This document shows, piece after piece, positions 1 to 64,000 of a DNA stretch of 64,000 nt. Numbering within the stretch: the first letter of the stretch is position 1; every line of letters begins with the position of its first letter. The notes under the pieces were generated by a model. It was given only the letters and a program-made list of their open reading frames with translations. It did not search any database and was not told the origin of the DNA. The stretch is from positions 1-64,000 of the forward strand of contig NZ_JASCXX010000018.1 in the NCBI RefSeq assembly GCF_030012215.1. Direction: 5' to 3'. The position numbers were made by a program, and so were the translations under genes. Source of the stretch: Anaerobaca lacustris. Lineage in GTDB: Bacteria > Planctomycetota > Phycisphaerae > Sedimentisphaerales > Anaerobacaceae.

Positions 1-166
1 GAGACCTCGTTATGGTGACTGGAGCCGACTCGTACGTAGACTACTGGCGCCCCGCAGGGGTGACGCCGAATAGATGTTTGGAATTCCCGCGAAGAAATCC
101 CGCGACCGTCTTGACAACGCCTTGCTCATAGATGTCCCCCGATTTCATTTCGTATGCTAATACGCC

Positions 167-952
167 TTATTCGACAATTAGCGGGAAATTCGGGGCAACC
201 CTCTTCTCAATACGACCCGCATAGGGAATGGCAACTCCAGTGATTTCCATCCGTAGGACCTTTTCGCCGGTCAGGGCCTGATAGCTGTAGTCGATGCGCA
301 CACGCCCCTCACCATATGGGTCTATGTTGAGAAGATCAAACTCCACTAGAGCCCGTCGCACACTCAACCCTCTGAAATAGAGCTTCTGTATGTCCGGGTG
401 AAGGTACCGGGCGTCAAGATCGAACTTGTCTGCCACTTCAAAGATGCTGCGAATCAGCGCAGGCAAATCGTGGTCATAGAAGCCTACCTCGACAGCTACG
501 CGCCCGACTGTCTTCTCGACCCTTGTATCGGCGGCAGCGTAGAAGAACCGTGGTGTTACAGGAAGACTCGTCCGTAAGGACTCTATCTGCTCACCACCCG
601 GACTTAGGCATATGTAAGTTCCTGCCGCCGGAGGTGTGCGCCATACCACATCCGAAGGGATATCCAATCGCTTTCTTATGAGAAGAGTCTGCATGTCACA
701 CGCCAGGAATACTTCAAATGGTACAGAACTTATCTCGCTACAAACCCATATGTCATGATCGGAGCTATTGCTTATCTTGTAGACCACGTCCAGGAAGGAG
801 TCAGTCATCTCCAGCTTAGTAAGCTCTATTGTCACGCCTGTCTCCTTGCCAATATCCAGAGCATCTGTCTCGGGGTCATGCTCCACATCAGAGTCCATAC
901 TGCACACACAGCAGAGGCACATTACCGCCATGATTCTCATCGCAGCACTCAT
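167..952 (-). CDS. Unknown exported protein, 261 aa
   Basis: Not recognised. The N-terminus has a short hydrophobic, Cys-rich stretch (MRIMAVMCLCCVC) followed by an acidic segment, consistent with an export signal or lipoprotein-like anchor. The remainder alternates beta-strand-like segments (VVYKISNSSDHDIWVC, VRIDYSYQALTGEK) and looks like a beta-rich extracytoplasmic domain. The start at 952 has an AAAGG about 8 nt upstream; an in-frame ATG at 940 is an alternative. It lies 155 bp downstream of another exported unknown on the same strand, and both lie downstream of the orphan RHS tip. Base composition is more AT-rich than in most of the window, suggesting later acquisition. A role as partner of the RHS tip is possible, but only position supports it. 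Confidence 0.6.
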   Translation of the reverse strand: MSAAMRIMAVMCLCCVCSMDSDVEHDPETDALDIGKETGVTIELTKLEMTDSFLDVVYKISNSSDHDIWVCSEISSVPFEVFLACDMQTLLIRKRLDIPSDVVWRTPPAAGTYICLSPGGEQIESLRTSLPVTPRFFYAAADTRVEKTVGRVAVEVGFYDHDLPALIRSIFEVADKFDLDARYLHPDIQKLYFRGLSVRRALVEFDLLNIDPYGEGRVRIDYSYQALTGEKVLRMEITGVAIPYAGRIEKRVAPNFPLIVE

Positions 953-1107
953 TGCTCATGCCTTTCATTGCTTTGTGGACCTTGCCACTCGCGGTCTTTC
1001 ATTGGTCTTTATTGGGGACAGTCATCTCTGGTTCCTGTTAGAGGTGGACCGAAAGACACGTCGGACGCATCTCGTCCACTCGTCCTGCGAACAGAAGCTG
1101 TTGCGGT

Positions 1108-2172
1108 TCAGTCCACGGAAAACACAGCTGTAACCGGGATATTCGTCAGAACAAACGGGATCTTGACTTCCACGGGATGAACGGCCAGGACGTGGCGTAT
1201 CCTGTCGAATACATACTCGCACTGCGAGAGAGTACCCACGCAGTTTGCTCCCCTTCCCGCATCGCTAATCACGGACTGGCCGAGGGAGGTAGATGCCACT
1301 TGTGCCTCGGAATCGAACAGCTGCGTCTTGATCACCACGTACTCCACCGAAGCGCGAACACTGGGAGAATACCATGAATCTGCCAGACCCATAACCGGGG
1401 TGCCTGTCTTCGACTTAACCCATGTTGTGTATTTGTACATCTGTATCGGTGCCGTTGGTCTGCGTATACTTGTCCCAGGTTGGCTCGTAGGGAGGGACTC
1501 GTACTCAATCGGACTGTCGGGCCGGGGCGGTGTCGTGGGGTCCACGGAGATCATCAGCCCGGGATGCTGCTCTGACTCGACCCAACCATTCGGCTCAAAT
1601 GGAATATCCACCTCAATCGTACGATCCGCATACAGAGCCCAGATGTAGCCCTCAATCGATACCACCGCAGGGGGGACAACCTGGCTGGTTCCGAGCGGCA
1701 ACTCAAGGGAGAAGCCCGGCGGCATCATCTGCCGCAGAAAGGTATATGCCTCCTGTATCCCCTGGATGCTCACCCTGGCGTAGCGACGCACATGGCTTGG
1801 TTCGGCACCCTGCCACGCCACGGGCGCGCCGCATGCGTCAATCACCGAGAAGACCACAGGACTGTCCACGGCCACAGCCATGAGGTCGTTGACATCCGGC
1901 ATGTCGAATCTTACTGAAACCCGAATCGATGGCACGATCTCGCCCCGCGTGAGATCGCAGCCGACGGGAGTCACCACACTGAAAGAGACTCCCCCAGAAT
2001 CCACCACGAAATTGAACCGCTGTGCCAAGTCCCAACGTAGGTCGTTCGGCTCCGCACCCGCCTGATATGTAGGTCCTGCGATCGATTCAACACTGCAGGC
2101 CAACACGACAGTCAACACCGCGCCATGCGCGATCACAGACAACCACCGCCAAATTGTCGTTGCAGGTTCCAT
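1108..2172 (-). CDS. Unknown exported protein, likely lipoprotein, 354 aa
   Basis: Not recognised. I chose the ATG at 2172 because GGAGGA lies 8 nt upstream; the frame stays open to 2220. From this start the protein begins MEPATTIWRW and has a hydrophobic run ending VVLACS, which fits a signal peptide with a lipobox (Cys about residue 26). The rest is beta-rich, with a Pro/Ser/Thr-rich linker near residues 225-245 (PTTPPRPDSP, LPTSQPGTSI). It is probably an envelope or periplasmic protein. It lies between the RHS tip and another exported unknown on the same strand and shares their lower GC. No catalytic motif is visible. Confidence 0.6.
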   Translation of the reverse strand: MEPATTIWRWLSVIAHGAVLTVVLACSVESIAGPTYQAGAEPNDLRWDLAQRFNFVVDSGGVSFSVVTPVGCDLTRGEIVPSIRVSVRFDMPDVNDLMAVAVDSPVVFSVIDACGAPVAWQGAEPSHVRRYARVSIQGIQEAYTFLRQMMPPGFSLELPLGTSQVVPPAVVSIEGYIWALYADRTIEVDIPFEPNGWVESEQHPGLMISVDPTTPPRPDSPIEYESLPTSQPGTSIRRPTAPIQMYKYTTWVKSKTGTPVMGLADSWYSPSVRASVEYVVIKTQLFDSEAQVASTSLGQSVISDAGRGANCVGTLSQCEYVFDRIRHVLAVHPVEVKIPFVLTNIPVTAVFSVD

Positions 2173-2481
2173 AAGCTCTTCCTCCACTGGTTGTTTCCGC
2201 ATCTCTGACATACAGATCACAGTCCAACGGCCCTGACACCGCTCAAAAGGCCAACGCTATACGCCCCTTCGATACTATATGATATTTGGTGTGCCGGGTC
2301 GATCTGGGTGCTGACAGGCAACCAGTCGTCGACCGCCCAGGCATGGCACCGCTCTGGAACAATAACAACTCAGTCACTATAATCAAAGCTCGCGACAAGT
2401 GGATTCTCTCTCAAGCCGCGGCCCTTAATCCTCATACAGCCGTGTTCACAGAAGTGCCACCTTTGCTGTCTCATCTCTCCA
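2173..2481. other. Intergenic, AT-rich, no gene seen
   Basis: This is a 309-bp gap between two minus-strand genes. It is noticeably AT-rich around 2265-2290 and 2365-2400, which would suit a promoter for the downstream minus-strand gene. I cannot assign -10 and -35 boxes with confidence. There is no RNA gene or clear hairpin. Confidence 0.4.
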
Positions 2482-4170
2482 CTAATAACCCACGTAATCT
2501 ATATAGTACTGGGTCTCCTGTCCAGGAGTCGCAACAACGTATCGTTCGTCTGGAACAAGGTCAGGTGGATTCCGCATCCCGGCTCCGTAGTAATCAGGTC
2601 CGGGTGGTTCACCGTACTCGTACCCAGGAAAATTGTCGATGATATGAGTGACTCTCCCCGTAAAGCCAGTCACCTGTAAGCCTGAGTGTGCAGCCATTAC
2701 CTCTGCATATATGCCTGCATTGCACTGCCTGAAATGAAGTGCCGTACCATCATAGTCCTGTGTCTCAGGATCATCCGGTCTCACTACACCTGCGACGGCC
2801 GCAACAAAACCTAGCAGAGAGCGATCCTCAGGGTATTCGTCTGTCGGCCCGTTCAGAGTATACCAAAAACCGCAGAGATCTATTCCCTCATCCACACATG
2901 GGTCGATGCCATGGCTGAAGAAATACACTTCCGTTACATCCTTCCCCATTTCCTTTAGATGTGCAAGGAACGCTACCATAAAGGACCCCGGATCGTCATA
3001 TCCGTAGCCTGCGTACTCACTCATACTGACTGAAATATCAAATGGCGGCTTATCATCAGCACACTTCCTGTAAATATTGCCATGGGTTGGGTGGGCACCA
3101 TCGTAAAACGCGACACAAAGCAGACCCGTTGGGTCAATCCACGTGATCGGGTTGTTCCGGCAGTAGGCGTACCAGTTCATGCCGTCTTGGTAGCCGATGG
3201 GGTCGGTTTGGAGGAAACGGCCGATGGTGGGGTTGTAGTAGCGGGCTCGGTAGTAGTAGAGTCCGGTTTCGGTGTCGAAACGTCGGCCGGTGAAGGCGAA
3301 GGGGTTGGGGTGGCCCGCGTCGGCGACGCCCGGCTGGCCGTAGACGTCGTATTCGTAGACCTGGACCGTCTCGCCGTCGGCGTCGCTCAGCGCCACCACC
3401 GAGCCGAGCGCATCGTAATGGTAGTAGTACGTCCCGGCATAACTGCCCGCCGCCTCGATCATGCAGATGGGTTCGTCGATGCACGGGCCATGGATGAACT
3501 TGCGCAGCAGGACGTCGTCGCCGTCGTACTCGGCGATGCACTGGGCGCCGTCGTAAACGTACTTGGTCACCACGCCATCGACGTCCTTGGCGATCCGCCG
3601 GCCGGCGGGGTCGTAGGTGTAGGTGATCTCTTCCCAGCCCGTCGAGGCGCCCCCGGCCCCCGGCGTCCACTGGAGGTAGTCCACCCACCCCCGGTCGGAC
3701 CCGTCCGCGGTTCGATTGTCCTTGATGTACTGCCACATCAGCGAGTGCGTTCCGGCCCCGCTGACGGTGTACGACTTCTGCGGCCAGTCGCACATGTTCC
3801 AGACGGTCCCGATGGTGTAGACGTTCAAATCGGTGTCCAGCCCATCCTGCAACTGGGTCGAATTGTACAGCGTCTGCGGCTGCCAGCGGACGTGGTCGAC
3901 CCACAGGCAGTCGTCGGCGTGGCTGCCGTGTTTGATCGGCCGGATTGTCGGGGGCGTTGTCCGCACGAAGTCCTCCCGTCGCAACACAGGCAGTCTATCG
4001 CCTTGCGATCCCTTTGTCAATGGGTTTTGGGCGAGCCGGGACGATGGGTTGCTAAACAGGGCGATTCGTGGGCTTCGGGAGGGGTTCGGTTTGACTTTTG
4101 TGGCGGCTGTGTTAAGATGAGGTGGGTTGGGTGGTCCGCGTTCCCGTTGGTTGTATGCGCCCAGGGGCAC
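2482..4170 (-). CDS. Orphan 5'-truncated RHS core with variable C-terminal domain
   Basis: This is the C-terminal end of an RHS/YD-repeat protein. Visible are YD repeats (GRRIAKDVDG, YEYDVYGQPG), the RHS-associated core (FDTETGLYYYRARYY, IGRFLQTDPIG) and its DPTGL terminus near residues 346-350. Just before the core is a lectin-like WVDYLQW segment common in secreted planctomycete proteins. The first 80 or so residues look non-coding, so real coding probably begins near 3950 and the large N-terminal RHS shell is missing. The 210-residue C-terminal domain has FFSHG (His420) and FRQCNAG (Cys483), a spacing and context reminiscent of clan CD or CHAT/DUF4347-type His-Cys peptidases; this is inference. 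DNA encoding this tip is more AT-rich than the core, as is usual for exchanged RHS tips. It may be a silent tip cassette rather than an expressed gene. Confidence 0.7.
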   Translation of the reverse strand: MPLGAYNQRERGPPNPPHLNTAATKVKPNPSRSPRIALFSNPSSRLAQNPLTKGSQGDRLPVLRREDFVRTTPPTIRPIKHGSHADDCLWVDHVRWQPQTLYNSTQLQDGLDTDLNVYTIGTVWNMCDWPQKSYTVSGAGTHSLMWQYIKDNRTADGSDRGWVDYLQWTPGAGGASTGWEEITYTYDPAGRRIAKDVDGVVTKYVYDGAQCIAEYDGDDVLLRKFIHGPCIDEPICMIEAAGSYAGTYYYHYDALGSVVALSDADGETVQVYEYDVYGQPGVADAGHPNPFAFTGRRFDTETGLYYYRARYYNPTIGRFLQTDPIGYQDGMNWYAYCRNNPITWIDPTGLLCVAFYDGAHPTHGNIYRKCADDKPPFDISVSMSEYAGYGYDDPGSFMVAFLAHLKEMGKDVTEVYFFSHGIDPCVDEGIDLCGFWYTLNGPTDEYPEDRSLLGFVAAVAGVVRPDDPETQDYDGTALHFRQCNAGIYAEVMAAHSGLQVTGFTGRVTHIIDNFPGYEYGEPPGPDYYGAGMRNPPDLVPDERYVVATPGQETQYYIDYVGY

Positions 4171-4257
4171 ATCCGAACGGGATAACGCCTCACGGCGTCA
4201 CTGCGAACGCGGGCATGTTCCAACCATCCGGGCAGGGCAGGCAGGGGAGTTGCGTTG

Positions 4258-4740
4258 ATGGTGGATGGTGTTTCGGGACGTCATCGGGTGGTGATTGTGG
4301 TTGCCGCTGCGCGCGATGCGCTGGCGACGGAGACCGCCCGCCTGACGGCCGATTACGAGGTGGATGTCCGACGTTGCGACGACGTGTACGCGGCGACCGC
4401 AGAACTGGCGCTGTTGCGGGACCGTTGCGTGCTGGTGGTGGGCCGGCTTGGCGAGCTGGCGAAGGAGGACCGTCGCTTCTTCGCCATCGCGGTCCGCAGC
4501 GGCGCACGGTGTTGCGGCCTGCTGGACGTTGCGACGTCGGCCGAGCCGAATGTGGTCGCGGCGGCCATGCGCGCGGGCGTGCTCGTCGTCGGTGCGACAG
4601 ACGAGATCAAGGGTGTTTTCGACGTCTGGCTGGCCGGCGGTGGCTGCCCGTCGTCCCGGCCGGCGGTTTGCCTGGACGAGGAGTACCGCGCGACGGAGGC
4701 CGAGCTGAACGCATTGCTGGGGCAGGGAACCGATGAGTAG
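4258..4740 (+). CDS. Degenerate receiver-like protein, 160 aa
   Basis: Small alpha/beta protein with an N-terminal VVIVVAAARDA strand-turn and alternating hydrophobic strands (CVLVVGRLG, CGLLDVA, GVLVVGATDE), resembling a CheY-like receiver but without an identifiable phospho-acceptor Asp. The ATG at 4258 is preceded by GGGGAG at 4244-4249; a TTG at 4255 is less likely. Its stop overlaps the start of the downstream GGDEF gene by 8 bp, indicating translational coupling. It may be a regulatory or localisation partner of that cyclase. The function is inferred from fold resemblance and context only. Confidence 0.6.
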   Translation: MVDGVSGRHRVVIVVAAARDALATETARLTADYEVDVRRCDDVYAATAELALLRDRCVLVVGRLGELAKEDRRFFAIAVRSGARCCGLLDVATSAEPNVVAAAMRAGVLVVGATDEIKGVFDVWLAGGGCPSSRPAVCLDEEYRATEAELNALLGQGTDE

Positions 4741-5785
4741 CACGGCCGAATCGTCATCGCGGACACAGGGACGGGGCAAGGTCCTGCTGGTCGGCGACAT
4801 TCGCAAGGCGTTTCTCGACGCCGAGAGCGTGGGGCGCTACCCGTGCGATGTCAAGGCGAACCTGCTGGAGGCGATCGAGGCGGCGGCCGCGTGCGATTAC
4901 GACGCCGTCGGGGTGGTGATGAACGGCCTGCTGGGCCAACTGGGTCCGGTGTTGCGGGCCCTGCGCCGGGGGACGAAGGCGCCGATCGTCCTGCTGGCGC
5001 AGATGGTGGATGAGCCGATCGCCCGCCGGCTGGTTCAGAGCGAGCCGGGCGTCGGGAAGGCGGCCGATGCGTACCGCGTCTGTCCGACGACGCTGGCCGG
5101 CTTCGGGTCGGGCCTGGCCGCGGCGTCGGGGGCAGCGGCGTGGTCGCAGGGCGACGTCGTCCCGCCGGGCGTTGAGAAGCGGATGCGGTATCTCGAACGG
5201 CTGGCCACCACCGACGACCTGACGGGACTGAAGAACCGCCGGTACATTCGCGAGTTTGCCCGGCAGATCATCGAGCGGGCCCGGCACAGCGCCGGACGCG
5301 TCACGCTGCTGGTCTTCGATATCGACAACTTCAAGCACTACAACGACGTCTACGGCCACGCGACCGGCGACGAGATCCTCCGGCAGGCGGCCCTGCTGAT
5401 GCGCCGCTGCTGTCGGCCGCACGACGTGGTCGGCCGGATCGGCGGCGACGAGTTCGCCGTGGTGTTCTGGGACGACCCGCACGGCGGCGTGTCCGAGCCG
5501 CCAAGCGACAGACGCCATGCCGAGGCCGAGCACCCCAGCGAGCCGGTCTTCGTGGCCCGGCGCTTCCAGAATGAATTCGGCCACGCCGAACTGAACCTGC
5601 TGGGCCCCGAAGGGCAGGGCGTTCTGACGATCAGCGGGGCGCTGGTGCGATTCCCGCGCGACGGCCGGACCGTTCAGGAGCTTTTCGAGCGGGCCGACGC
5701 GGCTCTGCTCGATGCCAAACGCAGCGGGAAGAACCGCATTTACCTCGTGGGCGAGCCAAAAAGCAATATCGCCGACCTTCCTTAG
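4733..5785 (+). CDS. GGDEF diguanylate cyclase with degenerate N-terminal receiver-like domain
   Basis: 350 aa. Residues 15-140 form a receiver-like alpha/beta domain (KVLLVGDI, APIVLLAQ) without a clear phospho-Asp. Residues 150-345 form a GGDEF domain, with TTDDLTGLKNRR at the start, FDIDNFKHYND as the metal/substrate-binding strand, GGDEF intact at 237-241, and an RxxD inhibitory site (RPHD, 228-231) exactly five residues upstream. It should synthesise cyclic di-GMP in the cytoplasm and be subject to product inhibition. An insertion of about 35 residues follows GGDEF (DDPHGGVSEPPSD...), longer than usual. It is coupled to the preceding receiver-like gene. Confidence 0.88.
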   Translation: MSSTAESSSRTQGRGKVLLVGDIRKAFLDAESVGRYPCDVKANLLEAIEAAAACDYDAVGVVMNGLLGQLGPVLRALRRGTKAPIVLLAQMVDEPIARRLVQSEPGVGKAADAYRVCPTTLAGFGSGLAAASGAAAWSQGDVVPPGVEKRMRYLERLATTDDLTGLKNRRYIREFARQIIERARHSAGRVTLLVFDIDNFKHYNDVYGHATGDEILRQAALLMRRCCRPHDVVGRIGGDEFAVVFWDDPHGGVSEPPSDRRHAEAEHPSEPVFVARRFQNEFGHAELNLLGPEGQGVLTISGALVRFPRDGRTVQELFERADAALLDAKRSGKNRIYLVGEPKSNIADLP

Positions 5786-5846
5786 CCGATATACCTGTGT
5801 AGGATGTGCACGGCACACCGATTTGGTGGTATGGGCTGGAAGTCGC

Positions 5847-6356
5847 ATGGATTTGCTCACGATCAACCCGCTCAGTTGGGAGGCGCTGCTTTGCTGCTTC
5901 CTGTCGGCCTTTGTTATCGGACTGGAGAGGCAGTTGCAGGGCAAGCCGGTCGGCGTGCGAACGAGTTCGCTGATCTGTATTGGGACCTATATCTTCATCG
6001 CCATGTCACGCGATGTGTTCAACGAGGCGACCGATCCATCCCGCATCGTCGGGCAGGTGATTACCGGAATCGGCTTCCTCGGCGCCGGGGTCATGCTGGC
6101 CAAGAATGGAAGCGTGGTGGGTGTGACGTCCGCTTCAGCGATCTGGATTCTGGCGGCGATCGGCGTGGTCGTGGGGCTGGGGCACCCGTGGCTGGGTGTC
6201 AAGATGGCTGTGCTGACGGTGGTGATTCTCGTGGGCGTGAATCTCCTGGAGAACACGTTCGAATTCATGCAACGGGGCGTCCATCACAAGCTCACCAAGC
6301 GACAGAACGGCCGGGGGGCCGCGGCATCGTTGCCATTGGAGCGAAACTCCGAATAA
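5847..6356 (+). CDS. MgtC/SapB family membrane protein, 169 aa
   Basis: Inner-membrane protein of the MgtC/SapB family. Visible are FVIGLERQLQGKPVGVRT, a cytoplasmic Arg-rich turn, GQVITGIGFLGAGVM with the family's conserved GxGFLGAG, and several further transmembrane helices (about five in total). The frame is open from 5712, but the ATG at 5847 begins MDLLTINPLSWEALLCCF, the expected N-terminus. Length is near the membrane core of the family, without the long cytoplasmic C-terminal domain of Salmonella MgtC. Family members affect Mg2+ stress or membrane ATPase function; the specific role here is unknown. It follows the diguanylate cyclase by 61 bp. Confidence 0.85.
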   Translation: MDLLTINPLSWEALLCCFLSAFVIGLERQLQGKPVGVRTSSLICIGTYIFIAMSRDVFNEATDPSRIVGQVITGIGFLGAGVMLAKNGSVVGVTSASAIWILAAIGVVVGLGHPWLGVKMAVLTVVILVGVNLLENTFEFMQRGVHHKLTKRQNGRGAAASLPLERNSE

Positions 6357-6375
6357 GCTCTTGCGGGCGATCTGT

Positions 6376-8331
6376 ATGTCGAATCGATCACACCAATCCA
6401 TAGGCAAGCCGGCGCGGATCGCCGCGTTCGGGCGCCTGCCGAACCTGGTCGGCTGCGCCGGCAGGGCGGTCTTCTTCTGCCTGTTCTTCGCCTACCTGTG
6501 GCGGGTCGTCGATGTGCGTCTGATCTACTACGCCGCCGGTATGGTATCGGACTTCCCGGTGTTCTTTCGAGGCGAGGCGTTCTTTCGTCCGTTTCTGTCC
6601 TATCCGGGTGGGCTCGCTGAATATGTCGGATCGTTCCTGGCGCAGTGGTTCACCTTTTCCTGGGGCGGCGCGCTGGTCGTGACATTGCAGGCGTGGCTGC
6701 TCGCAGCCTGCGCGGGCGCCGTGCTCGATGCGGCGGGCGCCTCGGGTCCTCGCTGGGTGCGGTTTGCCTTTCCGATCGGCCTGCTGGTGGTCTGCTCGCA
6801 TTACGCCTACCATTTCGTCGCCATGACGGCGATGTCGATCGCCTTGGTTGCAGCGTGTGTGTATATCGCCATTGCGAGGCGCTTGCACGAGCGAGGCAGA
6901 CACGCAGGATGCGCAGTTCTGTTCGCGGTGCTCTCACTCGCCGTTTACTATGCGGCGGCGGGGGGCTACCTGCTCTTTGCCGTGGCGTGTGCGGGCTATG
7001 AGTTGTTGCATGGGCGCCGGCGGCTCGGTGTGGCTTCTCTGGCGTCGGCGGTCGCGGTCCCCTACGTCGTCGGCGTTCTGATCTTTCGCGTGAGCGTGGA
7101 GATGGCCTTTCTCCTGGCCTCGCCGCTCTGGTCGCGGACAGGCTTCGCGCCGCCGCGCGACGTTCCCAGCATGGTGAGTTCGGCATTGGTTCTGGTCCTG
7201 CCGGTCGCGCTCTGTGCGGCGGGGCTGTGGCGTCTCGCGACGCATCGTGGGTGTGGTAGCGAGCCGGAGATGAAGTCGAAGAGAACCAGACGCCATGGGC
7301 CGGTTGCTCTTGTCCGATCGGTTCGCTCGTGGTGCGGAGGCAGGCCCGTCGTGAGATGGGTGGTCGGCGCGACGATGCTGCTGGCCGCGACGGGCGGTGC
7401 CGCGATGCTGTCGTACGACGGCGTGCGAAAGGCGACGTTTCAGGTGCATTACTTCGCGTGCGGGCGGATGTGGCCTGAGGTGCTCCAGGTCGCCAGGGGG
7501 GCGTCGCGAAGCCTCCCGACGATGAACGCGGTCAACCGGGCCCTGTACCACACCGGCCGGCTCGGTGCCGAGATGTTCGCCTGGCCCCAGCATGCCGACG
7601 CGCTGCTTGTCAGCGGCCAGGACCAGGACATGACCTTCTGGACCAAATTCGACACGCAGATGGACCTCGGCCTGGTCAACGCGGCACACAAGAACTACAC
7701 CGAGTGCCTGGAAGTCTATGGCGCGCACCCGCTGATCCTCGAACGCCTGGCCCTGGCGAATCTGGCCAAGGGCAACATCGGTGCCGCCCGGATCTACCTC
7801 GGGGCGTTGAGCAAGACCCTCTTTCAAGGCCGCTGGGCCAGGGACTGCTTGGCCCGTCTTGCGTCGGACCCGACTCTTGCAGCGGACGAGCGGATCGCAC
7901 AGTGGCGGTCGGTCTGCATGAAACAGGATGCCCCGACGATCTTCGCTCCGGCTGAGGTGCAGCTTCAAACGCTCCTGAAGGAGAACGAACACAACCGCAT
8001 GGCGTTCGAATACCTGATGTCTGGCTATATGCTGAACCGCCAACTGGACAAGTTCGCCGCCCATCTGGAGCGCCTCGATGCGCTGGGTTACGGGGCATTT
8101 CCGCGACACTACGAGGAGGCGATTCTGGTGTATGCGTATGCGACACGGCAATCGGTTTTCTTGCACGGCCGGCAGATCCAGCCGCAGACCAGGCAGAGAA
8201 TCGAGCAGTTCAGCCAGACGTTCAACCGCCACAACAAGGACCGGCAGGCGGCCCTGCGTGAGCTGGCCGCCGGCTATGGCGACAGCTACTTCTTCTTCAA
8301 TCTCTACGGGCTGTCGGGGGTCAAGAGATGA
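6376..8331 (+). CDS. DUF6057-like polytopic membrane protein
   Basis: About 650 aa. The N-terminal half contains roughly 8-10 transmembrane helices (FFCLFFAYLW, GALVVTLQAWLLAACAGAVL, VALVLPVALCAAGLW and others). The C-terminal 300 residues are soluble and helical, with TPR-like segments (HPLILERLALANLAKGNIGAARIYL). This matches the DUF6057 organisation I know from Bacteroidota, where the gene precedes a propeller protein like the one here. The start is uncertain: ATG at 6376 is in frame with a TTG at 6361. The stop overlaps the next gene by 4 bp (ATGA), so the two are translationally coupled. Function is unknown. Confidence 0.75.
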   Translation: MSNRSHQSIGKPARIAAFGRLPNLVGCAGRAVFFCLFFAYLWRVVDVRLIYYAAGMVSDFPVFFRGEAFFRPFLSYPGGLAEYVGSFLAQWFTFSWGGALVVTLQAWLLAACAGAVLDAAGASGPRWVRFAFPIGLLVVCSHYAYHFVAMTAMSIALVAACVYIAIARRLHERGRHAGCAVLFAVLSLAVYYAAAGGYLLFAVACAGYELLHGRRRLGVASLASAVAVPYVVGVLIFRVSVEMAFLLASPLWSRTGFAPPRDVPSMVSSALVLVLPVALCAAGLWRLATHRGCGSEPEMKSKRTRRHGPVALVRSVRSWCGGRPVVRWVVGATMLLAATGGAAMLSYDGVRKATFQVHYFACGRMWPEVLQVARGASRSLPTMNAVNRALYHTGRLGAEMFAWPQHADALLVSGQDQDMTFWTKFDTQMDLGLVNAAHKNYTECLEVYGAHPLILERLALANLAKGNIGAARIYLGALSKTLFQGRWARDCLARLASDPTLAADERIAQWRSVCMKQDAPTIFAPAEVQLQTLLKENEHNRMAFEYLMSGYMLNRQLDKFAAHLERLDALGYGAFPRHYEEAILVYAYATRQSVFLHGRQIQPQTRQRIEQFSQTFNRHNKDRQAALRELAAGYGDSYFFFNLYGLSGVKR

Positions 8332-9911
8332 AGAGATGCGTTCTGCCCGCAACGATGATCGCCACGGTCCTGATGCTTGGCTTCATGGCCTATGCACTGC
8401 ACGGCTACGCGGCGGACCGTCCCGATTCGATCGAAACGATACCGTACGCAGGGCGGCCGGCGCGAATCCATCCCGACTACAGCGGCGTGGTCGCCCCGCC
8501 GAACATCGCGCCGTTGAACTTCCTCGTGCAGGAGGACGGCCGTAGCTATTTCGTGCGTATCACCGCCGAGCGGGGAGAGGCCATCGAGATCGCCAGCCGT
8601 ACGGGCAAGGTCCTGATTCCCGAGCGACCGTGGCGCAGGCTCCTTGAGGCCAACGCAGGGAAGAGCGTCCAGGTCGAGATCTGCGTGCAGGCCGACGACG
8701 GCACGTGGACGCGATTCGAGCCGATCGTGAACCGCATCGCCGCCGAGCCGATCGACGATGTGCTGGTCTATCGAAAGCTGCACCCCGGCGCCGGGGCGTG
8801 GGGTCGCATCGGCATCTACCAGCGCGACCTGCGAGGCTTCCGTGAGTCGCTCGTATTGGACAACCGCTACTTCTCCAACGGCTGTGTCAACTGCCATACG
8901 TTCTGCAACAATCGGACCGACACGATGCTCCTGAGCACCCGCAGCAGCGAGTATGGCAGCTCTGCACTGCTGATCCAGGACGGTGACGTCCGGAAGGTCG
9001 GTACGAAGTTCACATACACCACCTGGCACCCCAGCGGCAAGGTGGCTGCCTATTCCGTCAATGCCGTCAGTCAGTTCTTCCACTCCAGCGGGCACGAGGT
9101 CCGTGACGTCGTCGATCTCGATTCGCATCTGGCGTATTACGTCGTCGAGGCCGGCGTCACGAGGACCGCTCCCGACATCGCCCAGAAAGGCCGGCTGGAG
9201 ACTTATCCGGCCTGGTCGCCCGACGGCCGCTATCTCTATTTCTGCAGCGCGCCGCTGACATGGTCGCAGCGCAACGTGATTCCGAAGGACTACGACCGGA
9301 TCAAGTACGATCTGATGCGGATCGCCTATGACGTCGAGCGCGACGAGTGGGGTCCGCTCGAAACCGTTCTGACGGCCGAGGAGACGGGCCGGTCGATCCT
9401 GCTGCCGCGCATCAGTCCCGATGGGCGATGGCTGGTGTTCTGCATGTGCGACTACGGGTGTTTTCCCGTCTATCGCGCCGACAGCGATCTGTACGTCATC
9501 GACCTCGAAGCGGCGGCGCAGACGGGCCGGTACGAATACCGCCCGCTCGCGCCGGCCAACAGCGACCAGAGCGAGTCGTGGCACAGTTGGTCGAGCAACA
9601 GCCGCTGGCTCGCCTTCAGCAGCAAGCGCGGCAGCGCTCCGTTCACGCGCACATACCTGACCTACGTCGACGCCGAGGGCAACGCGCACAAGCCCGTCCT
9701 GCTGCCGCAGAAAGACCCGATGTTCTACGATTCCTGCCTACGGACCTACAGCGTTCCCGAACTGGTGACCGAGCCAATCCGGACGACCAAGGAGACCCTC
9801 GCTCGCGCCATTCGAAGCTCCAAGAGCATCTCCATCATCCCGCCGATCACCATGGCCACCCCACAGGCCGGAACGACCCCGCCCCAACCCTGGATGACCG
9901 AACGCGAATAG
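8328..9911 (+). CDS. TolB-like beta-propeller with CxxCH heme motif
   Basis: 527 aa. An N-terminal signal anchor (TMIATVLMLGFMAYALHGYA) leads into a domain carrying one c-type heme attachment motif, CVNCH at 186-190. A TolB/WD40-like (PD40) propeller follows, with YPAWSPDGRYLYF, LPRISPDGRWLVF and SWHSWSSNSRWLAF blades. It is probably exported and could bind one heme if a cytochrome c maturation system is present. It is coupled by a 4-bp overlap to the DUF6057 gene; the same pair is known in Bacteroidota. A role in envelope redox or polysaccharide-related processes has not been shown. Recognition of the family is good, function is unknown. Confidence 0.8.
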   Translation: MKRCVLPATMIATVLMLGFMAYALHGYAADRPDSIETIPYAGRPARIHPDYSGVVAPPNIAPLNFLVQEDGRSYFVRITAERGEAIEIASRTGKVLIPERPWRRLLEANAGKSVQVEICVQADDGTWTRFEPIVNRIAAEPIDDVLVYRKLHPGAGAWGRIGIYQRDLRGFRESLVLDNRYFSNGCVNCHTFCNNRTDTMLLSTRSSEYGSSALLIQDGDVRKVGTKFTYTTWHPSGKVAAYSVNAVSQFFHSSGHEVRDVVDLDSHLAYYVVEAGVTRTAPDIAQKGRLETYPAWSPDGRYLYFCSAPLTWSQRNVIPKDYDRIKYDLMRIAYDVERDEWGPLETVLTAEETGRSILLPRISPDGRWLVFCMCDYGCFPVYRADSDLYVIDLEAAAQTGRYEYRPLAPANSDQSESWHSWSSNSRWLAFSSKRGSAPFTRTYLTYVDAEGNAHKPVLLPQKDPMFYDSCLRTYSVPELVTEPIRTTKETLARAIRSSKSISIIPPITMATPQAGTTPPQPWMTERE

Positions 9912-10060
9912 CCCGCCGGTTCCCGTCGGCTGACGCAAATGGGCGATTGCTTTGCGCGATTTGGGCTTTACGCGAACGCCTTGTCCTGCTATAGCCGGGC
10001 AGTTCGTGGCGCAGTGCCGCCGACGGTGCACGACTTATGTTGCCAGGGAGGAATCAAGGC

Positions 10061-12442
10061 ATGTCCAGACACCGCTACACCCTCATCGCGATCCTCGCTT
10101 TCGTCGTCTGGCCTTCGACCAGCACAGTGAACGCGGCCGTCTGGCCCAGCGGGCGGGAGGTGGCGCCGTTGCAGGCGCGGCCTTTCGATTTGCGCGACGT
10201 GACGCTGCTCGACGGGCCGTTTCGCGAGGCGATGCGGCGCAACCAGAGGTATCTGCACGATCTGGAGTCGGACCGCCTGCTGTGGTACTTTCGCAAGACG
10301 GCGGGCCTGGCGACACCCGGCGAACCGATGGGTGGCTGGGAAAGGATGGAGCTGCGCGGGCACACGATGGGCCACTACCTCTCCGCTTGTGCGCTGATGG
10401 TCGCCTCCACCGGCGACGAGAAGCTCAAGGCCAAGGCCGACGCCATTATCGTCGAACTGGCCCGATGCCAGAAGGCCCTCGGCTCAGGCTACCTCAGCGC
10501 CTATCCCGAAGAGCAGATCGACCGTGTGATCGCGCTGAAGCAGGTCTGGGCGCCGTGGTACACCCTGCACAAGATCTACGCCGGGCTGATCGATATGTAC
10601 GTCTACTGCGGCAACGCCCAGGCGCTGGAGATCGCCCAGGGCATGGCGCGCTGGGCCAAAGGGCGACTCGATCCGCTCGACCGCGCCGCCATGCAGGAGA
10701 TGCTCAACCACACCGAGCAGGGCGGCATGAACGAGACCCTGGCCAACCTCTACGGCGTCACGGGCGAGAGGGCCTGGCTGGAGCTGGCCGAGCGGTTCAA
10801 CGCCGATGCCTACAACAATCCGCTGATCCTGCATCGCGATGAGATGAAGGGCCTGCACGTCAATTCGTTCATCCCCAACGTGATCGGGACCGCTCGCCAA
10901 TACGAGCTGACCGGCGCCCCGACGACCCGACGCATCGCCGAGTTCTTCTGGCGCAGCGTCGTTCACGGGCGGACCTACTGCACCGGCGGGACCTCCATCG
11001 ATGAGCACTGGCGTAGCGACCCCTATCGCCTGGCCGACCAGCTCGGCGCGCACACGCAGGAGACCTGCTGCACGTACAACATGCTCAAACTGACGCGTCA
11101 CCTGTTCGCATGGGAGCCGGATGCGGCGTACATGGATTACTACGAGCGGAGCCTGATCAACTCGATCCTGGCGACGCAGGACCCGAGCACCGGCATGATG
11201 ATGTACTTCGTGACGCTGGCTTCCGGGTGCTGGAAGTATTTCAACACGCCGCGAGACTCGTTCTGGTGCTGCACGGGCTCGGGCCTGGAGAACCACGCCA
11301 AGTACGCCGACACGATCTACTTCCACAACGATGATACGCTCTGGGTGAATCTCTTCATCGCCAGCGAGCTGAACTGGAAGGGCAAGGGCATCATCGTTCG
11401 GCAGCAGACAAGCTTTCCCGAAGTCTCCGCGACGAAACTGACGTTCGACGCATCGCAGCCGGTCGAACTTGACCTACGCCTGCGTGTGCCCGAGTGGGCC
11501 ACGCAGGGTGTGACGCTCAAGATCGATGGTCAGCCTCAGGCGGTCACCGCCCAACCCGGCTCGTTTCTGTCGATCCGACGAACCTGGCAGAGCAAGACGC
11601 AAGTGGAAATGACGATGCCGATGGGCCTGTGGCTCTGTCCCATGCCCGACGATCCGAATCTGGCGGCGGTGATGTATGGCCCGCTGGTTCTGGCCGGCGC
11701 GCTGGGCGAAGTTCCGCAAGACCTGATCTACACGACGAACAACTGGTTCCAGTTCCCCGAAGATCGCATCGTCGGGGCGCCCGTACTGGTCACGACGCAA
11801 CGCGACCCCCAGGCCTGGATTCACCCCGTCGAGGGCAAGCCTCTGACGTTCCGCACGAATGGTGTGGGCCGGCCGAATGACGTGACGCTGGTGCCGTACC
11901 ATCGCCTGTTCGACCAGCACTATGCGATCTATTGGCGGCTGACGGACGAAGCCGGCTGGCAGCGGATTCAGGCCGAACGAAGGGCCCGCGAAGAGGCCAG
12001 TGCCCGCGAGGCGGCGCGCCAGGCCGCGTTGGATGCGCGGAAGATCGACGCGGTTGAGATCGGCGTCTCCGATTCCGAAAAGGCGCACCAGATGAAGGGC
12101 GAGAACACGCGGACCGGGACGCACGCCGGTTGCCGCTGGCGCGACGCCGAGAACGGCTGGTTCGAGTATCGACTGAAAGTCCTGCCCAGCAGGTCGGTAA
12201 AACTGCACTGCACGTATTGGGGCAGCGACAGTGGACGCGTCTTCGATATCCTCGTCGACGGCACGAAGATCGCAACGCAGAAGCTCGCACAGAACAAGCC
12301 GGGCGAGTTCTTCGACGTCGAATACGCCATCGACGCCTCGCTGATCGAAGGCAAGGAATCCGTGGTGGTCCGCTTCTCTGCCCACCGGGGCAGCACCGCC
12401 GGCGGCCTCTTCGGTTGCGCCACGCTCAGGCCGAACCCGTGA
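10061..12442 (+). CDS. GH127 beta-L-arabinofuranosidase, secreted
   Basis: 793 aa with a signal peptide (ILAFVVWPSTSTVNA). It matches glycoside hydrolase family 127 (old DUF1680): an alpha/alpha barrel with GHTMGHYLSA, QEQGGMNE-like NHTEQGGMNETLANLY, and the zinc/thiolate set Glu334, Cys336, Cys403 and Cys404 (ETCC and WCC motifs). These correspond to Glu338, Cys340, Cys417 and Cys418 of Bifidobacterium HypBA1. The C-terminal 130 residues form an extra beta domain (DUF4986-like). The start at 10061 is fixed by AGGGAGGA at 10045-10052; the upstream in-frame start at 10037 lacks this. Expected to release L-arabinose from terminal beta-L-Araf residues, feeding the araBD operon far to the right. 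Confidence 0.9.
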   Translation: MSRHRYTLIAILAFVVWPSTSTVNAAVWPSGREVAPLQARPFDLRDVTLLDGPFREAMRRNQRYLHDLESDRLLWYFRKTAGLATPGEPMGGWERMELRGHTMGHYLSACALMVASTGDEKLKAKADAIIVELARCQKALGSGYLSAYPEEQIDRVIALKQVWAPWYTLHKIYAGLIDMYVYCGNAQALEIAQGMARWAKGRLDPLDRAAMQEMLNHTEQGGMNETLANLYGVTGERAWLELAERFNADAYNNPLILHRDEMKGLHVNSFIPNVIGTARQYELTGAPTTRRIAEFFWRSVVHGRTYCTGGTSIDEHWRSDPYRLADQLGAHTQETCCTYNMLKLTRHLFAWEPDAAYMDYYERSLINSILATQDPSTGMMMYFVTLASGCWKYFNTPRDSFWCCTGSGLENHAKYADTIYFHNDDTLWVNLFIASELNWKGKGIIVRQQTSFPEVSATKLTFDASQPVELDLRLRVPEWATQGVTLKIDGQPQAVTAQPGSFLSIRRTWQSKTQVEMTMPMGLWLCPMPDDPNLAAVMYGPLVLAGALGEVPQDLIYTTNNWFQFPEDRIVGAPVLVTTQRDPQAWIHPVEGKPLTFRTNGVGRPNDVTLVPYHRLFDQHYAIYWRLTDEAGWQRIQAERRAREEASAREAARQAALDARKIDAVEIGVSDSEKAHQMKGENTRTGTHAGCRWRDAENGWFEYRLKVLPSRSVKLHCTYWGSDSGRVFDILVDGTKIATQKLAQNKPGEFFDVEYAIDASLIEGKESVVVRFSAHRGSTAGGLFGCATLRPNP

Positions 12443-12472
12443 TGTCTGGTCGCGCCTGGGTTCTCTGAGAAA

Positions 12473-12492
12473 GGGCGAATCATGATTCGCCC
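12473..12492. repeat. Palindromic dispersed repeat, copy 1
   Basis: Perfect 20-bp palindrome with half-site GGGCGAATCA, placed between the convergent GH127 and GH29 genes and touching the GH29 stop. It belongs to the same family as the palindromes at 19845-19872 and 47527-47554. It can form a hairpin and could act as a bidirectional terminator or RNA-stabilising element, although it lacks a T-tract. Confidence 0.8.
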
Positions 12493-14781
12493 CTACGGGG
12501 TGTCGGCGGTGATCACGCCGAGTTCGGCGACGGACATCCACGGATTACCATCGACGGCGGAGAGGCCGACAAAGCGGACGAACTGTCCCTGCACCAGGCG
12601 CTCGAACCGCACCGTCTGCTCGACGGGGTTGTTCTTGATGTTGCCGAACGAGCCCTTCGCGGCCGGACGCCGCCACTGTGTGCCATCGCGAGAGACGTGG
12701 AATTCATAGTCCACGACGGTCCCGTTGCTCTGGCTGTCCTGGCGGGGCAGGTACGTGAAGCCCGTCAGCGTGTATGTCTTGCCCAGGTCGATCACGATCT
12801 CGTGCGGATGGCTCGGCGAGTCGCCCGACCACTGGGTGTGCCAGATCGTGCCGGGGTCGCCGTCGATGGCGTTGGCGGCCGTTTCGTTGGGCGGCTGCTC
12901 GCTCGATGCGCGAACGACCTTCCAGCCGGCCCGGGCAATATCGAATGTCGCGGTTACCACGCGTCCGGCCGTTTCACCCGTTGGGTCGATGGCGACGGCC
13001 TTGATCGTGCCGCCAAGCGGCAGGGGGATCGGGCTGGTGTAGATCGGTGACTGACTCGTGGGCGTGCCCCCGTCGGTCGTGTAGCGGATAACGGGGCCGG
13101 CCGGCTCGCAATAGATCGTGACGTTGCCCTGGCTGTCGCGGCTGAACTTCGGGTCGCTCAGTCGGACCGGTTCGAAGTAGACGCCCACGTTGCTGATCGT
13201 CGGGCAGATGCGGCTGTCCAGCACGCGGATGCGAATCTTGTCGCTGGTCACCGTTTGCGTGCGGCTGATCCGCTTGTAGCCGACCGTCTGCCCGTCGGCG
13301 ATCTGCTGCCACCGCCCATCCACCATCGCATCGACCGCAAACCTCGCGATCCGCTGGCCGAAGTCCTGAATCTGCTCCTGGAACATGACGCGGTTGAAGG
13401 TCTTGGCGCCCGCCAGCGTCATGACCAGTTCGGCCTGGGTCGTCCCTTCCGGCGGCATCCAGCAGGTGTCGAAATCGCCATCGATGGCTTTCGACGCCTC
13501 GAAACCGACGCCGCGCGTCGCCGAGGCGGCGGCCGTCGCGCCCTTGGCCAGATCGACGGCGAACGTCTGGCGGAGGATCTGGCCGACCTCTTCGAGCACC
13601 TTGCTGTCGCGCTCGGGAAAGAGCCCGTCGCGGTTGGGCGGGATGTTGAGCAAAAAGACCGTATTGCCGCCCACCGACCGGTACCAGATATCGAGGATCT
13701 CCTCGGTGCTTTTGACGAACTGCTGTTCGTCGCGCCAGAACCAGCCGTGACGGATCGAGGTGTTGGTCTCGGCCGGGTACCAGTGCAGCCAGCCGCCTTT
13801 GCCCGCCATCCGGGCGAGCCGGGCGGCGCTGCCCAGGTCGGTGTCGGTCATGTCGGGCCAGTCGAATTCGTCCGGCGAAACCGGCAGCGGGACTACGCTC
13901 CATTCGGCCTGACGCGTGCCGCCGGCCTCGTTGCCGCACCAGCGGACGTCGGGGCCCTTGCCGAAGATCACCGCTTCGGGCGCCAGCGTGCGGATCAGAT
14001 CGTACCACTGCGGGTGCGTGTAGGTCTGGCCGCCTTTGCGTTTGGGGTGGGCGCCGTCGAACCAGACCTCGTGGATCGGCCCGTACTCGGTCAGCAGCTC
14101 GAAGAGCTGGTTCATGAAGTACTCGTTGTAGTCGTCGGCGCGGAAGGTGAACGTCCGCTTGTCCGCGAAGGGCCGGCCCGGCACCGGACGCGGGATCGTC
14201 CGCTCGGTGTACTCGCTCAGGTTGCCATAGAGGCCGTCGGGATGCTCGATCTGGTACAGGTCAGCCGGGGAGAGGTAGACACCGACCTTCAGTCCGTACT
14301 TCTGGCACGACGTCACCAGGTCGCGCAGGACGTCGCCCTTGCCGTTGCGCCAGGGGCTCGACGCGACGGAATGGTCGGTATAGCGCGTCTGCCAGAGGCA
14401 GAACCCGTCGTGGTGTTTGACGGTGAGGATGACCATGCTCATGCCCGCCGCCTTCATCATCCGGCACCACTGGTCGGTGTCGAGATTGGTGGGATTGAAA
14501 ATCTTCGGATCTTCCATCCCCGTGCCCCACTCGCGGGCGGTGAACGTGTTGACGCCGAAGTGGACGAAGCAGATGTACTCGCACCGCTGCCATTCGAGCT
14601 GCGGCCGCGACGGAACCACGCGGGCGGCTTTCTCGACGATCTGCTGGGCCGTGTCCGTCGGCGAAACCGCCACCGAACTGCGATAGACCTCGTCCGCCAG
14701 GCCGCGGCACGCAGCGGTCAGGGCAATCAGGCAAACCAGAGAGGCGCTGAGATACGGTCGTGGCGAGGCAATGATCTTCAT
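12493..14781 (-). CDS. GH29 alpha-L-fucosidase with two F5/8-type domains
   Basis: 762 aa, signal peptide ending near AACRGLADE. Residues 55-410 are a GH29 TIM barrel: FVHFGVNTFTAREWG, VKHHDGFCLW, and the nucleophile Asp242 in EVWFDGAHP. C-terminal to it are a discoidin/F5-8-like domain (about 420-555), a chitobiase-like CHB_HEX segment (RYTTDGGTPTS), and a second F5-8 domain (about 640-760, IWHTQWSG). It should remove terminal alpha-L-fucose from extracellular glycans, with the add-on domains binding carbohydrate. AAAGGA precedes the start at 14781. Its start overlaps the end of the upstream PQQ-propeller gene by 4 bp, so the two are co-translated. Confidence 0.9.
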   Translation of the reverse strand: MKIIASPRPYLSASLVCLIALTAACRGLADEVYRSSVAVSPTDTAQQIVEKAARVVPSRPQLEWQRCEYICFVHFGVNTFTAREWGTGMEDPKIFNPTNLDTDQWCRMMKAAGMSMVILTVKHHDGFCLWQTRYTDHSVASSPWRNGKGDVLRDLVTSCQKYGLKVGVYLSPADLYQIEHPDGLYGNLSEYTERTIPRPVPGRPFADKRTFTFRADDYNEYFMNQLFELLTEYGPIHEVWFDGAHPKRKGGQTYTHPQWYDLIRTLAPEAVIFGKGPDVRWCGNEAGGTRQAEWSVVPLPVSPDEFDWPDMTDTDLGSAARLARMAGKGGWLHWYPAETNTSIRHGWFWRDEQQFVKSTEEILDIWYRSVGGNTVFLLNIPPNRDGLFPERDSKVLEEVGQILRQTFAVDLAKGATAAASATRGVGFEASKAIDGDFDTCWMPPEGTTQAELVMTLAGAKTFNRVMFQEQIQDFGQRIARFAVDAMVDGRWQQIADGQTVGYKRISRTQTVTSDKIRIRVLDSRICPTISNVGVYFEPVRLSDPKFSRDSQGNVTIYCEPAGPVIRYTTDGGTPTSQSPIYTSPIPLPLGGTIKAVAIDPTGETAGRVVTATFDIARAGWKVVRASSEQPPNETAANAIDGDPGTIWHTQWSGDSPSHPHEIVIDLGKTYTLTGFTYLPRQDSQSNGTVVDYEFHVSRDGTQWRRPAAKGSFGNIKNNPVEQTVRFERLVQGQFVRFVGLSAVDGNPWMSVAELGVITADTP

Positions 14782-16097
14782 GTTCGTTCCTTTCTGACGT
14801 CATAACACCACAAATTGTCGTGGTGTCGCAGATACAACCGGCCGTTGTGCAGGATCGGATGGGTCCAGGCATCGCGAATTCGCTCGGGCGTCAGGCGGAA
14901 CTGCCCGACGACAGTCAGGCCGTCGGCTTCCGGCATCACGAGGGCCACGGCGCCTTGCTCGTCGACGATATAGAGCCGTCCGTCCGCGTGGATGGCCGCT
15001 CCGGTGGTGAAGTCCTGCAATTCATACGTCGTCCGGCCTGTCTGCCAGTCGATGCCGAACCACCATTTCGCCTCCAGGTAGCGCGCAGCGAACAACGTGT
15101 CGTCCACGAGCAGGGCATAGCCTGTCACCGGATCGACCGCTGTGGTCCACCGGTGCTCGGCGGAGATGCCGTCATCCCGCACGGCCAGGCGGTAGAGCCG
15201 GCTGTCTTCGGTCCGGGCCGTCGCATAGAAGATGTGGCCGTCGCCGTAGATCGGCCCGGCGATGTTGGCGCCGTGCGGATTGCGCAAGGGCACTGTCCAG
15301 AGCAGTTCGCCGGTGTCGGCGTCGACGCCGAAACCATGCGCCGATGAACAGTTCGCGATCAGCCGGCGTCCGCCGTGGCGGAAGAGAATCGGCGAGGAAT
15401 ATGACGCGTGGTCCTTGCCAGGCGGTTCGGTCGTCCACACTGTCTCGCCGGTCCGCTTGTCCATTGCCGCCATCAGAGCCGCTTGCCCGCCCGGCGTCAC
15501 GATCACATTGGGACCATCAACCAGCAGACATTCGCTCAGCCCCCAGCGGATGTTCTGCGCCTCGAATCGATCGAGAACGTTCACGGCCCAGATCTCGCGG
15601 CCCGACGAGGCGTCGAGACAGGCCAGACGCCCGTGGGCGTTCAGATGGTACAGCCGCCCCTCGGAGTAGACGCAAGAGGCCCTCGCGCCGGGATATGGCC
15701 CTCTCCAGGCCCGGCCGTTCGTGGTTCGCCATTCCACCGCCCCGTCGAGCCCAAGCGCAAAAACCACCAGTTCGCCGTCGAGGTCGCCGGTGAGGTAGAG
15801 CCGCTCGCCGGCGACAATCGGCGAAGACCATCCGACGCCGAATCCGTCCCTCTTCCACACCAGAGGGGGCCCACCTTCGGGCCAGCTTGTTAGCAGGTCG
15901 GTTTCATCGGAGAGGCCGTCGCGTCGGGGGCCCCGCCACTGCGGCCAGCCCGGCTCGGGCGAGGCGATCAGGCCGTCGGCGGCATCGGACAGACCTACCA
16001 TGACCGGTTCTGCCATCAGGCACAGGAAGACGCACCACCTGGCCCATCGCCCCTTGTCACGAATACGCTTGACCGTGGCCATCCCGTTGCGTTTCAT
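14778..16097 (-). CDS. PQQ-like outer beta-propeller protein, exported
   Basis: 439 aa. N-terminal basic/hydrophobic signal (ARWCVFLCLMAEPVMVGLSDA) followed by PEPGWPQWRGPRRDGLSDE, the typical start of planctomycete PQQ-binding-like repeat proteins. About seven propeller blades are visible (VYSEGRLYHLNAHGRLACLDASSG, LLWTVPL, GRLYIVDEQG). There is no dehydrogenase signature such as vicinal active-site Cys, so enzyme activity is doubtful; a structural or sensing propeller is more likely. The start has AAGGA 7 nt upstream. First gene of a two-gene unit with the GH29 fucosidase. Confidence 0.8.
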   Translation of the reverse strand: MKRNGMATVKRIRDKGRWARWCVFLCLMAEPVMVGLSDAADGLIASPEPGWPQWRGPRRDGLSDETDLLTSWPEGGPPLVWKRDGFGVGWSSPIVAGERLYLTGDLDGELVVFALGLDGAVEWRTTNGRAWRGPYPGARASCVYSEGRLYHLNAHGRLACLDASSGREIWAVNVLDRFEAQNIRWGLSECLLVDGPNVIVTPGGQAALMAAMDKRTGETVWTTEPPGKDHASYSSPILFRHGGRRLIANCSSAHGFGVDADTGELLWTVPLRNPHGANIAGPIYGDGHIFYATARTEDSRLYRLAVRDDGISAEHRWTTAVDPVTGYALLVDDTLFAARYLEAKWWFGIDWQTGRTTYELQDFTTGAAIHADGRLYIVDEQGAVALVMPEADGLTVVGQFRLTPERIRDAWTHPILHNGRLYLRHHDNLWCYDVRKERT

Positions 16098-16362
16098 GGA
16101 TTGTCCTTCGTCTTAATCCGACAACCGCAGCCCGCAGAGGTTTCCGCGAACCTGCATTGTGCACATTGTATCGATCCGGGACAGCCCGGGCAACCATCGT
16201 TGCGTTCGGGCTCGCCTCTGGCACATCCGTGCAGGTTCTCGACGGAAATGGCGTGACGGCAGGGACGCGGGCGGCCTCTTGTCTGCAGAGCCGAGGGCGG
16301 ATAGACTCTAACTCGTCCTCGGCATCGACCGATTTCCAGTGCGGAAAGGCAGGAAGCAGACC

Positions 16363-18159
16363 ATGAAGAGCAAACAACTCACAATCGTCCTTCTGGCATT
16401 GGGGGTCCTCCTTGGCGGGTGCAAGAAGAAGCCGGGAGAACGGCCTCCTTCCCTGGCGCGCGCTGCATCGAAAGGCGACGTTGACGAAGTCCATCGATTG
16501 CTGGCACGCGGCGCCGACGCCAATGCCGGATTGCCCCTTTTACGTGCCGCTGACGCGGGGCATGTGGGCGTGGTTCAGTTGCTCCTGGCCTACGGTGCCG
16601 ATGTTAATGTTCGCGGCGGTCTCGGCAGAACCGCCTTGCACGCCGCAGTCAGCCGGGACCACCTCGATGTGGCGGAGATTCTGATCGCCGGCGGTGCTGA
16701 CGTCGATGCGCCTGACGAGGAGGGACAGGTGCCTCTCTCCCTGGCCATGGAATGGGGGCCAGATGAGATCGTGAGGCTCCTCGTCGCCTCGGGGGTCGAA
16801 GTCACCCTTCACGTGGCGGCGTGCATTGGAGACCTCCCAAGACTCGAGGTCCTCCTCGACGCCGGCGCCCAGATCGATTCGGCCGACCAAAAGGGCCGCA
16901 CGCCTCTGCACTGGGCTGCCAAACGTGGTCGCATCGACGCAGCAGATTTCCTGATTGGCGCCGGTGCGGATGTCAACGTGCGAGATATGGAAGGCAACTC
17001 GCCACTTCATTATGCAGCTTGGCAAGGTGGCACGGAAACCGTGAGGTTCCTCATAGGCAGAGGGGCCGATGTCAATGCAAGAAACCGTGGTGGTGGGACG
17101 CCGTTGTTTTGGGTAGACAGCGCAGAAGTTGCGGAGGTCCTCCTGATTGGAGGTGCGGACGTCAACGCCAGGGCAGAGGGCGGCACGACGCCACTCTACA
17201 CTCTGGACTCTGCGTTCGACGTCGATTCACCGGAACATCGAGCGCTGGCGGAACTGCTACTTGCGAAGGGAGCGGAGATTGCTGGAGGGGACACATACCG
17301 AAACAGCAAACTCCTCCTCTTCGCCGCACGCCAGGGACTGGCGCATCTGGCTGAGGTGTTGCTGGCCAAAGGGGCTGACCCTGATGCAAAGGATTTGCTT
17401 GATTATGGCAGTACGCCTCTGCTCAGGGCAGTTGTTCATGGGCATAGGGAGGTGGTCAAAGCGCTGATGGATGGCGGTGCCGATCGTGACGTCGCCGATG
17501 CCCGTGGGATTACGCCTCTGTTGGCCGCGATATCTTTGGATGATAGGGCTATGGTCGAGTTGCTCATTGACGCCGGCGCGAGCGTCAACGTAAAGGGTCC
17601 TGATGATTCAGTCCAACGCCGGTTTCCGAGTGACACAGACGACGGGGGCTGGGCTGGATACCTGCTCAGCCGACCGGATGCATCGAGCCCGCTTCATGTT
17701 GTCGCCCATCTGGGCGGCAGAGAACTGGCGGAGCTTCTCCTGGCCAGAGGTTCGGATGTCGATTTGACCGATTGCCTCGGCGACACACCACTGCACGTCG
17801 CCGCACGTGCTGGCCATCTCGACATTCTCGGGTTGCTTCTGACGCACGGCGCGGATGTCAACAAGCCCAACCGAAGCAACATGACGCCACTGCGTGCCGG
17901 CATTGCCAGTCGCAAGCCCGGCGTGGTTCTGCTGCTTCTCGACAATGGCGCCGGCATCAATGCTCCGGACAGGGATGGCGACACGCCTCTGCACGCCGCT
18001 GCCCTACGCGGCCACAAAGAGATGGTTGAGTTGCTGCTGTCTCGCGGCGCCGATCCGGGTGTGGTGGATGCCGGTGGGGCTACGCCGCTCGACGAAGCGA
18101 ATCGTCGGGGCCACACCGAGGTTGTCGAGCTACTGCGCAGGCATGGGGCGGTGCAGTAG
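16363..18159 (+). CDS. Ankyrin-repeat lipoprotein, 598 aa
   Basis: The lipoprotein signal MKSKQLTIVLLALGVLLGGC has its lipobox Cys at residue 20. The rest is almost entirely ankyrin repeats, roughly 15 units with GADVNxxD/xxGxTPLHxAAxxGHxxxVELLL patterns (GRTPLHWAAKRGRIDAAD, GDTPLHAAALRGHKEMVELLL). One non-canonical insertion sits around residues 415-440 (RRFPSDTDDGGWAGYLLSR). It is presumably membrane-anchored in the periplasm and binds protein partners. The ATG at 16363 follows AGGAAG; an upstream in-frame start at 16339 would lack a signal peptide. It stands alone between divergent and MITE-like sequences. Confidence 0.88.
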   Translation: MKSKQLTIVLLALGVLLGGCKKKPGERPPSLARAASKGDVDEVHRLLARGADANAGLPLLRAADAGHVGVVQLLLAYGADVNVRGGLGRTALHAAVSRDHLDVAEILIAGGADVDAPDEEGQVPLSLAMEWGPDEIVRLLVASGVEVTLHVAACIGDLPRLEVLLDAGAQIDSADQKGRTPLHWAAKRGRIDAADFLIGAGADVNVRDMEGNSPLHYAAWQGGTETVRFLIGRGADVNARNRGGGTPLFWVDSAEVAEVLLIGGADVNARAEGGTTPLYTLDSAFDVDSPEHRALAELLLAKGAEIAGGDTYRNSKLLLFAARQGLAHLAEVLLAKGADPDAKDLLDYGSTPLLRAVVHGHREVVKALMDGGADRDVADARGITPLLAAISLDDRAMVELLIDAGASVNVKGPDDSVQRRFPSDTDDGGWAGYLLSRPDASSPLHVVAHLGGRELAELLLARGSDVDLTDCLGDTPLHVAARAGHLDILGLLLTHGADVNKPNRSNMTPLRAGIASRKPGVVLLLLDNGAGINAPDRDGDTPLHAAALRGHKEMVELLLSRGADPGVVDAGGATPLDEANRRGHTEVVELLRRHGAVQ

Positions 18160-18271
18160 AGGGCCGTATGGTGCGGCCGGCAGCCTGTTGCGGGGGGCGA
18201 GAAAAAGAGCCTTGTACTCTGGGCCGCAGAAGAGATAATAGGGGGGGCCGATGCGGATCTCGGTCGGCCCG

Positions 18272-18376
18272 GTAGGGCGAACGTCCCATTCGACGTTGCT
18301 CAGAGCCCGCCCTGAACCCGGCTGAAGGGGCAGGCTCTCGTTCGCCTTGATCGTCGTGCGAGGACGCACGACCTAC
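18272..18376 (+). repeat. MITE-like element, copy 1 (105 bp)
   Basis: Bounded by related inverted ends GTAGGGCGAACGTCC (18272-18286) and GGACGCACGACCTAC (18362-18376). It contains a 57-bp core (18282-18338) that recurs exactly, in inverse orientation, at 22911-22967. It has no coding capacity. It lies immediately upstream of the first Gfo/Idh/MocA gene. The paired copies bracket three such genes. Confidence 0.75.
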
Positions 18377-18432
18377 AACACGGCATCGGACGGATACACG
18401 GCAAACACGAAAGAAGTAGGAGAAAACCCGCC

Positions 18433-19830
18433 ATGAGCGAAGCCACAAGCAACACCACATCGCGTCGCGAATTTCTGAAGAACACGGGCCGGGTCGCTGC
18501 GGCTTCGGCCCTGGCGACGGGGATCAGTTCGAGCCTGTACGCCGGGAGCGACAACACGATCCGTCTGGCGCTGGTCGGCTGCGGCGGGCGAGGCACGGGC
18601 GCGGCCGTCGACGCCATGAACGTCCGAGGCCAGGGCCCGATCAAGCTCGTGGCCATGGCCGACGCCTTCGAGGACCGCCTGACCAGCAGCTACAAGAACC
18701 TCAAAGCCAGTCATGCCAACCAGGTGGACGTGCCGGACGACCGCAAATTCGTCGGTTTCGACGCCTACAAGAAGGCGATGGATTGCCTGCGTCCGGGTGA
18801 CGTGGCGATCTTCGGGACGCCGCCGGCCTTCCGCTGGGTGCACTTCGACTACGCCGTCCAGAAGGGCCTGCACGTCTTCATGGAAAAGCCCGTCACCGTG
18901 GACGGTCCGACGACGAAGCGGATGATCGAGCTGTCGAAGAAGGCCGACGCCAAGAACCTCAAGGTTGGCGTGGGCCTGATGTCGCGTCACAGCCGGGCGC
19001 TCCAGGAACTGGCCAATCGCGTCCACGACGGCGAGATCGGCGACATCATCCTGATGCGCGGCTACCGCATGCACGGGCCGGTGGGCTTCTTCGCCTCGCC
19101 GCCCAAGCCGGACAACATCAGCGACCTGCTCTATCAGGTGCGACGATTCCACAGCTTCATCTGGGCCAGCGGCGGCAACTACAGCGACTTCTACATCCAC
19201 GTGATCGATCATCTGTGCTGGATGAAGGGCTCCTGGCCGGTGAAGGTCCAGGCCCTCGGCGGTCGCCACTACAAGGAAAGTCCCGAAGGCGTCCGATACG
19301 TGGACCAGAATTTCGACACCTACGCAGTCGAGTACACCTTCGCCGACGGCACCAAGATGGATTTCGACGGGCGCTGCATGGACGGCGCGACCCAGATCTA
19401 CTCCAGCTACCTGCACGGCACGAAGGGCTCGGCGATTGCCTCCAAGAGCGGCGACTGCGGGCTGCCGTCGAGCACGTACCGGGGCCAGTCGCCCGACGAC
19501 GACAAGCTGATCTGGCAGTCGAGGATTCCAAGGGCACAGCAGAATCCGTATCAGAACGAATGGGACGACCTGATCGATGCGATCCGCAACGACAAGCCCT
19601 ACAACGAGGCCGAGCGCGGCGCGATCGGCAGTATGGTGACGTCGATGGGCCGCATGGCCGCCCACACGGGCGTGGAGATCACCTACGATCAGATGCTCAA
19701 CTGCCCGCACGAGCTGGCGCCGGGTCTGGACAAGCTGACCTGGGATTCGCCGGCCCCGCTGAAGGCCGACGCCCAGGGCCGATACCCGGTCCCGCAGCCC
19801 GGCATTGTCACCGACCGCGAATATGCATAG
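18433..19830 (+). CDS. Tat-exported Gfo/Idh/MocA family oxidoreductase 1
   Basis: 465 aa. Twin-arginine signal SRREFLKNTG then a hydrophobic AAASALATGISSSLYA. A Rossmann NAD(P)-binding domain follows (LALVGCGGRGTGAA), then MEKPVTVDGPT containing the family's EKP motif, and the C-terminal alpha/beta dimerisation domain (NEWDDLIDAIRNDKPYNEAERG). Expected to act outside the cytoplasm, probably on a sugar or sugar derivative with a tightly bound nicotinamide cofactor; the substrate cannot be told from sequence. TAGGAG precedes the ATG at 18433. The leader and protein are very similar to the next gene, so tandem duplication is likely. Confidence 0.88.
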   Translation: MSEATSNTTSRREFLKNTGRVAAASALATGISSSLYAGSDNTIRLALVGCGGRGTGAAVDAMNVRGQGPIKLVAMADAFEDRLTSSYKNLKASHANQVDVPDDRKFVGFDAYKKAMDCLRPGDVAIFGTPPAFRWVHFDYAVQKGLHVFMEKPVTVDGPTTKRMIELSKKADAKNLKVGVGLMSRHSRALQELANRVHDGEIGDIILMRGYRMHGPVGFFASPPKPDNISDLLYQVRRFHSFIWASGGNYSDFYIHVIDHLCWMKGSWPVKVQALGGRHYKESPEGVRYVDQNFDTYAVEYTFADGTKMDFDGRCMDGATQIYSSYLHGTKGSAIASKSGDCGLPSSTYRGQSPDDDKLIWQSRIPRAQQNPYQNEWDDLIDAIRNDKPYNEAERGAIGSMVTSMGRMAAHTGVEITYDQMLNCPHELAPGLDKLTWDSPAPLKADAQGRYPVPQPGIVTDREYA

Positions 19831-19844
19831 TCTGTACAACGGTG

Positions 19845-19872
19845 GTAGGGGCGAATCATGATTCGCCCCTAC
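19845..19872. repeat. 28-bp perfect palindrome, copy 2
   Basis: Half-site GTAGGGGCGAATCA followed directly by its reverse complement, located 15 bp after the stop of the first Gfo/Idh/MocA gene. Same family as 12473-12492 and 47527-47554. Likely forms a strong hairpin in the transcript. Confidence 0.85.
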
Positions 19873-19998
19873 GCGCCGGTTTACGGGGGGCATAGATGGA
19901 GGAGGGCAATGGGGTGGTTCGCCGCATCATGTCGGCATTTCCACGAAACGACCGCAGTACAAGCCGTAACGCACCAGTGAAGTAGGAGAAGATCCGTC

Positions 19999-21375
19999 AT
20001 GAGTCAAACCGCAAGCGAACAGACATCACGTCGCGAATTCCTGAAGAACACCGGCCGGATCGCCGCGGCCTCCACCCTCGTCGCCGGGCTCGGTTCGAGC
20101 CTTTATGCGGCCGGCAGCGACACGATCCACGTGGCCCTGATCGGCTGCGGCGGTCGCGGCACCGGCGCCGCCCAGAACGCCCTGTCGGTCCCGAACGGGC
20201 GGACCAAGCTCATAGCCCTGGCCGACGTCTTCGCCGACCGCGTGGACCGCAGCTTCAAGGGGCTCCAGGAGAGGCACGCCGCTCAGATGGACGTGCCGGA
20301 CGACCGCAAGTTCGTCGGCTTCGACGCCTACAAGAAAGCGATGGATTGTCTGCGTCCGGGCGACGTCGCGATCTCGGCGACCCCGCCGGCGTTCCGCGAG
20401 GTGCACCTGACCTATGCCATCCAGAAGGGCGTCCACCTCTTCATGGAGAAGCCTGTGACCGTCGACGGCCCGACCACCAAGCGGATGCTTGTGCTGGCCA
20501 AAGAGGCCGACAAGAAGAACCTCAAGATCGGTGTGGGTCTGATGGTCCGACACTGTCGGGGCCGCCAGGAGTTGAAGAAGCGAATCGACGCCGGCGAGAT
20601 CGGCGACATCCACACGATTCGGGCCTACCGCATGGGCGGACGAGCGGCCACTCTCGGCCCCAACACGAGCAACATCAGCGACCTGCTCTATCAGATTCGC
20701 CGATTCCACAGCTTCCTCTGGTCCAGCGGCGGGCTCTTCAGCGATTACTACATCCACCAGATCGACGAGTGCTCGTGGATGAAGGGCGCCTGGCCGGTCG
20801 AGGCCCGCGCCATCGGCGCTCGCCACTATCGCGGCAACTCCGTCGATCAGAACCTCGACAACTACTCGGTCGAATACACCTTTGCCGACGGAACCAAGTT
20901 CTTCTATGGCGGCCGTCACATGGACGGCTGCGAGAACGCGTTCAACAGCTTCGTGCATGGCACGAAGGGCTCGGCGGTCGTCTCGACCTCGGCCCACACC
21001 CCCGGCCGCGTCCGCACCTACCGCGATCAGAACATGGCCCGCGAGAATCTGATCTGGAACTTCCCGCAGCCCGAGCCGAGCCCCTACCAGCTCGAATGGG
21101 ACGATCTGATCGACGCCATCCGCCGCGACGAACCGTTCAACGAGACCGAGCGCGGCGCGATCGCCAGCATGGTTACGTCGATGGGCCGCATGGCCGCCCA
21201 CACCGGCAACGTCATCACCTACGATCAGATGCTCAACTGCCCGCACGAGTTTGCTCCGAACGTGGCCAAGTTCACGATGGATTCGCCGGCGCCGCTCAAG
21301 GCCGACTCGGAAGGGAAGTATCCGGTGCCGCAGCCGGGTGTTCTGAAGGATCGCGAGTATCAGGAGTTTGCATAG
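19999..21375 (+). CDS. Tat-exported Gfo/Idh/MocA family oxidoreductase 2
   Basis: 458 aa, close paralog of the preceding oxidoreductase. Twin-arginine signal SRREFLKNTGRIAAAST, Rossmann motif LIGCGGRGTGAA, FMEKPVTVDGPTTKRM, and the same C-terminal MVTSMGRMAAHTGNVITYDQML block. The ribosome-binding leader (GTAGGAGAAGATCC) is also nearly the same as that of copy 1. Differences cluster around the middle (KESPEGVRY missing), suggesting divergence in the substrate pocket. A strong terminator follows at 21397-21440, so this gene probably ends a transcript. Confidence 0.88.
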   Translation: MSQTASEQTSRREFLKNTGRIAAASTLVAGLGSSLYAAGSDTIHVALIGCGGRGTGAAQNALSVPNGRTKLIALADVFADRVDRSFKGLQERHAAQMDVPDDRKFVGFDAYKKAMDCLRPGDVAISATPPAFREVHLTYAIQKGVHLFMEKPVTVDGPTTKRMLVLAKEADKKNLKIGVGLMVRHCRGRQELKKRIDAGEIGDIHTIRAYRMGGRAATLGPNTSNISDLLYQIRRFHSFLWSSGGLFSDYYIHQIDECSWMKGAWPVEARAIGARHYRGNSVDQNLDNYSVEYTFADGTKFFYGGRHMDGCENAFNSFVHGTKGSAVVSTSAHTPGRVRTYRDQNMARENLIWNFPQPEPSPYQLEWDDLIDAIRRDEPFNETERGAIASMVTSMGRMAAHTGNVITYDQMLNCPHEFAPNVAKFTMDSPAPLKADSEGKYPVPQPGVLKDREYQEFA

Positions 21376-21396
21376 CTCATGTCATTGCAGGCAATT

Positions 21397-21440
21397 CGCC
21401 GCCGGCCTCGAATCGTCCGAGGTCGGCGGCGTCTTCTTTC
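21397..21440 (+). terminator. Rho-independent terminator
   Basis: A 14-bp GC-rich stem (CGCCGCCGGCCTCG with CGAGGTCGGCGGCG, one G-T wobble) and a 7-nt loop, followed by TCTTCTTT. It lies 21 bp after the stop of oxidoreductase 2 and upstream of oxidoreductase 3. Confidence 0.75.
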
Positions 21441-21472
21441 CATATCTTCGGCCGCTTTCAAAAGGAGTCACC

Positions 21473-22855
21473 ATGAAGAGCCCAGCGCAGTCACATGGCT
21501 TGACATCGTTGCAGACAGAGAATAAGCGGTCCTCCCGTCGGCAGTTTCTGGCCGAGAGCTCGCGGGTCGTCGCCGGCTCGGTGCTGGGCGGCGCTGCCCT
21601 GTCGCGGGCTTATGCGGGTGAGGACAACACGATCCGGCTGGCCCTGATCGGCTGCGGCGGACGCGGCAGTGGGGCGGCCGCCAATGCCCTCAGTTCGCAG
21701 ACCGGCCCGACGAAGCTCGTCGCAATGGCCGATGTGTTCGAAGACCGCCTGACGCGGTCGCACAAGGCCCTGCGTGAGCAGTTTGGCGAGCGGGTTGACG
21801 CCCCGGAGGACCGGTGTTTCGTCGGCTTCGGCGCCTACCGTAAGGCCATTGATTGTCTGCGACCCGGCGACGTGATGATCCAGGCCACCCATGCGGCCTT
21901 CCGCCCGACGCATGTGGCCTACGCCGTGGAGAAGGGGGTCAACGTCTTCATGGAGAAGTCCTTCGCTCCCGATCCGGGCGGCACACACGAAATTCTTCGT
22001 CTGGGGGCCGAGGCCGAGAAGAAGAACCTCAAGATCGGTTGCGGACTGATGTGCCGTCATTCCTCGGCGCGGCAGGCGCTGATCGAGAAGATCCGCGACG
22101 GCGCGATGGGCGAGATCACGCTGATCCGCGCCTACCGGATGGACCCCGGCGCCCGGCTGGGCCCGTTCAAGGGTGGCGAAAACGAGCTGCTCTGGCAGCT
22201 TCGGCGTCCGTACTTCTTCCTGTGGACCTCGTCGGCGTGGTTCATCGAGATGATGATCCATCAGGTGGACGAGTGCTGCTGGATCAAGGATGCCTGGCCG
22301 GTCTCGGCCGAGGGGCTGGGCGGGTGCGAGCCGCGAAGCAACGATTGCAGCCAGAACGTCCACACCTACGCCATCGAGTACACCTTCCCCGACGGGACCA
22401 AGGCGTTCGTCAACAGCCGTAACCAGCAGCATTGCCGCAACGAGTTTGCCACCTTCGCACACGGGACGAAATGCGCCGCCCAGTTCTCCGGCAACGTCCA
22501 TGCCCCGACGGTGCAGATCTACAAGAACCAGCGGATCGCCCGCGACAACATCGCTTGGCGACCGGAAAACGAGAAGGTCAGCCCATACCAGGCCGAATGG
22601 GATACGCTGCTCGACGCAATCCGCCGGGACAAGCCACACAACGAGGTCAAACGGGCCGCCTATACCAATCTGGCCTCCATTATGGGACGGGCCGCCATTC
22701 ATACGGGCCAGGTCATCACCTGGGACCAGATGATGGCGTCGAATTTCAAGTTCTGCGAGAATGTCAACTTCACCATCGACAGTCCTGCGCCGGTGCGGGC
22801 CGACGCCGAAGGCCGCTATCCGGTCCCGATCCCCGGCCAGTGGTCGGAGATCTGA
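21473..22855 (+). CDS. Tat-exported Gfo/Idh/MocA family oxidoreductase 3
   Basis: 460 aa. The ATG at 21473 has AAGGAG at 21462-21467, so I prefer it to the open frame start at 21368, which overlaps the previous gene. Twin-arginine motif SSRRQFLAESSRV, Rossmann LIGCGGRGSGAAANAL. The usual EKP is replaced by FMEKSFAPDPGG, i.e. EKS. The conserved Lys is kept but the following Pro is lost. It is more diverged from copies 1 and 2 than they are from each other. Probably a periplasmic sugar-modifying oxidoreductase of different specificity. Confidence 0.86.
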   Translation: MKSPAQSHGLTSLQTENKRSSRRQFLAESSRVVAGSVLGGAALSRAYAGEDNTIRLALIGCGGRGSGAAANALSSQTGPTKLVAMADVFEDRLTRSHKALREQFGERVDAPEDRCFVGFGAYRKAIDCLRPGDVMIQATHAAFRPTHVAYAVEKGVNVFMEKSFAPDPGGTHEILRLGAEAEKKNLKIGCGLMCRHSSARQALIEKIRDGAMGEITLIRAYRMDPGARLGPFKGGENELLWQLRRPYFFLWTSSAWFIEMMIHQVDECCWIKDAWPVSAEGLGGCEPRSNDCSQNVHTYAIEYTFPDGTKAFVNSRNQQHCRNEFATFAHGTKCAAQFSGNVHAPTVQIYKNQRIARDNIAWRPENEKVSPYQAEWDTLLDAIRRDKPHNEVKRAAYTNLASIMGRAAIHTGQVITWDQMMASNFKFCENVNFTIDSPAPVRADAEGRYPVPIPGQWSEI

Positions 22856-22870
22856 CAGGCGGACGGCCTC

Positions 22871-22977
22871 GTAGGGCGAGCGTCCTCGCTCGTCTTGGGG
22901 GCGTCGTGCAAGAGCCTGCCCCTTCAGCCGGGTTCAGGGCGGGCTCTGAGCAACGTCGAATGGGACGCACGACCTAC
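22871..22977 (-). repeat. MITE-like element, copy 2 (107 bp)
   Basis: Ends GTAGGGCGAGCGTCC (22871-22885) and GGACGCACGACCTAC (22963-22977). Its 57-bp core (22911-22967) is the exact reverse complement of 18282-18338. It lies 15 bp after the stop of oxidoreductase 3. With copy 1 it forms inverted flanks around the three oxidoreductase genes. No target duplication is obvious. Confidence 0.75.
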
Positions 22978-23100
22978 GTGGGCTGCGCCTTGAATTTGCG
23001 CGGCTCAGACGGTAACATAGCAGCCGTAAACGCAATCTATAAGAGGCCCTGATTCGATACCCAAATACGGTCCAGCCAAGGCAGATCGAACGAAGGAGAC

Positions 23101-24417
23101 ATGATGGCACGCTCGAATGAATCCGACAGGAGTTTGGGCACCACGCGGCGTGATTTTCTCAAGGCCTCGACCGCACTGACTTCGGCGGCGGTCGCTGGGA
23201 CGCTCGGGGCGCGGGTCTTTGCCGGCGGCAGCGATGTCCTTCGGGTAGGGATGGTCGGCTGCGGCGGCCGTTGCGCCGGTGCGGCGGCCGAGGCGCTGAC
23301 GGCCGATCCCGGGGCGCGCCTCGTCGCGATGTGCGACGTCTTCATGGACCGCGTTAAGGACAAACGGCGCATCCTGAAGGAGCAGAAGGGCGATCAGGTG
23401 ATGGTCGACGACGACCACTGCTTCGTCGGCTTCGACGGCTATAAGCACGTGATCGAATCGTCCGACGTGGTGCTCATCGCCAATGCCGCCAAGTTCCATC
23501 CGCTCCAGGCCATGACGGCGGTTCAGGCGGGCAAGCACGTGTTCGTCGAGAAGCCCCACGGGATCGACCCGGCCGGCGTCAAGCTCATGGCCGCGGCGGC
23601 GAAGCTGGCCAAAGAGAAAGGCCTCTGCTTCGTTTCGGGCCTGCACAGCCGCTACGACACGCGCTACGCCGAGACAGTGCAGCGGATTCACGACGGTGCG
23701 ATCGGCGAGGTGATCTCCATCGAGGAGAACTTCCTTCGCGGCCCGTACGGCATCATCGACCGCAAGCCGGGCCTGACGGAACTCCAGTGGCAGTGCAGCA
23801 CGCAGTATCACTTCCGCTGGCTCTCCGGCGACGACGTGCCGCAGTCGCTCGTGCACAACCTCGATCGCTCCCGCTGGGTCCTGCGCGAGGAGAACCCCAC
23901 CAAGTGCCACGGCCTGGGCGGACGGTCGTCGATGACCGAGCCGATCTATGGCGACGTGTTCGACCACCATTCGGTGATCTACGAGTTTGCCAGCGGCGTC
24001 CGCATTTACGCCTTCTGCCGCACGACGACCGGCTGCCACAACGACTCGTCCAGCGTCGTGCTGGGCAGCAAAGGCAAGGCCGACATCACGAACTACCGTA
24101 TCTGGGGCGAGACGAACTGGCGATCGACGGCCCGCTGCAACCCCTATCAGAGGGAGCACGACGTGCTTTTCGCCGCCATCCGCTCGGGCAATCCCATCAA
24201 CAACGGCGATTACATGGTCCCCAGCACAATGGTTACGGTCATGGGGCAAATTTCCTGCTACACGGGCAAGGAGGTGACGTGGGAGCAGATCAATCAATCG
24301 GACTTCTACTACCCGCCTCGGCCGGAGGACTGTCGTGACGATATGGGCCCGCCCAGCAAGGCCGGTCCCGATGGCAGCTATCCGGTGCCCAAGCCGGGTT
24401 TCACACAGATGATATGA
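23101..24417 (+). CDS. Tat-exported Gfo/Idh/MocA family oxidoreductase 4
   Basis: 438 aa. GAAGGAG lies just upstream of tandem ATGs at 23101 and 23104. Twin-arginine signal TTRRDFLKAST, Rossmann VGMVGCGGRCAGAA, FVEKPHGIDPAG (EKPH, as in many dehydrogenases of this family), C-terminal QREHDVLFAAIRSGNPINNG. It is clearly a different subgroup from copies 1-3 and lies outside the inverted repeat pair. Followed after 76 bp by the SUMF1-fold and GH5-like genes on the same strand. Substrate unknown. Confidence 0.88.
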   Translation: MMARSNESDRSLGTTRRDFLKASTALTSAAVAGTLGARVFAGGSDVLRVGMVGCGGRCAGAAAEALTADPGARLVAMCDVFMDRVKDKRRILKEQKGDQVMVDDDHCFVGFDGYKHVIESSDVVLIANAAKFHPLQAMTAVQAGKHVFVEKPHGIDPAGVKLMAAAAKLAKEKGLCFVSGLHSRYDTRYAETVQRIHDGAIGEVISIEENFLRGPYGIIDRKPGLTELQWQCSTQYHFRWLSGDDVPQSLVHNLDRSRWVLREENPTKCHGLGGRSSMTEPIYGDVFDHHSVIYEFASGVRIYAFCRTTTGCHNDSSSVVLGSKGKADITNYRIWGETNWRSTARCNPYQREHDVLFAAIRSGNPINNGDYMVPSTMVTVMGQISCYTGKEVTWEQINQSDFYYPPRPEDCRDDMGPPSKAGPDGSYPVPKPGFTQMI

Positions 24418-24493
24418 TTCATATGGGTGTCAGGCGGGCTTGACGCCTGTCTGATGCGATGATCCTCTTCCAAACGCTCTTAAGGAGACGAAG

Positions 24494-25471
24494 GTGAACA
24501 GCAGCAACAGGCAAAGGCGTATCGGTGCACTGGCGGTCTGCATTGTGGCAGTGCTGGTCGGCAGCGTCGCGGCTTCGCAGGAGAAGCTCCCGAAGAAGTA
24601 CACCGAGACCATTACGACCAAGACGGGGACCGAACTGTCGCTGGAGATGGTCCTGATTCCAGGCGGTACGTTCCTGATGGGCAGTCCGGCGAGCGAGCCC
24701 GGCCGCAAGGACGACGAGGGACCGCAGCGCAAGGTTGCTCTCGATCCGTTCTATCTGTGCACGACGGAGACCACGCTCGAGTTGTTCATGGCCTATTATC
24801 AGGAGACGGGTACGGCCAAGAAGGACTTCGTCGACGTTCAGGAAGCCCAGAAGAACGCCGAGACCCCGGTCGCCGGCGCCGATACCATCACCGGTCCGAC
24901 GCCGGTTTACGGCGATATGACGATGGGCTACAGCGTCAAACACCCGGCGATGGGCTTGACCTGGCACAATGCCATGACCTTCTGCCAGTGGCTCTCGCAG
25001 AAGACCGGCAAACAGTACCGTCTGCCGACGGAGGCCGAATGGGAATACGCCGCCCGGGCCGGAACAACGTATGTCTTCGGCTTCGGAGACGACCCCGAGA
25101 AGCTGGGCGACTACGCCTGGTATGAAGACAACGCCGATTTCGGACCCAGTGCAGTGGCCACCAAGAAGCCCAATGCCTGGGGGCTCTATGACATGCTGGG
25201 CAACGTGTGCGAGTGGGTGCACGATTTCTACCAGCCCAATGGCTATGTGGGCGCCGCTGTGAAGAACCCGAAGGGGCCGGAGGAGGGCACGGTGCACGTC
25301 GCACGCGGGGGATACTATGAAAACTCTGCCGAGGAGTTGCGTTGTGCGGCCCGGGCGTTCGAGGAGCCGTGGTGGCGGATGAACGACCCGCAGATCCCCA
25401 AGAGCCGGTGGTGGTTGCCCCAGATCGATTTCGTCGGCTTCCGCGTTGCCTGCTCGGTGCCGAAGGACTGA
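24494..25471 (+). CDS. SUMF1/formylglycine-generating-enzyme-fold protein, exported
   Basis: 325 aa with a signal peptide (IGALAVCIVAVLVGSVAAS). GTG start at 24494 preceded by AAGGAG at 24482-24487. Classic FGE-sulfatase-fold landmarks: MVLIPGGTFLMGSPASEPGR, RLPTEAEWEYAARAGTT, WGLYDMLGNVCEWVHDFY, LRCAARA and FVGFRVA. The cysteine pair needed for formylglycine formation is not seen (only the Cys of RCAAR), so it is probably a non-sulfatase-activating SUMF1 protein, perhaps binding glycans or partner proteins in the periplasm. The stop is 5 bp before the start of the GH5-like lipoprotein, indicating an operon. Confidence 0.85.
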   Translation: MNSSNRQRRIGALAVCIVAVLVGSVAASQEKLPKKYTETITTKTGTELSLEMVLIPGGTFLMGSPASEPGRKDDEGPQRKVALDPFYLCTTETTLELFMAYYQETGTAKKDFVDVQEAQKNAETPVAGADTITGPTPVYGDMTMGYSVKHPAMGLTWHNAMTFCQWLSQKTGKQYRLPTEAEWEYAARAGTTYVFGFGDDPEKLGDYAWYEDNADFGPSAVATKKPNAWGLYDMLGNVCEWVHDFYQPNGYVGAAVKNPKGPEEGTVHVARGGYYENSAEELRCAARAFEEPWWRMNDPQIPKSRWWLPQIDFVGFRVACSVPKD

Positions 25472-25476
25472 AGACC

Positions 25477-26598
25477 ATGACGTATCGAGTGGGATGGATT
25501 CCACTGTCGCTTCTGTTGTTGGCGAGCGGGTGTGCCTCGCTTGGGTCGAAGGCGGTCGAGCAGTGGTCGCCGCAGGAGGCCAATGCGTGGTACGCCGAGA
25601 TGCCCTGGCTGGTGGGCTGCAACTTCTCGCCCAGCACCGCCGTCAACCAGCTTGAGATGTGGCAGCGGGAGACGTTCGACCCGGCTACCATCGACAGAGA
25701 GCTGGCCTGGGCCTCGAAGCTCGGCTTCAACAGCGTTCGCGTCTACCTTCACCATCTGCTCTGGGAGCAGCACGCCCGGGGTCTGCTCCATCGCATGGAG
25801 CGGTTCCTCGACATCGCCGACCGGCATGGGATCGGCGTGATGTTCGTGCTGCTCGACGGTGTGTGGGACCCATATCCTCAGTTGGGCCCGCAGCCCGATC
25901 CGATCCCGCACATCCACAACTCCGGCTGGCTCCAGAGTCCCGGCGTGGAGATTCTGCGCGATCCGGCTCGGCACGAGGAATTGAAGGGTTACATCAAAGG
26001 CGTCGTCGGCCACTTCCGGAAGGACCGGCGCATCCATGCATGGGACCTTTTCAACGAGCCCGACAACATGAACGATCCCGCCTACGTGCAGTTCGAGCCG
26101 GAGAACAAGGCGGAATTGTCGCTGATGCTGCTGAAGAAGGTGTTTGCCTGGGCCCGTGAGGCCGGGCCCACCCAGCCGATCACCGCCGGTGTGTGGGCGG
26201 GCGACTGGTCGAGCGACGCGAAGCTCTCCGAGATCAACCGGTTCATGCTGGAGCAGTCGGATATCATTACGTTCCACTCCTACGCGAATCTGGCCGAGAC
26301 GAAGGCCCGCGTCGAGTCGCTCCAACGCTACGGCCGGCCCATCCTCTGCACCGAGTACATGGCTCGCCCCGCCGGCAGCACGTTCGCCGAGATTCTGCCC
26401 TACTTCCAGGAGCAGCGCATTGGTGCTTACAACTGGGGCTTCGTCGCAGGCAAGACGCAGACCATTTACCCATGGGATTCCTGGACGAAATCGTACAAGG
26501 CCGAGCCCGACGTCTGGTTCCACGATATCCTCCGCCCCGACGGCACGCCATACGACGTGCAGGAAGTGACACTGATCCGCCGCCTGACCGGCCGGTAG
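25477..26598 (+). CDS. GH5-like (TIM-barrel) glycoside hydrolase lipoprotein
   Basis: 373 aa. Start at 25477, since this gives a lipoprotein signal PLSLLLLASGC (Cys19). The catalytic barrel resembles clan GH-A cellulase-type enzymes: FNSVRVYLHHLLW, AWDLFNEPDN with acid/base Glu194, and ILCTEYMARP with probable nucleophile Glu293. It should hydrolyse beta-linked glycans or glycosides at the cell envelope; the exact substrate is not predictable. Same-strand neighbour of the SUMF1-fold gene with a 5-bp gap, and probably co-transcribed with oxidoreductase 4. Confidence 0.82.
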   Translation: MTYRVGWIPLSLLLLASGCASLGSKAVEQWSPQEANAWYAEMPWLVGCNFSPSTAVNQLEMWQRETFDPATIDRELAWASKLGFNSVRVYLHHLLWEQHARGLLHRMERFLDIADRHGIGVMFVLLDGVWDPYPQLGPQPDPIPHIHNSGWLQSPGVEILRDPARHEELKGYIKGVVGHFRKDRRIHAWDLFNEPDNMNDPAYVQFEPENKAELSLMLLKKVFAWAREAGPTQPITAGVWAGDWSSDAKLSEINRFMLEQSDIITFHSYANLAETKARVESLQRYGRPILCTEYMARPAGSTFAEILPYFQEQRIGAYNWGFVAGKTQTIYPWDSWTKSYKAEPDVWFHDILRPDGTPYDVQEVTLIRRLTGR

Positions 26599-26603
26599 GC
26601 CGG

Positions 26604-26678
26604 GTGGCAGCCTCAAACCCGAAGGGTTTGGGGATGGCTTCTGGGTCGCCGTCCCCAAGCTTCGCTTGATGTTGCCAC
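26604..26678 (+). repeat. Dispersed GTGGCAG repeat, copy 1
   Basis: Starts GTGGCAGCCTCAA, contains a hairpin CAAACCC-GAA-GGGTTTG, continues GGGGATGG, and ends near a second small hairpin (CAAGC-TTC-GCTTG) with TTGCCAC. The GTGGCA/TGCCAC ends are inverted. Related shorter copies occur at 40497-40531 (minus) and 45954-46007 (plus). Confidence 0.6.
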
Positions 26679-26714
26679 ACAGGCTGCAACGTGGAGGCCA
26701 AGGAGAACCAACAT

Positions 26715-27725
26715 ATGGGAACGATCGAACAGGGCGTCAGGCAGGTCATCGACAACTGCCTTCGAATCAAGCCGGATGAGCGGGCGGTTATCATTACCGA
26801 CCGCCAGACGCATGAGATTGGGCAGGCACTGCGTGTCGCGGCCGACAAGATCGCCGGCAACGTCCAGCTCTTCTTGATGGAAGACTTCGGGACCCGCCCG
26901 ATCGGCTTGCCCAACGCCATCGCCGAGGCCCTTCAGGCCGCCGACGTCAGTATCTATGCCGCGCAGGGTGCCGAGGGTGAACTGCAAACCTTCCGAAGGC
27001 CCATGCTCGGGGCGATCGACGCGAACCCGAAGCTGCGTCACGCGCACATGATCGGCATCACGACGCAGATTATGGCCGACGGCATGTGCAGCGACTACGC
27101 TGAGATTCAGAGAATCAGCAAGAGGGTCTTCGAGACTGTCAAGGACGCCGAAGCGATTCGGGTCGTAACGGCCAAAGGATGTGATTTCACCGCGCGATTC
27201 AGTCCCAACCTGAAATGGCTCATCAGCGACGGCGAAATTCAGCCCGGCCGCTGGAAGAACCTGCCTGACGGCGAGGTGTTCACGGCGCCGGCGACGGTGG
27301 ACGGCCACATCGTAATCGACGGATGTCTGGGCGACTACTTTACCGAGCGGTATGCGTCGCTGGCGGACACGCCTGTGACCGTGGATGTTTGCGACGGCCG
27401 AGCGCTCCGCGAGAGCCTGCACTGCGACAACGAGCAACTGCGCCGGGAGCTGGCGGGGTACGTGTTCGAGACCGACGAGAACAGCGATCGCGTGGGTGAG
27501 TTCGCCATCGGCACGAACACCGGCCTGACCAGGCTGATCTACAACCTTCTCCAGGATGAGAAGTTCCCCGGCGTGCACATCGCCTTCGGCAGTCCTTACC
27601 CCACCAAGACGGGCGCCACGTGGGACAGCGGCGCGCACGTTGATGGTGTCATCATCGCCCCGAGCATCTACGTCGATGGCCGGACCCTCATGGACCAGGG
27701 CCGATTCTGCTTCGAAGGGATGTGA
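26715..27725 (+). CDS. M29-family (aminopeptidase T-like) metalloaminopeptidase
   Basis: 336 aa from the ATG at 26715, which has AAGGAG at 26700-26705; an in-frame GTG at 26691 contains that site and is rejected. Resembles thermophilic aminopeptidase T/leucyl aminopeptidase (COG2309). The C-terminal metal-binding region is recognisable: DGEVFTAP, VGEFAIGTN, HIAFGSPYP and AHVDGVIIAP, with Glu, His, Tyr and Asp candidates for the two-metal site. Cytoplasmic, cleaves N-terminal residues from peptides. Shorter than the usual 370-410 aa. The gene 66 bp downstream (helicase) is on the same strand but functionally unrelated. Confidence 0.8.
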   Translation: MGTIEQGVRQVIDNCLRIKPDERAVIITDRQTHEIGQALRVAADKIAGNVQLFLMEDFGTRPIGLPNAIAEALQAADVSIYAAQGAEGELQTFRRPMLGAIDANPKLRHAHMIGITTQIMADGMCSDYAEIQRISKRVFETVKDAEAIRVVTAKGCDFTARFSPNLKWLISDGEIQPGRWKNLPDGEVFTAPATVDGHIVIDGCLGDYFTERYASLADTPVTVDVCDGRALRESLHCDNEQLRRELAGYVFETDENSDRVGEFAIGTNTGLTRLIYNLLQDEKFPGVHIAFGSPYPTKTGATWDSGAHVDGVIIAPSIYVDGRTLMDQGRFCFEGM

Positions 27726-27791
27726 CAATCGCACGCGAGATCCGATCAGATTGCAGGCGCGCACCGCACGCCCGATAGAGGAGGACGCCTT

Positions 27792-29183
27792 TTGGGCAGA
27801 TCCGAGAAGAGGTCCGTTACAGACGAGCCGAAGCCGGCCGTCCTGGTGCACCCCTATCCGTATCACGATGCGCGGAATCCCGTCCTGCTGGCGGATGTGG
27901 TGGAAGGCCTTCTTTCGGGCGGGCGGATCTTCCTCTCGGGCGGGGCCGGCACGGGAAAGACGACGCTGGTCCGGCGGATTGCCAACCAACTGGTGCAGCG
28001 TGGCAAGCGCGTCGTGCTGGCGGCCTCGACGGGCATCGCCGCCTGCCAGTTGCGCGACGAGACCGGCATCCACAATTCGCGCTACTGCCAGGGTCCGTCC
28101 ACGCTGCACGCCGCCGCCTTCCTGCCGCGAGTGGAGATGCCCGACTCGAAACGACGCATCCAGTCGGGCCGACGCAAGCTCAAGCGGGCCGACGTCATCA
28201 TCGTCGACGAGATCAGCATGGTCGACCGCATGACCTTTGACCGGTTCCTCGAACGCGTCGAGCCCGAGACGGGGCTGCTGGTGGTGGGTGACTTCTTCCA
28301 GCTTCCGCCCGTGCCCCGCAATGAAGAGGGCCTCCCCGACTTCGCATTCTACAGTACGGCGTTCGCCGACTTCGAGTTGATCGATCTGCAAACGGTGCTG
28401 CGTCAGGCCGAGCCGCACTTCGTCGAGTTCCTCAAGGACCTCCGACTCGGCCGGGTCGATGCCGACGTTCTGCGAAACAGCCATCAGGAATTCGATCCCG
28501 ACTATCCCGTCCTCTTCGGCACCAATCGCCAGTCGGACGCCCACAACCAGAGACGGATCGACCAGATCGACTCGCCGTCGGTCCACAGCGTCTGTCAGGT
28601 CACCAAGGGCGATCGCGAAGAGGCCGTTCAATGGCTCCAGAGCCACACACGGGCCAAGGCCACGCTCCAGATCAAGCAGCAGATGCGCGTCCTGTGCATC
28701 CAGAACCACGAGGACCTGGTCAACGGCGACTTGGGCACCGTGACCGACATCTGCACGGAGTGCGCCCCCGGCACCGAAATGCCCTACTGGATCGACGTCG
28801 AATTCGACCGGAACGGCCTGGGGACCCGCCGGCTCAACGCCCTGGAGTTTCAGGAACGAATCTGGGACTCCCGCGAGGACACCGAGCAGGTCAGGTTCTC
28901 GGTCGCACAGTACCCGATCGTGCCGGCCTACGCCCTGACGGTGCACAAGGCCCAGGGCATGACGCTCGACGTTGTCAATATCGACGGTTCGCACGTCAAT
29001 TTTGTCCCCGGCCACGTCTACGTGGCCCTGTCACGCGCGCGGACGCTCGACGGCGTCCGGCTTCGCAACGCCGCCGGCTTGGCCGCCTTCAACGATTCGG
29101 CCGTGCTGCACTACTACCAGCGAGCCTATCGCTTCCAGGGCACTACCGGCCCCAATCCCGGCGTCCAACACGAGAGCGCCTGA
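27792..29183 (+). CDS. PIF1/RecD-like superfamily 1 helicase
   Basis: 463 aa. TTG start at 27792 with GAGGAGG upstream. Walker A GGAGTGKTT at 50-58, Walker B VIIVDEIS near 135-142, motif III LLVVGDFFQLPPV, and the C-terminal helicase motifs ALTVHKAQGMTLDVV and HVYVALSRARTLDGV. This arrangement is typical of PIF1/RecD2-type 5'-3' DNA helicases; the length is close to the bare motor core. Likely acts in DNA repair or G4/stalled-fork processing. Confidence 0.9.
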   Translation: MGRSEKRSVTDEPKPAVLVHPYPYHDARNPVLLADVVEGLLSGGRIFLSGGAGTGKTTLVRRIANQLVQRGKRVVLAASTGIAACQLRDETGIHNSRYCQGPSTLHAAAFLPRVEMPDSKRRIQSGRRKLKRADVIIVDEISMVDRMTFDRFLERVEPETGLLVVGDFFQLPPVPRNEEGLPDFAFYSTAFADFELIDLQTVLRQAEPHFVEFLKDLRLGRVDADVLRNSHQEFDPDYPVLFGTNRQSDAHNQRRIDQIDSPSVHSVCQVTKGDREEAVQWLQSHTRAKATLQIKQQMRVLCIQNHEDLVNGDLGTVTDICTECAPGTEMPYWIDVEFDRNGLGTRRLNALEFQERIWDSREDTEQVRFSVAQYPIVPAYALTVHKAQGMTLDVVNIDGSHVNFVPGHVYVALSRARTLDGVRLRNAAGLAAFNDSAVLHYYQRAYRFQGTTGPNPGVQHESA

Positions 29184-29288
29184 CCCAATCGATCCAATGC
29201 AGACGTTCACTGAAGGAGCCAGCATCTTGATTGTGCACGGTGGTCCATCCCCAGATACACCCCAGGCCACCGTCCTGCACATTGCATG

Positions 29289-29810
29289 CTAACGCGCTGC
29301 CCTGTTCCTCTCGATCTGCGCGTCAATCCACTTGTCCAACTGGTCGGGCGCCCATCTGTAGTCTTCATCGTAATACCACAGCCCCTCGACAAGCTTGCGC
29401 TGCGCCTCCTGCGGTCTTTGTCCCTCGTATCCCTCAGGAGATGCCCATACCCCGAAAGGATGCCACCCACTGAACATGGAGAGTGTCACCGTCCCGTCTT
29501 CGTTGACGATCACCTCGCGCGGCCGAAGGGCGCGGATTGGCCGCGGCAGAGATCGCCCAGAGAAGACTCCCACCTCATAGACGTGGGCCTCGCGCCCGCC
29601 CTTGGGCATCTGTGCCGAAAGCTCGCGGCAGGCTTTCAACAAGGCTTCGTGATCGGTCTCGCAGAAGATGCGCACCCGCTTGCCTTCGATGTGCCACTGC
29701 AAGAAGCGAAACAGCCATGACGTAGGGACCGGCAGGCAAAACGCCGCCACAACAATGCCCGCAAAGGCCACGGCAACTGCTGTTAGAACCACCGTATTGG
29801 ACTTTCGCAT
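29289..29810 (-). CDS. Unknown membrane-anchored protein, 173 aa
   Basis: Not recognised. The ATG at 29810 is preferred because AGGAGAG lies 9 nt upstream, although the frame is open to 29879. One N-terminal transmembrane segment or signal (VVLTAVAVAFAGIVVAAFCL) is followed by a soluble domain containing WHPFGVWASPEGYEGQRPQEAQ and an Arg-rich C-terminus. Downstream of another small membrane protein on the same strand with a 92-bp gap. Confidence 0.6.
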   Translation of the reverse strand: MRKSNTVVLTAVAVAFAGIVVAAFCLPVPTSWLFRFLQWHIEGKRVRIFCETDHEALLKACRELSAQMPKGGREAHVYEVGVFSGRSLPRPIRALRPREVIVNEDGTVTLSMFSGWHPFGVWASPEGYEGQRPQEAQRKLVEGLWYYDEDYRWAPDQLDKWIDAQIERNRAAR

Positions 29811-29902
29811 TCTGCGATCTCTCCTATCCCGAAGCGTCTCATTGAACAACAAAAAGCCTGCCGGAGTCCCATCCCGCATTACCTATCTGTTTGCAGGAAT
29901 CA

Positions 29903-30355
29903 TCACCTGTGTGCCCAAGACCGCCGGCTGTCCATACGTTCAGACAGAAGAAGGAAAGCGATCGCGGAGGCCAGAATCCCCACCAGCATACAGAGAATCG
30001 GACCTGCACCGATCCATGTGAATCGGACAGAGGGACCGCCGGTCAGTACGACCAATACAGTCAGAAGCACCAGGTAAGCCACAGCCAACTGGAGAGGGAT
30101 ATGGCCTGAATGGCGCTTACGGCATAAGTGTGGTATGCCTACCAACAAGGCAATCGCATAGGACGCACAGGACAGGAACACCATGGTTTGTGTGAAGAAG
30201 ACGATGGCGCCCGCGCCACAGTCGGCGCCGGGCGAGTGCTGCGATAGCCCCGCCCACACCAGGAGAGATGCCATGTATCCGAAAGGAGCCAGCGCAGGCG
30301 CTATCAGCAGTCCAATCGCCAATCCCATTACTTCGATCCGCTTCAGTGTGTGCAT
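29903..30355 (-). CDS. Unknown four-helix membrane protein, 150 aa
   Basis: Not recognised. Start at 30355 (MHTLKRIEVMG), supported by GAGGTGGAAG immediately upstream; the open frame extends to 30580, but its N-terminal part reads as non-coding. Four predicted transmembrane helices: IGLLIAPALAPFGYMASLLVW, IVFFTQTMVFLSCASYAIALLVG, LAVAYLVLLTVLVVLTGG and ILCMLVGILASAIAFLLL. Short, basic C-terminus. Confidence 0.6.
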   Translation of the reverse strand: MHTLKRIEVMGLAIGLLIAPALAPFGYMASLLVWAGLSQHSPGADCGAGAIVFFTQTMVFLSCASYAIALLVGIPHLCRKRHSGHIPLQLAVAYLVLLTVLVVLTGGPSVRFTWIGAGPILCMLVGILASAIAFLLLSERMDSRRSWAHR

Positions 30356-30850
30356 GCTTCCACCTCGCGTCCGCTCGTCCGCAATGCCCTGCCGCCCGAA
30401 CACCAAAGGATACCATGCCCCACACCTGCTCCAATACAGACGTACCCCCGTTCTTCGGCCGGGGGCGAATTCGGTCGGCCGGTCCGAATGTGGCACATGC
30501 AGGGTGTGGGTTTGCCGCAGGCCGCGGGGTGCGGCGTTGGGGGGATTCGCCGGGTTATGAGGGCCTCTGCGGGCATACACCGTCCCTTCGCACTTCTGCG
30601 CACAGTCTACGGAAAACTTGCGTCCGGGTCAAGGGCGTTTCGAGTACGGGACACCCTGGGAGACGCTGGGGCGGCCGGAAGAGGCGGCATGGGCTGAGGT
30701 CCTTCCTGCCTGGTTTCCGCAAACCCTTGTGTTCCGCTGTCCGTAGGTGGTATATTCGCAAGGGGCAGGCCGCGTTCCTGCGCGGGAACGGGGGTGCATG
30801 TCAGGTCCTGCTCGCCGGTTGGATGCTGGGGTCGTACAGGGAGGTGTCCG
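30356..30850. other. Divergent intergenic region, about 495 bp
   Basis: Lies between a minus-strand membrane protein and the plus-strand YbaK-like gene. No gene is convincing on either strand. It contains a small GC hairpin near 30444-30464 (CCCCCG/CGGGGG) and a possible promoter at 30727-30756 for the downstream gene. Confidence 0.4.
30727..30756 (+). promoter_or_regulatory. Possible sigma70-type promoter for the YbaK-like gene
   Basis: TTGTGT (30727-30732) and TATATT (30751-30756) separated by 18 bp, about 95 bp before the ATG at 30851. The -10 is good, the -35 weak. Confidence 0.3.
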
Positions 30851-31303
30851 ATGCAAATCACCGAATTTCTCGACAAGTCAGGGGTGAAGTACGAGGTGTT
30901 GGAGCACCGGCCGGTCTTCAGCGCACAGCGGCTGGCCCAGATCGAGCACGAGCCGGGCCGGTTCGTCGCCAAGCCAGTGATCGTCAAGGCCGACGGGAGG
31001 TTCCTGATGTGCGTGCTGCCCGCCGACGCCAAGATCGACCTGGAGACCCTCAAAGGCCAGCTCGACGCCGAGTCGGTCGAGCTGGCCGACGAGGAGGACT
31101 TCGCCGAGCTGTTTCCCGACTGCGAGGTGGGGGCCGAGCCGCCATTCGGCAGTCTGTTCCATCTGGAGACGGTTATGGACAAGGCTCTGGAGAAGGACGA
31201 CCACATCCTCTTCCGCGCCGGCAGCCACACCAAGGCCGTCCGGCTGAACATGGCCGACTACCGCAAGCTCGCCCACCCCCGCGTGCTCAACCTGCACCGG
31301 TAG
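30851..31303 (+). CDS. YbaK/ProX-type aminoacyl-tRNA deacylase
   Basis: 150 aa. Start at 30851 with GGGAGGTG at 30838-30845. YbaK/aminoacyl-tRNA synthetase-associated domain: KPVIVKADGRFLMCVLPADAKID with the family's invariant substrate-binding Lys in VKAD, DCEVGAEPPFGSLF (the GxxPPFG loop) and HILFRAGSHTKAVRLNMADY. Predicted to hydrolyse mis-acylated tRNAs (such as Cys-tRNAPro or Ala-tRNAPro) in the cytoplasm. A stand-alone trans-editing protein. Followed by a hairpin at 31308-31336. Confidence 0.85.
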   Translation: MQITEFLDKSGVKYEVLEHRPVFSAQRLAQIEHEPGRFVAKPVIVKADGRFLMCVLPADAKIDLETLKGQLDAESVELADEEDFAELFPDCEVGAEPPFGSLFHLETVMDKALEKDDHILFRAGSHTKAVRLNMADYRKLAHPRVLNLHR

Positions 31304-31307
31304 TAGT

Positions 31308-31336
31308 CGCAGGGCTGTGCTTCGCACGGCCCTGCG
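31308..31336 (+). terminator. Hairpin after YbaK-like gene
   Basis: A 12-bp stem (CGCAGGGCTGTG with CACGGCCCTGCG, one G-T pair) and loop CTTCG, starting 5 bp after the stop. There is no T-tract, so termination efficiency is uncertain. Confidence 0.45.
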
Positions 31337-31382
31337 AGGCTTGGACACTGGCAATTGTCGTGTGACGACAACCCTCTTTTCC

Positions 31383-31411
31383 TTGCATAGAGAGTGGGAT
31401 CCGGGTACTAT
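31383..31411 (+). promoter_or_regulatory. Sigma70-like promoter of a toxin-antitoxin module
   Basis: TTGCAT (31383-31388), 17-bp spacer, TACTAT (31406-31411), 49 bp before the antitoxin-like start at 31460. Confidence 0.5.
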
Positions 31412-31459
31412 AGTGGCGGTTGGTAAACCTTGTATTCCCCAGCGTGGATGAGGAGACAT

Positions 31460-31690
31460 ATGGGTTTGGACGCGGGTATGACCATCCTCAAGATGCTTGA
31501 GACGCTACCCGAGCCCATCCAGGACCGGGTGGTGGAGCACCTGCGCGAGTACATCAAGGACCTGCGCGACGAGGCTTCCTGGAACGAGGCCTTCTCACGG
31601 ACCGAAGGCAATCTTGCCGCTGCGGCCCGCCAGGCACGCAGGGAGGTTGCAGAGGGCAAGGCGACCCCTCTGGACCCCGAGATGCTGTGA
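31460..31690 (+). CDS. Putative antitoxin of a ParE/RelE-type module, 76 aa
   Basis: Small helical, charged protein (PIQDRVVEHLREYIKDLRDEASW, AAAARQARREVAEGKATPLDPEML). Start at 31460 with AGGAG at 31451-31455; an in-frame ATG at 31478 is possible. Its stop overlaps the GTG start of the toxin-like gene by 4 bp, the usual antitoxin-first order. It would neutralise the downstream toxin and perhaps autoregulate, though no ribbon-helix-helix or HTH motif is obvious. Assignment rests largely on partner and architecture. Confidence 0.65.
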   Translation: MGLDAGMTILKMLETLPEPIQDRVVEHLREYIKDLRDEASWNEAFSRTEGNLAAAARQARREVAEGKATPLDPEML

Positions 31691-31950
31691 ACTCGGCGAC
31701 CGTTCCATCGTTCTGGCGCGCCTACCACACTCTGGATGGCAAAGTCCGATCCGGTGCGAAGAAGGCGTACCGCCTATGGCGCGAGGATCCTTTCCATCCC
31801 TCACTCCGCTTCAAGTGCATCAATCGCGAAGAGAACGTCTGGTCCGTACGTCTCTCGCTGGGCTATCGTGCTCTGGGTGTTATGGAGGGTGACACAGTGA
31901 CCTGGTTTTGGGTCGGTGGGCATGATGACTACGAGCGGTTTTTCGGATAG
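31687..31950 (+). CDS. RelE/ParE-superfamily toxin, 87 aa
   Basis: GTG start at 31687 overlapping the antitoxin stop. The sequence SLRFKCINREENVWSVRLSLGYRALGVM-x-TVTWFWVGGHDDYERFF is the typical RelE/ParE toxin C-terminal sheet, with the conserved Arg in VRLSLGYRALG and the HDxYE end. Likely an mRNA interferase or gyrase poison; which of the two cannot be decided. Confidence 0.75.
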   Translation: MNSATVPSFWRAYHTLDGKVRSGAKKAYRLWREDPFHPSLRFKCINREENVWSVRLSLGYRALGVMEGDTVTWFWVGGHDDYERFFG

Positions 31951-31962
31951 GGGCGCATCGGC

Positions 31963-32856
31963 TCAGCGGACGGAGGCGTCTTCGGGCAGGCGGAGCTTCT
32001 GGTAGAGATTGCGTCGGCCGGCTTTGTCGCCTTCCATGGTGGCGCGGGCGTATTCGGCGACCTCTCTGGCCTTTTCGCGCGGCACGCAGATCACGCCGTC
32101 GCCGTCGGCAACGATGACGTCGCCGGGCCGCACCAGCACGCCGCCGCAGACGATCGGCCGATTGACCGATTCGATCTCGTTACGTCCCGGCCGAATGCCC
32201 CGTCCGGGCCTGCGGAGGTAGAGCGGATTCTGCTGCGTGGCGATCTCGTCCAGATCGCGCGCCGTTGCGTTGGTGACCACGCCGACGCAGCCTCGAAGCT
32301 GCCAGCCCATGATGTTGTTCGAGCCGATCGAGCCGACGTCGGAGTCCAGGGCGTCGTCGAAGACCAATGCCGTGCCCGTGCGAATCAGCGGCACGAACGG
32401 CTCGGGTGTTACTTCGTTGTACGTACTGCCGACCCACCTGTTGAAGACGTCGGTTTCCATCGGCGGGGCGGGGGGCTGGTTCGTCGGAACGTACCGCGCC
32501 GTCACGGCAATTCCGATGAAGCGGTGCTTGTACTGCTGGACATCCGTCCACGCGGGGCGGATCTCCGGCGACATCAGGCCCACGTTGGCCAGTCCGACCT
32601 TGTCCATCCCGTCGGAGACGTCGGCCACGCGGAGGTCCTCGAACAGACCGAGAGTCTCCTGATCTTCCTGTTCGCTGTAGACCTTCGTCTCGATAAAGTT
32701 CCTTCCCCTTCGCAACTCCTCGACGCCGGAACGGGCGGTGGGCTGGGCCCCGAGCTTCTCCCCATCGGGCGTCAGTGCGGCCCATGCCCACAGTAGCAGA
32801 GCGGTGGTGAGGGTCAACGTGAGAGTCGTCTTTGCCGGCGGGTTCCTCTGGGCCAT
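31963..32856 (-). CDS. RraA-like / HMG-CHA aldolase-fold protein with signal peptide
   Basis: 297 aa. AAGGAGG precedes the ATG at 32856. N-terminal signal TLTLTTALLLWAWAAL, then the RraA-like fold: ADVSDGMDKVG, DVGSIGSNNIMGWQLRGCVGVVTNATARDLDEI with the conserved substrate Arg-Asp, and VRPGDVIVADGDGVICVPREKA. Family members are aldolases or, as RraA, RNase E regulators; both are cytoplasmic, so the apparent export signal is unusual. An aldolase acting on periplasmic keto-acids is more plausible than RNase regulation. It has no same-strand partner. Confidence 0.8.
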   Translation of the reverse strand: MAQRNPPAKTTLTLTLTTALLLWAWAALTPDGEKLGAQPTARSGVEELRRGRNFIETKVYSEQEDQETLGLFEDLRVADVSDGMDKVGLANVGLMSPEIRPAWTDVQQYKHRFIGIAVTARYVPTNQPPAPPMETDVFNRWVGSTYNEVTPEPFVPLIRTGTALVFDDALDSDVGSIGSNNIMGWQLRGCVGVVTNATARDLDEIATQQNPLYLRRPGRGIRPGRNEIESVNRPIVCGGVLVRPGDVIVADGDGVICVPREKAREVAEYARATMEGDKAGRRNLYQKLRLPEDASVR

Positions 32857-33447
32857 GATCTGCCTCCTTGTGCCTGTCGATCCGATCGGTCGAGGGCTCC
32901 TACGCCTCTGTGATGACGCGGGGGCGAGCGTTCGAATGTCGTACGAAGAGGTCTCCCACGACGTCGGTAGTCCAAACCAAAAAAAAGGGCCCCTGCCGGG
33001 TCAGCGCGAGAGTATTCCCTTACATCATTTTTGGGTGTGTTTGAAATACCTGCCGCCTGTTTCGCGCAGGGGCGCGAACTCCACTCCAAGTCTGTACTTG
33101 TCCGGGAGACCTCTTGTCGTTGTCAAAGAACGTCGCAGGCGTCCCAGAGCCGTCGGTCGCCCGCCGTCTGTATGTGTTGATCGGCATCGAAATCACGAGG
33201 GCTTGAGGCTTTTTGGCGGGCACTCGGCGGGTGCCGTTCGTCGCCTCGCAAAGGGGCAAACGGCCTGTGGATCGCGTTCGTCTTCCGCCGGTCCCCACAG
33301 GTCCCCAACCATGTCCGATGCGTCTGGGTCAATCGTCCCAGGCTGAGTGGTTGACCCGTCTTAAACCCGATAACGTAGGCTCTGTCTGGACTGGCAGGGG
33401 CTATCGGACGCAAAAAAAACTTCACAATCTTCGATTCGCGTCCTACG
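32857..33447. other. Long intergenic region with hairpins and two A8 tracts
   Basis: 591 bp without a credible gene. Features seen are an A8 run at 32979-32986 beside GGGCCC, a hairpin TTCGCGC-AGGG-GCGCGAA at 33061-33078, an inverted repeat GCCCCTGC (32989) with GCAGGGGC (33066-33073), an inverted pair GGGTCAA/TTGACCC near 33327-33357, and a second A8 run near 33411-33418. On the minus strand the first A8 would be a T8 tail after a GC stem, as in a small RNA terminator. I could not match it to tmRNA, SRP RNA, RNase P RNA or 6S RNA. Confidence 0.4.
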
Positions 33448-33876
33448 ATGCGGCCCATGCTGGAGATTGTCGCCAACACCCAGATCGATGAAAACGAGCT
33501 GCTCTTCAAGGCCTCGCGCAGCGGCGGTCCGGGCGGGCAGAACGTCAACAAGCTCAACACGCGCGTGACGCTGCTGTTCGACGTGGTCGGTTCGCCGGGC
33601 CTGTCGGACGAGCAGAAGCAGAGAGTCCTCCAATCGCTTTCGACGCGGATCGACAAGCAGGGCGTTCTTCGCGTCGTCTCGCAGCGGTTCCGCACGCAGG
33701 CGGCCAACCGCCAGGCGGCGATCGAGCGATTCGTTCAATTGCTGGCCGATGTGTTGGCGCCCCGTCCGGTGCGCCGTAAGACGAAGGCGCCCGCCGGCGC
33801 CCGGCAGAGGCGTCTGGACGACAAGAAGCATCGCAGCCGGCTCAAACAGCAGCGGAGCGGCAGGGACTGGCCATAG
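33448..33876 (+). CDS. arfB: ArfB-type peptidyl-tRNA hydrolase (ribosome rescue factor)
   Basis: 142 aa. Class I release-factor catalytic domain only: LFKASRSGGPGGQNVNKLNTRVTL carries the GGQ peptidyl-tRNA hydrolysis motif near residues 29-31. A long, very basic C-terminal tail follows (RRKTKAPAGARQRRLDDKKHRSR), the part that enters the mRNA channel of stalled ribosomes. No codon-recognition domain. ATGs at 33448 and 33457 are both possible. Length and tail match ArfB/YaeJ. Confidence 0.9.
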   Translation: MRPMLEIVANTQIDENELLFKASRSGGPGGQNVNKLNTRVTLLFDVVGSPGLSDEQKQRVLQSLSTRIDKQGVLRVVSQRFRTQAANRQAAIERFVQLLADVLAPRPVRRKTKAPAGARQRRLDDKKHRSRLKQQRSGRDWP

Positions 33877-34417
33877 AACATCCCGACCGGCATCGGGATG
33901 ACTCGGACGTCAAGATCGGTTTGTTGCAGGCCGGGGGCCTCACTTGCGTCGGCGCGTCCGCAGCCACACGACCACCGCCGTAATGATGACGATGACCAGG
34001 ACCTCGCGCGGCCCCATCAGGAACATGCTCACCACGTCAATACTCTGCTCGTGTCCCATCGCTTTCCATCGTATACCAGGCCTGCGTCCGCCGGTCTGTG
34101 CCTTGTTGCCAACCGCCCCATTTGACCACGAACGCCGCAAAATGGCCAGCCCCATCTCAAACGGATCCGCCAGGGTCCTTCGGGGAAGCCCTCGGACGGC
34201 CGAGGCGGCCGCGCGGGCGTAACACAGCCGTAACACGACGGTAATACAATAAAACGGGGCCGGCACACCGCCGGAGGAAACTTGCGTTTGCGTAACCTCT
34301 GCTGTAACCGCCCCCTGGGATTCTCCCACCCTCCCGGCATCAGAACACTCGAAGAGAAAGTGTTTTTTGGCTGTAATAGATTTTTCTTCTGCGCGTCTTT
34401 AGAGGTGAGGAGCACCT
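33877..34417. other. Intergenic region, about 540 bp, one possible micro-ORF
   Basis: Contains a possible 39-codon minus-strand ORF (33940-34059, listed separately). The remainder up to the M56 gene shows no gene. It includes short AT-rich stretches near 34230-34250 and 34355-34385 that could hold the M56 promoter. No BlaI-type regulator gene is present where one would be expected. Confidence 0.4.
33940..34059 (-). CDS. Possible 39-aa single-pass membrane peptide
   Basis: MGHEQSIDVV then FLMGPREVLVIVIITAVVVWLRTRRRK: one hydrophobic helix followed by a basic stop-transfer tail. The GPREVLVIVII part recalls the GPxELIIILxI start of TatA-like proteins, but the amphipathic helix and length of TatA are lacking. 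The ribosome-binding site is weak (GGAAAG). May be spurious. Confidence 0.3.
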   Translation of the reverse strand: MGHEQSIDVVSMFLMGPREVLVIVIITAVVVWLRTRRRK

Positions 34418-35335
34418 ATGGAATGGATGCTTGGACAACTCAATACGATGGGCGAAGCCTTTGTGGCGTTCGCCTTGCCTATGCTGGTCGAATCGGCCTT
34501 GTTGATCGGCCTGGTCCTTCTGGTTGCCTTTGCGATTCGGCACAAGGTCCGGGCCGCTCTGCGATGCGGGCTGGTTACGGCAGTCGTGCTGTACCTGGCG
34601 CTGACGCCGTTTCTTCCTTCGTATCCTCCTTCCCACTTCTTGCCTTCGGGCAACGCTGCCTTCGCAGACCCGACCACACACCAGGCAGCGGAACACCCGC
34701 GCGCTTCCCTATCCCGGCCCCTCACCGGACAGTCCCAGACCACCACGGTTGGGATAGGGAAGCCGCCCCACTCGATCACCTGGCAGGCCGGGGTGCTGTT
34801 GCTCTGGCTGGGTGGGGTCGTCGTTGTGGCGGCCGTCATGCTTCGACGTGCCTGCGCCGCCTGCCGCGACGTCGGTCGCTCCGAGGACGCCAATTTCCTG
34901 ATGACCGACATCCTCTCTTATTGCCGCAAGCGCATGGGGATTAAGGGCAAGGTGCGTCTGTGTATCTCCGAGGACGGCACCCGACCGGCCGTATGCGGCC
35001 TGCGGCGGCCCGTCATCGTGGTCCCCCGCAATCTCGTGCCGAAGCTTGGCTCACGACATCTTCGCGACGTGCTGTTCCACGAACTGGCCCACGTCAAACG
35101 CCACGATCTATGGGCAAACGTTATCCAGAATGTCGTGCAGATAGTGCACTTTTACAATCCCTTCCTCTGGATCGCCGGGGCGGCGATTCGCCGTCTGCGG
35201 GACGAAGCGGCCGACGAAACCGTCCGCGAAACGGTCGGCGATGCCGACTGCGCTTACGCCCGGCGGCTCGCCGATGTCCGCCGCCTGGCCCCGCTGCCCG
35301 TCGCCGCCAACCTCGACCTCATCGGCGTCGCGTGA
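34418..35335 (+). CDS. M56 (BlaR1/MecR1-like) membrane metallopeptidase, short
   Basis: 305 aa. Start at 34418 with GGTGAGGAG upstream. Transmembrane helices near 15-40, 48-68 and 122-142, then a cytoplasmic zinc protease domain with HELAH at 221-225 and downstream DEAADETV (third ligand Glu). In BlaR1-type proteins a further helix and a sensor domain follow; here the protein stops at LDLIGVA, where homologs usually continue, so it is C-terminally truncated or a minimal form. The usual BlaI/MecI repressor gene is not adjacent. It may be a regulatory protease whose partner lies elsewhere. Confidence 0.8.
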   Translation: MEWMLGQLNTMGEAFVAFALPMLVESALLIGLVLLVAFAIRHKVRAALRCGLVTAVVLYLALTPFLPSYPPSHFLPSGNAAFADPTTHQAAEHPRASLSRPLTGQSQTTTVGIGKPPHSITWQAGVLLLWLGGVVVVAAVMLRRACAACRDVGRSEDANFLMTDILSYCRKRMGIKGKVRLCISEDGTRPAVCGLRRPVIVVPRNLVPKLGSRHLRDVLFHELAHVKRHDLWANVIQNVVQIVHFYNPFLWIAGAAIRRLRDEAADETVRETVGDADCAYARRLADVRRLAPLPVAANLDLIGVA

Positions 35336-35580
35336 TCGGCACAGGCGTTCCCGCCCTGCCATTTCCGGCCCCGTTCTGCATCGCTGTGGGACCGTCGAGA
35401 TCGACAGGGACCGAAGCGCGGACGTCCCATTTCTGCCCAGCACTTCCAGAGTCCCGGAATAGGTCTTGAGAACTTCCCGTCGGCATGGTAGTATGCAGCC
35501 GGGATGAGTGAAGCCGGGGACGAATGGCAAATAGGCCGAGGCAGCCGAATGCGGTGCGCTCAGGCTGACCGCCGCAAGCG

Positions 35581-35949
35581 ATGACCAACGTTGAAGGGAT
35601 GAACGTGGCCGACGAGGAACAGGAAAAACGTGATTTGATCGACAGTGTGAAGCTGCGCCCCGGTGTTACGTTTGAAGCCGCCCGGCGCAAGCTGGAGAAG
35701 ATAAAGCTCCCGAAGTTCGCGAAAGCGCTGAAGAAGTGCTGGGTCCAGGACCCGGATGGCGACGTCGCACTGGCGAGCAAATGCTGGTTCTTCTGCTGGG
35801 GCTGGAGCGGCCACAGCAGTGATCCGACGGCGGAGTATTGCAGCTTCTTGTGGAACGAGGTGTTTGACAAGGAGTACCGATGGTTCGATGCCAACATCGG
35901 CTATGAGTTTGCGCAGATGCATCGCAACGAGCAGGCGGCCTGTTCGTGA
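35581..35949 (+). CDS. Unknown protein, 122 aa
   Basis: Not recognised. A highly charged N-terminal helix region (VADEEQEKRDLIDSVK, FEAARRKLEKIKLPKFAKALKK) is followed by an aromatic/Cys-rich segment (KCWFFCWGWSGHSSDP, EYCSFLWNEVFDKEYRWFD). No signal peptide. The start is uncertain: neither the ATG at 35581 nor that at 35599 has a good ribosome-binding site. Trp/Cys richness is unlike the neighbours. Confidence 0.45.
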   Translation: MTNVEGMNVADEEQEKRDLIDSVKLRPGVTFEAARRKLEKIKLPKFAKALKKCWVQDPDGDVALASKCWFFCWGWSGHSSDPTAEYCSFLWNEVFDKEYRWFDANIGYEFAQMHRNEQAACS

Positions 35950-36066
35950 GGGGCCCGCCCTTTTCACGACCAGATCAGGTGTAACCTTTCGAAGCGGTCG
36001 TGCACTGTCAGAGTGAATGGGCCCAACAAACGAAACGAACGATCGAATCTGAAAAGGGGGCACATC

Positions 36067-36483
36067 ATGAAGACGCAACTGATGGCAGCAATGACGTTCG
36101 TGTTGGTCTTTGGATTGGTCGCTACGGCCGAGACGGCGCCCGCCGTCGAGACCGAGACCGCTCGCATCAGCGCAAATGCCGTGCAGACGCCGTCCCCAGG
36201 CGTGGAGCCGAAGGGCGATCGGATCGGTCCGCGCGACCGAACACGCGGCGAGAACCCGCCTCGCGACGGCCGCGGCATCGGGCGCGGATATGCACGCGGG
36301 CCGCGCAATGGCCTCGGAGTCGGGCCCGCTCGCGGCTTCGGACGCGGCCAGGGGTATGGCTTGCGTGATGGCAGCGGCTTCGGACGCGGTCAGGGGTATG
36401 GTCTGCGTGACGGCAGCGGTGTCGGACGTGGGTTCGGACGCGGCCTGCGCGACGGCACCGGCCCGAACTGTCGGGTGAACTGA
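36067..36483 (+). CDS. Exported glycine/arginine-rich repeat protein, 138 aa
   Basis: Signal peptide MKTQLMAAMTFVLVFGLVATAETA from the ATG at 36067 (AGGGGG upstream). The mature part is disordered and basic. Three 14-residue repeats of the type GFGRGQGYGLRDGS occupy about residues 90-131, the third diverged. Cationic, exported, low-complexity; perhaps surface or nucleic-acid/polysaccharide binding. No known family. Followed by a perfect 17-bp-stem hairpin. Confidence 0.65.
   Translation: MKTQLMAAMTFVLVFGLVATAETAPAVETETARISANAVQTPSPGVEPKGDRIGPRDRTRGENPPRDGRGIGRGYARGPRNGLGVGPARGFGRGQGYGLRDGSGFGRGQGYGLRDGSGVGRGFGRGLRDGTGPNCRVN
36334..36459 (+). repeat. Three tandem 42-bp coding repeats
   Basis: Units at 36334-36375, 36376-36417 and 36418-36459, in frame, each encoding 14 residues. 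Units 1 and 2 differ at only a few third positions; unit 3 is rearranged. A possible slippage site within the glycine-rich protein. Confidence 0.85.
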
Positions 36484-36518
36484 CGATGCGAAACCCCAGT
36501 AAGGCAGCGGTGATTCGT

Positions 36519-36565
36519 ACGGCCGCCTGTCAAGGCACTGTGTGACAACCTTGACAGGCGGCCGT
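36519..36565. terminator. Perfect 17-bp stem hairpin between convergent genes
   Basis: ACGGCCGCCTGTCAAGG (36519-36535), a 13-nt loop, then its exact reverse complement (36549-36565). Situated between the stop of the glycine-rich gene and the stop of the minus-strand DUF2279 gene, as expected for a bidirectional terminator. It has no T-tract on either side. Confidence 0.6.
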
Positions 36566-36622
36566 CTCTGTGACCATTTGCAGCCGCGCCGGGCCGTGAG
36601 ACTATCGAGCGCGGCGTCGCTG

Positions 36623-37651
36623 TCAGTCGAAGCTGTGCTGGGCGGGCAGGTAGGTATATGGCATCTGGACGTAATCGAATAGGTTCCAGGCCTTCTGTCC
36701 GGTCAGGCGATCGAGCATGTACGTCACGTTGAGGCCGAGGCCGACGTAGCCGTGACGCGTTTCCCGACGGAAGTACCGGTCGTCGCCGGAGACGTAGCCT
36801 CGCGTATAATAGCCCACGTGCACCTCCAGGGCCCGCATCATCGGGTCGTCGCTCTTTAGCAGACCGCCCAGCTTCAGGGCCAGCAGATATTTGTGGCCGG
36901 AGTAGTCGGTGAACGGGTCCAGGCGGTCGCCACGCAGGAACTGACGTGAGGGGATCCACTCGAGCCGAAAGTCCACGGATTCGGCCAGAGAGGGACTGAG
37001 CTGGCGAGCGTAGGCCAGTGCCGCGCCGCAGGTGTTGAAAAGCAGATCCTCCCAACTGAAGCCATGGTCCTTACTGAACCCGTCGCCGATCTCAACGAGG
37101 GTGGTGTGGGCCCAACTGGTCAGCGTGCCGTACAGGGCCGCCTCGCGTGGCTCGAAATCCCAGGAGGCGTAGAGCTGGCTGTACAGCATGGCCAGCGCAT
37201 AGTTGGCCCAGGCATGGCCCAGCTTGTCGGCTCCCCCGTACTTGGTGTCTCGCTCGAACCAACCCTCGTCCTGAAACGTGAAACCCGAGCTGCCGTGCTT
37301 CCATGCGATGGACCCAAAACCCAGGATCGCCGCGGCGCCCCCGACGTTCAGGGCGAGCACCTTCCGCCGGCGCGTCCAGAAGGAATCCGCTTCGGGGTCG
37401 GTCGTGAACGGCCAGGAAGAGGAATCTTCGATTCCGTTCGCAGCGTCTGGAGTCGGTGCTCCGTTCGGCCACAGTTCGGGCCAGGGCGAGACCGGGTGTT
37501 GGGCCCGCGCCGGCAACACGAACGTCAGCAGGAGAATCACCGCCAGCGCACGCCGGCGCGCCGGCGGGGTGCCATGGCGAGTTGTGGAGAACGATGCGAC
37601 CATCACTTCTTGCGGCTCCGCCCGGACTGCGGGTATCTCTTTTGACCACAT
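36623..37651 (-). CDS. YfiM-like DUF2279 protein, exported
   Basis: 342 aa from the ATG at 37651 (GGAGG about 11 nt upstream). The ATG at 37603 is an equally possible start and still keeps the signal peptide RRRALAVILLLTFVLPARA. The central part carries the DUF2279 signature: FQDEGWFERDTKYGGADKLGHAWANYALA. The rest contains AYARQ...DFRLEWIPS and a C-terminal beta-rich part (EVHVGYYTRGYVSGDDRYFRRETRHGYVGLGLNVTYML) that looks like an outer-membrane barrel end. Predicted envelope protein of unknown function. It lies next to a PAP2-like gene on the same strand. Confidence 0.75.
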   Translation of the reverse strand: MWSKEIPAVRAEPQEVMVASFSTTRHGTPPARRRALAVILLLTFVLPARAQHPVSPWPELWPNGAPTPDAANGIEDSSSWPFTTDPEADSFWTRRRKVLALNVGGAAAILGFGSIAWKHGSSGFTFQDEGWFERDTKYGGADKLGHAWANYALAMLYSQLYASWDFEPREAALYGTLTSWAHTTLVEIGDGFSKDHGFSWEDLLFNTCGAALAYARQLSPSLAESVDFRLEWIPSRQFLRGDRLDPFTDYSGHKYLLALKLGGLLKSDDPMMRALEVHVGYYTRGYVSGDDRYFRRETRHGYVGLGLNVTYMLDRLTGQKAWNLFDYVQMPYTYLPAQHSFD

Positions 37652-37712
37652 ATCAGGTCCATACCTCCGGCCGCGCCGACGGCATGGATGGCCTGGCACG
37701 TCCGTGCGGCGA

Positions 37713-38516
37713 TTACCATTCGATGACCAGAGAGAGCATGCTGCTGTTGGCGTCGATCGTCGGCACGATGGACACGTTGCCCCTCTTTTTCTCCGAGGCG
37801 AAGACCGCATCCACGGATTCCCAGGCCATGTACCATCCCAGGGCCGCCTGGGACAGATAATGCGCGTCGTCATTGACTCGCGACCACGCCGCCAGAAACG
37901 AACCGGCACAGGCAAGGTACTTGAGCAGATCGTTGTCCTCGATCATCCTCGACAGTGTCAGGAATGGAACCGCTCCTATGAACGCATGTCCGCTCACCCC
38001 GTTGTTGTCATCGAAAGGCCTCCATCGCGAATCGTTTTCTGACTCGCCGGGACGGGAACCGCCTGTGACTGTCTGCATGAGAAGCGCGGCCGGCCCGCCC
38101 GCCAGATAGGCCCTCGACGTGTATGCCCCCCAAGCACCGATGGGAGAGTTGTCGTCGATGTATTTTGTGCCGGCCGAGAGCAGTGCGATGGGTATCAGAT
38201 ACTTCCCTTCGCCAAACACTTTCGCCACATCCCCGAAGTCGTCTGTGCCGGAATTGCGGAGCCCGCTCTGGTATCTGTCCTGAACGTAACGGTCGATGTT
38301 TGTGTTTGCCACGATCGCGCCGGCGCCGAAGCCCAGCCCCATTCGGGTCAGTCTCTTGTGGCTGTAGAACGCGCGGTAATCGTTGACGATGGTCTCCGCA
38401 ATACCGATCTCTTTCGTGTCGGCGGCATCCTCCGATGCACGAGCGGTATCCGGAATGGAAGCCGCCATCACAAGTAGAAGACATGAGAGTCCAATTCGTA
38501 TTCTTCTATCGTCCAT
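37713..38516 (-). CDS. PAP2-superfamily phosphatase-like protein, exported
   Basis: 267 aa with a signal peptide (IGLSCLLLVMAASIPDTARAS). PAP2 landmarks: TGGSRPGESEND (motif 1 region, RP present but the upstream Lys unclear), NGVSGHAFIGAVPFL (motif 2 SGH) and WSRVNDDAHYLSQAALGW (motif 3 with Arg and His). Likely a membrane-associated or periplasmic phosphatase acting on lipid pyrophosphates or sugar phosphates. Divergent motif 1 leaves activity uncertain. The DUF2279 gene follows 61 bp downstream on the same strand. Confidence 0.75.
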   Translation of the reverse strand: MDDRRIRIGLSCLLLVMAASIPDTARASEDAADTKEIGIAETIVNDYRAFYSHKRLTRMGLGFGAGAIVANTNIDRYVQDRYQSGLRNSGTDDFGDVAKVFGEGKYLIPIALLSAGTKYIDDNSPIGAWGAYTSRAYLAGGPAALLMQTVTGGSRPGESENDSRWRPFDDNNGVSGHAFIGAVPFLTLSRMIEDNDLLKYLACAGSFLAAWSRVNDDAHYLSQAALGWYMAWESVDAVFASEKKRGNVSIVPTIDANSSMLSLVIEW

Positions 38517-38853
38517 AGTCTCCCATCCGAAGCCACAATCGAAACATGTTCATCCATATTCGGGCTGACGTCCCCCGATACCCTTGCGTCGGCCGCACGA
38601 GCGGCTTATGCTATCCGAACTCACCGCTTGCCCGCAACAAGAATGTCGCCGGCGTCGGGAGCCACGGCGGATTTCGAGCCGGTCGTGGGGGCGTCGATGG
38701 TCGCCAGGATGCCGGCAAGATCTCGCGCGTCTGGGGTGTTGCACGGTCGCTCGCCGCTATGGTATGCTGGCCGAGCACGTCAGGCCGCCGAAGGTCGTAT
38801 GGCGGCAAGGCATCGTGTGTATTGAAGCTCGATTTCGCAGATGAGGAGGACGG
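38517..38853. other. Divergent intergenic region, 337 bp
   Basis: Between the PAP2-like gene (minus) and the beta-helix gene (plus). High GC. Several short overlapping open frames, none with family resemblance or a good ribosome-binding site. Nothing else seen. Confidence 0.4.
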
Positions 38854-40452
38854 ATGTTTGCCGTTTCCAAGCAGATCGCAGGCGGCATCGGGCCGCTGAT
38901 GTGGAGCGTCCTGTTGCTGCTGGGCGCCCGAACCGAAGGGGCGACCGCCAATCCGCTGCCGTCAGTCCACGCGCTCGTCGAGGCGGCCGAGAGGGGCGCC
39001 GTCATCGAACTGCCGGCCGGTACGTTCGAATTGGACCGCCCGCTCGTCATCGACAAGCCCCTGTCTCTGGCCGGCCGGGGCAAGGACAGGACGGTGCTGC
39101 GTTCGACTGCCGGCCAGACCGGCGCGATGCTGATCGTCCGGAACGTTTCGGGCGTTCACCTGGCTCGATTCACACTGGATGGAGCCGGTAATGCACACGT
39201 TTCGCAAGGGATCGTTCTGTCCAACGGCAGCGGTCACCGGCTGGAGGAGTTGTGCATTCGTGACATCCCCGGCTCCGGCGACTTCGGGCCTCACGGCATC
39301 TACGCCAGTGCCAACGTGACCGACAGCGTCTTCGCGCGCCTGGAAATCCGCAACATCGGCTGCGATTCGGAGTGGGGGGCGGGCATCCGCATCGGCAAGG
39401 GCGGACGCGGCAACACGATCGAGGACAACGACCTGAGCGGCTTCGGTCGGGGTGGCATTCTCACCACGCACGGAAGCACCGACACGCGCATCCTGCGGAA
39501 CAGCGTGCGCGAGTTCGGCTTCGCCGGACCGGGGCTGGGCATTGAGGTCTGGGGCAGCGGCCGACGCGTCGTTATCGAGGACAACAGCGTCGATCACTGG
39601 ATCAGTGTAGACGGCCAGGAAGACGTCGCCATTCGACGCAATGCGATCACCGGGGCTGCCGACCCAGCCCGCATCGGCAGCTACGTTCTCGAACTGGTCA
39701 ACAGCCAACGTGTTGTCATGACCGACAACGTCGCCTCCGGCGGCAACCAGATCGGCATCTCCGTCTCCAACCGCGCCCGCAAGGATCTCGCCTACTGGGC
39801 CCGCAACCGCATGGCCGGCTGCCAGACCTGGGGCGCCCAGATCCAGGGCGAAGAGGGCGGCGCGCATCGCATGTACTTCTATCGAAATGTCTTTGAGCAG
39901 ACCCGCAAGTCCGAGCGGTCGCTGTACCCCGGCGCCGCCGGACATGGCTTTCGCTTCAATGGCAACGCGTTCGAGATGGTCCTGCACGCCAACCGCATGG
40001 TCGGCAACCGCGGCGCCGGCATCCAGTTGGGCGGGCCGAACCTCGACCGTCTGACCTTCATCGAGAACGTCGTCCAGGACAACGACGGACCCGCCGTAGC
40101 CGGTGCCTTTCGCGGCGACCACCTCCTCTGGCGGGCCGACGACGTCTCGGGCAACCAGGGCGGTGACAACGCGCTGACGAGCAAAGGCTTCGATGAGCGG
40201 TCCCTGCCCGATCTGGCGATCCGAATCTCCGCCGACCCGAAGACCGGCAAACCGGTGACGTTCCAACTGGAAGGCTTCGATCCGGCCCGCTTCAGCGAAG
40301 TCCTCTGGGACCTTGACCACGGCATCCCGCGCACCGGCCGCACCGTCGAGCACACCTACGACTGCCCCGGCCGACACCGAATCGCCGCCATCGCCTGGAC
40401 CACCGACGGCCAAGCCACCCTCGCCGAAGCCACTCTCACCCTCACCGACTGA
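38854..40452 (+). CDS. Right-handed parallel beta-helix protein, exported
   Basis: 532 aa. Signal peptide PLMWSVLLLLGARTEGATA. Residues 45-440 are pectate-lyase-like beta-helix repeats (rungs such as NTIEDNDLSGFGRGGILTTHG, RVVIEDNSVDHWISV, RVVMTDNVASGGNQIGISV). The C-terminus has a PKD-like beta sandwich (FQLEGFDPARFSEVLWDLDHG, HTYDCPGRHRIAAIAW). Probably a secreted polysaccharide lyase, epimerase or binding protein; the catalytic residues cannot be placed. Confidence 0.8.
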   Translation: MFAVSKQIAGGIGPLMWSVLLLLGARTEGATANPLPSVHALVEAAERGAVIELPAGTFELDRPLVIDKPLSLAGRGKDRTVLRSTAGQTGAMLIVRNVSGVHLARFTLDGAGNAHVSQGIVLSNGSGHRLEELCIRDIPGSGDFGPHGIYASANVTDSVFARLEIRNIGCDSEWGAGIRIGKGGRGNTIEDNDLSGFGRGGILTTHGSTDTRILRNSVREFGFAGPGLGIEVWGSGRRVVIEDNSVDHWISVDGQEDVAIRRNAITGAADPARIGSYVLELVNSQRVVMTDNVASGGNQIGISVSNRARKDLAYWARNRMAGCQTWGAQIQGEEGGAHRMYFYRNVFEQTRKSERSLYPGAAGHGFRFNGNAFEMVLHANRMVGNRGAGIQLGGPNLDRLTFIENVVQDNDGPAVAGAFRGDHLLWRADDVSGNQGGDNALTSKGFDERSLPDLAIRISADPKTGKPVTFQLEGFDPARFSEVLWDLDHGIPRTGRTVEHTYDCPGRHRIAAIAWTTDGQATLAEATLTLTD

Positions 40453-40496
40453 CCGCCGAAACGCAAACAAGCGGTGCGCGATACTCTGAGCCAACG

Positions 40497-40531
40497 CCAT
40501 CCCCAAGCCCTGCCGGCCTTGAGGCTGCCAC
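40497..40531 (-). repeat. Dispersed GTGGCAG repeat, copy 2
   Basis: In minus-strand reading it runs GTGGCAGCCTCAAG, a GC-rich middle, then TTGGGGATGG. It matches the pattern at 26604-26637 and 45954-46007. Located 13 bp before the oldest asnS 3'-end copy. Confidence 0.55.
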
Positions 40532-40543
40532 CGGCGGTACGAC

Positions 40544-40630
40544 AGCCTCTCGTCAGATGTAGACCTTGTCCATAATGCGGGGAAAGGGAGCGTCCTTTTC
40601 GTCAGTGACCCAGGCGCGGGTGCGTTCGCC
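40544..40630 (-). repeat. asnS 3'-end copy C (most diverged)
   Basis: Read on the minus strand it encodes GERTRAWVTDEK then DAPFPRIMDKVYI and a TGA stop (40553-40555). This corresponds to the last 29 or so residues of the AsnRS at 42268 (VERTLAWITGEK ... IPFPRMMDKVYI) with a 4-codon in-frame deletion. Substitutions are mainly codon-conservative. It continues about 10 bp past the stop (GCCTCT), as copy B also does. Confidence 0.8.
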
Positions 40631-40738
40631 CCTGTTGACGCGAGGACACAACGTCTTGACGGAGAGGGTCTGTTCGTATAGAGATGCGCAGAAATGGGGC
40701 TGGTCCTCGGTCCTGTTTGTCTGTAGGAGGCATCGCCG

Positions 40739-41515
40739 ATGGAAGACGTTCACGTAGTTGACACGAACGCAGACAACATCCTCGAATACGGGGTGTGCGG
40801 GTACAAGAACATCAAACGCGCGGGATTCTCGGAGAAGATCGCGTGGCTGAAGGCCCGTTGGCCCGAAGGGATGAAGATCAAGACCCTGTTTTCCGACAAG
40901 GACGGTGCGCAGGGCATGATCGAGTACCTTCCCGGGGAATACTGCTGGCGACCGGTAGATGCCGGCGGATACGTGTTCGTTCACTGCATCTTCGTTGGTT
41001 TCAAGAAGGCCTACAAAGGGAAAGGCTATGGTTCGCTTCTGCTCCAGGCGTGCCTGGAGGAGGCAAAGAGGCGGAAGATGCACGGCGTCGCGGCGGTGAC
41101 CCGGAAAGGTCCGTTCATGGCGGGCAAGGACATTTTCGCCAAGCACGGCTTCACGGTGGTCGACACCGCGCCGCCTGACTTCGAGTTGGTCGTGACTCGT
41201 TTCCACAAGAATGCCCCTGTGCCGACGTTCAAGGGCGACGAAGCGAAGAGGCTGAGTCCTTACCGCCAGGGACTTACGATCATTCGCGCCGATCAGTGCC
41301 CGTATTCCGTGAAGAATGTCGCGGAGATGGCCGGGACGGCCAGGACGGTCTTCGGTCTTCAGCCCCGTATCGTTACGTTAGGCAGTTGCGAGGAAGCTCA
41401 GAACAGCCCGTGCCCTTTCGGAACCTTTTGCATCGTCCATGACGGCAAGGTGATCGCCTGTCACCCCATCAGCAATACTCGATTCACGAACATCATGAAG
41501 GGGATACTGCGGTAG
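40739..41515 (+). CDS. GNAT acetyltransferase with YoaP domain
   Basis: 258 aa. Start at 40739 with TAGGAGG at 40724-40730. Residues 40-150 are a GNAT fold: VFVHCIFVGFKKAYKGKGYGSLLLQACLEEAKRR contains the acetyl-CoA pyrophosphate-binding RGxGxG/A-like KGKGYGS motif. The C-terminal 60 residues (PYSVKNVAEMAGTARTVFGLQPRIVTL, SPCPFGTFCIVHDGKVIACHPISNTRF) form the YoaP domain. An N-acetyltransferase of unknown substrate, possibly resistance-related. It sits between two copies of the asnS 3' end and looks like cargo of that array. Confidence 0.85.
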   Translation: MEDVHVVDTNADNILEYGVCGYKNIKRAGFSEKIAWLKARWPEGMKIKTLFSDKDGAQGMIEYLPGEYCWRPVDAGGYVFVHCIFVGFKKAYKGKGYGSLLLQACLEEAKRRKMHGVAAVTRKGPFMAGKDIFAKHGFTVVDTAPPDFELVVTRFHKNAPVPTFKGDEAKRLSPYRQGLTIIRADQCPYSVKNVAEMAGTARTVFGLQPRIVTLGSCEEAQNSPCPFGTFCIVHDGKVIACHPISNTRFTNIMKGILR

Positions 41516-41525
41516 TTCGTCTCTT

Positions 41526-41606
41526 GCCTCTGTTCAAATGTACACTTTGTCCATCATGCGGGGGAAGGGGATGCACTGGCGGATGTACTTTTCGCCGGTG
41601 ATCCAG
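41526..41606 (-). repeat. asnS 3'-end copy B
   Basis: Minus-strand reading gives WITGEKYIRQCIPFPR and MMDKVYI with a TGA stop at 41534-41536. It differs from the real asnS end at only three bases over about 75, two of them synonymous (the third His to Tyr). The match stops abruptly upstream of the Trp codon. Similarity extends about 10 bp past the stop. Confidence 0.9.
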
Positions 41607-41673
41607 TGGCGTAGGATCGGCACGAGCGAGTGAGTTGCCCATCCCATGCCGGTGTTCGGGGGGGCTATCCTTG

Positions 41674-41967
41674 TCAGAGATAGCGGCCGATATCGAGGGC
41701 GGTGTGGAAGACGCCGAGTATCTCGATCAGGCCGTCGGTGCGGATGAGGTAGGCGATGCGGTAGTGCCCGAAAAGGAGAATCCGAATCTCACCTTCCGGC
41801 TCACAGCGATGTGCATGGCCCAAACGCGGGAAGCGGCGCAGCATCTGGACCTTCTCGTAAATGGAGGTGACGACACGGTGTGCCGCCTGCGGATTGTCTT
41901 GCGCGATGTAGCGGTAAATGTCCTCAAGCCAGATGGCGGCCTCTTCGGTCCATCTCAGCTCTGCCAT
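41674..41967 (-). CDS. ParE/RelE-family toxin, 97 aa
   Basis: MAELRWTEEAAIWLEDIYRYIAQDNPQAA is the canonical ParE N-terminus, followed by RRFPRLGHAHRCEPEGEIRILLFGHYRIAYLIR and the LGVFHTALDI end (conserved Arg, Tyr and His). Probably a gyrase inhibitor. Its start overlaps the antitoxin stop by 13 bp. Lies between copy B of the asnS 3' end and asnS itself. Confidence 0.85.
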   Translation of the reverse strand: MAELRWTEEAAIWLEDIYRYIAQDNPQAAHRVVTSIYEKVQMLRRFPRLGHAHRCEPEGEIRILLFGHYRIAYLIRTDGLIEILGVFHTALDIGRYL

Positions 41968-42137
41968 AGCTGGATTCGCTTGCCCATTTCCTCGTTGGAG
42001 ACCACGCGGCCGTTGCGGATGTCGGACAGACCGCGTTCGACCATGCGCTCGAACGCTAACTCGCGCAGGATTTCATCATAGGACGAATCGTCCGGCTGTG
42101 TCTCTATCAACTCTCTGATCTTCTCTTTGGCGGTCAT
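41955..42137 (-). CDS. Antitoxin of ParE module, 60 aa
   Basis: MTAKEKIRELIETQPDDSSYDEILRELAFERMVERGLSDI... NGRVVSNEEMGKRI is a typical small antitoxin of the kind paired with ParE in many bacteria (the VVSNEEMGKRI C-terminus recurs in this group). ATG at 42137 with GGAG 11 nt upstream; the open frame to 42263 lacks support. Antitoxin first, toxin second, overlapping. Confidence 0.8.
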   Translation of the reverse strand: MTAKEKIRELIETQPDDSSYDEILRELAFERMVERGLSDIRNGRVVSNEEMGKRIQLWQS

Positions 42138-42251
42138 GGTTTCATGCTCCACTGCACTCTGACGGCCCTCAGTATACCACTTCGTGCTCTCGCAATCAAC
42201 AGCCGCCGTGGAGAATACGCAGTCTCCAGTGCCCCACACGGCTGGACTGGC

Positions 42252-42357
42252 CTGCCTTTGCATTCGTTCAGATGTAGACTTTGTCCATCATGCGGGGGAA
42301 GGGGATGCACTGGCGGATGTGCTTTTCGCCGGTGATCCAGGCGAGGGTCCGCTCGAC
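42252..42357 (-). repeat. asnS 3'-end copy A (in the intact gene)
   Basis: The 3' part of asnS plus about 16 bp after its stop. Reference for the repeat copies at 41526-41606 and 40544-40630. All three are in the same orientation. Confidence 0.85.
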
Positions 42358-43779
42358 GCCGAGGCCGAATCCACCGTGGGGGACCGAGCCGTACCTGCGC
42401 AGATCGAGGTACCAGTTGTACGTCTCGGGACTCAGTCCCTGCTCGTGAATCTTCGCCAACAGGCGGTCGTAGTCGTCTTCGCGCACCGAGCCGCCGATGA
42501 TCTCGCCGAACCCGGCCGGAGCGAGCATGTCGAAATTTTCCACGACCCGCTCGTCGGCCCGGTCGGTCTTCATGTAGAACGCCTTGGCCTCGCGCGGGTA
42601 GTGCGTCACGAAGACGGGCTTGTCGTGCATCCGCGAGATGATCGTCTCGTCGGAGCCGCCCAGGTCCTTGCCCCAGGCGAACTCGGCGGCGAGCTGCGCG
42701 TGCTTGGGGTTGTTCTCGATCTTGGTCTCGGTCTCGGCCAGCGCACTGCGCAGGTCGATCAGCTCGGCGGCGATCTTGTCCTTCTGCCACTGCTTGATCT
42801 GCCCGCCTTGCTGCTGCTCCAGTTCGGCGATCCGCACCTCGGTCCGGGCCTTCTCGCTCTGAAGGTCGGCCAGGTCGCGGGCCATGAACTCCACGGTCTT
42901 CGGGCCTTTGAGGATCTCAACGGCTTCGCTGTAGGTCAGGCGGTAGAAGGGCGGTTGGATCTTCTCGAGCAGGCCGATATCGGCTTCGAGCGTTTCCAGT
43001 TCGCTGCGGTTGTCCTCGAGCACCCGGCTGACGATATAGGAGACGAAGTTCTCGGCCAGTTCCAGCAGGCCGGGCAGGTCGATGAAGGCGACTTCCGGCT
43101 CGACCATCCAGAACTCCGTCAGGTGCCGGCGGGTCTTGCTCTTTTCCGCGCGGAACGTGGGCCCGAAGCAATAGACGCGGCCAAAGCTCATCGCGGCCGA
43201 TTCGAGGTAGAGCTGGCCCGTCTGCGTCAGGTGCAGCGGGCTGCCGAAGTAGTCCACCTCGAACAGCGAGGTCTGGTCCTCGCCGACGACCGTGGTGAAG
43301 ATGGGCGTATCGATCAGGGTGAAGCCGTTGTCGTTGAAGAAGCGGCGGATCGCATCGACGACGGTGTGGCGAACCTTGCCGATGCACCACTGTCGCTGCG
43401 AGCGGAAGTGCAGGTGGCGGTGCCGCATGAGGAAATCGACGCCGTGGGCCTTGGGCGTGATGGGATAACCTTCGGCCGGGGCGATGATCTGTGCGTCGGT
43501 CACGGCCAGCTCGTGGCCCCCGACGCTGCGCTCGTCGGCGCGGACGACTCCTGTCAGGCTCAGCGACGACTCCTGGCCCAGGTGCTTGATTCGGTCGAAC
43601 AGCTCCTCCGGCACGCTTGCCTTCTCGACGATGCACTGGCACAGCCCGGTGCCGTCCCGCAGGATGACGAACTGAATCTTGCCGCTGGCCCGGCTGTTGT
43701 ACACCCAGCCTCGCAGGGTGACTTCCTTGCCGATGTGGTGCTTCAACTGGTTGACGTACACGTTGGACTTGTCGCTCAT
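42268..43779 (-). CDS. asnS: Asparaginyl-tRNA synthetase with coiled-coil insertion
   Basis: 503 aa, longer than the usual 430-470. Start at 43779 (AGGAG 7 nt upstream); the frame stays open to 44868 antisense to aguB, which is not coding. N-terminal OB-fold anticodon-binding domain (VTLRGWVYNSRASGKIQFVILRDGTG), then the class II core with motif 2 FGPTFRAEKSKTRRHLTEFWM and motif 3 GFGLGVERTLAW. An insertion of about 75 residues (291-365) is strongly charged and helical (ADLQSEKARTEVRIAELEQQQ, ELIDLRSALAETETKIENN), probably an antiparallel coiled coil. The C-terminus IPFPRMMDKVYI replaces the common IPFPRTPxNAxF. Ligates Asn to tRNAAsn in the cytoplasm. Confidence 0.93.
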   Translation of the reverse strand: MSDKSNVYVNQLKHHIGKEVTLRGWVYNSRASGKIQFVILRDGTGLCQCIVEKASVPEELFDRIKHLGQESSLSLTGVVRADERSVGGHELAVTDAQIIAPAEGYPITPKAHGVDFLMRHRHLHFRSQRQWCIGKVRHTVVDAIRRFFNDNGFTLIDTPIFTTVVGEDQTSLFEVDYFGSPLHLTQTGQLYLESAAMSFGRVYCFGPTFRAEKSKTRRHLTEFWMVEPEVAFIDLPGLLELAENFVSYIVSRVLEDNRSELETLEADIGLLEKIQPPFYRLTYSEAVEILKGPKTVEFMARDLADLQSEKARTEVRIAELEQQQGGQIKQWQKDKIAAELIDLRSALAETETKIENNPKHAQLAAEFAWGKDLGGSDETIISRMHDKPVFVTHYPREAKAFYMKTDRADERVVENFDMLAPAGFGEIIGGSVREDDYDRLLAKIHEQGLSPETYNWYLDLRRYGSVPHGGFGLGVERTLAWITGEKHIRQCIPFPRMMDKVYI

Positions 43780-43941
43780 TCGTTTCTCCTCGCACCGTTC
43801 GTCCGTGCCGGCCGATCGGCCGGCCCTGTTGCGTGGCTTTGTCGTGCAGGAGACTATACATCGCATCGGCGCTTGCGGAAAGGGCCCACTTGCGAGTTCT
43901 GTGGTTGAATTGCCTCTTGTCGGCCGGTAAGATGGGCCGCC

Positions 43942-44838
43942 ATGCAAGCACAGGACAAATTCATCGCAGGTCTGATCCAGATGGCGACGACGCCCGATCC
44001 CGACGACAACCTCGCCCGAGCCGTCGAACTGGTCGAGTTGGCGGCGCGCGACGGCGCGGCGGTCATCTGTCTGCCGGAGCTGTTCCGCTCGCCCTATTTC
44101 TGCCAGAAGGAGGACCCGGCCCTGTTCGATCTGGCCGAATCGATCCCCGGCCCATCGACCGAGGCGCTGGGCAAGATCGCCCGGTCGCGGCAGGTCACCG
44201 TGATCGCGTCGCTGTTCGAGCGGCGTGCGGCGGGGCTGTATCACAACAGCGTCGTGGTGCTCGATGCCCAGGGCGAGATTGCGGGGATCTATCGCAAGAT
44301 GCATATCCCCGACGACCCAGGCTATTACGAGAAGTTCTACTTCACGCCGGGGGACCTCGGGTTCAAGACATTCGACACGCCGGTGGGGAGGATCGGGACG
44401 CTGATCTGCTGGGACCAATGGTATCCGGAGGCCGCCCGGCTCACCGTGCTGCAGGGGGCCGAGATCCTGTTCTATCCCACAGCCATCGGCTGGCATCCGC
44501 ACGAAAAAGACACGTTCGGAGCCTCGCAGCACGACGCGTGGCGCACGATCCAGCGGTCCCACGCTATCGCCAATGGTGTGTATGTCGCTGCCGTCAATCG
44601 CATCGGGCTGGAGAGAACGGCCAAGGACGCGGCCGGCATCGAGTTCTGGGGCGGCACGTTCCTCTGCGACCCGTTCGGCGTGGTGATTGCCGAAGCCGAT
44701 GCGGGCAGCGAGCAGGTGGTGATGGCGGAGGTGGACCGGGCCCGGATCGAAGACGTGCGGCGGAACTGGCCGTTCCTGCGCGATCGGCGGATCGACGCCT
44801 ACGGCCGCATCACCGAGAGGTTCAGCGACGAGCCATGA
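43942..44838 (+). CDS. aguB: N-carbamoylputrescine amidase
   Basis: 298 aa nitrilase-superfamily enzyme with catalytic triad Glu46 (CLPELF), Lys119 (YRKMHIPD) and Cys156 (ICWDQWYPE). DPGYYEKFYFTPGD and GWHPHEKDTFGASQHDAW are characteristic of N-carbamoylputrescine amidases. It converts N-carbamoylputrescine to putrescine, CO2 and ammonia. Overlaps the downstream agmatine deiminase gene by 4 bp, so the two steps from agmatine to putrescine are co-translated. Confidence 0.95.
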   Translation: MQAQDKFIAGLIQMATTPDPDDNLARAVELVELAARDGAAVICLPELFRSPYFCQKEDPALFDLAESIPGPSTEALGKIARSRQVTVIASLFERRAAGLYHNSVVVLDAQGEIAGIYRKMHIPDDPGYYEKFYFTPGDLGFKTFDTPVGRIGTLICWDQWYPEAARLTVLQGAEILFYPTAIGWHPHEKDTFGASQHDAWRTIQRSHAIANGVYVAAVNRIGLERTAKDAAGIEFWGGTFLCDPFGVVIAEADAGSEQVVMAEVDRARIEDVRRNWPFLRDRRIDAYGRITERFSDEP

Positions 44839-45908
44839 TGACGCACGAGAGCAACACGCCGGCCGCAAGCGGGTTCCACATGCCCGCCGAATGGGACGAG
44901 CACGAGGCGACCTGGCTCGGCTGGCCGCACAATCGCACCGACTGGCCCGGCAAGATCGCCCCGATCCACTGGGTCTACGGGGAGATCGTTCGCAAGATCG
45001 CTCCCGGCGAGATCGTCCGCATCCTCGTCAACTCCGAGCGGCACGAGACGCAGGTCCGCCGGATTCTCAAGCGAGTGGGCGTGGACTCCGGTCGCGTCGA
45101 GCTCTTCCACTTCCCGACCAATCGCGGCTGGACGCGCGACTTCGGCCCGATCTTCGTTCGTCGCAATGAGCCAAGGGAAGTCGCGATTGCGAGATTTCGT
45201 TTCAACGCGTGGGCGAAGTACCCGGATTGGGACCTCGACTGCCATATTGCCGAGCGGGTCGCTGAGACGATGGGCCGGCGGATCTTCCACGTCCGCCACG
45301 GCGGCGAGGACGTCGTTCTCGAAGGCGGGGCGATCGACGTCAACGGCTGCGGCACGCTGCTGACCACCGAGGAGTGCCTGCTCGACGACAAGGTGCAGGT
45401 CCGCAACCCGAAGCTGGGCCGGGGCGACATCGAGCAGGTCTGCCGGGACTATCTCGGCGCCGGCCATGTGCTCTGGCTGGCGCGCGGAATCGTGGGCGAC
45501 GACACGCACGGGCATGTGGACGATTTGTGCCGGTTCGTCTCGCCCGGAACGGTGGTGCTGTGTGAGGAAAAGAACGCGGGCGATGAGAACCATTGGATTC
45601 TCGAAGAGAACCGCGAGCGTCTGGAGGGTTTTCGGCTCCAGGACGGCTCGCGAATCGACGTGGTTCGCCTGCCGATGCCCGAGCCGCTCTATCTGGATGG
45701 CCAACGTCTGCCCGCCAGCTACGCGAATTTCTACATCGCCAACAGCGCCGTCCTGGTGCCGACATTCAACGACCCGAACGACCGCATCGCCCTGGGCATT
45801 CTCGCCGACCTCTTTCGCGATCGCCCGGTGGTGGGCATCCATGCCGTCGATCTGGTCTGGGGCCTGGGCACACTCCACTGCCTGACCCAGCAGGAACCCG
45901 CCGCCTGA
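44835..45908 (+). CDS. aguA: Agmatine deiminase
   Basis: 357 aa. ATGs at 44835 and 44838; the first overlaps the aguB stop. Peptidylarginine-deiminase-type fold: PAEWDEHEATWLGWPHN, TNRGWTRDFGPIFV, VLEGGAIDVNGCGTLLTTEECLL, IVGDDTHGHVDDLCRF and catalytic Cys349 in GLGTLHCLTQQEP. Hydrolyses agmatine to N-carbamoylputrescine plus ammonia. With aguB gives the arginine-decarboxylase-dependent putrescine route; the decarboxylase is not in this window. Confidence 0.95.
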   Translation: MMTHESNTPAASGFHMPAEWDEHEATWLGWPHNRTDWPGKIAPIHWVYGEIVRKIAPGEIVRILVNSERHETQVRRILKRVGVDSGRVELFHFPTNRGWTRDFGPIFVRRNEPREVAIARFRFNAWAKYPDWDLDCHIAERVAETMGRRIFHVRHGGEDVVLEGGAIDVNGCGTLLTTEECLLDDKVQVRNPKLGRGDIEQVCRDYLGAGHVLWLARGIVGDDTHGHVDDLCRFVSPGTVVLCEEKNAGDENHWILEENRERLEGFRLQDGSRIDVVRLPMPEPLYLDGQRLPASYANFYIANSAVLVPTFNDPNDRIALGILADLFRDRPVVGIHAVDLVWGLGTLHCLTQQEPAA

Positions 45909-45953
45909 TTCGTGGCGTAGGGCGAGCGTCCCCGCTCGCCTGTCGTGCGCTAC

Positions 45954-46007
45954 GTGGCAGTCTCAAGCGCAGCGTCCCTTCTGAGCTTGCCGAAGGATTG
46001 GGGATGG
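45954..46007 (+). repeat. Dispersed GTGGCAG repeat, copy 3
   Basis: GTGGCAGTCTCAAG ... TTGGGGATGG, related to 26604-26637 and 40497-40531. Directly preceded (45917-45931) by GTAGGGCGAGCGTCC, the same end sequence as in the MITE-like elements. Confidence 0.5.
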
Positions 46008-46077
46008 TTCCTGGCATTGGCAGGCCGCTGATTGACCGCTATAATCAACGTACTATGATGAATCCGGAGAACTGTGC

Positions 46078-46269
46078 GTGAACGCGCGGCAAGTCCGGAT
46101 CGAAATCTTCAAGAAGATGTCGCCGGCCGAGAAGCTCAAGCTGTCGATGCGGCTGTACTGGTCGGCTCGTCGGCTCAAGGCCTCCTGGCTGCGCCAGCAA
46201 CACCCCGACTGGACCGAAGAGCAGGTCCAGCACAAAGTCACGGAGATCTTCCGAAATGCCCGAACCTGA
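46078..46269 (+). CDS. Small helical protein resembling Rv0078B-type antitoxins
   Basis: 63 aa, GTG start at 46078 with GGAGA 7 nt upstream. MSPAEKLKLSMRLYWSARRLKASWLRQQHPDWTEEQVQHKVTEIF follows the pattern of Rv0078B-related small antitoxins (EEKLRxxxxLxxxARxLxxAxLR...E). Those usually sit beside a nucleotidyltransferase-like toxin, which is absent here, so it is an orphan or has another role. The stop overlaps the open frame of the next gene but not its likely GTG start. Confidence 0.55.
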   Translation: MNARQVRIEIFKKMSPAEKLKLSMRLYWSARRLKASWLRQQHPDWTEEQVQHKVTEIFRNART

Positions 46270-46327
46270 AGGCATCTGTATCGCGCGGCAATGTGGCTTC
46301 CGATGGATCGGAGAAGAAGGGAGTAAC

Positions 46328-47521
46328 GTGAAGCACACCAGTTTGACTTGTATCCTTATCTTGATAGTCATGGTTGGCGGAACTGCCGGGACCGGTGCGG
46401 CGGTGCGGTGGGATATGGAGGCGCTGTCGGTGACGCCTCGGGTGTGGGAGGACCCGAATCGGAGCGTCGAGGGGGTCAAGGCGATCTTCTACGAGGGGCT
46501 CCCTTGGAAGGGGCGGCCGACGCGGGTGTTCGCGTACTGTGGGCTACCCGAGGTTCCCAGGGGCGAGAAGGTTCCGGCGATGGTGCTGGTGCATGGGGGC
46601 GGGGGCTCGGCGTTTATTCCGTGGGTGAAGCTGTGGGTCGAGCGGGGCTACGCGGCGATTGCGATGGACACCTGCGGCTGCATCAGCAGCGGAGGCTATC
46701 GGGACCATCCGCGTCACGAATGGGGCGGGCCGCCCGGCTGGGGCGGGTTCGATCAGCTCGACTGGCCCATCGAGGACCAGTGGACCTACCACGCAGTCGC
46801 CGACGTGATCCTGGCGCATTCGCTGATTCGGTCGATGCCTGAGGTGGACGCCGAGCGGACGGGCGTTACCGGGATCTCGTGGGGCGGGTACCTGACCTGT
46901 ATTGTCGCAGGTGTGGACAGCCGGTTCAAGTTCGCCGTACCGGTTTACGGCTGCGGGTTTCTAGGCGACAACTCGACCTGGCTGGGCACGTTCGAGAATC
47001 TGGGACCCGAAAAAGCCAGGCTCTGGCTCGAACAATGGGACCCGTCGCAATACCTGGGCGATGCGCGGATGCCCATGCTGTGGGTGACGGGCACGAACGA
47101 TTTCGCCTATCCGATGGATTCGCTCCAGAAATCGTATCGCCGGCCACAATCGGCAAGGACGCTCTGCCTGCGCGTGCGAATGGCCCACGCACATGGCGGA
47201 CCGGGTGAGAATCCGGAGGAGATTCGGGCGATGGCGGATGCGATTCTCAAGGACGGCGCGCCTTTGGCTCGCGTCACCAGTACGGGGCGGCATGGCCGGG
47301 AGGTGTGGGCCACCTTTGTCAGCGAGATTCCGATCGTCCAAGGCGAACTGAACTACACGACCGACACGGGAAACTGGCAGGAGCGAGACTGGCAGACGAT
47401 CCCGGCGACGCTTGAGCCCGGCACGGCTTCCGCCACCTTGCCCGAAGGTACCACTGTCTATTATTTCAACCTGATCGACCAACGCGATCTGGTGGTCAGC
47501 AGCGAACACGAGGAACCGTAG
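46328..47521 (+). CDS. Secreted alpha/beta-hydrolase (acetyl xylan esterase/prolyl oligopeptidase-like)
   Basis: 397 aa. GTG start at 46328 gives a signal peptide (TCILILIVMVGGTAGTGA); AAGGGAG just upstream. Alpha/beta-hydrolase fold: VPAMVLVHGGGGSAF (oxyanion loop), nucleophile Ser184 in GISWGGY, acid in WVTGTNDFAYP, His in MAHAHGG. A C-terminal beta domain (residues 320-395) is extra. It probably deacetylates or de-esterifies plant polysaccharides, in line with the glycosidases around. Followed by a copy of the 28-bp palindrome. Confidence 0.8.
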   Translation: MKHTSLTCILILIVMVGGTAGTGAAVRWDMEALSVTPRVWEDPNRSVEGVKAIFYEGLPWKGRPTRVFAYCGLPEVPRGEKVPAMVLVHGGGGSAFIPWVKLWVERGYAAIAMDTCGCISSGGYRDHPRHEWGGPPGWGGFDQLDWPIEDQWTYHAVADVILAHSLIRSMPEVDAERTGVTGISWGGYLTCIVAGVDSRFKFAVPVYGCGFLGDNSTWLGTFENLGPEKARLWLEQWDPSQYLGDARMPMLWVTGTNDFAYPMDSLQKSYRRPQSARTLCLRVRMAHAHGGPGENPEEIRAMADAILKDGAPLARVTSTGRHGREVWATFVSEIPIVQGELNYTTDTGNWQERDWQTIPATLEPGTASATLPEGTTVYYFNLIDQRDLVVSSEHEEP

Positions 47522-47526
47522 GTTCC

Positions 47527-47554
47527 GTAAGGGCGAATAATGATTCGCCCCTAC
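47527..47554. repeat. 28-bp palindrome, copy 3 (imperfect)
   Basis: GTAAGGGCGAATAA followed by TGATTCGCCCCTAC; same family as 19845-19872 with two base changes in the left half. It begins 6 bp after the esterase stop and precedes the convergent PspC gene. Confidence 0.8.
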
Positions 47555-47572
47555 CACGGCACAGACCTGGCC

Positions 47573-47761
47573 TCAGGTGTGCTTGGGCATGATCAGGGCC
47601 GCGACGAGGTAGGTGATGGCCACGGGGACGATCGCGGTGACGACGCAAAGGAAGACCACCGCCAGGCGGACCAGCGTCGGGTCGATGTCATAGGTCTCCC
47701 CAATCCCGCCGCAAACCCCAAAGATCTTCTTGTCCGTCGCCGAAAGATGCAGTCGTTTCAT
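47573..47761 (-). CDS. PspC-domain membrane protein, 62 aa
   Basis: MKRLHLSATDKKIFGVCGGIGETYDIDPTLVRLAVVFLCVVTAIVPVAITYLVAALIMP is a complete minimal PspC domain: the GVCGGIGEYxxIDPTLVRL signature and one or two transmembrane helices. Phage-shock-type envelope-stress protein; no pspA nearby. Tail-to-tail with the esterase. Confidence 0.9.
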   Translation of the reverse strand: MKRLHLSATDKKIFGVCGGIGETYDIDPTLVRLAVVFLCVVTAIVPVAITYLVAALIMPKHT

Positions 47762-47800
47762 CCGTGTCCTTTCTTAATCGCCAACCAGTCATCCAGCAGA

Positions 47801-49477
47801 CTATACGCCGTCCACATCCTCGTGTTTGGGCTGGGGCTTGCGAGGCTCCGGCTTGGGAAGGGGCCAGATCAGGATGTCGTCCTCGCAGTAGTCGCGCTCT
47901 TCAATATACCGTGCTCGGCCGCCTTCATCGGTGCGGTTGACGCCCGTACTGTAGAGCCGGAAGCTGTTGCCGTCGAGCGCGTACACGAAACGACCTCCGC
48001 TGGTCGGATCGACGAACGCCTCGGCCGGAACATACGCGGAGATCGCATCGAGCGACGAAGGCCAAGAGCCGTGGTCGTCTCGATAGCGCCGCAGACCGAG
48101 GACCAGCCACGTCCCGCGCCGATGCGTCAGATTCTCCGCATAGGATCTCCCGAAGCTGGCATACGTCGAAATACCGAACGTCAGGGACCGAGCCATAAAC
48201 CGTGTCAAGTTGGCAAGGACATTCGTCACAAAATAGACGAACGACTTTCCATTAAACAAATCGTCTTCGGGAACGGGCAATACGGGACCCGATTCGAGCA
48301 GACGCATCACCCTGGAGGACTCCTGTCTGGCCATCATCCACACATCGTCAGGGTTCAGAGGCATGTTCATGTGGCAGCAGAGCTTCCACAGCTTGCCCGA
48401 CAGCGCGCGAGGCTTCGGAGGCGGTTTGTCTTTGGGGAGGAAGGGAAAGGCAGAGGCAGAGAATCGGATTTGGCCCCGGCCATTGAACTCGTACACCGGT
48501 GCCATGACCTGGGCGAATCGGACCTCGTCGAATCTAAGGAGCCTGGCGATATCCTGGTTCCAGGTGCTTTCAGTTCCCGGAAGATGTCGGGCGATTGCCT
48601 CCAAGTCCACTGGTGACGCTTCGCCTCGCACGAGGACGTAGCGAATCATTTGCAGGGCCAGCTCTTCGCGCCGGAAACCGATTCGGAGATCGGTATTGTG
48701 CGTCTGTTGGTACAGATGATCCGCATGGCGCAGCAGCCAGAAGGACTTCTCCAGGCTCTTTTCGATGCGATCTTCACCCAGGTCACGGTTGCCAGCCAAG
48801 AGGAAGAGTTGGGCTGCGAATGCCAGTTGCTTATACGGCACGGGCGAGTCTTCGCCGAACTCAGTGGCCATCGGCCATCGGCATTCTCCCATCTGGCCGA
48901 TCTTGAGCAGTTCGTGAATAAGTGTTGCGTGCGAGTCGAGCCAGACAGAGACTTCCGGCTGCTCTTCGGATTCCCACGGTTCCTGGGACAGTCGCCTCAG
49001 GAGCAAAGTCACATCCGAAACGGACTCGGGACGGTCGTTCACATCCACGGTCGACAGTGCCGCCTCATAGCGCAGTGCTGCGTTCTCCTCGCCGGGTACC
49101 GCCCGTTTGGCTTCGAAGGCGGCCACCTCGGCGTCGAAGGTGTAAGACCGCCACGGGCCGGGGGGATCGGGCCAGAAGACAAGGATCCCCAACACCACCA
49201 GTATTGCGATGCCGAGACATAGGCTGATTCGGCATAGCCGTTTCTCCAGCTTCTCCTTGTGTGCCAGGCCGGCGACGGCGATGAAGATGTTGGGGGCCAG
49301 GAGGATGGTCCCGACGACAATGCCGATCCAGGTCAGACAGCCTGTGTGGGCGATCCAAAGGAAGACCCCGAGATAAGCGCAGGACATCAGTAGCAGGAGG
49401 ACGCAAGCAACGGTCTTTCTTTTTCGTTTGCGTCGGCTGCGTTTGTCTTGCTTCTCTTCTCGGTCCTCGTCACACAT
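47801..49477 (-). CDS. Unknown polytopic/anchored protein with GspG-like C-terminal segment
   Basis: 558 aa. A very basic N-terminus (KRSRRKRKRK), then three transmembrane helices within residues 22-125. A long soluble helical region follows (residues 130-440). Near the C-terminus, GLRRYRDDHGSWPSSLDAISAYVPAEAFVDPTSGGRFVYAL resembles the pilin-like segment seen in many planctomycete proteins. Probably an inner-membrane protein exposed to the periplasm. Function unknown; same strand as glyS, with an 83-bp gap. Confidence 0.65.
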   Translation of the reverse strand: MCDEDREEKQDKRSRRKRKRKTVACVLLLLMSCAYLGVFLWIAHTGCLTWIGIVVGTILLAPNIFIAVAGLAHKEKLEKRLCRISLCLGIAILVVLGILVFWPDPPGPWRSYTFDAEVAAFEAKRAVPGEENAALRYEAALSTVDVNDRPESVSDVTLLLRRLSQEPWESEEQPEVSVWLDSHATLIHELLKIGQMGECRWPMATEFGEDSPVPYKQLAFAAQLFLLAGNRDLGEDRIEKSLEKSFWLLRHADHLYQQTHNTDLRIGFRREELALQMIRYVLVRGEASPVDLEAIARHLPGTESTWNQDIARLLRFDEVRFAQVMAPVYEFNGRGQIRFSASAFPFLPKDKPPPKPRALSGKLWKLCCHMNMPLNPDDVWMMARQESSRVMRLLESGPVLPVPEDDLFNGKSFVYFVTNVLANLTRFMARSLTFGISTYASFGRSYAENLTHRRGTWLVLGLRRYRDDHGSWPSSLDAISAYVPAEAFVDPTSGGRFVYALDGNSFRLYSTGVNRTDEGGRARYIEERDYCEDDILIWPLPKPEPRKPQPKHEDVDGV

Positions 49478-49560
49478 CTCTTCGGCCCTCCGGGTTGTCC
49501 CCTTCCATAGAGATGCGCGACACGGCGGTTTTCTTCAATCGAATTCTCGAATGCCTGCCG

Positions 49561-51039
49561 TCACATCTCCAGCTTGTCGCGGAGGTAGGTGCGGAGCTGG
49601 TCGGTGGTGATTCTTACTTGATCCATCGAGTCGCGCTGGCGGACGGTGACGGTGTGGTCCTCAAGGGTCTGGCCGTCGACGGTGAGGCAGAAGGGGGTGC
49701 CCGCCTCGTCCTGGCGGCGGTAGCGGCGGCCGACGGCGCCTTTCTCGTCGTAGAAGCAGGTGAAGTACTTCTTCAGGTCGTTGGCGATGTTGTGGGCGAT
49801 CTCGGGCATGCCGTCCTTCTTGACCAGCGGGAAGACTGCGGCCTTGGTCGGCGCCAGGGACGGGTGGAAGCGGAGCAGGTTGCGGGTCTCGCCCTTGACC
49901 TCTTCCTCGTCGTAGGCGTCGACGAGAAACGCCAGCGTGCTGCGGTCGATCCCGGCGCTGGGCTCGATCACGTAGGGGATATAGCGCAGTTGTTTCTGGT
50001 CGTCGAAGAACGACAGCGGGCCCTTGTGATAATCTTCGGATTCGTCGGGCATCTTGACCTTCGTCAGGTCGCGGCCGTTCTCGAACCAGCTCGTGGTGCT
50101 GCGCATGCCGCGCTGGTGCTGGCGCAGATCGTAGTCGGTGCGGTTGGCGATGCCTTCGAGCTCCTGCCAGTCGCCGGAGCCAAAGGGGAACTTGTATTCG
50201 ACGTCGACACAGGCCTTGGCATAGTGGGCCAGTTCATCGGGGTCGTGGTCGCGGAAGCGCAGGTTCTCGGCCTTGATGCCGTGGTCGGTGTACCAGGCGA
50301 AGCGGGCGGCCTTCCACTTCTCGTACCACTGCTCATCCGTACCCGGCTCGCAGAAGAACTCGACCTCGGCCTGCTCGAACTCGCGGGTGCGGAAGATGAA
50401 CGCCTTGGTGGTCACCTCGTTGCGGAAGCTCTTGCCGATCTGGGCGATGCCGAAGGGGACCTTGACGCGGGTGGAATCGAGCACGTTGCGGAAGTTGGCA
50501 AAGATGCCCTGGGCGGTTTCGGGCCGCAGGTACATGGTCATCGAATCCTCGGCGTTGGCGCCCATCTGCGTCTCGAACATCAGCTTGAACGGCATCGGCT
50601 GTGTGAACTGACCCACGGCGCCGCAGTTCGGGCAGACCTTGTTGCTCAGATCGTGTTCGGTGGCCACGGCGGTGTCGAGCGAGACATGCTCGGTGTGCTC
50701 GTCGGCACGTTTGCCGTCCTTGTCCTGCAAGTGGTCGACGCGGGTGCGCGTGTTGCACTTCTTGCACTCGCTGATCAGGTCGGCGAACTTGTCGGCGTGG
50801 CCGGAGGCCTTCCACACCAGCGGGTGCATCAGGATGCTGCAATCGAGCCCGACGACGTCGTCGCGCATCTGGACGACGTGCTTCCACCAGGCCCGCTTGA
50901 CGTTGTTCTTCAGTTCGACGCCCAGAGGCCCATAATCGTAGCAACTGGCCAGCCCGCCGTAGATCTCGCTGGACTGAAAGATGAAGCCCCTTCTCTTGCA
51001 CAGCGACACGATGTCGTCGAGTTTCGCCAGTTTCGCCAT
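49561..51039 (-). CDS. glyS: Glycyl-tRNA synthetase, dimeric class
   Basis: 492 aa alpha2-type GlyRS of class II. ATG at 51039 chosen (GGAAG upstream; homologs begin MAKxxxLDxIVSLCKRRGFIFQSSEIYGG). Motif blocks: IYGGLASCYDYGPLGVELK, a zinc-like CKKCNTR...CPNCGA insertion, MTMYLRPETAQGIFANF, GKSFRNEVTTKAFIFRTREFEQ (motif 2), IPYVIEPSAGIDRS (motif 3) and a C-terminal anticodon-binding domain. A likely promoter is at 51145-51172. The heterotetrameric glyQ/glyS form is not present. Confidence 0.95.
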   Translation of the reverse strand: MAKLAKLDDIVSLCKRRGFIFQSSEIYGGLASCYDYGPLGVELKNNVKRAWWKHVVQMRDDVVGLDCSILMHPLVWKASGHADKFADLISECKKCNTRTRVDHLQDKDGKRADEHTEHVSLDTAVATEHDLSNKVCPNCGAVGQFTQPMPFKLMFETQMGANAEDSMTMYLRPETAQGIFANFRNVLDSTRVKVPFGIAQIGKSFRNEVTTKAFIFRTREFEQAEVEFFCEPGTDEQWYEKWKAARFAWYTDHGIKAENLRFRDHDPDELAHYAKACVDVEYKFPFGSGDWQELEGIANRTDYDLRQHQRGMRSTTSWFENGRDLTKVKMPDESEDYHKGPLSFFDDQKQLRYIPYVIEPSAGIDRSTLAFLVDAYDEEEVKGETRNLLRFHPSLAPTKAAVFPLVKKDGMPEIAHNIANDLKKYFTCFYDEKGAVGRRYRRQDEAGTPFCLTVDGQTLEDHTVTVRQRDSMDQVRITTDQLRTYLRDKLEM

Positions 51040-51388
51040 GTTCTTCCACTCTCCAAGTGCTCTGATTTCGTCCACCATCCCGTCCGCGTGCCGCCGGGGG
51101 TGCATCCCCGCCCCAATCGTCCGGCGAAACGGGCAAAACCCTATAGTATAGGGCCCTGGAGCCGGAATACAAGCGCCGAGAACGGCAATCGGGTTCCGGA
51201 CGGCAGCGGTCGCCGGTCCCGGCCTCTGGCTCGGCGATACGCGTCATCGGCTGGGGCGACCCGGCAAAAACCTTGGAAATCGGTTTGGAATACCATTTGG
51301 CATTTCCTAATCTTTGGGTGGCGGAGGGCGCCGTAAGCATTTCATCTGTGCGACGCAGTCGTTGACACGAATTTGCGGAGAACGTGAA
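51040..51388. other. Divergent intergenic region, about 350 bp
   Basis: Separates glyS (minus) from a small unknown gene (plus). It holds the likely glyS promoter and a hairpin-prone CCCTATA-G-TATAGGG at 51139-51153 overlapping the -10. I saw no T-box elements (no specifier stem or T-box sequence). Nothing else assigned. Confidence 0.45.
51145..51172 (-). promoter_or_regulatory. Sigma70-like promoter of glyS
   Basis: On the minus strand TTGTAT (51172-51167), 16-bp spacer, TATACT (51150-51145). It would give a leader of about 100 nt before the ATG at 51039. The inverted repeat CCCTATA/TATAGGG overlaps the -10. Confidence 0.5.
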
Positions 51389-51763
51389 ATGAACGGGATT
51401 GAAGGTGCTGGGAGTACAGACTTCAGGCGTCAGTTGTCCATCAAAGGGGCCCGTCCAATAGCAGAGGACGACAGCGAGGCGCGGCCCGGTTTCGAAGGGG
51501 CGATGACGCTGTCCAGGAAGTTCCTCAGTGCGGCCCTGGACGACGCGGGCTTTGTAGACCCTCGCAGCAGCAGCATCGAGCGACTGACGTTTCTGCTCAG
51601 GCACGGCTGGTCCCGGCCTGAGGTGGTGGAGCCCGATCTCGACCTCTGCACCGCAGCCGTGCTGGCGGACTACCTCGGCGAACGGGTCACCGGCGAAGTC
51701 AATCGCGTGCTTAGAGTGCTGGCCCGCGTGGACCCCGAACGCGTCGCCGCATTGCTCAAGTAG
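51389..51763 (+). CDS. Unknown small protein, 124 aa
   Basis: Not recognised. Start at 51389 with GGAG 8 nt upstream. Soluble; C-terminal half is helical (TLSRKFLSAALDDAGF, RLTFLLRHGWSRPEVVE, AAVLADYLGERVTGEVNRVLRVLARV). No signal, membrane segment or catalytic motif. Stands alone, with the lipase-like gene convergent to it. Confidence 0.5.
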   Translation: MNGIEGAGSTDFRRQLSIKGARPIAEDDSEARPGFEGAMTLSRKFLSAALDDAGFVDPRSSSIERLTFLLRHGWSRPEVVEPDLDLCTAAVLADYLGERVTGEVNRVLRVLARVDPERVAALLK

Positions 51764-51816
51764 CATTTTCTTGTCACCGGCATCTCTCGCTCCGGTCACG
51801 TGCGAATCGACTGATG

Positions 51817-52710
51817 CTATGGATTCTCTTCGCGAACGCGGATGGGACGGTTGGCCGGCGGCAGGGCGATGCTGGCCTTCCATTGGGGCCGGCCGGCTTC
51901 GAGGGAGCGGGGGAAGCCGTAGGTGATGCCTTCGACCTGGCAGAAGACGGGGGCGTCGCCGAAGCGATCGTCGGTGGTGTAGCGGCCGGCGATCGTCGCC
52001 AGGTACCAGTGCCAGGGAAACAGATGGCCTCGGATGCCCGGGTTGATCGCGGTGACGTCCACGTTGTGAACGCCGGTCAGCACGTTCTCGGTGAGCTTGA
52101 GCGGGTCGCGGGTGAAGTAATGATCGGCCCAGCAGCGGTTCGGGTCCGTCTGCGCGAGTCGGCCCAGGGCCTTCTCGTCCCATCCGCCCGGCACATAGGC
52201 GTCGAGGAAGGTGACGTGAATCTCGGCGTTCGTTTCGCGCGCGACGATCTCGGCCGCAGCATTCACGACCCACGCGCCGGCCGAATGTCCGATCAGGTGC
52301 ACGTGCTGCCAGTTCTCCGAAAGGCCGACAATCTTGTGCCCCAGCGCGGGCCCGACCGTGTCGCGGCCGATTTTCGCGGCGCGCGACGGCCGCAGATGCC
52401 GGGCCTGGGTCCGCCAGTCGTACCACCCACACTGCCAGTGGCGCCGATCCACACGTTTGGCGATGGCCGTCGCCATCCAGCCGGGCCAAGCTTGCCTCTC
52501 ATACCAACCATGCGTGACAATCACCAGATTGGGTTCGGCACAGGGTGTGCTCTCTGACGCGGGGACGAAGCCGGGGGTGTCGGGATCGGAACTGACGAGG
52601 TAGAGCATCGCGGCCACGTCAGTGCCGTGGGCCGACGTCTGGGATATCCCGATGACAGCGCACACCGCAAGCGACAAGAGAAACGGCACGCGTCGTCGCC
52701 TACAGGGCAT
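51817..52710 (-). CDS. Lipase/alpha-beta hydrolase-like exported protein
   Basis: 297 aa from the ATG at 52710, which overlaps the stop of the upstream ferritin-like gene by 11 bp. Signal peptide PFLLSLAVCAVIGISQTSAHG. Lipase-like features: VIVTHGWYE, nucleophile Ser143 in LIGHSAGAWVV, and a following LDAYVPGGW segment with the likely acid. Predicted secreted carboxylesterase/lipase; substrate unknown. Last gene of a three-gene overlapping unit. Confidence 0.75.
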   Translation of the reverse strand: MPCRRRRVPFLLSLAVCAVIGISQTSAHGTDVAAMLYLVSSDPDTPGFVPASESTPCAEPNLVIVTHGWYERQAWPGWMATAIAKRVDRRHWQCGWYDWRTQARHLRPSRAAKIGRDTVGPALGHKIVGLSENWQHVHLIGHSAGAWVVNAAAEIVARETNAEIHVTFLDAYVPGGWDEKALGRLAQTDPNRCWADHYFTRDPLKLTENVLTGVHNVDVTAINPGIRGHLFPWHWYLATIAGRYTTDDRFGDAPVFCQVEGITYGFPRSLEAGRPQWKASIALPPANRPIRVREENP

Positions 52711-52921
52711 TGGTGACGATGCTGATGATCTCCTCGACAAGGTCGGCATGGCGCTGCTCGTCGGCGGCCAGGGAGGCGAACGCGGTTCTGATCTTCTGAG
52801 GGCCCACATTGGGGTCCCCGGCGATCTTCGCATAGAGGTCGCGGGCCGACAGCTCGAACGACTTCATCGTCTCGAACTCGCGGAGCACGTCGGCTTTGGA
52901 TCGGCTACTCGTCTTTGCCAT
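52700..52921 (-). CDS. Half-ferritin-like protein 1, 73 aa
   Basis: Two predicted helices: LREFETMKSFELSARDLYAKIA and IRTAFASLAADEQRHADLVEEIISIV. The second contains a DEQRHADLVEEI motif like the metal-binding ExxH helices of rubrerythrin/ferritin-like proteins, and the first supplies a Glu. A full four-helix bundle needs about 140 residues, so this is half of one. Its start overlaps the stop of the next half-like gene by 17 bp. Confidence 0.65.
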   Translation of the reverse strand: MAKTSSRSKADVLREFETMKSFELSARDLYAKIAGDPNVGPQKIRTAFASLAADEQRHADLVEEIISIVTNAL

Positions 52922-53177
52922 ATTCGTTGACCAGGGCCTGGAGGATCTTCTTGTGCTTCTTCGTGTCGTCGATCAGCACGGTCAGACGCCGCCCGATCTC
53001 GACAAACACATCGTCATCAAGCTGTGCAGGCCAATGCCGATGGTCCAGGTAGTCCTCATAGACACCTGAGCTGATCTCGTCTTCCATGTTCAGGGCGGAC
53101 GTCAGCATGCCGCCAACTGTCTCGTGCCGGCGAGCGTGCGGCCCATCGTCGGCCAAATTGTCTTCGCGCGTGCTCAT
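52905..53177 (-). CDS. Half-ferritin-like protein 2, about 90 aa
   Basis: Two predicted helices: LTSALNMEDEISSGVYEDYLDH and VEIGRRLTVLIDDTKKHKKILQALVNEY. Glu residues in the first helix and a DTKKHKK in the second recall a ferritin-like helix pair. The start could be the ATG at 53177, another at 53195, or a TTG at 53213; none has a strong ribosome-binding site. Overlaps the following half-like gene, suggesting the two products assemble together. Confidence 0.55.
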   Translation of the reverse strand: MSTREDNLADDGPHARRHETVGGMLTSALNMEDEISSGVYEDYLDHRHWPAQLDDDVFVEIGRRLTVLIDDTKKHKKILQALVNEYGKDE

Positions 53178-53362
53178 GGCGCCAAGCATAGGCATGGCAA
53201 CCGAGTCTGTCAACGCTCCATCCGGCGGAAATGTGCGGAGCGCCAGGGTGGCTTGCCATCAGCGATTCCATCGCATATCCTACGCTTCGGCGCGGGCGGT
53301 CTGCGGTTCCGTGCCGAGACATCGAGCGTTCTCACAGAAGGTTCATTGAAGGAGATCATGGC

Positions 53363-55393
53363 ATGGCGCGTGCGACGACAATCCCGATTCTTGGCGGTTT
53401 ATTGTGTCTTCTGGCGGCGCAGGCCGCACATGGGCAAACGGCGTGGAAGGTGACTTCGCCCGACGGGAACGTGACGATGGCGGTCCGGCTGGCCGATCCG
53501 GGACGCGTGGCGGACTATCCGGCGGGCAAGGTGAGATTATATTACGAGGTCCAGTGCAAGGGCCGGACCGTGCTGCCCCTGTCGCCCCTCGGCATCACGC
53601 GAGACGACCAGGGCTTCGTCGATGGACTTCGGTTCGTCTCGGCCGGTCGCGTGCGGACGATCGACGAGACCTACACGATGCTGCACGGCAAGCGCAAGGT
53701 CTGCCGGGACCATGCCAACGAGCAGACGCTGACCTTTGAGAACCCCAACGGGGCCAGGCTCGAACTGGTCCTGCGAGCGTACGATGACGGTGTGGCGTTC
53801 CGATACCGTTTCCCGGAGAGCAGCGACCGCGTTTGCACGGTGCTGAGCGAGGCGAGCGGCTTTCGCCTGCCGGCCGGAGGCAAGGTCTGGGCCCATCCGT
53901 ACGACAAGGCCGGCCAGTATACGCCGGCCTATGAGACGTATTGGGTCGATGGCGTTCCAGTCGGCACGGCGTCGTCCAACGAGGAGGGCTGGGCGTTTCC
54001 GCTGCTGTTCTGCACGCCCGATGGGGCGCGATGGGGATTGCTCACCGAGGCGGCGGTGGACGGCTCCTACTGTGGTTCGCATCTGAGCCAGCCGGCCTCC
54101 GACGGCGTTCACCGATTGCTGTTTCCGGCCGAGGGTGAGGGCAACGACACCGGATCGGTCGAGCCGTCGTGGACACCGCCCTGGACCACCCCGTGGCGCG
54201 TGGTCATCGTGGGCGACACACTGGCCCCCATCGTGGAATCCGATCTCGTGACCCATCTGAATCCGCCCTCGATGGTCGAGGACACGGGCTGGATCGAGCC
54301 GGGGCGGGCCTCGTGGAGCTGGCTGAGCGACCATGACAGCCCCCAGGACCACGACAAGCTCCGGACGTTCATTGATCTGGCGGCCGAGATGGGCTGGGAG
54401 TATTCGCTGATCGACGCCAACTGGAACATCATGAAGAACGGGACGATCCACGATCTGATCGCCCACGCCAATGACAAGGGCATCGGGCTGATGCTCTGGT
54501 ACAATTCGGGCGGGCCGCACAACTACGTCACGGAACAGCCGCGAGGCACGATGGACCTTCGCCAGGTTCGGCGGCACGAGTTTCGACGCCTGCGGGACTG
54601 GGGCATCAAGGGCGTCAAGGTCGATTTCTTCCAGAGCGACAAGCAGAACATCATCCAGTTGTACCACGACATCCTGAAGGATGCGGCGGAGTTCCAGATC
54701 ATGGTCAACTTCCACGGCTGCACGCTGCCTCGCGGCTGGAGCCGGACGTATCCGCATCTGATGACGATGGAGGCGGTTCGGGGCGCCGAATGCTACAGCT
54801 TCGACCGGTCGTTCACGAACTATGCCCCCATGCACAACACCGTGATACCGTTCACGCGCAACGTCGTCGGGCCGATGGACTATACGCCCGTGATGTTCGA
54901 CGACAACGTGTACAAACACATCACGACCAACGCCCACGAATTGGCTCTGTCGATCGTATTCGAGAGCGGCTGGCTGCATTTCGCCGACCGCGTCAGCGCG
55001 TATCGCGATCTGGACAAGGTCCCGAAGCAGTTCCTCAAGACCGTCCCGGTGACGTGGGACGAGACGAAGTTCGTCGCCGGCGAGCCGGGGCAGTTCGTTG
55101 TGCTGGCGAGGCGGCATGGGGATCGCTGGTACCTCGGCGGCATCAACGGCGAGGAAAGCGAGCGCGCGGTCAAGGTGGCCCTGCCATTCCTCGATGACAA
55201 CGCCCGGTATGTGACCCTGATGATCGGCGACGGAAAGATGCCGCGCCGCTTCAATGTAGTGACGCCACCGGCGGTCTCCGGGGACGAAGCGGGCCCGTTC
55301 AGCAGCGTCAAAGGCCTGACCTCGCAAGACTTCATGGAGCTTCGTTTTTCGCCTTATGGCGGCTTTGTCGCCGTCCTGGACCCGGTGAGATAG
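53363..55393 (+). CDS. GH97 glycoside hydrolase, secreted
   Basis: 676 aa. Start at 53363 with GAAGGAG at 53348; signal peptide ILGGLLCLLAAQAAHG. N-terminal beta-sandwich (VTSPDGNVTMAVRL), central (beta/alpha)8 barrel (GRASWSWLSDHDSPQDHDKLRTFID, WEYSLIDANWN, KVDFFQSDKQ with Asp421) and C-terminal beta domain. An Asp after KV at this strand fits the retaining (alpha-galactosidase-type) branch; the inverting SusB type has Glu elsewhere. Calcium-dependent alpha-glycosidase; may act on alpha-galactosides or beta-L-arabinopyranosides. First gene of the sugar operon. Confidence 0.88.
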   Translation: MARATTIPILGGLLCLLAAQAAHGQTAWKVTSPDGNVTMAVRLADPGRVADYPAGKVRLYYEVQCKGRTVLPLSPLGITRDDQGFVDGLRFVSAGRVRTIDETYTMLHGKRKVCRDHANEQTLTFENPNGARLELVLRAYDDGVAFRYRFPESSDRVCTVLSEASGFRLPAGGKVWAHPYDKAGQYTPAYETYWVDGVPVGTASSNEEGWAFPLLFCTPDGARWGLLTEAAVDGSYCGSHLSQPASDGVHRLLFPAEGEGNDTGSVEPSWTPPWTTPWRVVIVGDTLAPIVESDLVTHLNPPSMVEDTGWIEPGRASWSWLSDHDSPQDHDKLRTFIDLAAEMGWEYSLIDANWNIMKNGTIHDLIAHANDKGIGLMLWYNSGGPHNYVTEQPRGTMDLRQVRRHEFRRLRDWGIKGVKVDFFQSDKQNIIQLYHDILKDAAEFQIMVNFHGCTLPRGWSRTYPHLMTMEAVRGAECYSFDRSFTNYAPMHNTVIPFTRNVVGPMDYTPVMFDDNVYKHITTNAHELALSIVFESGWLHFADRVSAYRDLDKVPKQFLKTVPVTWDETKFVAGEPGQFVVLARRHGDRWYLGGINGEESERAVKVALPFLDDNARYVTLMIGDGKMPRRFNVVTPPAVSGDEAGPFSSVKGLTSQDFMELRFSPYGGFVAVLDPVR

Positions 55394-55606
55394 GTCCGGG
55401 CGGGAGGCCCGATTCGCAGAGCAGTCCTGCGTTTTCCGCGTCTGTGCGAAACGGCGCGGGATAGCGTTCGCAATTTGATGAAAAGAAAACGCAAAATAAC
55501 CTTTGCTTTCGGACAGGGAAGGGGATAATTGGACGACGGTCGGCTCCACAGAAGGCCATCGTGTCAACTTCATCGGTGCAACACGATTTGGAAAGGCGGA
55601 CAAGAG

Positions 55607-56782
55607 ATGCTTAAGGAAGAAGCGCGACGGATCGGTTTGGTGGTGTGTTTGGCGATGACGGTGACCATGCTGTGTTCGTGCGGCACGACGGACCGGCGGA
55701 CGAAATCGGGACAGGCCCAGATGGAGATGGAGCGGCTCGTCGCGCCGTTCGGCACGGCGCCCGACGGCCGGGCGGTTCGCCACTACACCCTCCGCAATGC
55801 CCAGGGCATGACGGCCGAGATCATCACGTACGGGGCCATCGTGGTTTCGCTGACCGCCCCCGACAAGAACGGGCGGTTCGACGACGTCGTCCTGGGTTAT
55901 GACAATCTGGCCGCCTACATCAAGGTCAGCCCGTACTTCGGCGCCATCGTCGGGCGGTACGGCAATCGGATCGGCAAGGGCAAGTTCACACTCGACGGCA
56001 CGACCTACACGCTGGCCACGAACGACGGCGAGAACCACCTTCACGGCGGGATCAGGGGCTTCGACAAGGTGGTTTGGGATGATGAGCCGGTCGATCGGGC
56101 CGACGCCGTCGGCGTCAAGCTCAGCTACCTGAGCCGCGATGGCGAGGAAGGCTATCCGGGCAACCTCAGGATCAGTGTGATTTATCTCCTGACCAACAGA
56201 AACGAGTTGCGGATCGAGTACGAGGCCACGACGGACAAGGCCACGCCGGTCAATGTCACTCACCACGGCTATTTCAATCTGACCGGCGGACAGCGCGACA
56301 TCCTGGGCCACGAGCTGATGCTCAATGCCGAGAGGTTCACGCCGGTCGATGCCGGGCTGATCCCGACAGGGGAACTGCGACCCGTTCAGGGGACGCCGAT
56401 GGACTTCCGCAAACGCACGGCGATCGGCGCCCGGATCGACGACATCTACGAGCAACTCCAGTTCGGCGGCGGCTACGACCACAACTGGGTCCTGAACAAG
56501 AAGGGCGACGCGATGACGCTGGCGGCCGAGGTCCACGAGCCGACGACCGGACGCCTGATGACCGTCCGGACGACCGAGCCCGGCATTCAGTTCTACGCAG
56601 GCAACTTCCTCGACGGGACCATCACGGGCAAGGACGGGGTTGTCTACAAGCATCGCTATGGCTTCTGCCTGGAGACGCAGCACTACCCCGATTCGCCGAA
56701 CAAGCCGGACTTTCCGTCAACCATTCTGCGTCCGGGCCGCGTCTACAGGACCACGACGGTCTACGCGTTCTCCGCGCGATAG
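55607..56782 (+). CDS. galM: Aldose 1-epimerase (mutarotase), lipoprotein
   Basis: 391 aa. ATG at 55607 (AAGGCGG upstream). Signal LVVCLAMTVTMLCSC with lipobox Cys. GalM fold: NHLHGGIRGFDK, THHGYFNLTG (catalytic His) and FCLETQHYPDSPN with the catalytic Glu. Interconverts sugar anomers before uptake, in the periplasm. Between the GH97 hydrolase and the symporter gene. An AT-rich stretch at 55470-55510 upstream probably contains a promoter. Confidence 0.92.
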   Translation: MLKEEARRIGLVVCLAMTVTMLCSCGTTDRRTKSGQAQMEMERLVAPFGTAPDGRAVRHYTLRNAQGMTAEIITYGAIVVSLTAPDKNGRFDDVVLGYDNLAAYIKVSPYFGAIVGRYGNRIGKGKFTLDGTTYTLATNDGENHLHGGIRGFDKVVWDDEPVDRADAVGVKLSYLSRDGEEGYPGNLRISVIYLLTNRNELRIEYEATTDKATPVNVTHHGYFNLTGGQRDILGHELMLNAERFTPVDAGLIPTGELRPVQGTPMDFRKRTAIGARIDDIYEQLQFGGGYDHNWVLNKKGDAMTLAAEVHEPTTGRLMTVRTTEPGIQFYAGNFLDGTITGKDGVVYKHRYGFCLETQHYPDSPNKPDFPSTILRPGRVYRTTTVYAFSAR

Positions 56783-56844
56783 CGAGGCGGCGCCGATGCG
56801 GGATTGAGTGAGAGAACCCCTGAACTCTGTACAAAGGAGAAGAC

Positions 56845-58605
56845 ATGACGGCATTGCACACGGTTGACTGGCTTTTCATTCTGGGCTACTTCGCTGTTGT
56901 GTTTGGCATCGCATGGTGGGCCTACCTCAAGGAAAGGCAGTCGCAGACGACGACGGAGTACTTCCTTGCCGGACGCAATCTCGGGTGGTGGATCATCGGT
57001 GCGGCGGTCTTCTCGTCGAACATCGGTTCCGAGCATCTCGTCGGCCTGGCCGGCTCCGGCGCTACGGACGGCGTCGCCATGGCCCACTACGAACTGCACG
57101 CATGGTGCCTGCTGGTCCTGGCCTGGATTATGGTGCCCTTCTACATGCGGTCGAGGGTCTTCACCATGCCGGAGTTCCTCGAACGGCGGTTCTCGCCGGT
57201 CAACCGCACCGTGCTGTCGATCATCTCGCTGGTCGCGTACGTTCTGACCAAGCTGGCGGTCGGCATCTTCGCCGGCGGCGTGGTGTTCGCCGTGTTGATT
57301 CCCGACATCACGTTCCTGGGGCTCGACAGTTTCTGGATCGGGTCGATCCTGGTGATCGTCCTGACCGGTATCTACACGATTATGGGCGGGATGCGGGCCG
57401 TTGCCTACACCTCGGCGATCCAGACGGTGATCCTTGTGGTCGGTTCGGCCTTCGTGACGTATTTCGGTCTGAAGGCCCTCGGCGGCTGGGAGGCGCTGCG
57501 TGAGTGGGCCGGGTCGGAGATGTTCAACCTGTGGAAGCCGCTCGTGCCGGAGGGGGTCACCGCGACCTGGGCGCCGGTCAAGGAACCCGGTCGCATGGCC
57601 TGGTACTTCAACGACAACTACCCGTGGATCGGCATGCTCTTCTGTGCGCCGATCATCGGACTGTGGTATTGGTGCACGGATCAGTACATCGTCCAGCGTG
57701 TGCTCGGCGCGCAGAACGAGACCGATGCCCGCCGGGGCTCGATCTGCTCGGCGGCCCTGAAGCTCCTGCCGGTCTTTATCTTCATCATCCCCGGCATGAT
57801 CGCCTTCGCCCTGGCCAAAAGCGGACAGAACGCCGCCTTGCAGGCATCATTCTTCGATGAGAGCGGCCAGCTCATTCGCGACAATGCCCAACAAGCCTTC
57901 CCCATGCTCGTCGCCCAGGTCCTGCCGATCGGCGTGCGCGGGATTGTCGTGGCCGGTCTGCTGGCGGCGCTGATGAGTTCGCTGGCCGGGGCATTCAATG
58001 CCTCGGCGGCGCTGTTCACCATCGACTTCTATTCGAAGCTGCGCCCGATGGCGCCGGAGAAGCAAGTCGTGTGGGTGGGCAGGCTCGCCACCGGCGTCAT
58101 GGTGCTCATCGGCCTGGCCTGGATTCCCGTGATCCGAGGCGGCAAGGGGCTGTACGACTATTTGCAGGGTGTCCAATCGTACCTGGCCCCGCCGATCTTC
58201 GTGGTCTTCTTCCTGGGCGTCTTCAGCCGACGGCTTAACGCCAAGGGCTGCCTGTGGGCGCTGATCATCGGTTTCGCCCTGGGTCTGTTCCGGCTGGCAG
58301 TCGATACCCCGGTCAAGCTGATCGACGATTTTGCCTACACAGAAGGCTCGTTTTTCTGGATCGTCAATAACACCTACTTCCAGTACTACAGCCTTCTGAT
58401 CTTCCTGGTCTGCATCGCGGTCATGGTCGTGGTCAGCCATCTGACGCAAGAGCCGGCCTACAGCAAGATCAGCGGCCTGACGTACGGGACCCTGACCGAT
58501 GAAGACCGCAAAGCGTCGCGGGCGTCCTGGAACAAATGGGATGTGGTTGCTTCGGCCGGCGTCCTTCTGGCGATCCTTGTGGCGTATCTGTATTTCACGG
58601 GTTGA
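56845..58605 (+). CDS. Sodium:sugar symporter (SSS family)
   Basis: 586 aa, about 14 transmembrane helices. SSS family landmarks: EYFLAGRNLGWWIIGAAVFSSNIGSEHLVGLAGSGA, IYTIMGGMRAVAYTSAIQT, WYWCTDQYIVQRVLGAQNETDARRG, and the second sodium-site region AALMSSLAGAFNASAALFTIDFY. Same subgroup as the SGLT-type galactose/glucose/arabinose transporters (vSGLT). AAAGGAG precedes the start. In this operon the probable substrate is L-arabinose or another pentose. Confidence 0.92.
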   Translation: MTALHTVDWLFILGYFAVVFGIAWWAYLKERQSQTTTEYFLAGRNLGWWIIGAAVFSSNIGSEHLVGLAGSGATDGVAMAHYELHAWCLLVLAWIMVPFYMRSRVFTMPEFLERRFSPVNRTVLSIISLVAYVLTKLAVGIFAGGVVFAVLIPDITFLGLDSFWIGSILVIVLTGIYTIMGGMRAVAYTSAIQTVILVVGSAFVTYFGLKALGGWEALREWAGSEMFNLWKPLVPEGVTATWAPVKEPGRMAWYFNDNYPWIGMLFCAPIIGLWYWCTDQYIVQRVLGAQNETDARRGSICSAALKLLPVFIFIIPGMIAFALAKSGQNAALQASFFDESGQLIRDNAQQAFPMLVAQVLPIGVRGIVVAGLLAALMSSLAGAFNASAALFTIDFYSKLRPMAPEKQVVWVGRLATGVMVLIGLAWIPVIRGGKGLYDYLQGVQSYLAPPIFVVFFLGVFSRRLNAKGCLWALIIGFALGLFRLAVDTPVKLIDDFAYTEGSFFWIVNNTYFQYYSLLIFLVCIAVMVVVSHLTQEPAYSKISGLTYGTLTDEDRKASRASWNKWDVVASAGVLLAILVAYLYFTG

Positions 58606-58630
58606 AAACGTTTCATTTGAGGGGTGAACG

Positions 58631-60304
58631 ATGGCCTATGCGGTAGGTTTGGACTACGGCACGAACTCCGTGCGCTGCCTGATCGTCGATACGTCGAACG
58701 GTCGTGAGCTGGGGACATACGTGTATGAATACGAGACGGGCGAAGCGGGCATTCTTCTCGATGCCGCCGATCACAACGTCGCCCGACAGAATCCCGCCGA
58801 CTATCTGAAAGGTGTAGAGGTCACCGTGGCCGGGGCGATCGCCGAGGCCCGCAGATCAGACCCGAAGTTCGATCCGAAGAACATCATCGGCATCGGCGTG
58901 GACACGACCGGCTCGACGCCTCTGCCCGTCGACAAGAGTGGGACGCCGCTGGCGATGCTCGACGCGTTCAAGGACAACCTCAACGCCCACGCATGGCTCT
59001 GGAAGGACCACACCGGCTATGCCGAGGCCGCCGAGATCACCGAGCTGGCCGGGAAGGAGCATCCCGAGTATCTGGCCAAGTGCGGCGGGACCTATTCCTC
59101 GGAGTGGTTCTTCAGCAAGATCCTCCACTGCCTGCGGGTGGCGCCCGATGTCTTCGATGCGGCGTACACGTGGGTCGAGCACGCCGACTGGCTGCCGGCC
59201 GTGCTGACGGGCACCGATGCGCCGGAGAAGATCCGACGGTGTCGTTGTGCCGCCGGACACAAGGCCATGTTCTGCGACGAGTGGGGCGGCTATCCCGATG
59301 AAGCGTTCCTCGCCAAGCTCGACCCAAAGCTGGGCCGGCTCCGTCGGACCCTCGGCGACAAGACCTACGCGGTCGATCAGGTCGCCGGCAAGCTCACCGA
59401 TGCGTGGGCGAGCAAGCTCGGCTTGACCGCTGGCATTCCGGTGGCGATGGGCGCCTTCGACGCCCACCTGGGCGGCGTCGGCTCCGGCATCAAGGCCGGC
59501 GTGCTCGTCAAGATCATCGGGACCAGCACGTGCGACATGGTCGTCGCTCCGTCGAGCGCGAATCTGCCCGACATCCCGGGCATCTGCGGCATCGTGGACG
59601 GCTCGATCCTGCCGGGCTTTTACGGCCTCGAAGCAGGCCAGTCGGCCGTCGGGGACATCTTCAACTGGTTCGTCAACTCCATCCAGCCCGGCGGTAAAGA
59701 GGCCGGCTCGCACCAGTCGCTGACGGAGAAGGCCGCCAGGCTCAAGCCGGGCCAGTCCGGATTGCTGGCCCTCGACTGGAACAACGGCAACCGGACGATC
59801 CTGGTCGATCAGCGCCTGACCGGGCTGCTCCTGGGCCAGACCCTTCACACCCGGCCCGAGGAGATCTACCGGGCCCTGGTCGAGGCGACCGCGTTCGGCG
59901 CGCTGACCATCATCAACCGGTTCGAGGAGTACGGCGTCGAGATCTCCGAGGTGGTCAACTGCGGCGGGATCTCCGAGAAGAACGCCATGCTCATGCAGAT
60001 CTATGCCGACGTCACCGGCCGCGAGATGAAGATTTCCCGCTCGGCGCAGACCTGCGCGCTGGGGTCGGCCATCGCGGCGGCTGTTGTAGGCGGTGCGTAT
60101 CCCGGCTTCGCCGAGGCCCAGGCGGCCATGTGCGGCATCAAGGAAACCACCTTCAAACCCATCCCGGCAAACCACGAGGTCTATCGTCGGCTCTACGGGC
60201 TCTACCGGCAGCTCCACGATGGGTTCGGCCTGAAAGGCCAGCCGCTGGCGATGGGCAATGTGATGAAGGAGTTGCTGGAAATCAAAGAGAAGGCCAACAC
60301 ATAG
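58631..60304 (+). CDS. araB: Ribulokinase
   Basis: 557 aa FGGY-family kinase. Start at 58631 preceded by GAGGGGTG. N-terminal VGLDYGTNSVRCLIVD (phosphate 1), IGIGVDTTGSTPLPVD, GGTYSSEWFFSKILH, and the ribulokinase-specific IGTSTCDM...GLEAGQSAVGDIFNWFV, VNCGGISEKNAMLMQIYADV. Phosphorylates L-ribulose with ATP. Followed by araD with a 2-bp gap. Confidence 0.96.
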   Translation: MAYAVGLDYGTNSVRCLIVDTSNGRELGTYVYEYETGEAGILLDAADHNVARQNPADYLKGVEVTVAGAIAEARRSDPKFDPKNIIGIGVDTTGSTPLPVDKSGTPLAMLDAFKDNLNAHAWLWKDHTGYAEAAEITELAGKEHPEYLAKCGGTYSSEWFFSKILHCLRVAPDVFDAAYTWVEHADWLPAVLTGTDAPEKIRRCRCAAGHKAMFCDEWGGYPDEAFLAKLDPKLGRLRRTLGDKTYAVDQVAGKLTDAWASKLGLTAGIPVAMGAFDAHLGGVGSGIKAGVLVKIIGTSTCDMVVAPSSANLPDIPGICGIVDGSILPGFYGLEAGQSAVGDIFNWFVNSIQPGGKEAGSHQSLTEKAARLKPGQSGLLALDWNNGNRTILVDQRLTGLLLGQTLHTRPEEIYRALVEATAFGALTIINRFEEYGVEISEVVNCGGISEKNAMLMQIYADVTGREMKISRSAQTCALGSAIAAAVVGGAYPGFAEAQAAMCGIKETTFKPIPANHEVYRRLYGLYRQLHDGFGLKGQPLAMGNVMKELLEIKEKANT

Positions 60305-60306
60305 CG

Positions 60307-60996
60307 ATGCACGAGAAGCTCAAACAGCGCGTCTGCGAAGCCAACCTCGATCTTCAACGGTATGGCCTCGTCGTGTTTACCTGGGGCAACGTCAGCGGGA
60401 TCGACCGCGACGCCGGCATCGTGGCCATCAAGCCCAGCGGCGTCAGCTACGACGAGCTGGTGCCCGAGCAGATCGTCCTGCTCGACTTGCACGGCAATGT
60501 CGTCGAAGGGGAGTTGCGTCCCTCGTCCGACACGCCGACCCATCTCGAGCTGTATCGAAGTTTCGCGGGCATCGGAGGCATCTGTCACACGCACTCGCCC
60601 CATGCGACGATGTGGGCCCAGGCCCAGCGGGACATCCCGTGCCTGGGGACGACGCACGCCGACCATTTCTACGGCGCCGTGCCAGTGACCGAGACGATGA
60701 CGGCCGCCGAGATCGGGCAGGACTACGAGGCCAACACCGGCGTCGTGATCGTCCGGCGTTTCCAGGGGATCGACCCCATGCAGATGCCTGCCGTCCTCGT
60801 GGCCAATCACGGTCCATTCACCTGGGGCAAGAGTCCTGACGAATCCGTCAAGAACGCCGTGGTCCTCGAGGAGGTGGCGAAAATGGCCGCCGGGACGCTT
60901 GCGATCCATCCGGAACAGCCGCCTGTTTCTCAGGCCCTTCTCGACAAGCACTACCTGCGAAAGCACGGCAAGAACGCCTATTACGGGCAAGCCTAA
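60307..60996 (+). CDS. araD: L-ribulose-5-phosphate 4-epimerase
   Basis: 229 aa class II aldolase-fold enzyme. ATG at 60307 (the frame opens earlier inside araB). Substrate-binding GNVSGIDR and KPSGVSYDEL, metal-binding HTHSPHATMWAQA, GTTHADHF and VANHGPFTWG, and C-terminal HGKNAYYGQA whose Tyr matches Tyr229 of E. coli AraD. Converts L-ribulose-5-phosphate to D-xylulose-5-phosphate. Confidence 0.95.
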   Translation: MHEKLKQRVCEANLDLQRYGLVVFTWGNVSGIDRDAGIVAIKPSGVSYDELVPEQIVLLDLHGNVVEGELRPSSDTPTHLELYRSFAGIGGICHTHSPHATMWAQAQRDIPCLGTTHADHFYGAVPVTETMTAAEIGQDYEANTGVVIVRRFQGIDPMQMPAVLVANHGPFTWGKSPDESVKNAVVLEEVAKMAAGTLAIHPEQPPVSQALLDKHYLRKHGKNAYYGQA

Positions 60997-61008
60997 AGGA
61001 GAACCGAA

Positions 61009-62415
61009 ATGGCCAAGGTCACGTTCGGAGTCATCGTCGGCAACCGAGGTTTCTTTCCCGATGCGCTGGCGAAGGAGGGACGCAGGGACATCATGGCGGT
61101 CCTCAAGAAGAACGGCTACGACGGCGTCGCACTGCCGATGACCGAGACGAAGTTCGGCGCGGTCGAGACCTTCGAAGACGCCAAGAAGTGCGCGGCCCTG
61201 TTCGCCTCCAAGGCCGACAAGATCGACGGGATCGTGGTGACGCTGCCCAACTTCGGGGATGAGAGAGGCGTCGCCGAGGCCGTCAAACGCAGCGGCCTGA
61301 ACGTGCCGATCCTGATCCAGGCGGAGGAGGACGCCGTCGCCCGGATGGCGATGGGCGGCCGCCGTGACTCGTTCTGCGGCAAGATCAGCGTGTGCAACAA
61401 TCTCCGGCAGGCCGGCATTCCGTTCACGCTGACGACTTCGCACACCGTGAAGGTTGTCTCGGAGGCATTCAAGAACGATCTGGACCGGTTCGCCGCGGTC
61501 TGTCGTGTGGTCAAGGGCCTCAAGAACGTGCGCTTCGGCGCCATCGGCAGCCGGCCGGCGGCGTTCAACACGGTTCGCTACAGCGAGAAGATCCTGGAAT
61601 TGGCGGGCATTGCGATCGAGCCGGTCGATCTGTACGAAGTCCTCGCCAAGGTCGATCGACTGGCCGACAAGGCCCCGGCGGTCAGGGCGAAGCTCAACGC
61701 CATCCGCAAGTATACCAACGTCGAGGCCATTCCCCCTGAGAGTCTGCTGAAGATGGCCAAGTTCGGCGCCGTGATCGATGCCTGGGTCAAAGAGAACGAA
61801 CTGGCGGGCACGGCCATCCAATGCTGGACGGCCCTGGAGCAGTACTTCGGGATCGTGCCCTGCGCGCTGATGAGCATGATGAGCGAATCGATGCTGCCCA
61901 GCGCCTGCGAGGTGGACATCACCGGCCTGCTGGCGATGTACGTTCTCCAGTTGGCCTCCGGGTCGCCCAGTGCGCTGCTCGACTGGAACAACAACTTCGA
62001 GGGCGATCCGAACAAGTGCGTGCTGTTCCATTGCAGCAACCTGCCCAAGTCGTTTTTCCAGGCCGACAAGATGGATTTCCAGGAGATCATCGCCGGCTCG
62101 GTGGGCAAGGACAACACGTATGGCACCATCGTCGGACGGATCAAGCCATCGCCGGCCACCTTCTGCCGCGCCAGCACCGACGACACCGAAGGCCTGCTTC
62201 GCGTCTACGTCGGGCAGGGCACGTTCACGAATGACAAGCTCGACACATTTGGCGGCTACGGCGTCATGAAGATCGACAACCTGCAGATGCTGCTGAACTA
62301 CATCTGCCAGATGGGTTTCGAGCACCACGTGGCGGTCAACCTGTGCGCCCGCGCCGAGGCCGTCGCCGAGGCCCTGGGCAACTACCTGGGCTGGGATGTC
62401 TACCGGCACGTTTGA
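61009..62415 (+). CDS. L-fucose/L-arabinose isomerase family protein (probable L-arabinose isomerase)
   Basis: 468 aa. AAAGGAG precedes the ATG. Belongs to the L-fucose isomerase-related family (COG2407 type), not to classical AraA by overall sequence: ALPMTETKFGAVETFEDAKKC, FGAIGSRPAAFNTVRYSEKILE, CEVDITGLLAMYVLQLASG, LFHCSNLPKSFF and GFEHHVAV near the C-terminus, with Glu/Asp/His that could bind the metal. In an operon with araB and araD and no other isomerase, L-arabinose to L-ribulose is the likely reaction; this is inference from context. Confidence 0.85.
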   Translation: MAKVTFGVIVGNRGFFPDALAKEGRRDIMAVLKKNGYDGVALPMTETKFGAVETFEDAKKCAALFASKADKIDGIVVTLPNFGDERGVAEAVKRSGLNVPILIQAEEDAVARMAMGGRRDSFCGKISVCNNLRQAGIPFTLTTSHTVKVVSEAFKNDLDRFAAVCRVVKGLKNVRFGAIGSRPAAFNTVRYSEKILELAGIAIEPVDLYEVLAKVDRLADKAPAVRAKLNAIRKYTNVEAIPPESLLKMAKFGAVIDAWVKENELAGTAIQCWTALEQYFGIVPCALMSMMSESMLPSACEVDITGLLAMYVLQLASGSPSALLDWNNNFEGDPNKCVLFHCSNLPKSFFQADKMDFQEIIAGSVGKDNTYGTIVGRIKPSPATFCRASTDDTEGLLRVYVGQGTFTNDKLDTFGGYGVMKIDNLQMLLNYICQMGFEHHVAVNLCARAEAVAEALGNYLGWDVYRHV

Positions 62416-62439
62416 TCTCCGTTCGATGCGGCGGAGCGC

Positions 62440-62458
62440 GGCGCGCGAGTCTCGCGCC
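62440..62458 (+). terminator. GC hairpin between the isomerase and regulator genes
   Basis: GGCGCGCGAG-T-CTCGCGCC with a small bulge, no T-tract. It may attenuate transcription from the ara operon into the regulator gene or stabilise the upstream mRNA. Confidence 0.35.
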
Positions 62459-62487
62459 CGGTGAGTTCCACCAGGAGGCACACGAAC

Positions 62488-63699
62488 TTGGATGTCCTGA
62501 ATCGGATGAACACCGAGCGAACCAGTGTACCAAGGCCAGTGAAACCGGGGGCCGGCGTCGCGCCGTCGGTTCTCCTGTTCATCGAGACCTCTCGCGAGTT
62601 CGGGCGCGGTCTGCTCTATGGGATCGCGCGGTACTCGCGACTGCACGGGCCGTGGCGCGTCTATCAGCGATCGGCGGGATTGGATTCCTCTCTGCCGGAA
62701 TGGAGAGATCTGAAAATCGACGGCGCCATCATGCGCGACGTGCGGATTGCCGAGAACCTGTCCGGATGGAAGTTCCCCGTTATCTTCGCCCAGCACAACC
62801 GGGAGAGCTACACTCCCTTCCCGGCGATCATTACCGACAGTGCCGCCATCGGGGCCATGGCGGCCGAGCATTTTCTCGATCGCGGCTTCCAGAACTACGC
62901 CTATTGCGGGCTCGACGAATTCGTCTGGTCCCGCCTGCGCGCCCGCCATTTCTGCGAGCGCCTCAAGCAGGCGGGGTTTCACACGAACGTCTATCGCCAG
63001 CCCAGGGCCCGCGCCAAACGCGCCTGGAAGAGCGAACAGAACCTGATCGCCGAATGGATGATGTCGCTGCCCAAGCCGGTGGCGCTGATGTGCTGCAACG
63101 ATGACCGGGCCTTGCAGGTGATCGAGGCGTGCAAGCTGGCCGATCTCTATGTGCCCGATCAGGTGGCCGTGCTGGGTGTGGACAACGACATCCTCATCTG
63201 CGACCTGGCCGATCCGCCGATATCGAGTATCGCGCTGGATACCGAGACGGCCGGACATGAGGCGGCCCGATTGCTCGACAGTCTCATGAAGGGCGAGCCG
63301 ATGGCGGGCCAGCAGATCCCGGTGCGCCCGACGCACATCGTCACGCGGATGTCCACGGACATGCTGGCCGTGACGGATGCGGACGTGGCGGCCGCCGTGC
63401 GTTTCATCCGCCGGAATCCCAATCGCATGATCCAGGTCGACGACGTCGTCGAAGCCACCAACGTCTCCCGACGCGTTCTCGAAAAGCGGTTCAAAGCCGT
63501 GCTTCGACGCTCGGTCTACCAGGAGATCCGACGCGTCCGCGTCAACTACATCATCGGTCTTCTGGTGGGCACCGATATGAGCATCACGCAAATCGCCGTC
63601 AAGTCGGGCTTCGACGGCGTCGAGCACATCAGCCGCTACTTCCGCAAGGAGACGGGAACCAGCCTTCGAGAGTACCGCAAGAAACACGTGCCCCGCTAG
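62488..63699 (+). CDS. XylR-like regulator: sugar-binding domain plus AraC-type DNA-binding domain
   Basis: 403 aa. I favour the TTG at 62488, because AGGAGG at 62473-62478 is ideally spaced; the ATG at 62506 is the alternative. Residues 20-280 resemble a LacI/GalR periplasmic-binding-protein-like sensor (VLLFIETSREFGRGLLYGIARYSR, VAVLGVDNDILICDLADPPISSIALDTETAGHEAARLL). Residues 300-400 are an AraC HTH pair (VDDVVEATNVSRRVLEKRFKAVL, ITQIAVKSGFDGVEHISRYFRKETGTSLREYR). This fusion is typical of XylR-type activators. Likely controls the upstream ara operon in response to a pentose. Confidence 0.9.
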   Translation: MDVLNRMNTERTSVPRPVKPGAGVAPSVLLFIETSREFGRGLLYGIARYSRLHGPWRVYQRSAGLDSSLPEWRDLKIDGAIMRDVRIAENLSGWKFPVIFAQHNRESYTPFPAIITDSAAIGAMAAEHFLDRGFQNYAYCGLDEFVWSRLRARHFCERLKQAGFHTNVYRQPRARAKRAWKSEQNLIAEWMMSLPKPVALMCCNDDRALQVIEACKLADLYVPDQVAVLGVDNDILICDLADPPISSIALDTETAGHEAARLLDSLMKGEPMAGQQIPVRPTHIVTRMSTDMLAVTDADVAAAVRFIRRNPNRMIQVDDVVEATNVSRRVLEKRFKAVLRRSVYQEIRRVRVNYIIGLLVGTDMSITQIAVKSGFDGVEHISRYFRKETGTSLREYRKKHVPR

Positions 63700-64000
63700 A
63701 CGGACGACGACGGGGCGGGTCCGGCCTCTTCCAGGGCCGCATCCAATACACCGGCGAGGTTGGGCCACTCAAACCGCCTGAGTCGGTTTCGCAGTCCTTC
63801 GGCGCGATCGGTCAGTGACTGGCCGTCGGCAAGGAACCTCGCCATCTCCGCCAGCCTCTTCGCCAGGGTCTCGGGGCCGCCGTCATAGAAAAACCGGCCG
63901 GCGTCCTCGCTTTGGCCCAGACCGAAGACCTCCGGATAGGCCAGACGCGTTGGGAGCAGCGGGACGGCACCGGCCAGCGCCGCCTCAACGGCGCAAAGAC
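63696..64000 (-). CDS. Glycosyltransferase C-terminus, QTMAN-like, partial
   Basis: The gene is cut by the window end; 101 codons are visible. The translation begins LCAVEAALAGAVPLLPTRLAYPEVFG and continues FFYDGGPETLAKRLAEMARFL, which resembles the C-terminal part of tRNA-queuosine alpha-mannosyltransferase (DUF3524) and related GT4 enzymes: conserved VEAxxAGxxPLLPxRLxYPE. Its stop (63696-63698) overlaps the stop of the convergent AraC-type gene through a shared CTAG. Confidence 0.7.
   Translation of the reverse strand, partial: LCAVEAALAGAVPLLPTRLAYPEVFGLGQSEDAGRFFYDGGPETLAKRLAEMARFLADGQSLTDRAEGLRNRLRRFEWPNLAGVLDAALEEAGPAPSSSV

What the first reader, a model, noticed from the sequence alone, without database searches (positions are those of the whole stretch)
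18272..22977. Inverted MITE-like pair brackets three Gfo/Idh/MocA genes
Elements at 18272-18376 and 22871-22977 have similar 15-bp ends (GTAGGxCGxxCGTCC type) and an identical 57-bp core in opposite orientation. They lie directly before the first and directly after the third oxidoreductase gene. Exact identity over 57 bp in non-coding DNA implies recent spread or gene conversion. The arrangement could mobilise or invert the three-gene block.
Basis: seen in the sequence. Interest (0 to 1): 0.55.

Follow-up and report, generated by a model that had tools for sequence, protein, structure and literature searches.

The report
Paired REP repeats with loop inserts
The two matching elements are small dispersed DNA repeats of a known kind that recur dozens of times in this bacterium and very likely flank the three genes by chance, but each carries a second short repeat set inside the loop of a hairpin, which points to an odd way for tiny repeats to spread.

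Summary
The elements are real and at the stated places. Each is a head-to-head pair of two GTAG-tagged hairpins (REPIN/BIME type), one of about 60 such places in this planctomycete genome. The shared 57-bp core is mostly a 51-nt insert in the loop of one hairpin: the C-type hairpin in E1, the T-type in E2. The insert reads as a 26-nt unit (P) holding an inverted 25-nt copy of itself. Three congeners carry the same genes in the same order with no inversion. All three lack E1; at the E2 site one has a plain REPIN with a 4-nt loop and two have decayed hairpin remnants, none with the core. So the core probably entered a hairpin already there. Two more with/without pairs show the same kind of difference. 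A fourth oxidoreductase gene lies just past E2 and a third GTAG palindrome lies inside the block, so the bracketing is most likely coincidental. In one congener a REP-associated tyrosine transposase gene has such REPINs on both sides; none was seen beside them here. The identical cores fit recent local copying. Mobilisation or inversion of the block has no support. Known class of repeat; the recurrent insert is a new variant.

The parts
18272..18376 (+). E1: composite REPIN/BIME, C-REP (with loop insert) head to head with T-REP
18276..18283 (+). E1 C-REP 5' arm GGCGAACG, pairs with 18339-18346
   Evidence: sequence; fold
18287..18337 (+). E1 loop insert, 51 nt (most of the 57-bp core), read as outer P unit with inverted P nested inside
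   Evidence: boundaries set by eye
18303..18327 (-). inverted 25-nt P copy inside the E1 insert
   Evidence: 0 of 2000 shuffles reach the score
18339..18346 (+). E1 C-REP 3' arm CGTTCGCC
   Evidence: sequence
18353..18376 (-). E1 T-REP: hairpin 18353-18372 (plain 4-nt loop) plus GTAG tag
   Evidence: sequence
22871..22977 (-). E2: composite REPIN/BIME, T-REP (with loop insert) head to head with C-REP
22871..22894 (+). E2 C-REP with plain loop TCCT
   Evidence: sequence
22912..22962 (-). E2 loop insert, 51 nt, identical to that of E1
   Evidence: absent at this site in G001, G002, G005
22922..22946 (+). inverted 25-nt P copy inside the E2 insert
22966..22977 (-). E2 T-REP 5' arm and GTAG tag; 3' arm at 22903-22910 (one mismatch)
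   Evidence: sequence
19845..19872 (.). third GTAG...CTAC palindrome, inside the block between genes 1 and 2; also present at this spot in G005 and, varied, in G002
18433..19830 (+). Gfo/Idh/MocA gene 1
   Evidence: Pfam
19999..21375 (+). Gfo/Idh/MocA gene 2
   Evidence: Pfam
21473..22855 (+). Gfo/Idh/MocA gene 3 (scanned as the longer frame 21368-22855 it had no Pfam match at 0.001; 51% identical to gene 2)
23101..24417 (+). Gfo/Idh/MocA gene 4, outside the bracket

Best explanation
E1 and E2 are two members of a dispersed family of GTAG-type REP doublets (REPIN/BIME), each a head-to-head pair of a C-type hairpin (GTAGGGCGAGCG-TCCY-CGCTCGCC) and a T-type hairpin (GTAGGTCGTGCG-TCCY-CGCACGAC). 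Their shared core is a 51-nt insert in the tetraloop of one of the hairpins. It reads as a recurring 24-26-nt unit P (C(N)TTCGACNNNGCTCAGGGCAGGCTC) that holds a second, inverted P. Shown: family size, anatomy, collinearity with congeners, absence of E1 in three congeners, and at the E2 site a plain or decayed T-REP without the core in those three. Inferred: the REPINs were spread by a RAYT transposase acting on single-stranded hairpins; P was copied into REP loops by template switching or loop conversion at the TCC microhomology; and one of the two sites gave its core to the other because they lie close together. The bracketing of three genes is coincidental.
For: 59 exact half-REP sites in the genome, 1 for the reversed control; a covariance model of the 50-57-nt pair gives 88 hits at E<=1, which are 63 distinct places on 26 contigs, 59 at E<=0.001 (the tool scored 150 of 7460 candidates, so a lower bound). 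Three congeners collinear across the locus (the outer left flank is anchored by only 41-50 bp). Site 1 empty in 3 of 3; site 2: REPIN with loop AGGA in G002 (also a model hit, G002:C28:9757-9812), T-REP remnants without the core in G001 and G005. Second with/without pair: G005:C20 has 24 nt more in the T-REP loop than own C16:60954 (AGGA), 91% identical over a 3036-column alignment. Third: own C7:45040 has P in the C-REP loop, G004:C467 a plain loop TCCT, flanks 73% identical. P in a REP loop with both arms present at 9 of 67 own places by my reading plus a decayed tenth at C40 (L081), in both hairpin types, after the TCC or GCC of the loop and in one orientation. Inner 25-26 nt of long P resembles inverted P in 9 of 9 hand-picked cases (8 distinct sequences). 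RAYT gene with these REPINs on both sides in congener G004, NCBIfam REP_Tyr_transpos 83.2 bits, cut-off 80.
Against: No RAYT beside a C/T-REP was found in the window's own genome: of its three Y1 matches, L031 passes the Pfam cut-off but scores 62 bits in NCBIfam, below the cut-off of 80; none of the three fetched stretches holds a C/T-REP, though L031 and L033 run into contig ends. Y1 transposases occur in 53 of 61 genomes, own included, REPINs at E<=1e-6 in 9 of 61, so presence does not track. P alone forms no hairpin (z +1.06), and the short P-loaded L009 piece folds no better than shuffles (z 0.05), so a hairpin-recognising enzyme would not obviously move it. E2 and the plain pair L027 have one long hairpin, not two, as their best fold. 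P is not confined to loops: it also follows TTGTCC in the linker at four own places (L005, L006, L065, L077) and lies in other contexts. Polarity (gain rather than loss of P) is parsimony at the E2 site only, and no tree was made. At four other own loop-insert sites tried, no clean with/without pair was obtained. REPINs here cluster more than random (16 pairs within 4.7 kb, 3.7 expected, 0 of 2000 simulations reach it), so proximity of two elements is not special in itself.
Confidence: 0.85

Rival explanations
1. A MITE pair (remnant of a DDE-type insertion sequence) forming a composite unit that can move or invert the three-gene block.
For: Two similar elements in opposite orientation with an identical core flank the genes.
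Against: Dozens of copies elsewhere; no target duplication beside E1 or E2 by eye; gene order and orientation same in 3 of 3 congeners, none of which has E1 or the core; a fourth paralogue lies outside.
Confidence: 0.04
2. The loop insert is ancestral and plain loops arose by repeated precise deletion.
For: Long palindromes are deletion-prone (recalled). Polarity of the G005:C20 and own C7 pairs rests on two genomes each.
Against: At the E2 site three congeners lack the core, which by protein identity (93, 93, 87%; no tree made) would need at least two losses; by my reasoning a slipped deletion between the short direct repeats at the insert ends would not leave the standard tetraloop.
Confidence: 0.15
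3. P is moved by a Y1/RAYT transposase as a site-specific single-stranded insertion at NCC^Y, not by template switching or conversion.
For: Near-constant ends and target in C-REP loops, T-REP loops, the linker and P itself; no target duplication seen; one orientation relative to the GTAG of C- and T-REPs.
Against: P has no hairpin of its own; Y1 genes do not track the repeats; conversion from another loaded T-REP explains identical boundaries equally well; beside GTAGTG-type REPs P has the opposite orientation.
Confidence: 0.25
4. E1 and E2 are retained as transcription terminators or mRNA-stabilising hairpins of the oxidoreductase genes.
For: E2 lies 15 bp after a stop codon; as single-stranded DNA, E1, E2 and a plain pair fold better than shuffles (z -3.5, -2.5, -6.8; RNA parameters not run).
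Against: E1 lies before a start codon; E1 and the core are absent in congeners that keep the genes.
Confidence: 0.1

Closest known systems
REPIN (REP doublet forming hairpins; PMC3116915, passages seen)
   Same: Two inverted REPs, short spacer, dispersed, arm changes kept complementary, doublet as unit
   Different: 50-57-nt heterodimer of two hairpin types; some carry a 24-51-nt insert in one loop
GTAG-tagged REP families and HH dimers (PMC3733652, parts 1-2 of 8 and passages seen)
   Same: GTAG end, 8-bp stem, short loop, HH heterodimers, reported in Planctomycetes; it also reports structured inner loops up to 27 bp in Bradyrhizobium, and REP dimers set inside other palindromes in some species
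   Different: Its table gives loops of 2-20 bp and units with unusual loops were discarded; here loops reach 55 nt with one recurring insert shared by two hairpin types
Insertion sequences that target REPs (IS1397, ISKpn1, IS621; PMC1525189, passages seen)
   Same: REP serves as insertion target
   Different: Insert here is 24-51 nt, non-coding, no target duplication seen
REP-associated tyrosine transposase (RAYT, NF047646)
   Same: RAYT gene with these REPINs on both sides in congener G004
   Different: No such neighbour seen in the window's own genome

Membership tests
GTAG-type REP / REPIN | GTAG end at the foot of a short stem-loop | tested here: met
   E1 fold
GTAG-type REP / REPIN | inverted (head-to-head) doublet with short spacer | tested here: met
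GTAG-type REP / REPIN | dispersed, tens of copies or more | tested here: met
GTAG-type REP / REPIN | variable arms kept complementary | tested here: met
   GAGCG/CGCTC, GAACG/CGTTC, GTGCG/CGCAC arms by eye; no formal covariation test
GTAG-type REP / REPIN | RAYT gene flanked by the same REPs | tested here: inconclusive
   met in congener G004:C230; not seen in own genome, two of its three Y1 stretches cut by contig ends
GTAG-type REP / REPIN | extragenic location genome-wide | not tested
   E1 and E2 are intergenic; the other places were not scored against gene calls
MITE | terminal inverted repeats matching a transposase-bearing element | tested here: inconclusive
   ends are halves of two hairpins; only Y1 transposases were searched, no DDE family
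MITE | target-site duplication | tested here: not met
   E1 and E2 flanks by eye
Invertible DNA segment | both orientations seen among relatives | tested here: not met
   3 of 3 congeners in one orientation

The most novel reading that the evidence does not exclude
P is a mobile unit of only 24-26 nt, without structure of its own, that is inserted with near-fixed ends at NCC^Y, often in the loops of hairpin repeats and inside copies of itself, building nested repeats step by step.
Probability: 0.25. Interest if true: 0.7.

Novelty: new variant of a known kind. Interest (0 to 1): 0.4.

Why it matters
How REPs spread and why they are mosaic is unsettled. Orthologous loci with and without a loop insert give a directly testable step: a defined short sequence enters a defined 4-nt loop. 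It also warns that two similar elements around a gene block need not be a transposon.

Tried and rejected
Composite transposon or invertible block: rejected on collinearity in three congeners. Own Y1 protein L031 as the cognate RAYT: not supported; L033 is a fragment at a contig end, L032 lies inside a valyl-tRNA synthetase frame. Presence of Y1 genes as a predictor of REPINs: failed. With/without pairs at own C34:12706, C10:46152, C16:107259, C19:85839: no clean pair (G002 lacks the whole element at C34; the others rearranged or one-sided; the C19 hits were not pursued). P as a hairpin element: fold test negative. G005:C6 versus own C2:83883: both hold P in the same T-REP but with quite different P sequences; G002, G003 and G004 show no such element there. 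Keeping of the host's fourth loop base: fits E1 and the G005:C20 pair but is not informative for T-type REPs in general. Literature: text searches for two stretches of P found no paper; topic searches listed no paper on loop inserts that I recognised, but I read only listings and passages, in an open-access library.

Full report
Observation. E1 (18272-18376) and E2 (22871-22977) are as described: inverted arms of 67 nt, 96% complementary, 57 nt identical. They lie 56 bp before gene 1 and 15 bp after gene 3.

What they are. Searching the window's own genome (G000, 5.73 Mb, 117 contigs) with E1 gave 40 matches at E<=0.01, with 40 of 66 candidates scored; the half-element GTAGGNCGNNCGTCC gave 59 exact sites, 1 for the reversed control. 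Fifteen simple copies align as a 50-57-nt unit of two hairpins head to head: GTAG-GGCGAGCG-TCCC-CGCTCGCC, a short linker, GTCGTGCG-GGGA-CGCACGAC-CTAC. A covariance model of this gave 88 hits at E<=1, which merge into 63 places on 26 contigs (59 at E<=0.001, 42 at E<=1e-6). With four more places from BLAST and the pattern I read 67 places; a few hold only P or a chance half-site. This is the anatomy of GTAG-REP head-to-head dimers (PMC3733652, parts 1-2 of 8 and passages seen) and REPINs (PMC3116915, passages seen). Among 61 genomes (own plus 60 relatives) the model rings at E<=1e-6 in 9, with stricter filters: own 52 hits, G004 39, G029 48, six others 3-7, both-strand duplicates included.

The core. 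In E1 the C-type arms GGCGAACG/CGTTCGCC enclose TCC + 51 nt + T; in E2 the same 51 nt sit between the T-type arms GTCGTGCG/TGCACGAC. So the core is a loop insert, housed in different hairpins in the two elements. By my reading, 9 of 67 places carry such an insert between two arms (E1, E2, L003, L004, L008, L009, L011, L057, L077; L003 has arms of two types and L077 a different middle part); a decayed tenth is at C40 (L081). L005 and L007 keep only one arm. P is not confined to loops: it follows TTGTCC in the linker at L005, L006, L065 and L077, and lies in other repeats. A narrower pattern for loop inserts found 6 in this genome, 2 in G005 and 1 in G003, 3 of 61 genomes, with one control match in G005. 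Short forms hold a 24-26-nt unit P; long forms hold P with 25-26 nt more in its middle, which resemble P inverted (9 of 9 hand-picked cases, 8 distinct sequences, 0 of 2000 shuffles each reaching the score; the E1/E2 match is the weakest). Copies L120 and L118/L113 show the short and long P in one and the same outer context. P alone has no hairpin. Of 65 plain own hairpins read, all 6 of the GAACG type have loop TCCT, and E1 keeps the T; T-type TCGTGCG hairpins have 14 TCCC, 5 TCCT, 1 GCCC, 1 GCCT, so there the point is not informative.

Before and after. The gene block was found in three congeners (G001:C385, G005:C41, G002:C28), same order and orientation (left outer flank anchored by 41-50 bp only). 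These contigs have the lengths of public records JAAYBA010000478.1, LVBB01000041.1 and JAAYBV010000054.1, titled Planctomycetota, Phycisphaerales and Phycisphaerae MAGs. E1 is absent in 3 of 3. At the E2 site G002 has a partly decayed REPIN with loop AGGA and G001/G005 a decayed T-REP; none has the core. At G005:C20 a 24-nt P sits in a T-REP loop where own C16:60954 has AGGA. At own C7:45040 P sits in a C-REP loop where G004:C467 has TCCT. Four other own sites gave no clean pair. At G005:C6 and own C2:83883 both hold P but of different sequence.

Why the bracketing is coincidental. Many copies exist; a fourth paralogue follows E2; a third GTAG palindrome lies between genes 1 and 2; and the places cluster in this genome, 16 pairs within 4.7 kb against 3.7 expected at random (67 places, including the few P-only or chance ones; contig ends ignored). 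For one pre-chosen pair, lying within 4.7 kb has probability 0.0016 if places were random, which clustering weakens; it favours local copying between the sites.

Agent. In congener G004 a Y1 transposase gene (match C230:4105-4341) has REPINs at 3734-3791 and 3816-3917 on one side and 4724-4781 on the other; its protein scores 83.2 bits for NCBIfam REP_Tyr_transpos (cut-off 80). In the own genome three Y1 matches were found, none beside a C/T-REP in the stretch held. Y1 genes occur in 53 of 61 genomes, so they do not track the REPINs. Thus RAYT spread of the REPINs is likely but inferred; how P enters loops is open. Template switching or conversion at TCC is my first choice, an enzymatic insertion the second.

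Verdict. Known kind of repeat, new variant with recurrent nested loop inserts.

Noticed in passing
L266 (G000:C13:125500-130500), frame 3-3254 minus; L032: A valyl-tRNA synthetase reading frame holds an in-frame RAYT domain (177-aa core, MPNHVH motif), in what I recall as the CP1/editing region (Pfam tRNA-synt_1 spans it). The same arrangement is in 7 of 8 loci fetched (L266, L267, L268, L270-L273; the eighth, L269, is a Y1 domain in another long protein). Substitutions suggest purifying selection on the RAYT core (pN/pS 0.16-0.38, synonymous sites near saturation; ValS part 0.07-0.15). Paper searches: none with RAYT, valyl-tRNA synthetase and transposase; one with REP-associated tyrosine transposase and tRNA synthetase, PMC3733652, which mentions REPs inside tRNA synthetase genes of other bacteria.
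   Followed up: partly
L263 (G004:C230:2000-7000): RAYT gene with cognate REPINs on both sides in a congener.
   Followed up: partly
window 19845-19872, 12473-12496, 47546-47554; L018, L082: Further GTAG-tagged palindrome families (GTAGGGGCGAATCATGATTCGCCCCTAC; GTAGGATGGGCTT...AAGCCCATCCTAC) share the genome with the C/T-REPs.
   Followed up: no
L098, L106, L109 (G002), L100 (G001), L010 (own): P also sits in or beside GTAGTG-type REP hairpins, after GCC and before T; L100 has a short and a long P in neighbouring repeats.
   Followed up: partly
L113, L118, L120 (G000 C2, C8, C10): A longer repeat with P in it, three copies with short or long P in the same outer context.
   Followed up: partly
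window 45917-45940: C-REP with only a remnant of its T-REP partner.
   Followed up: no
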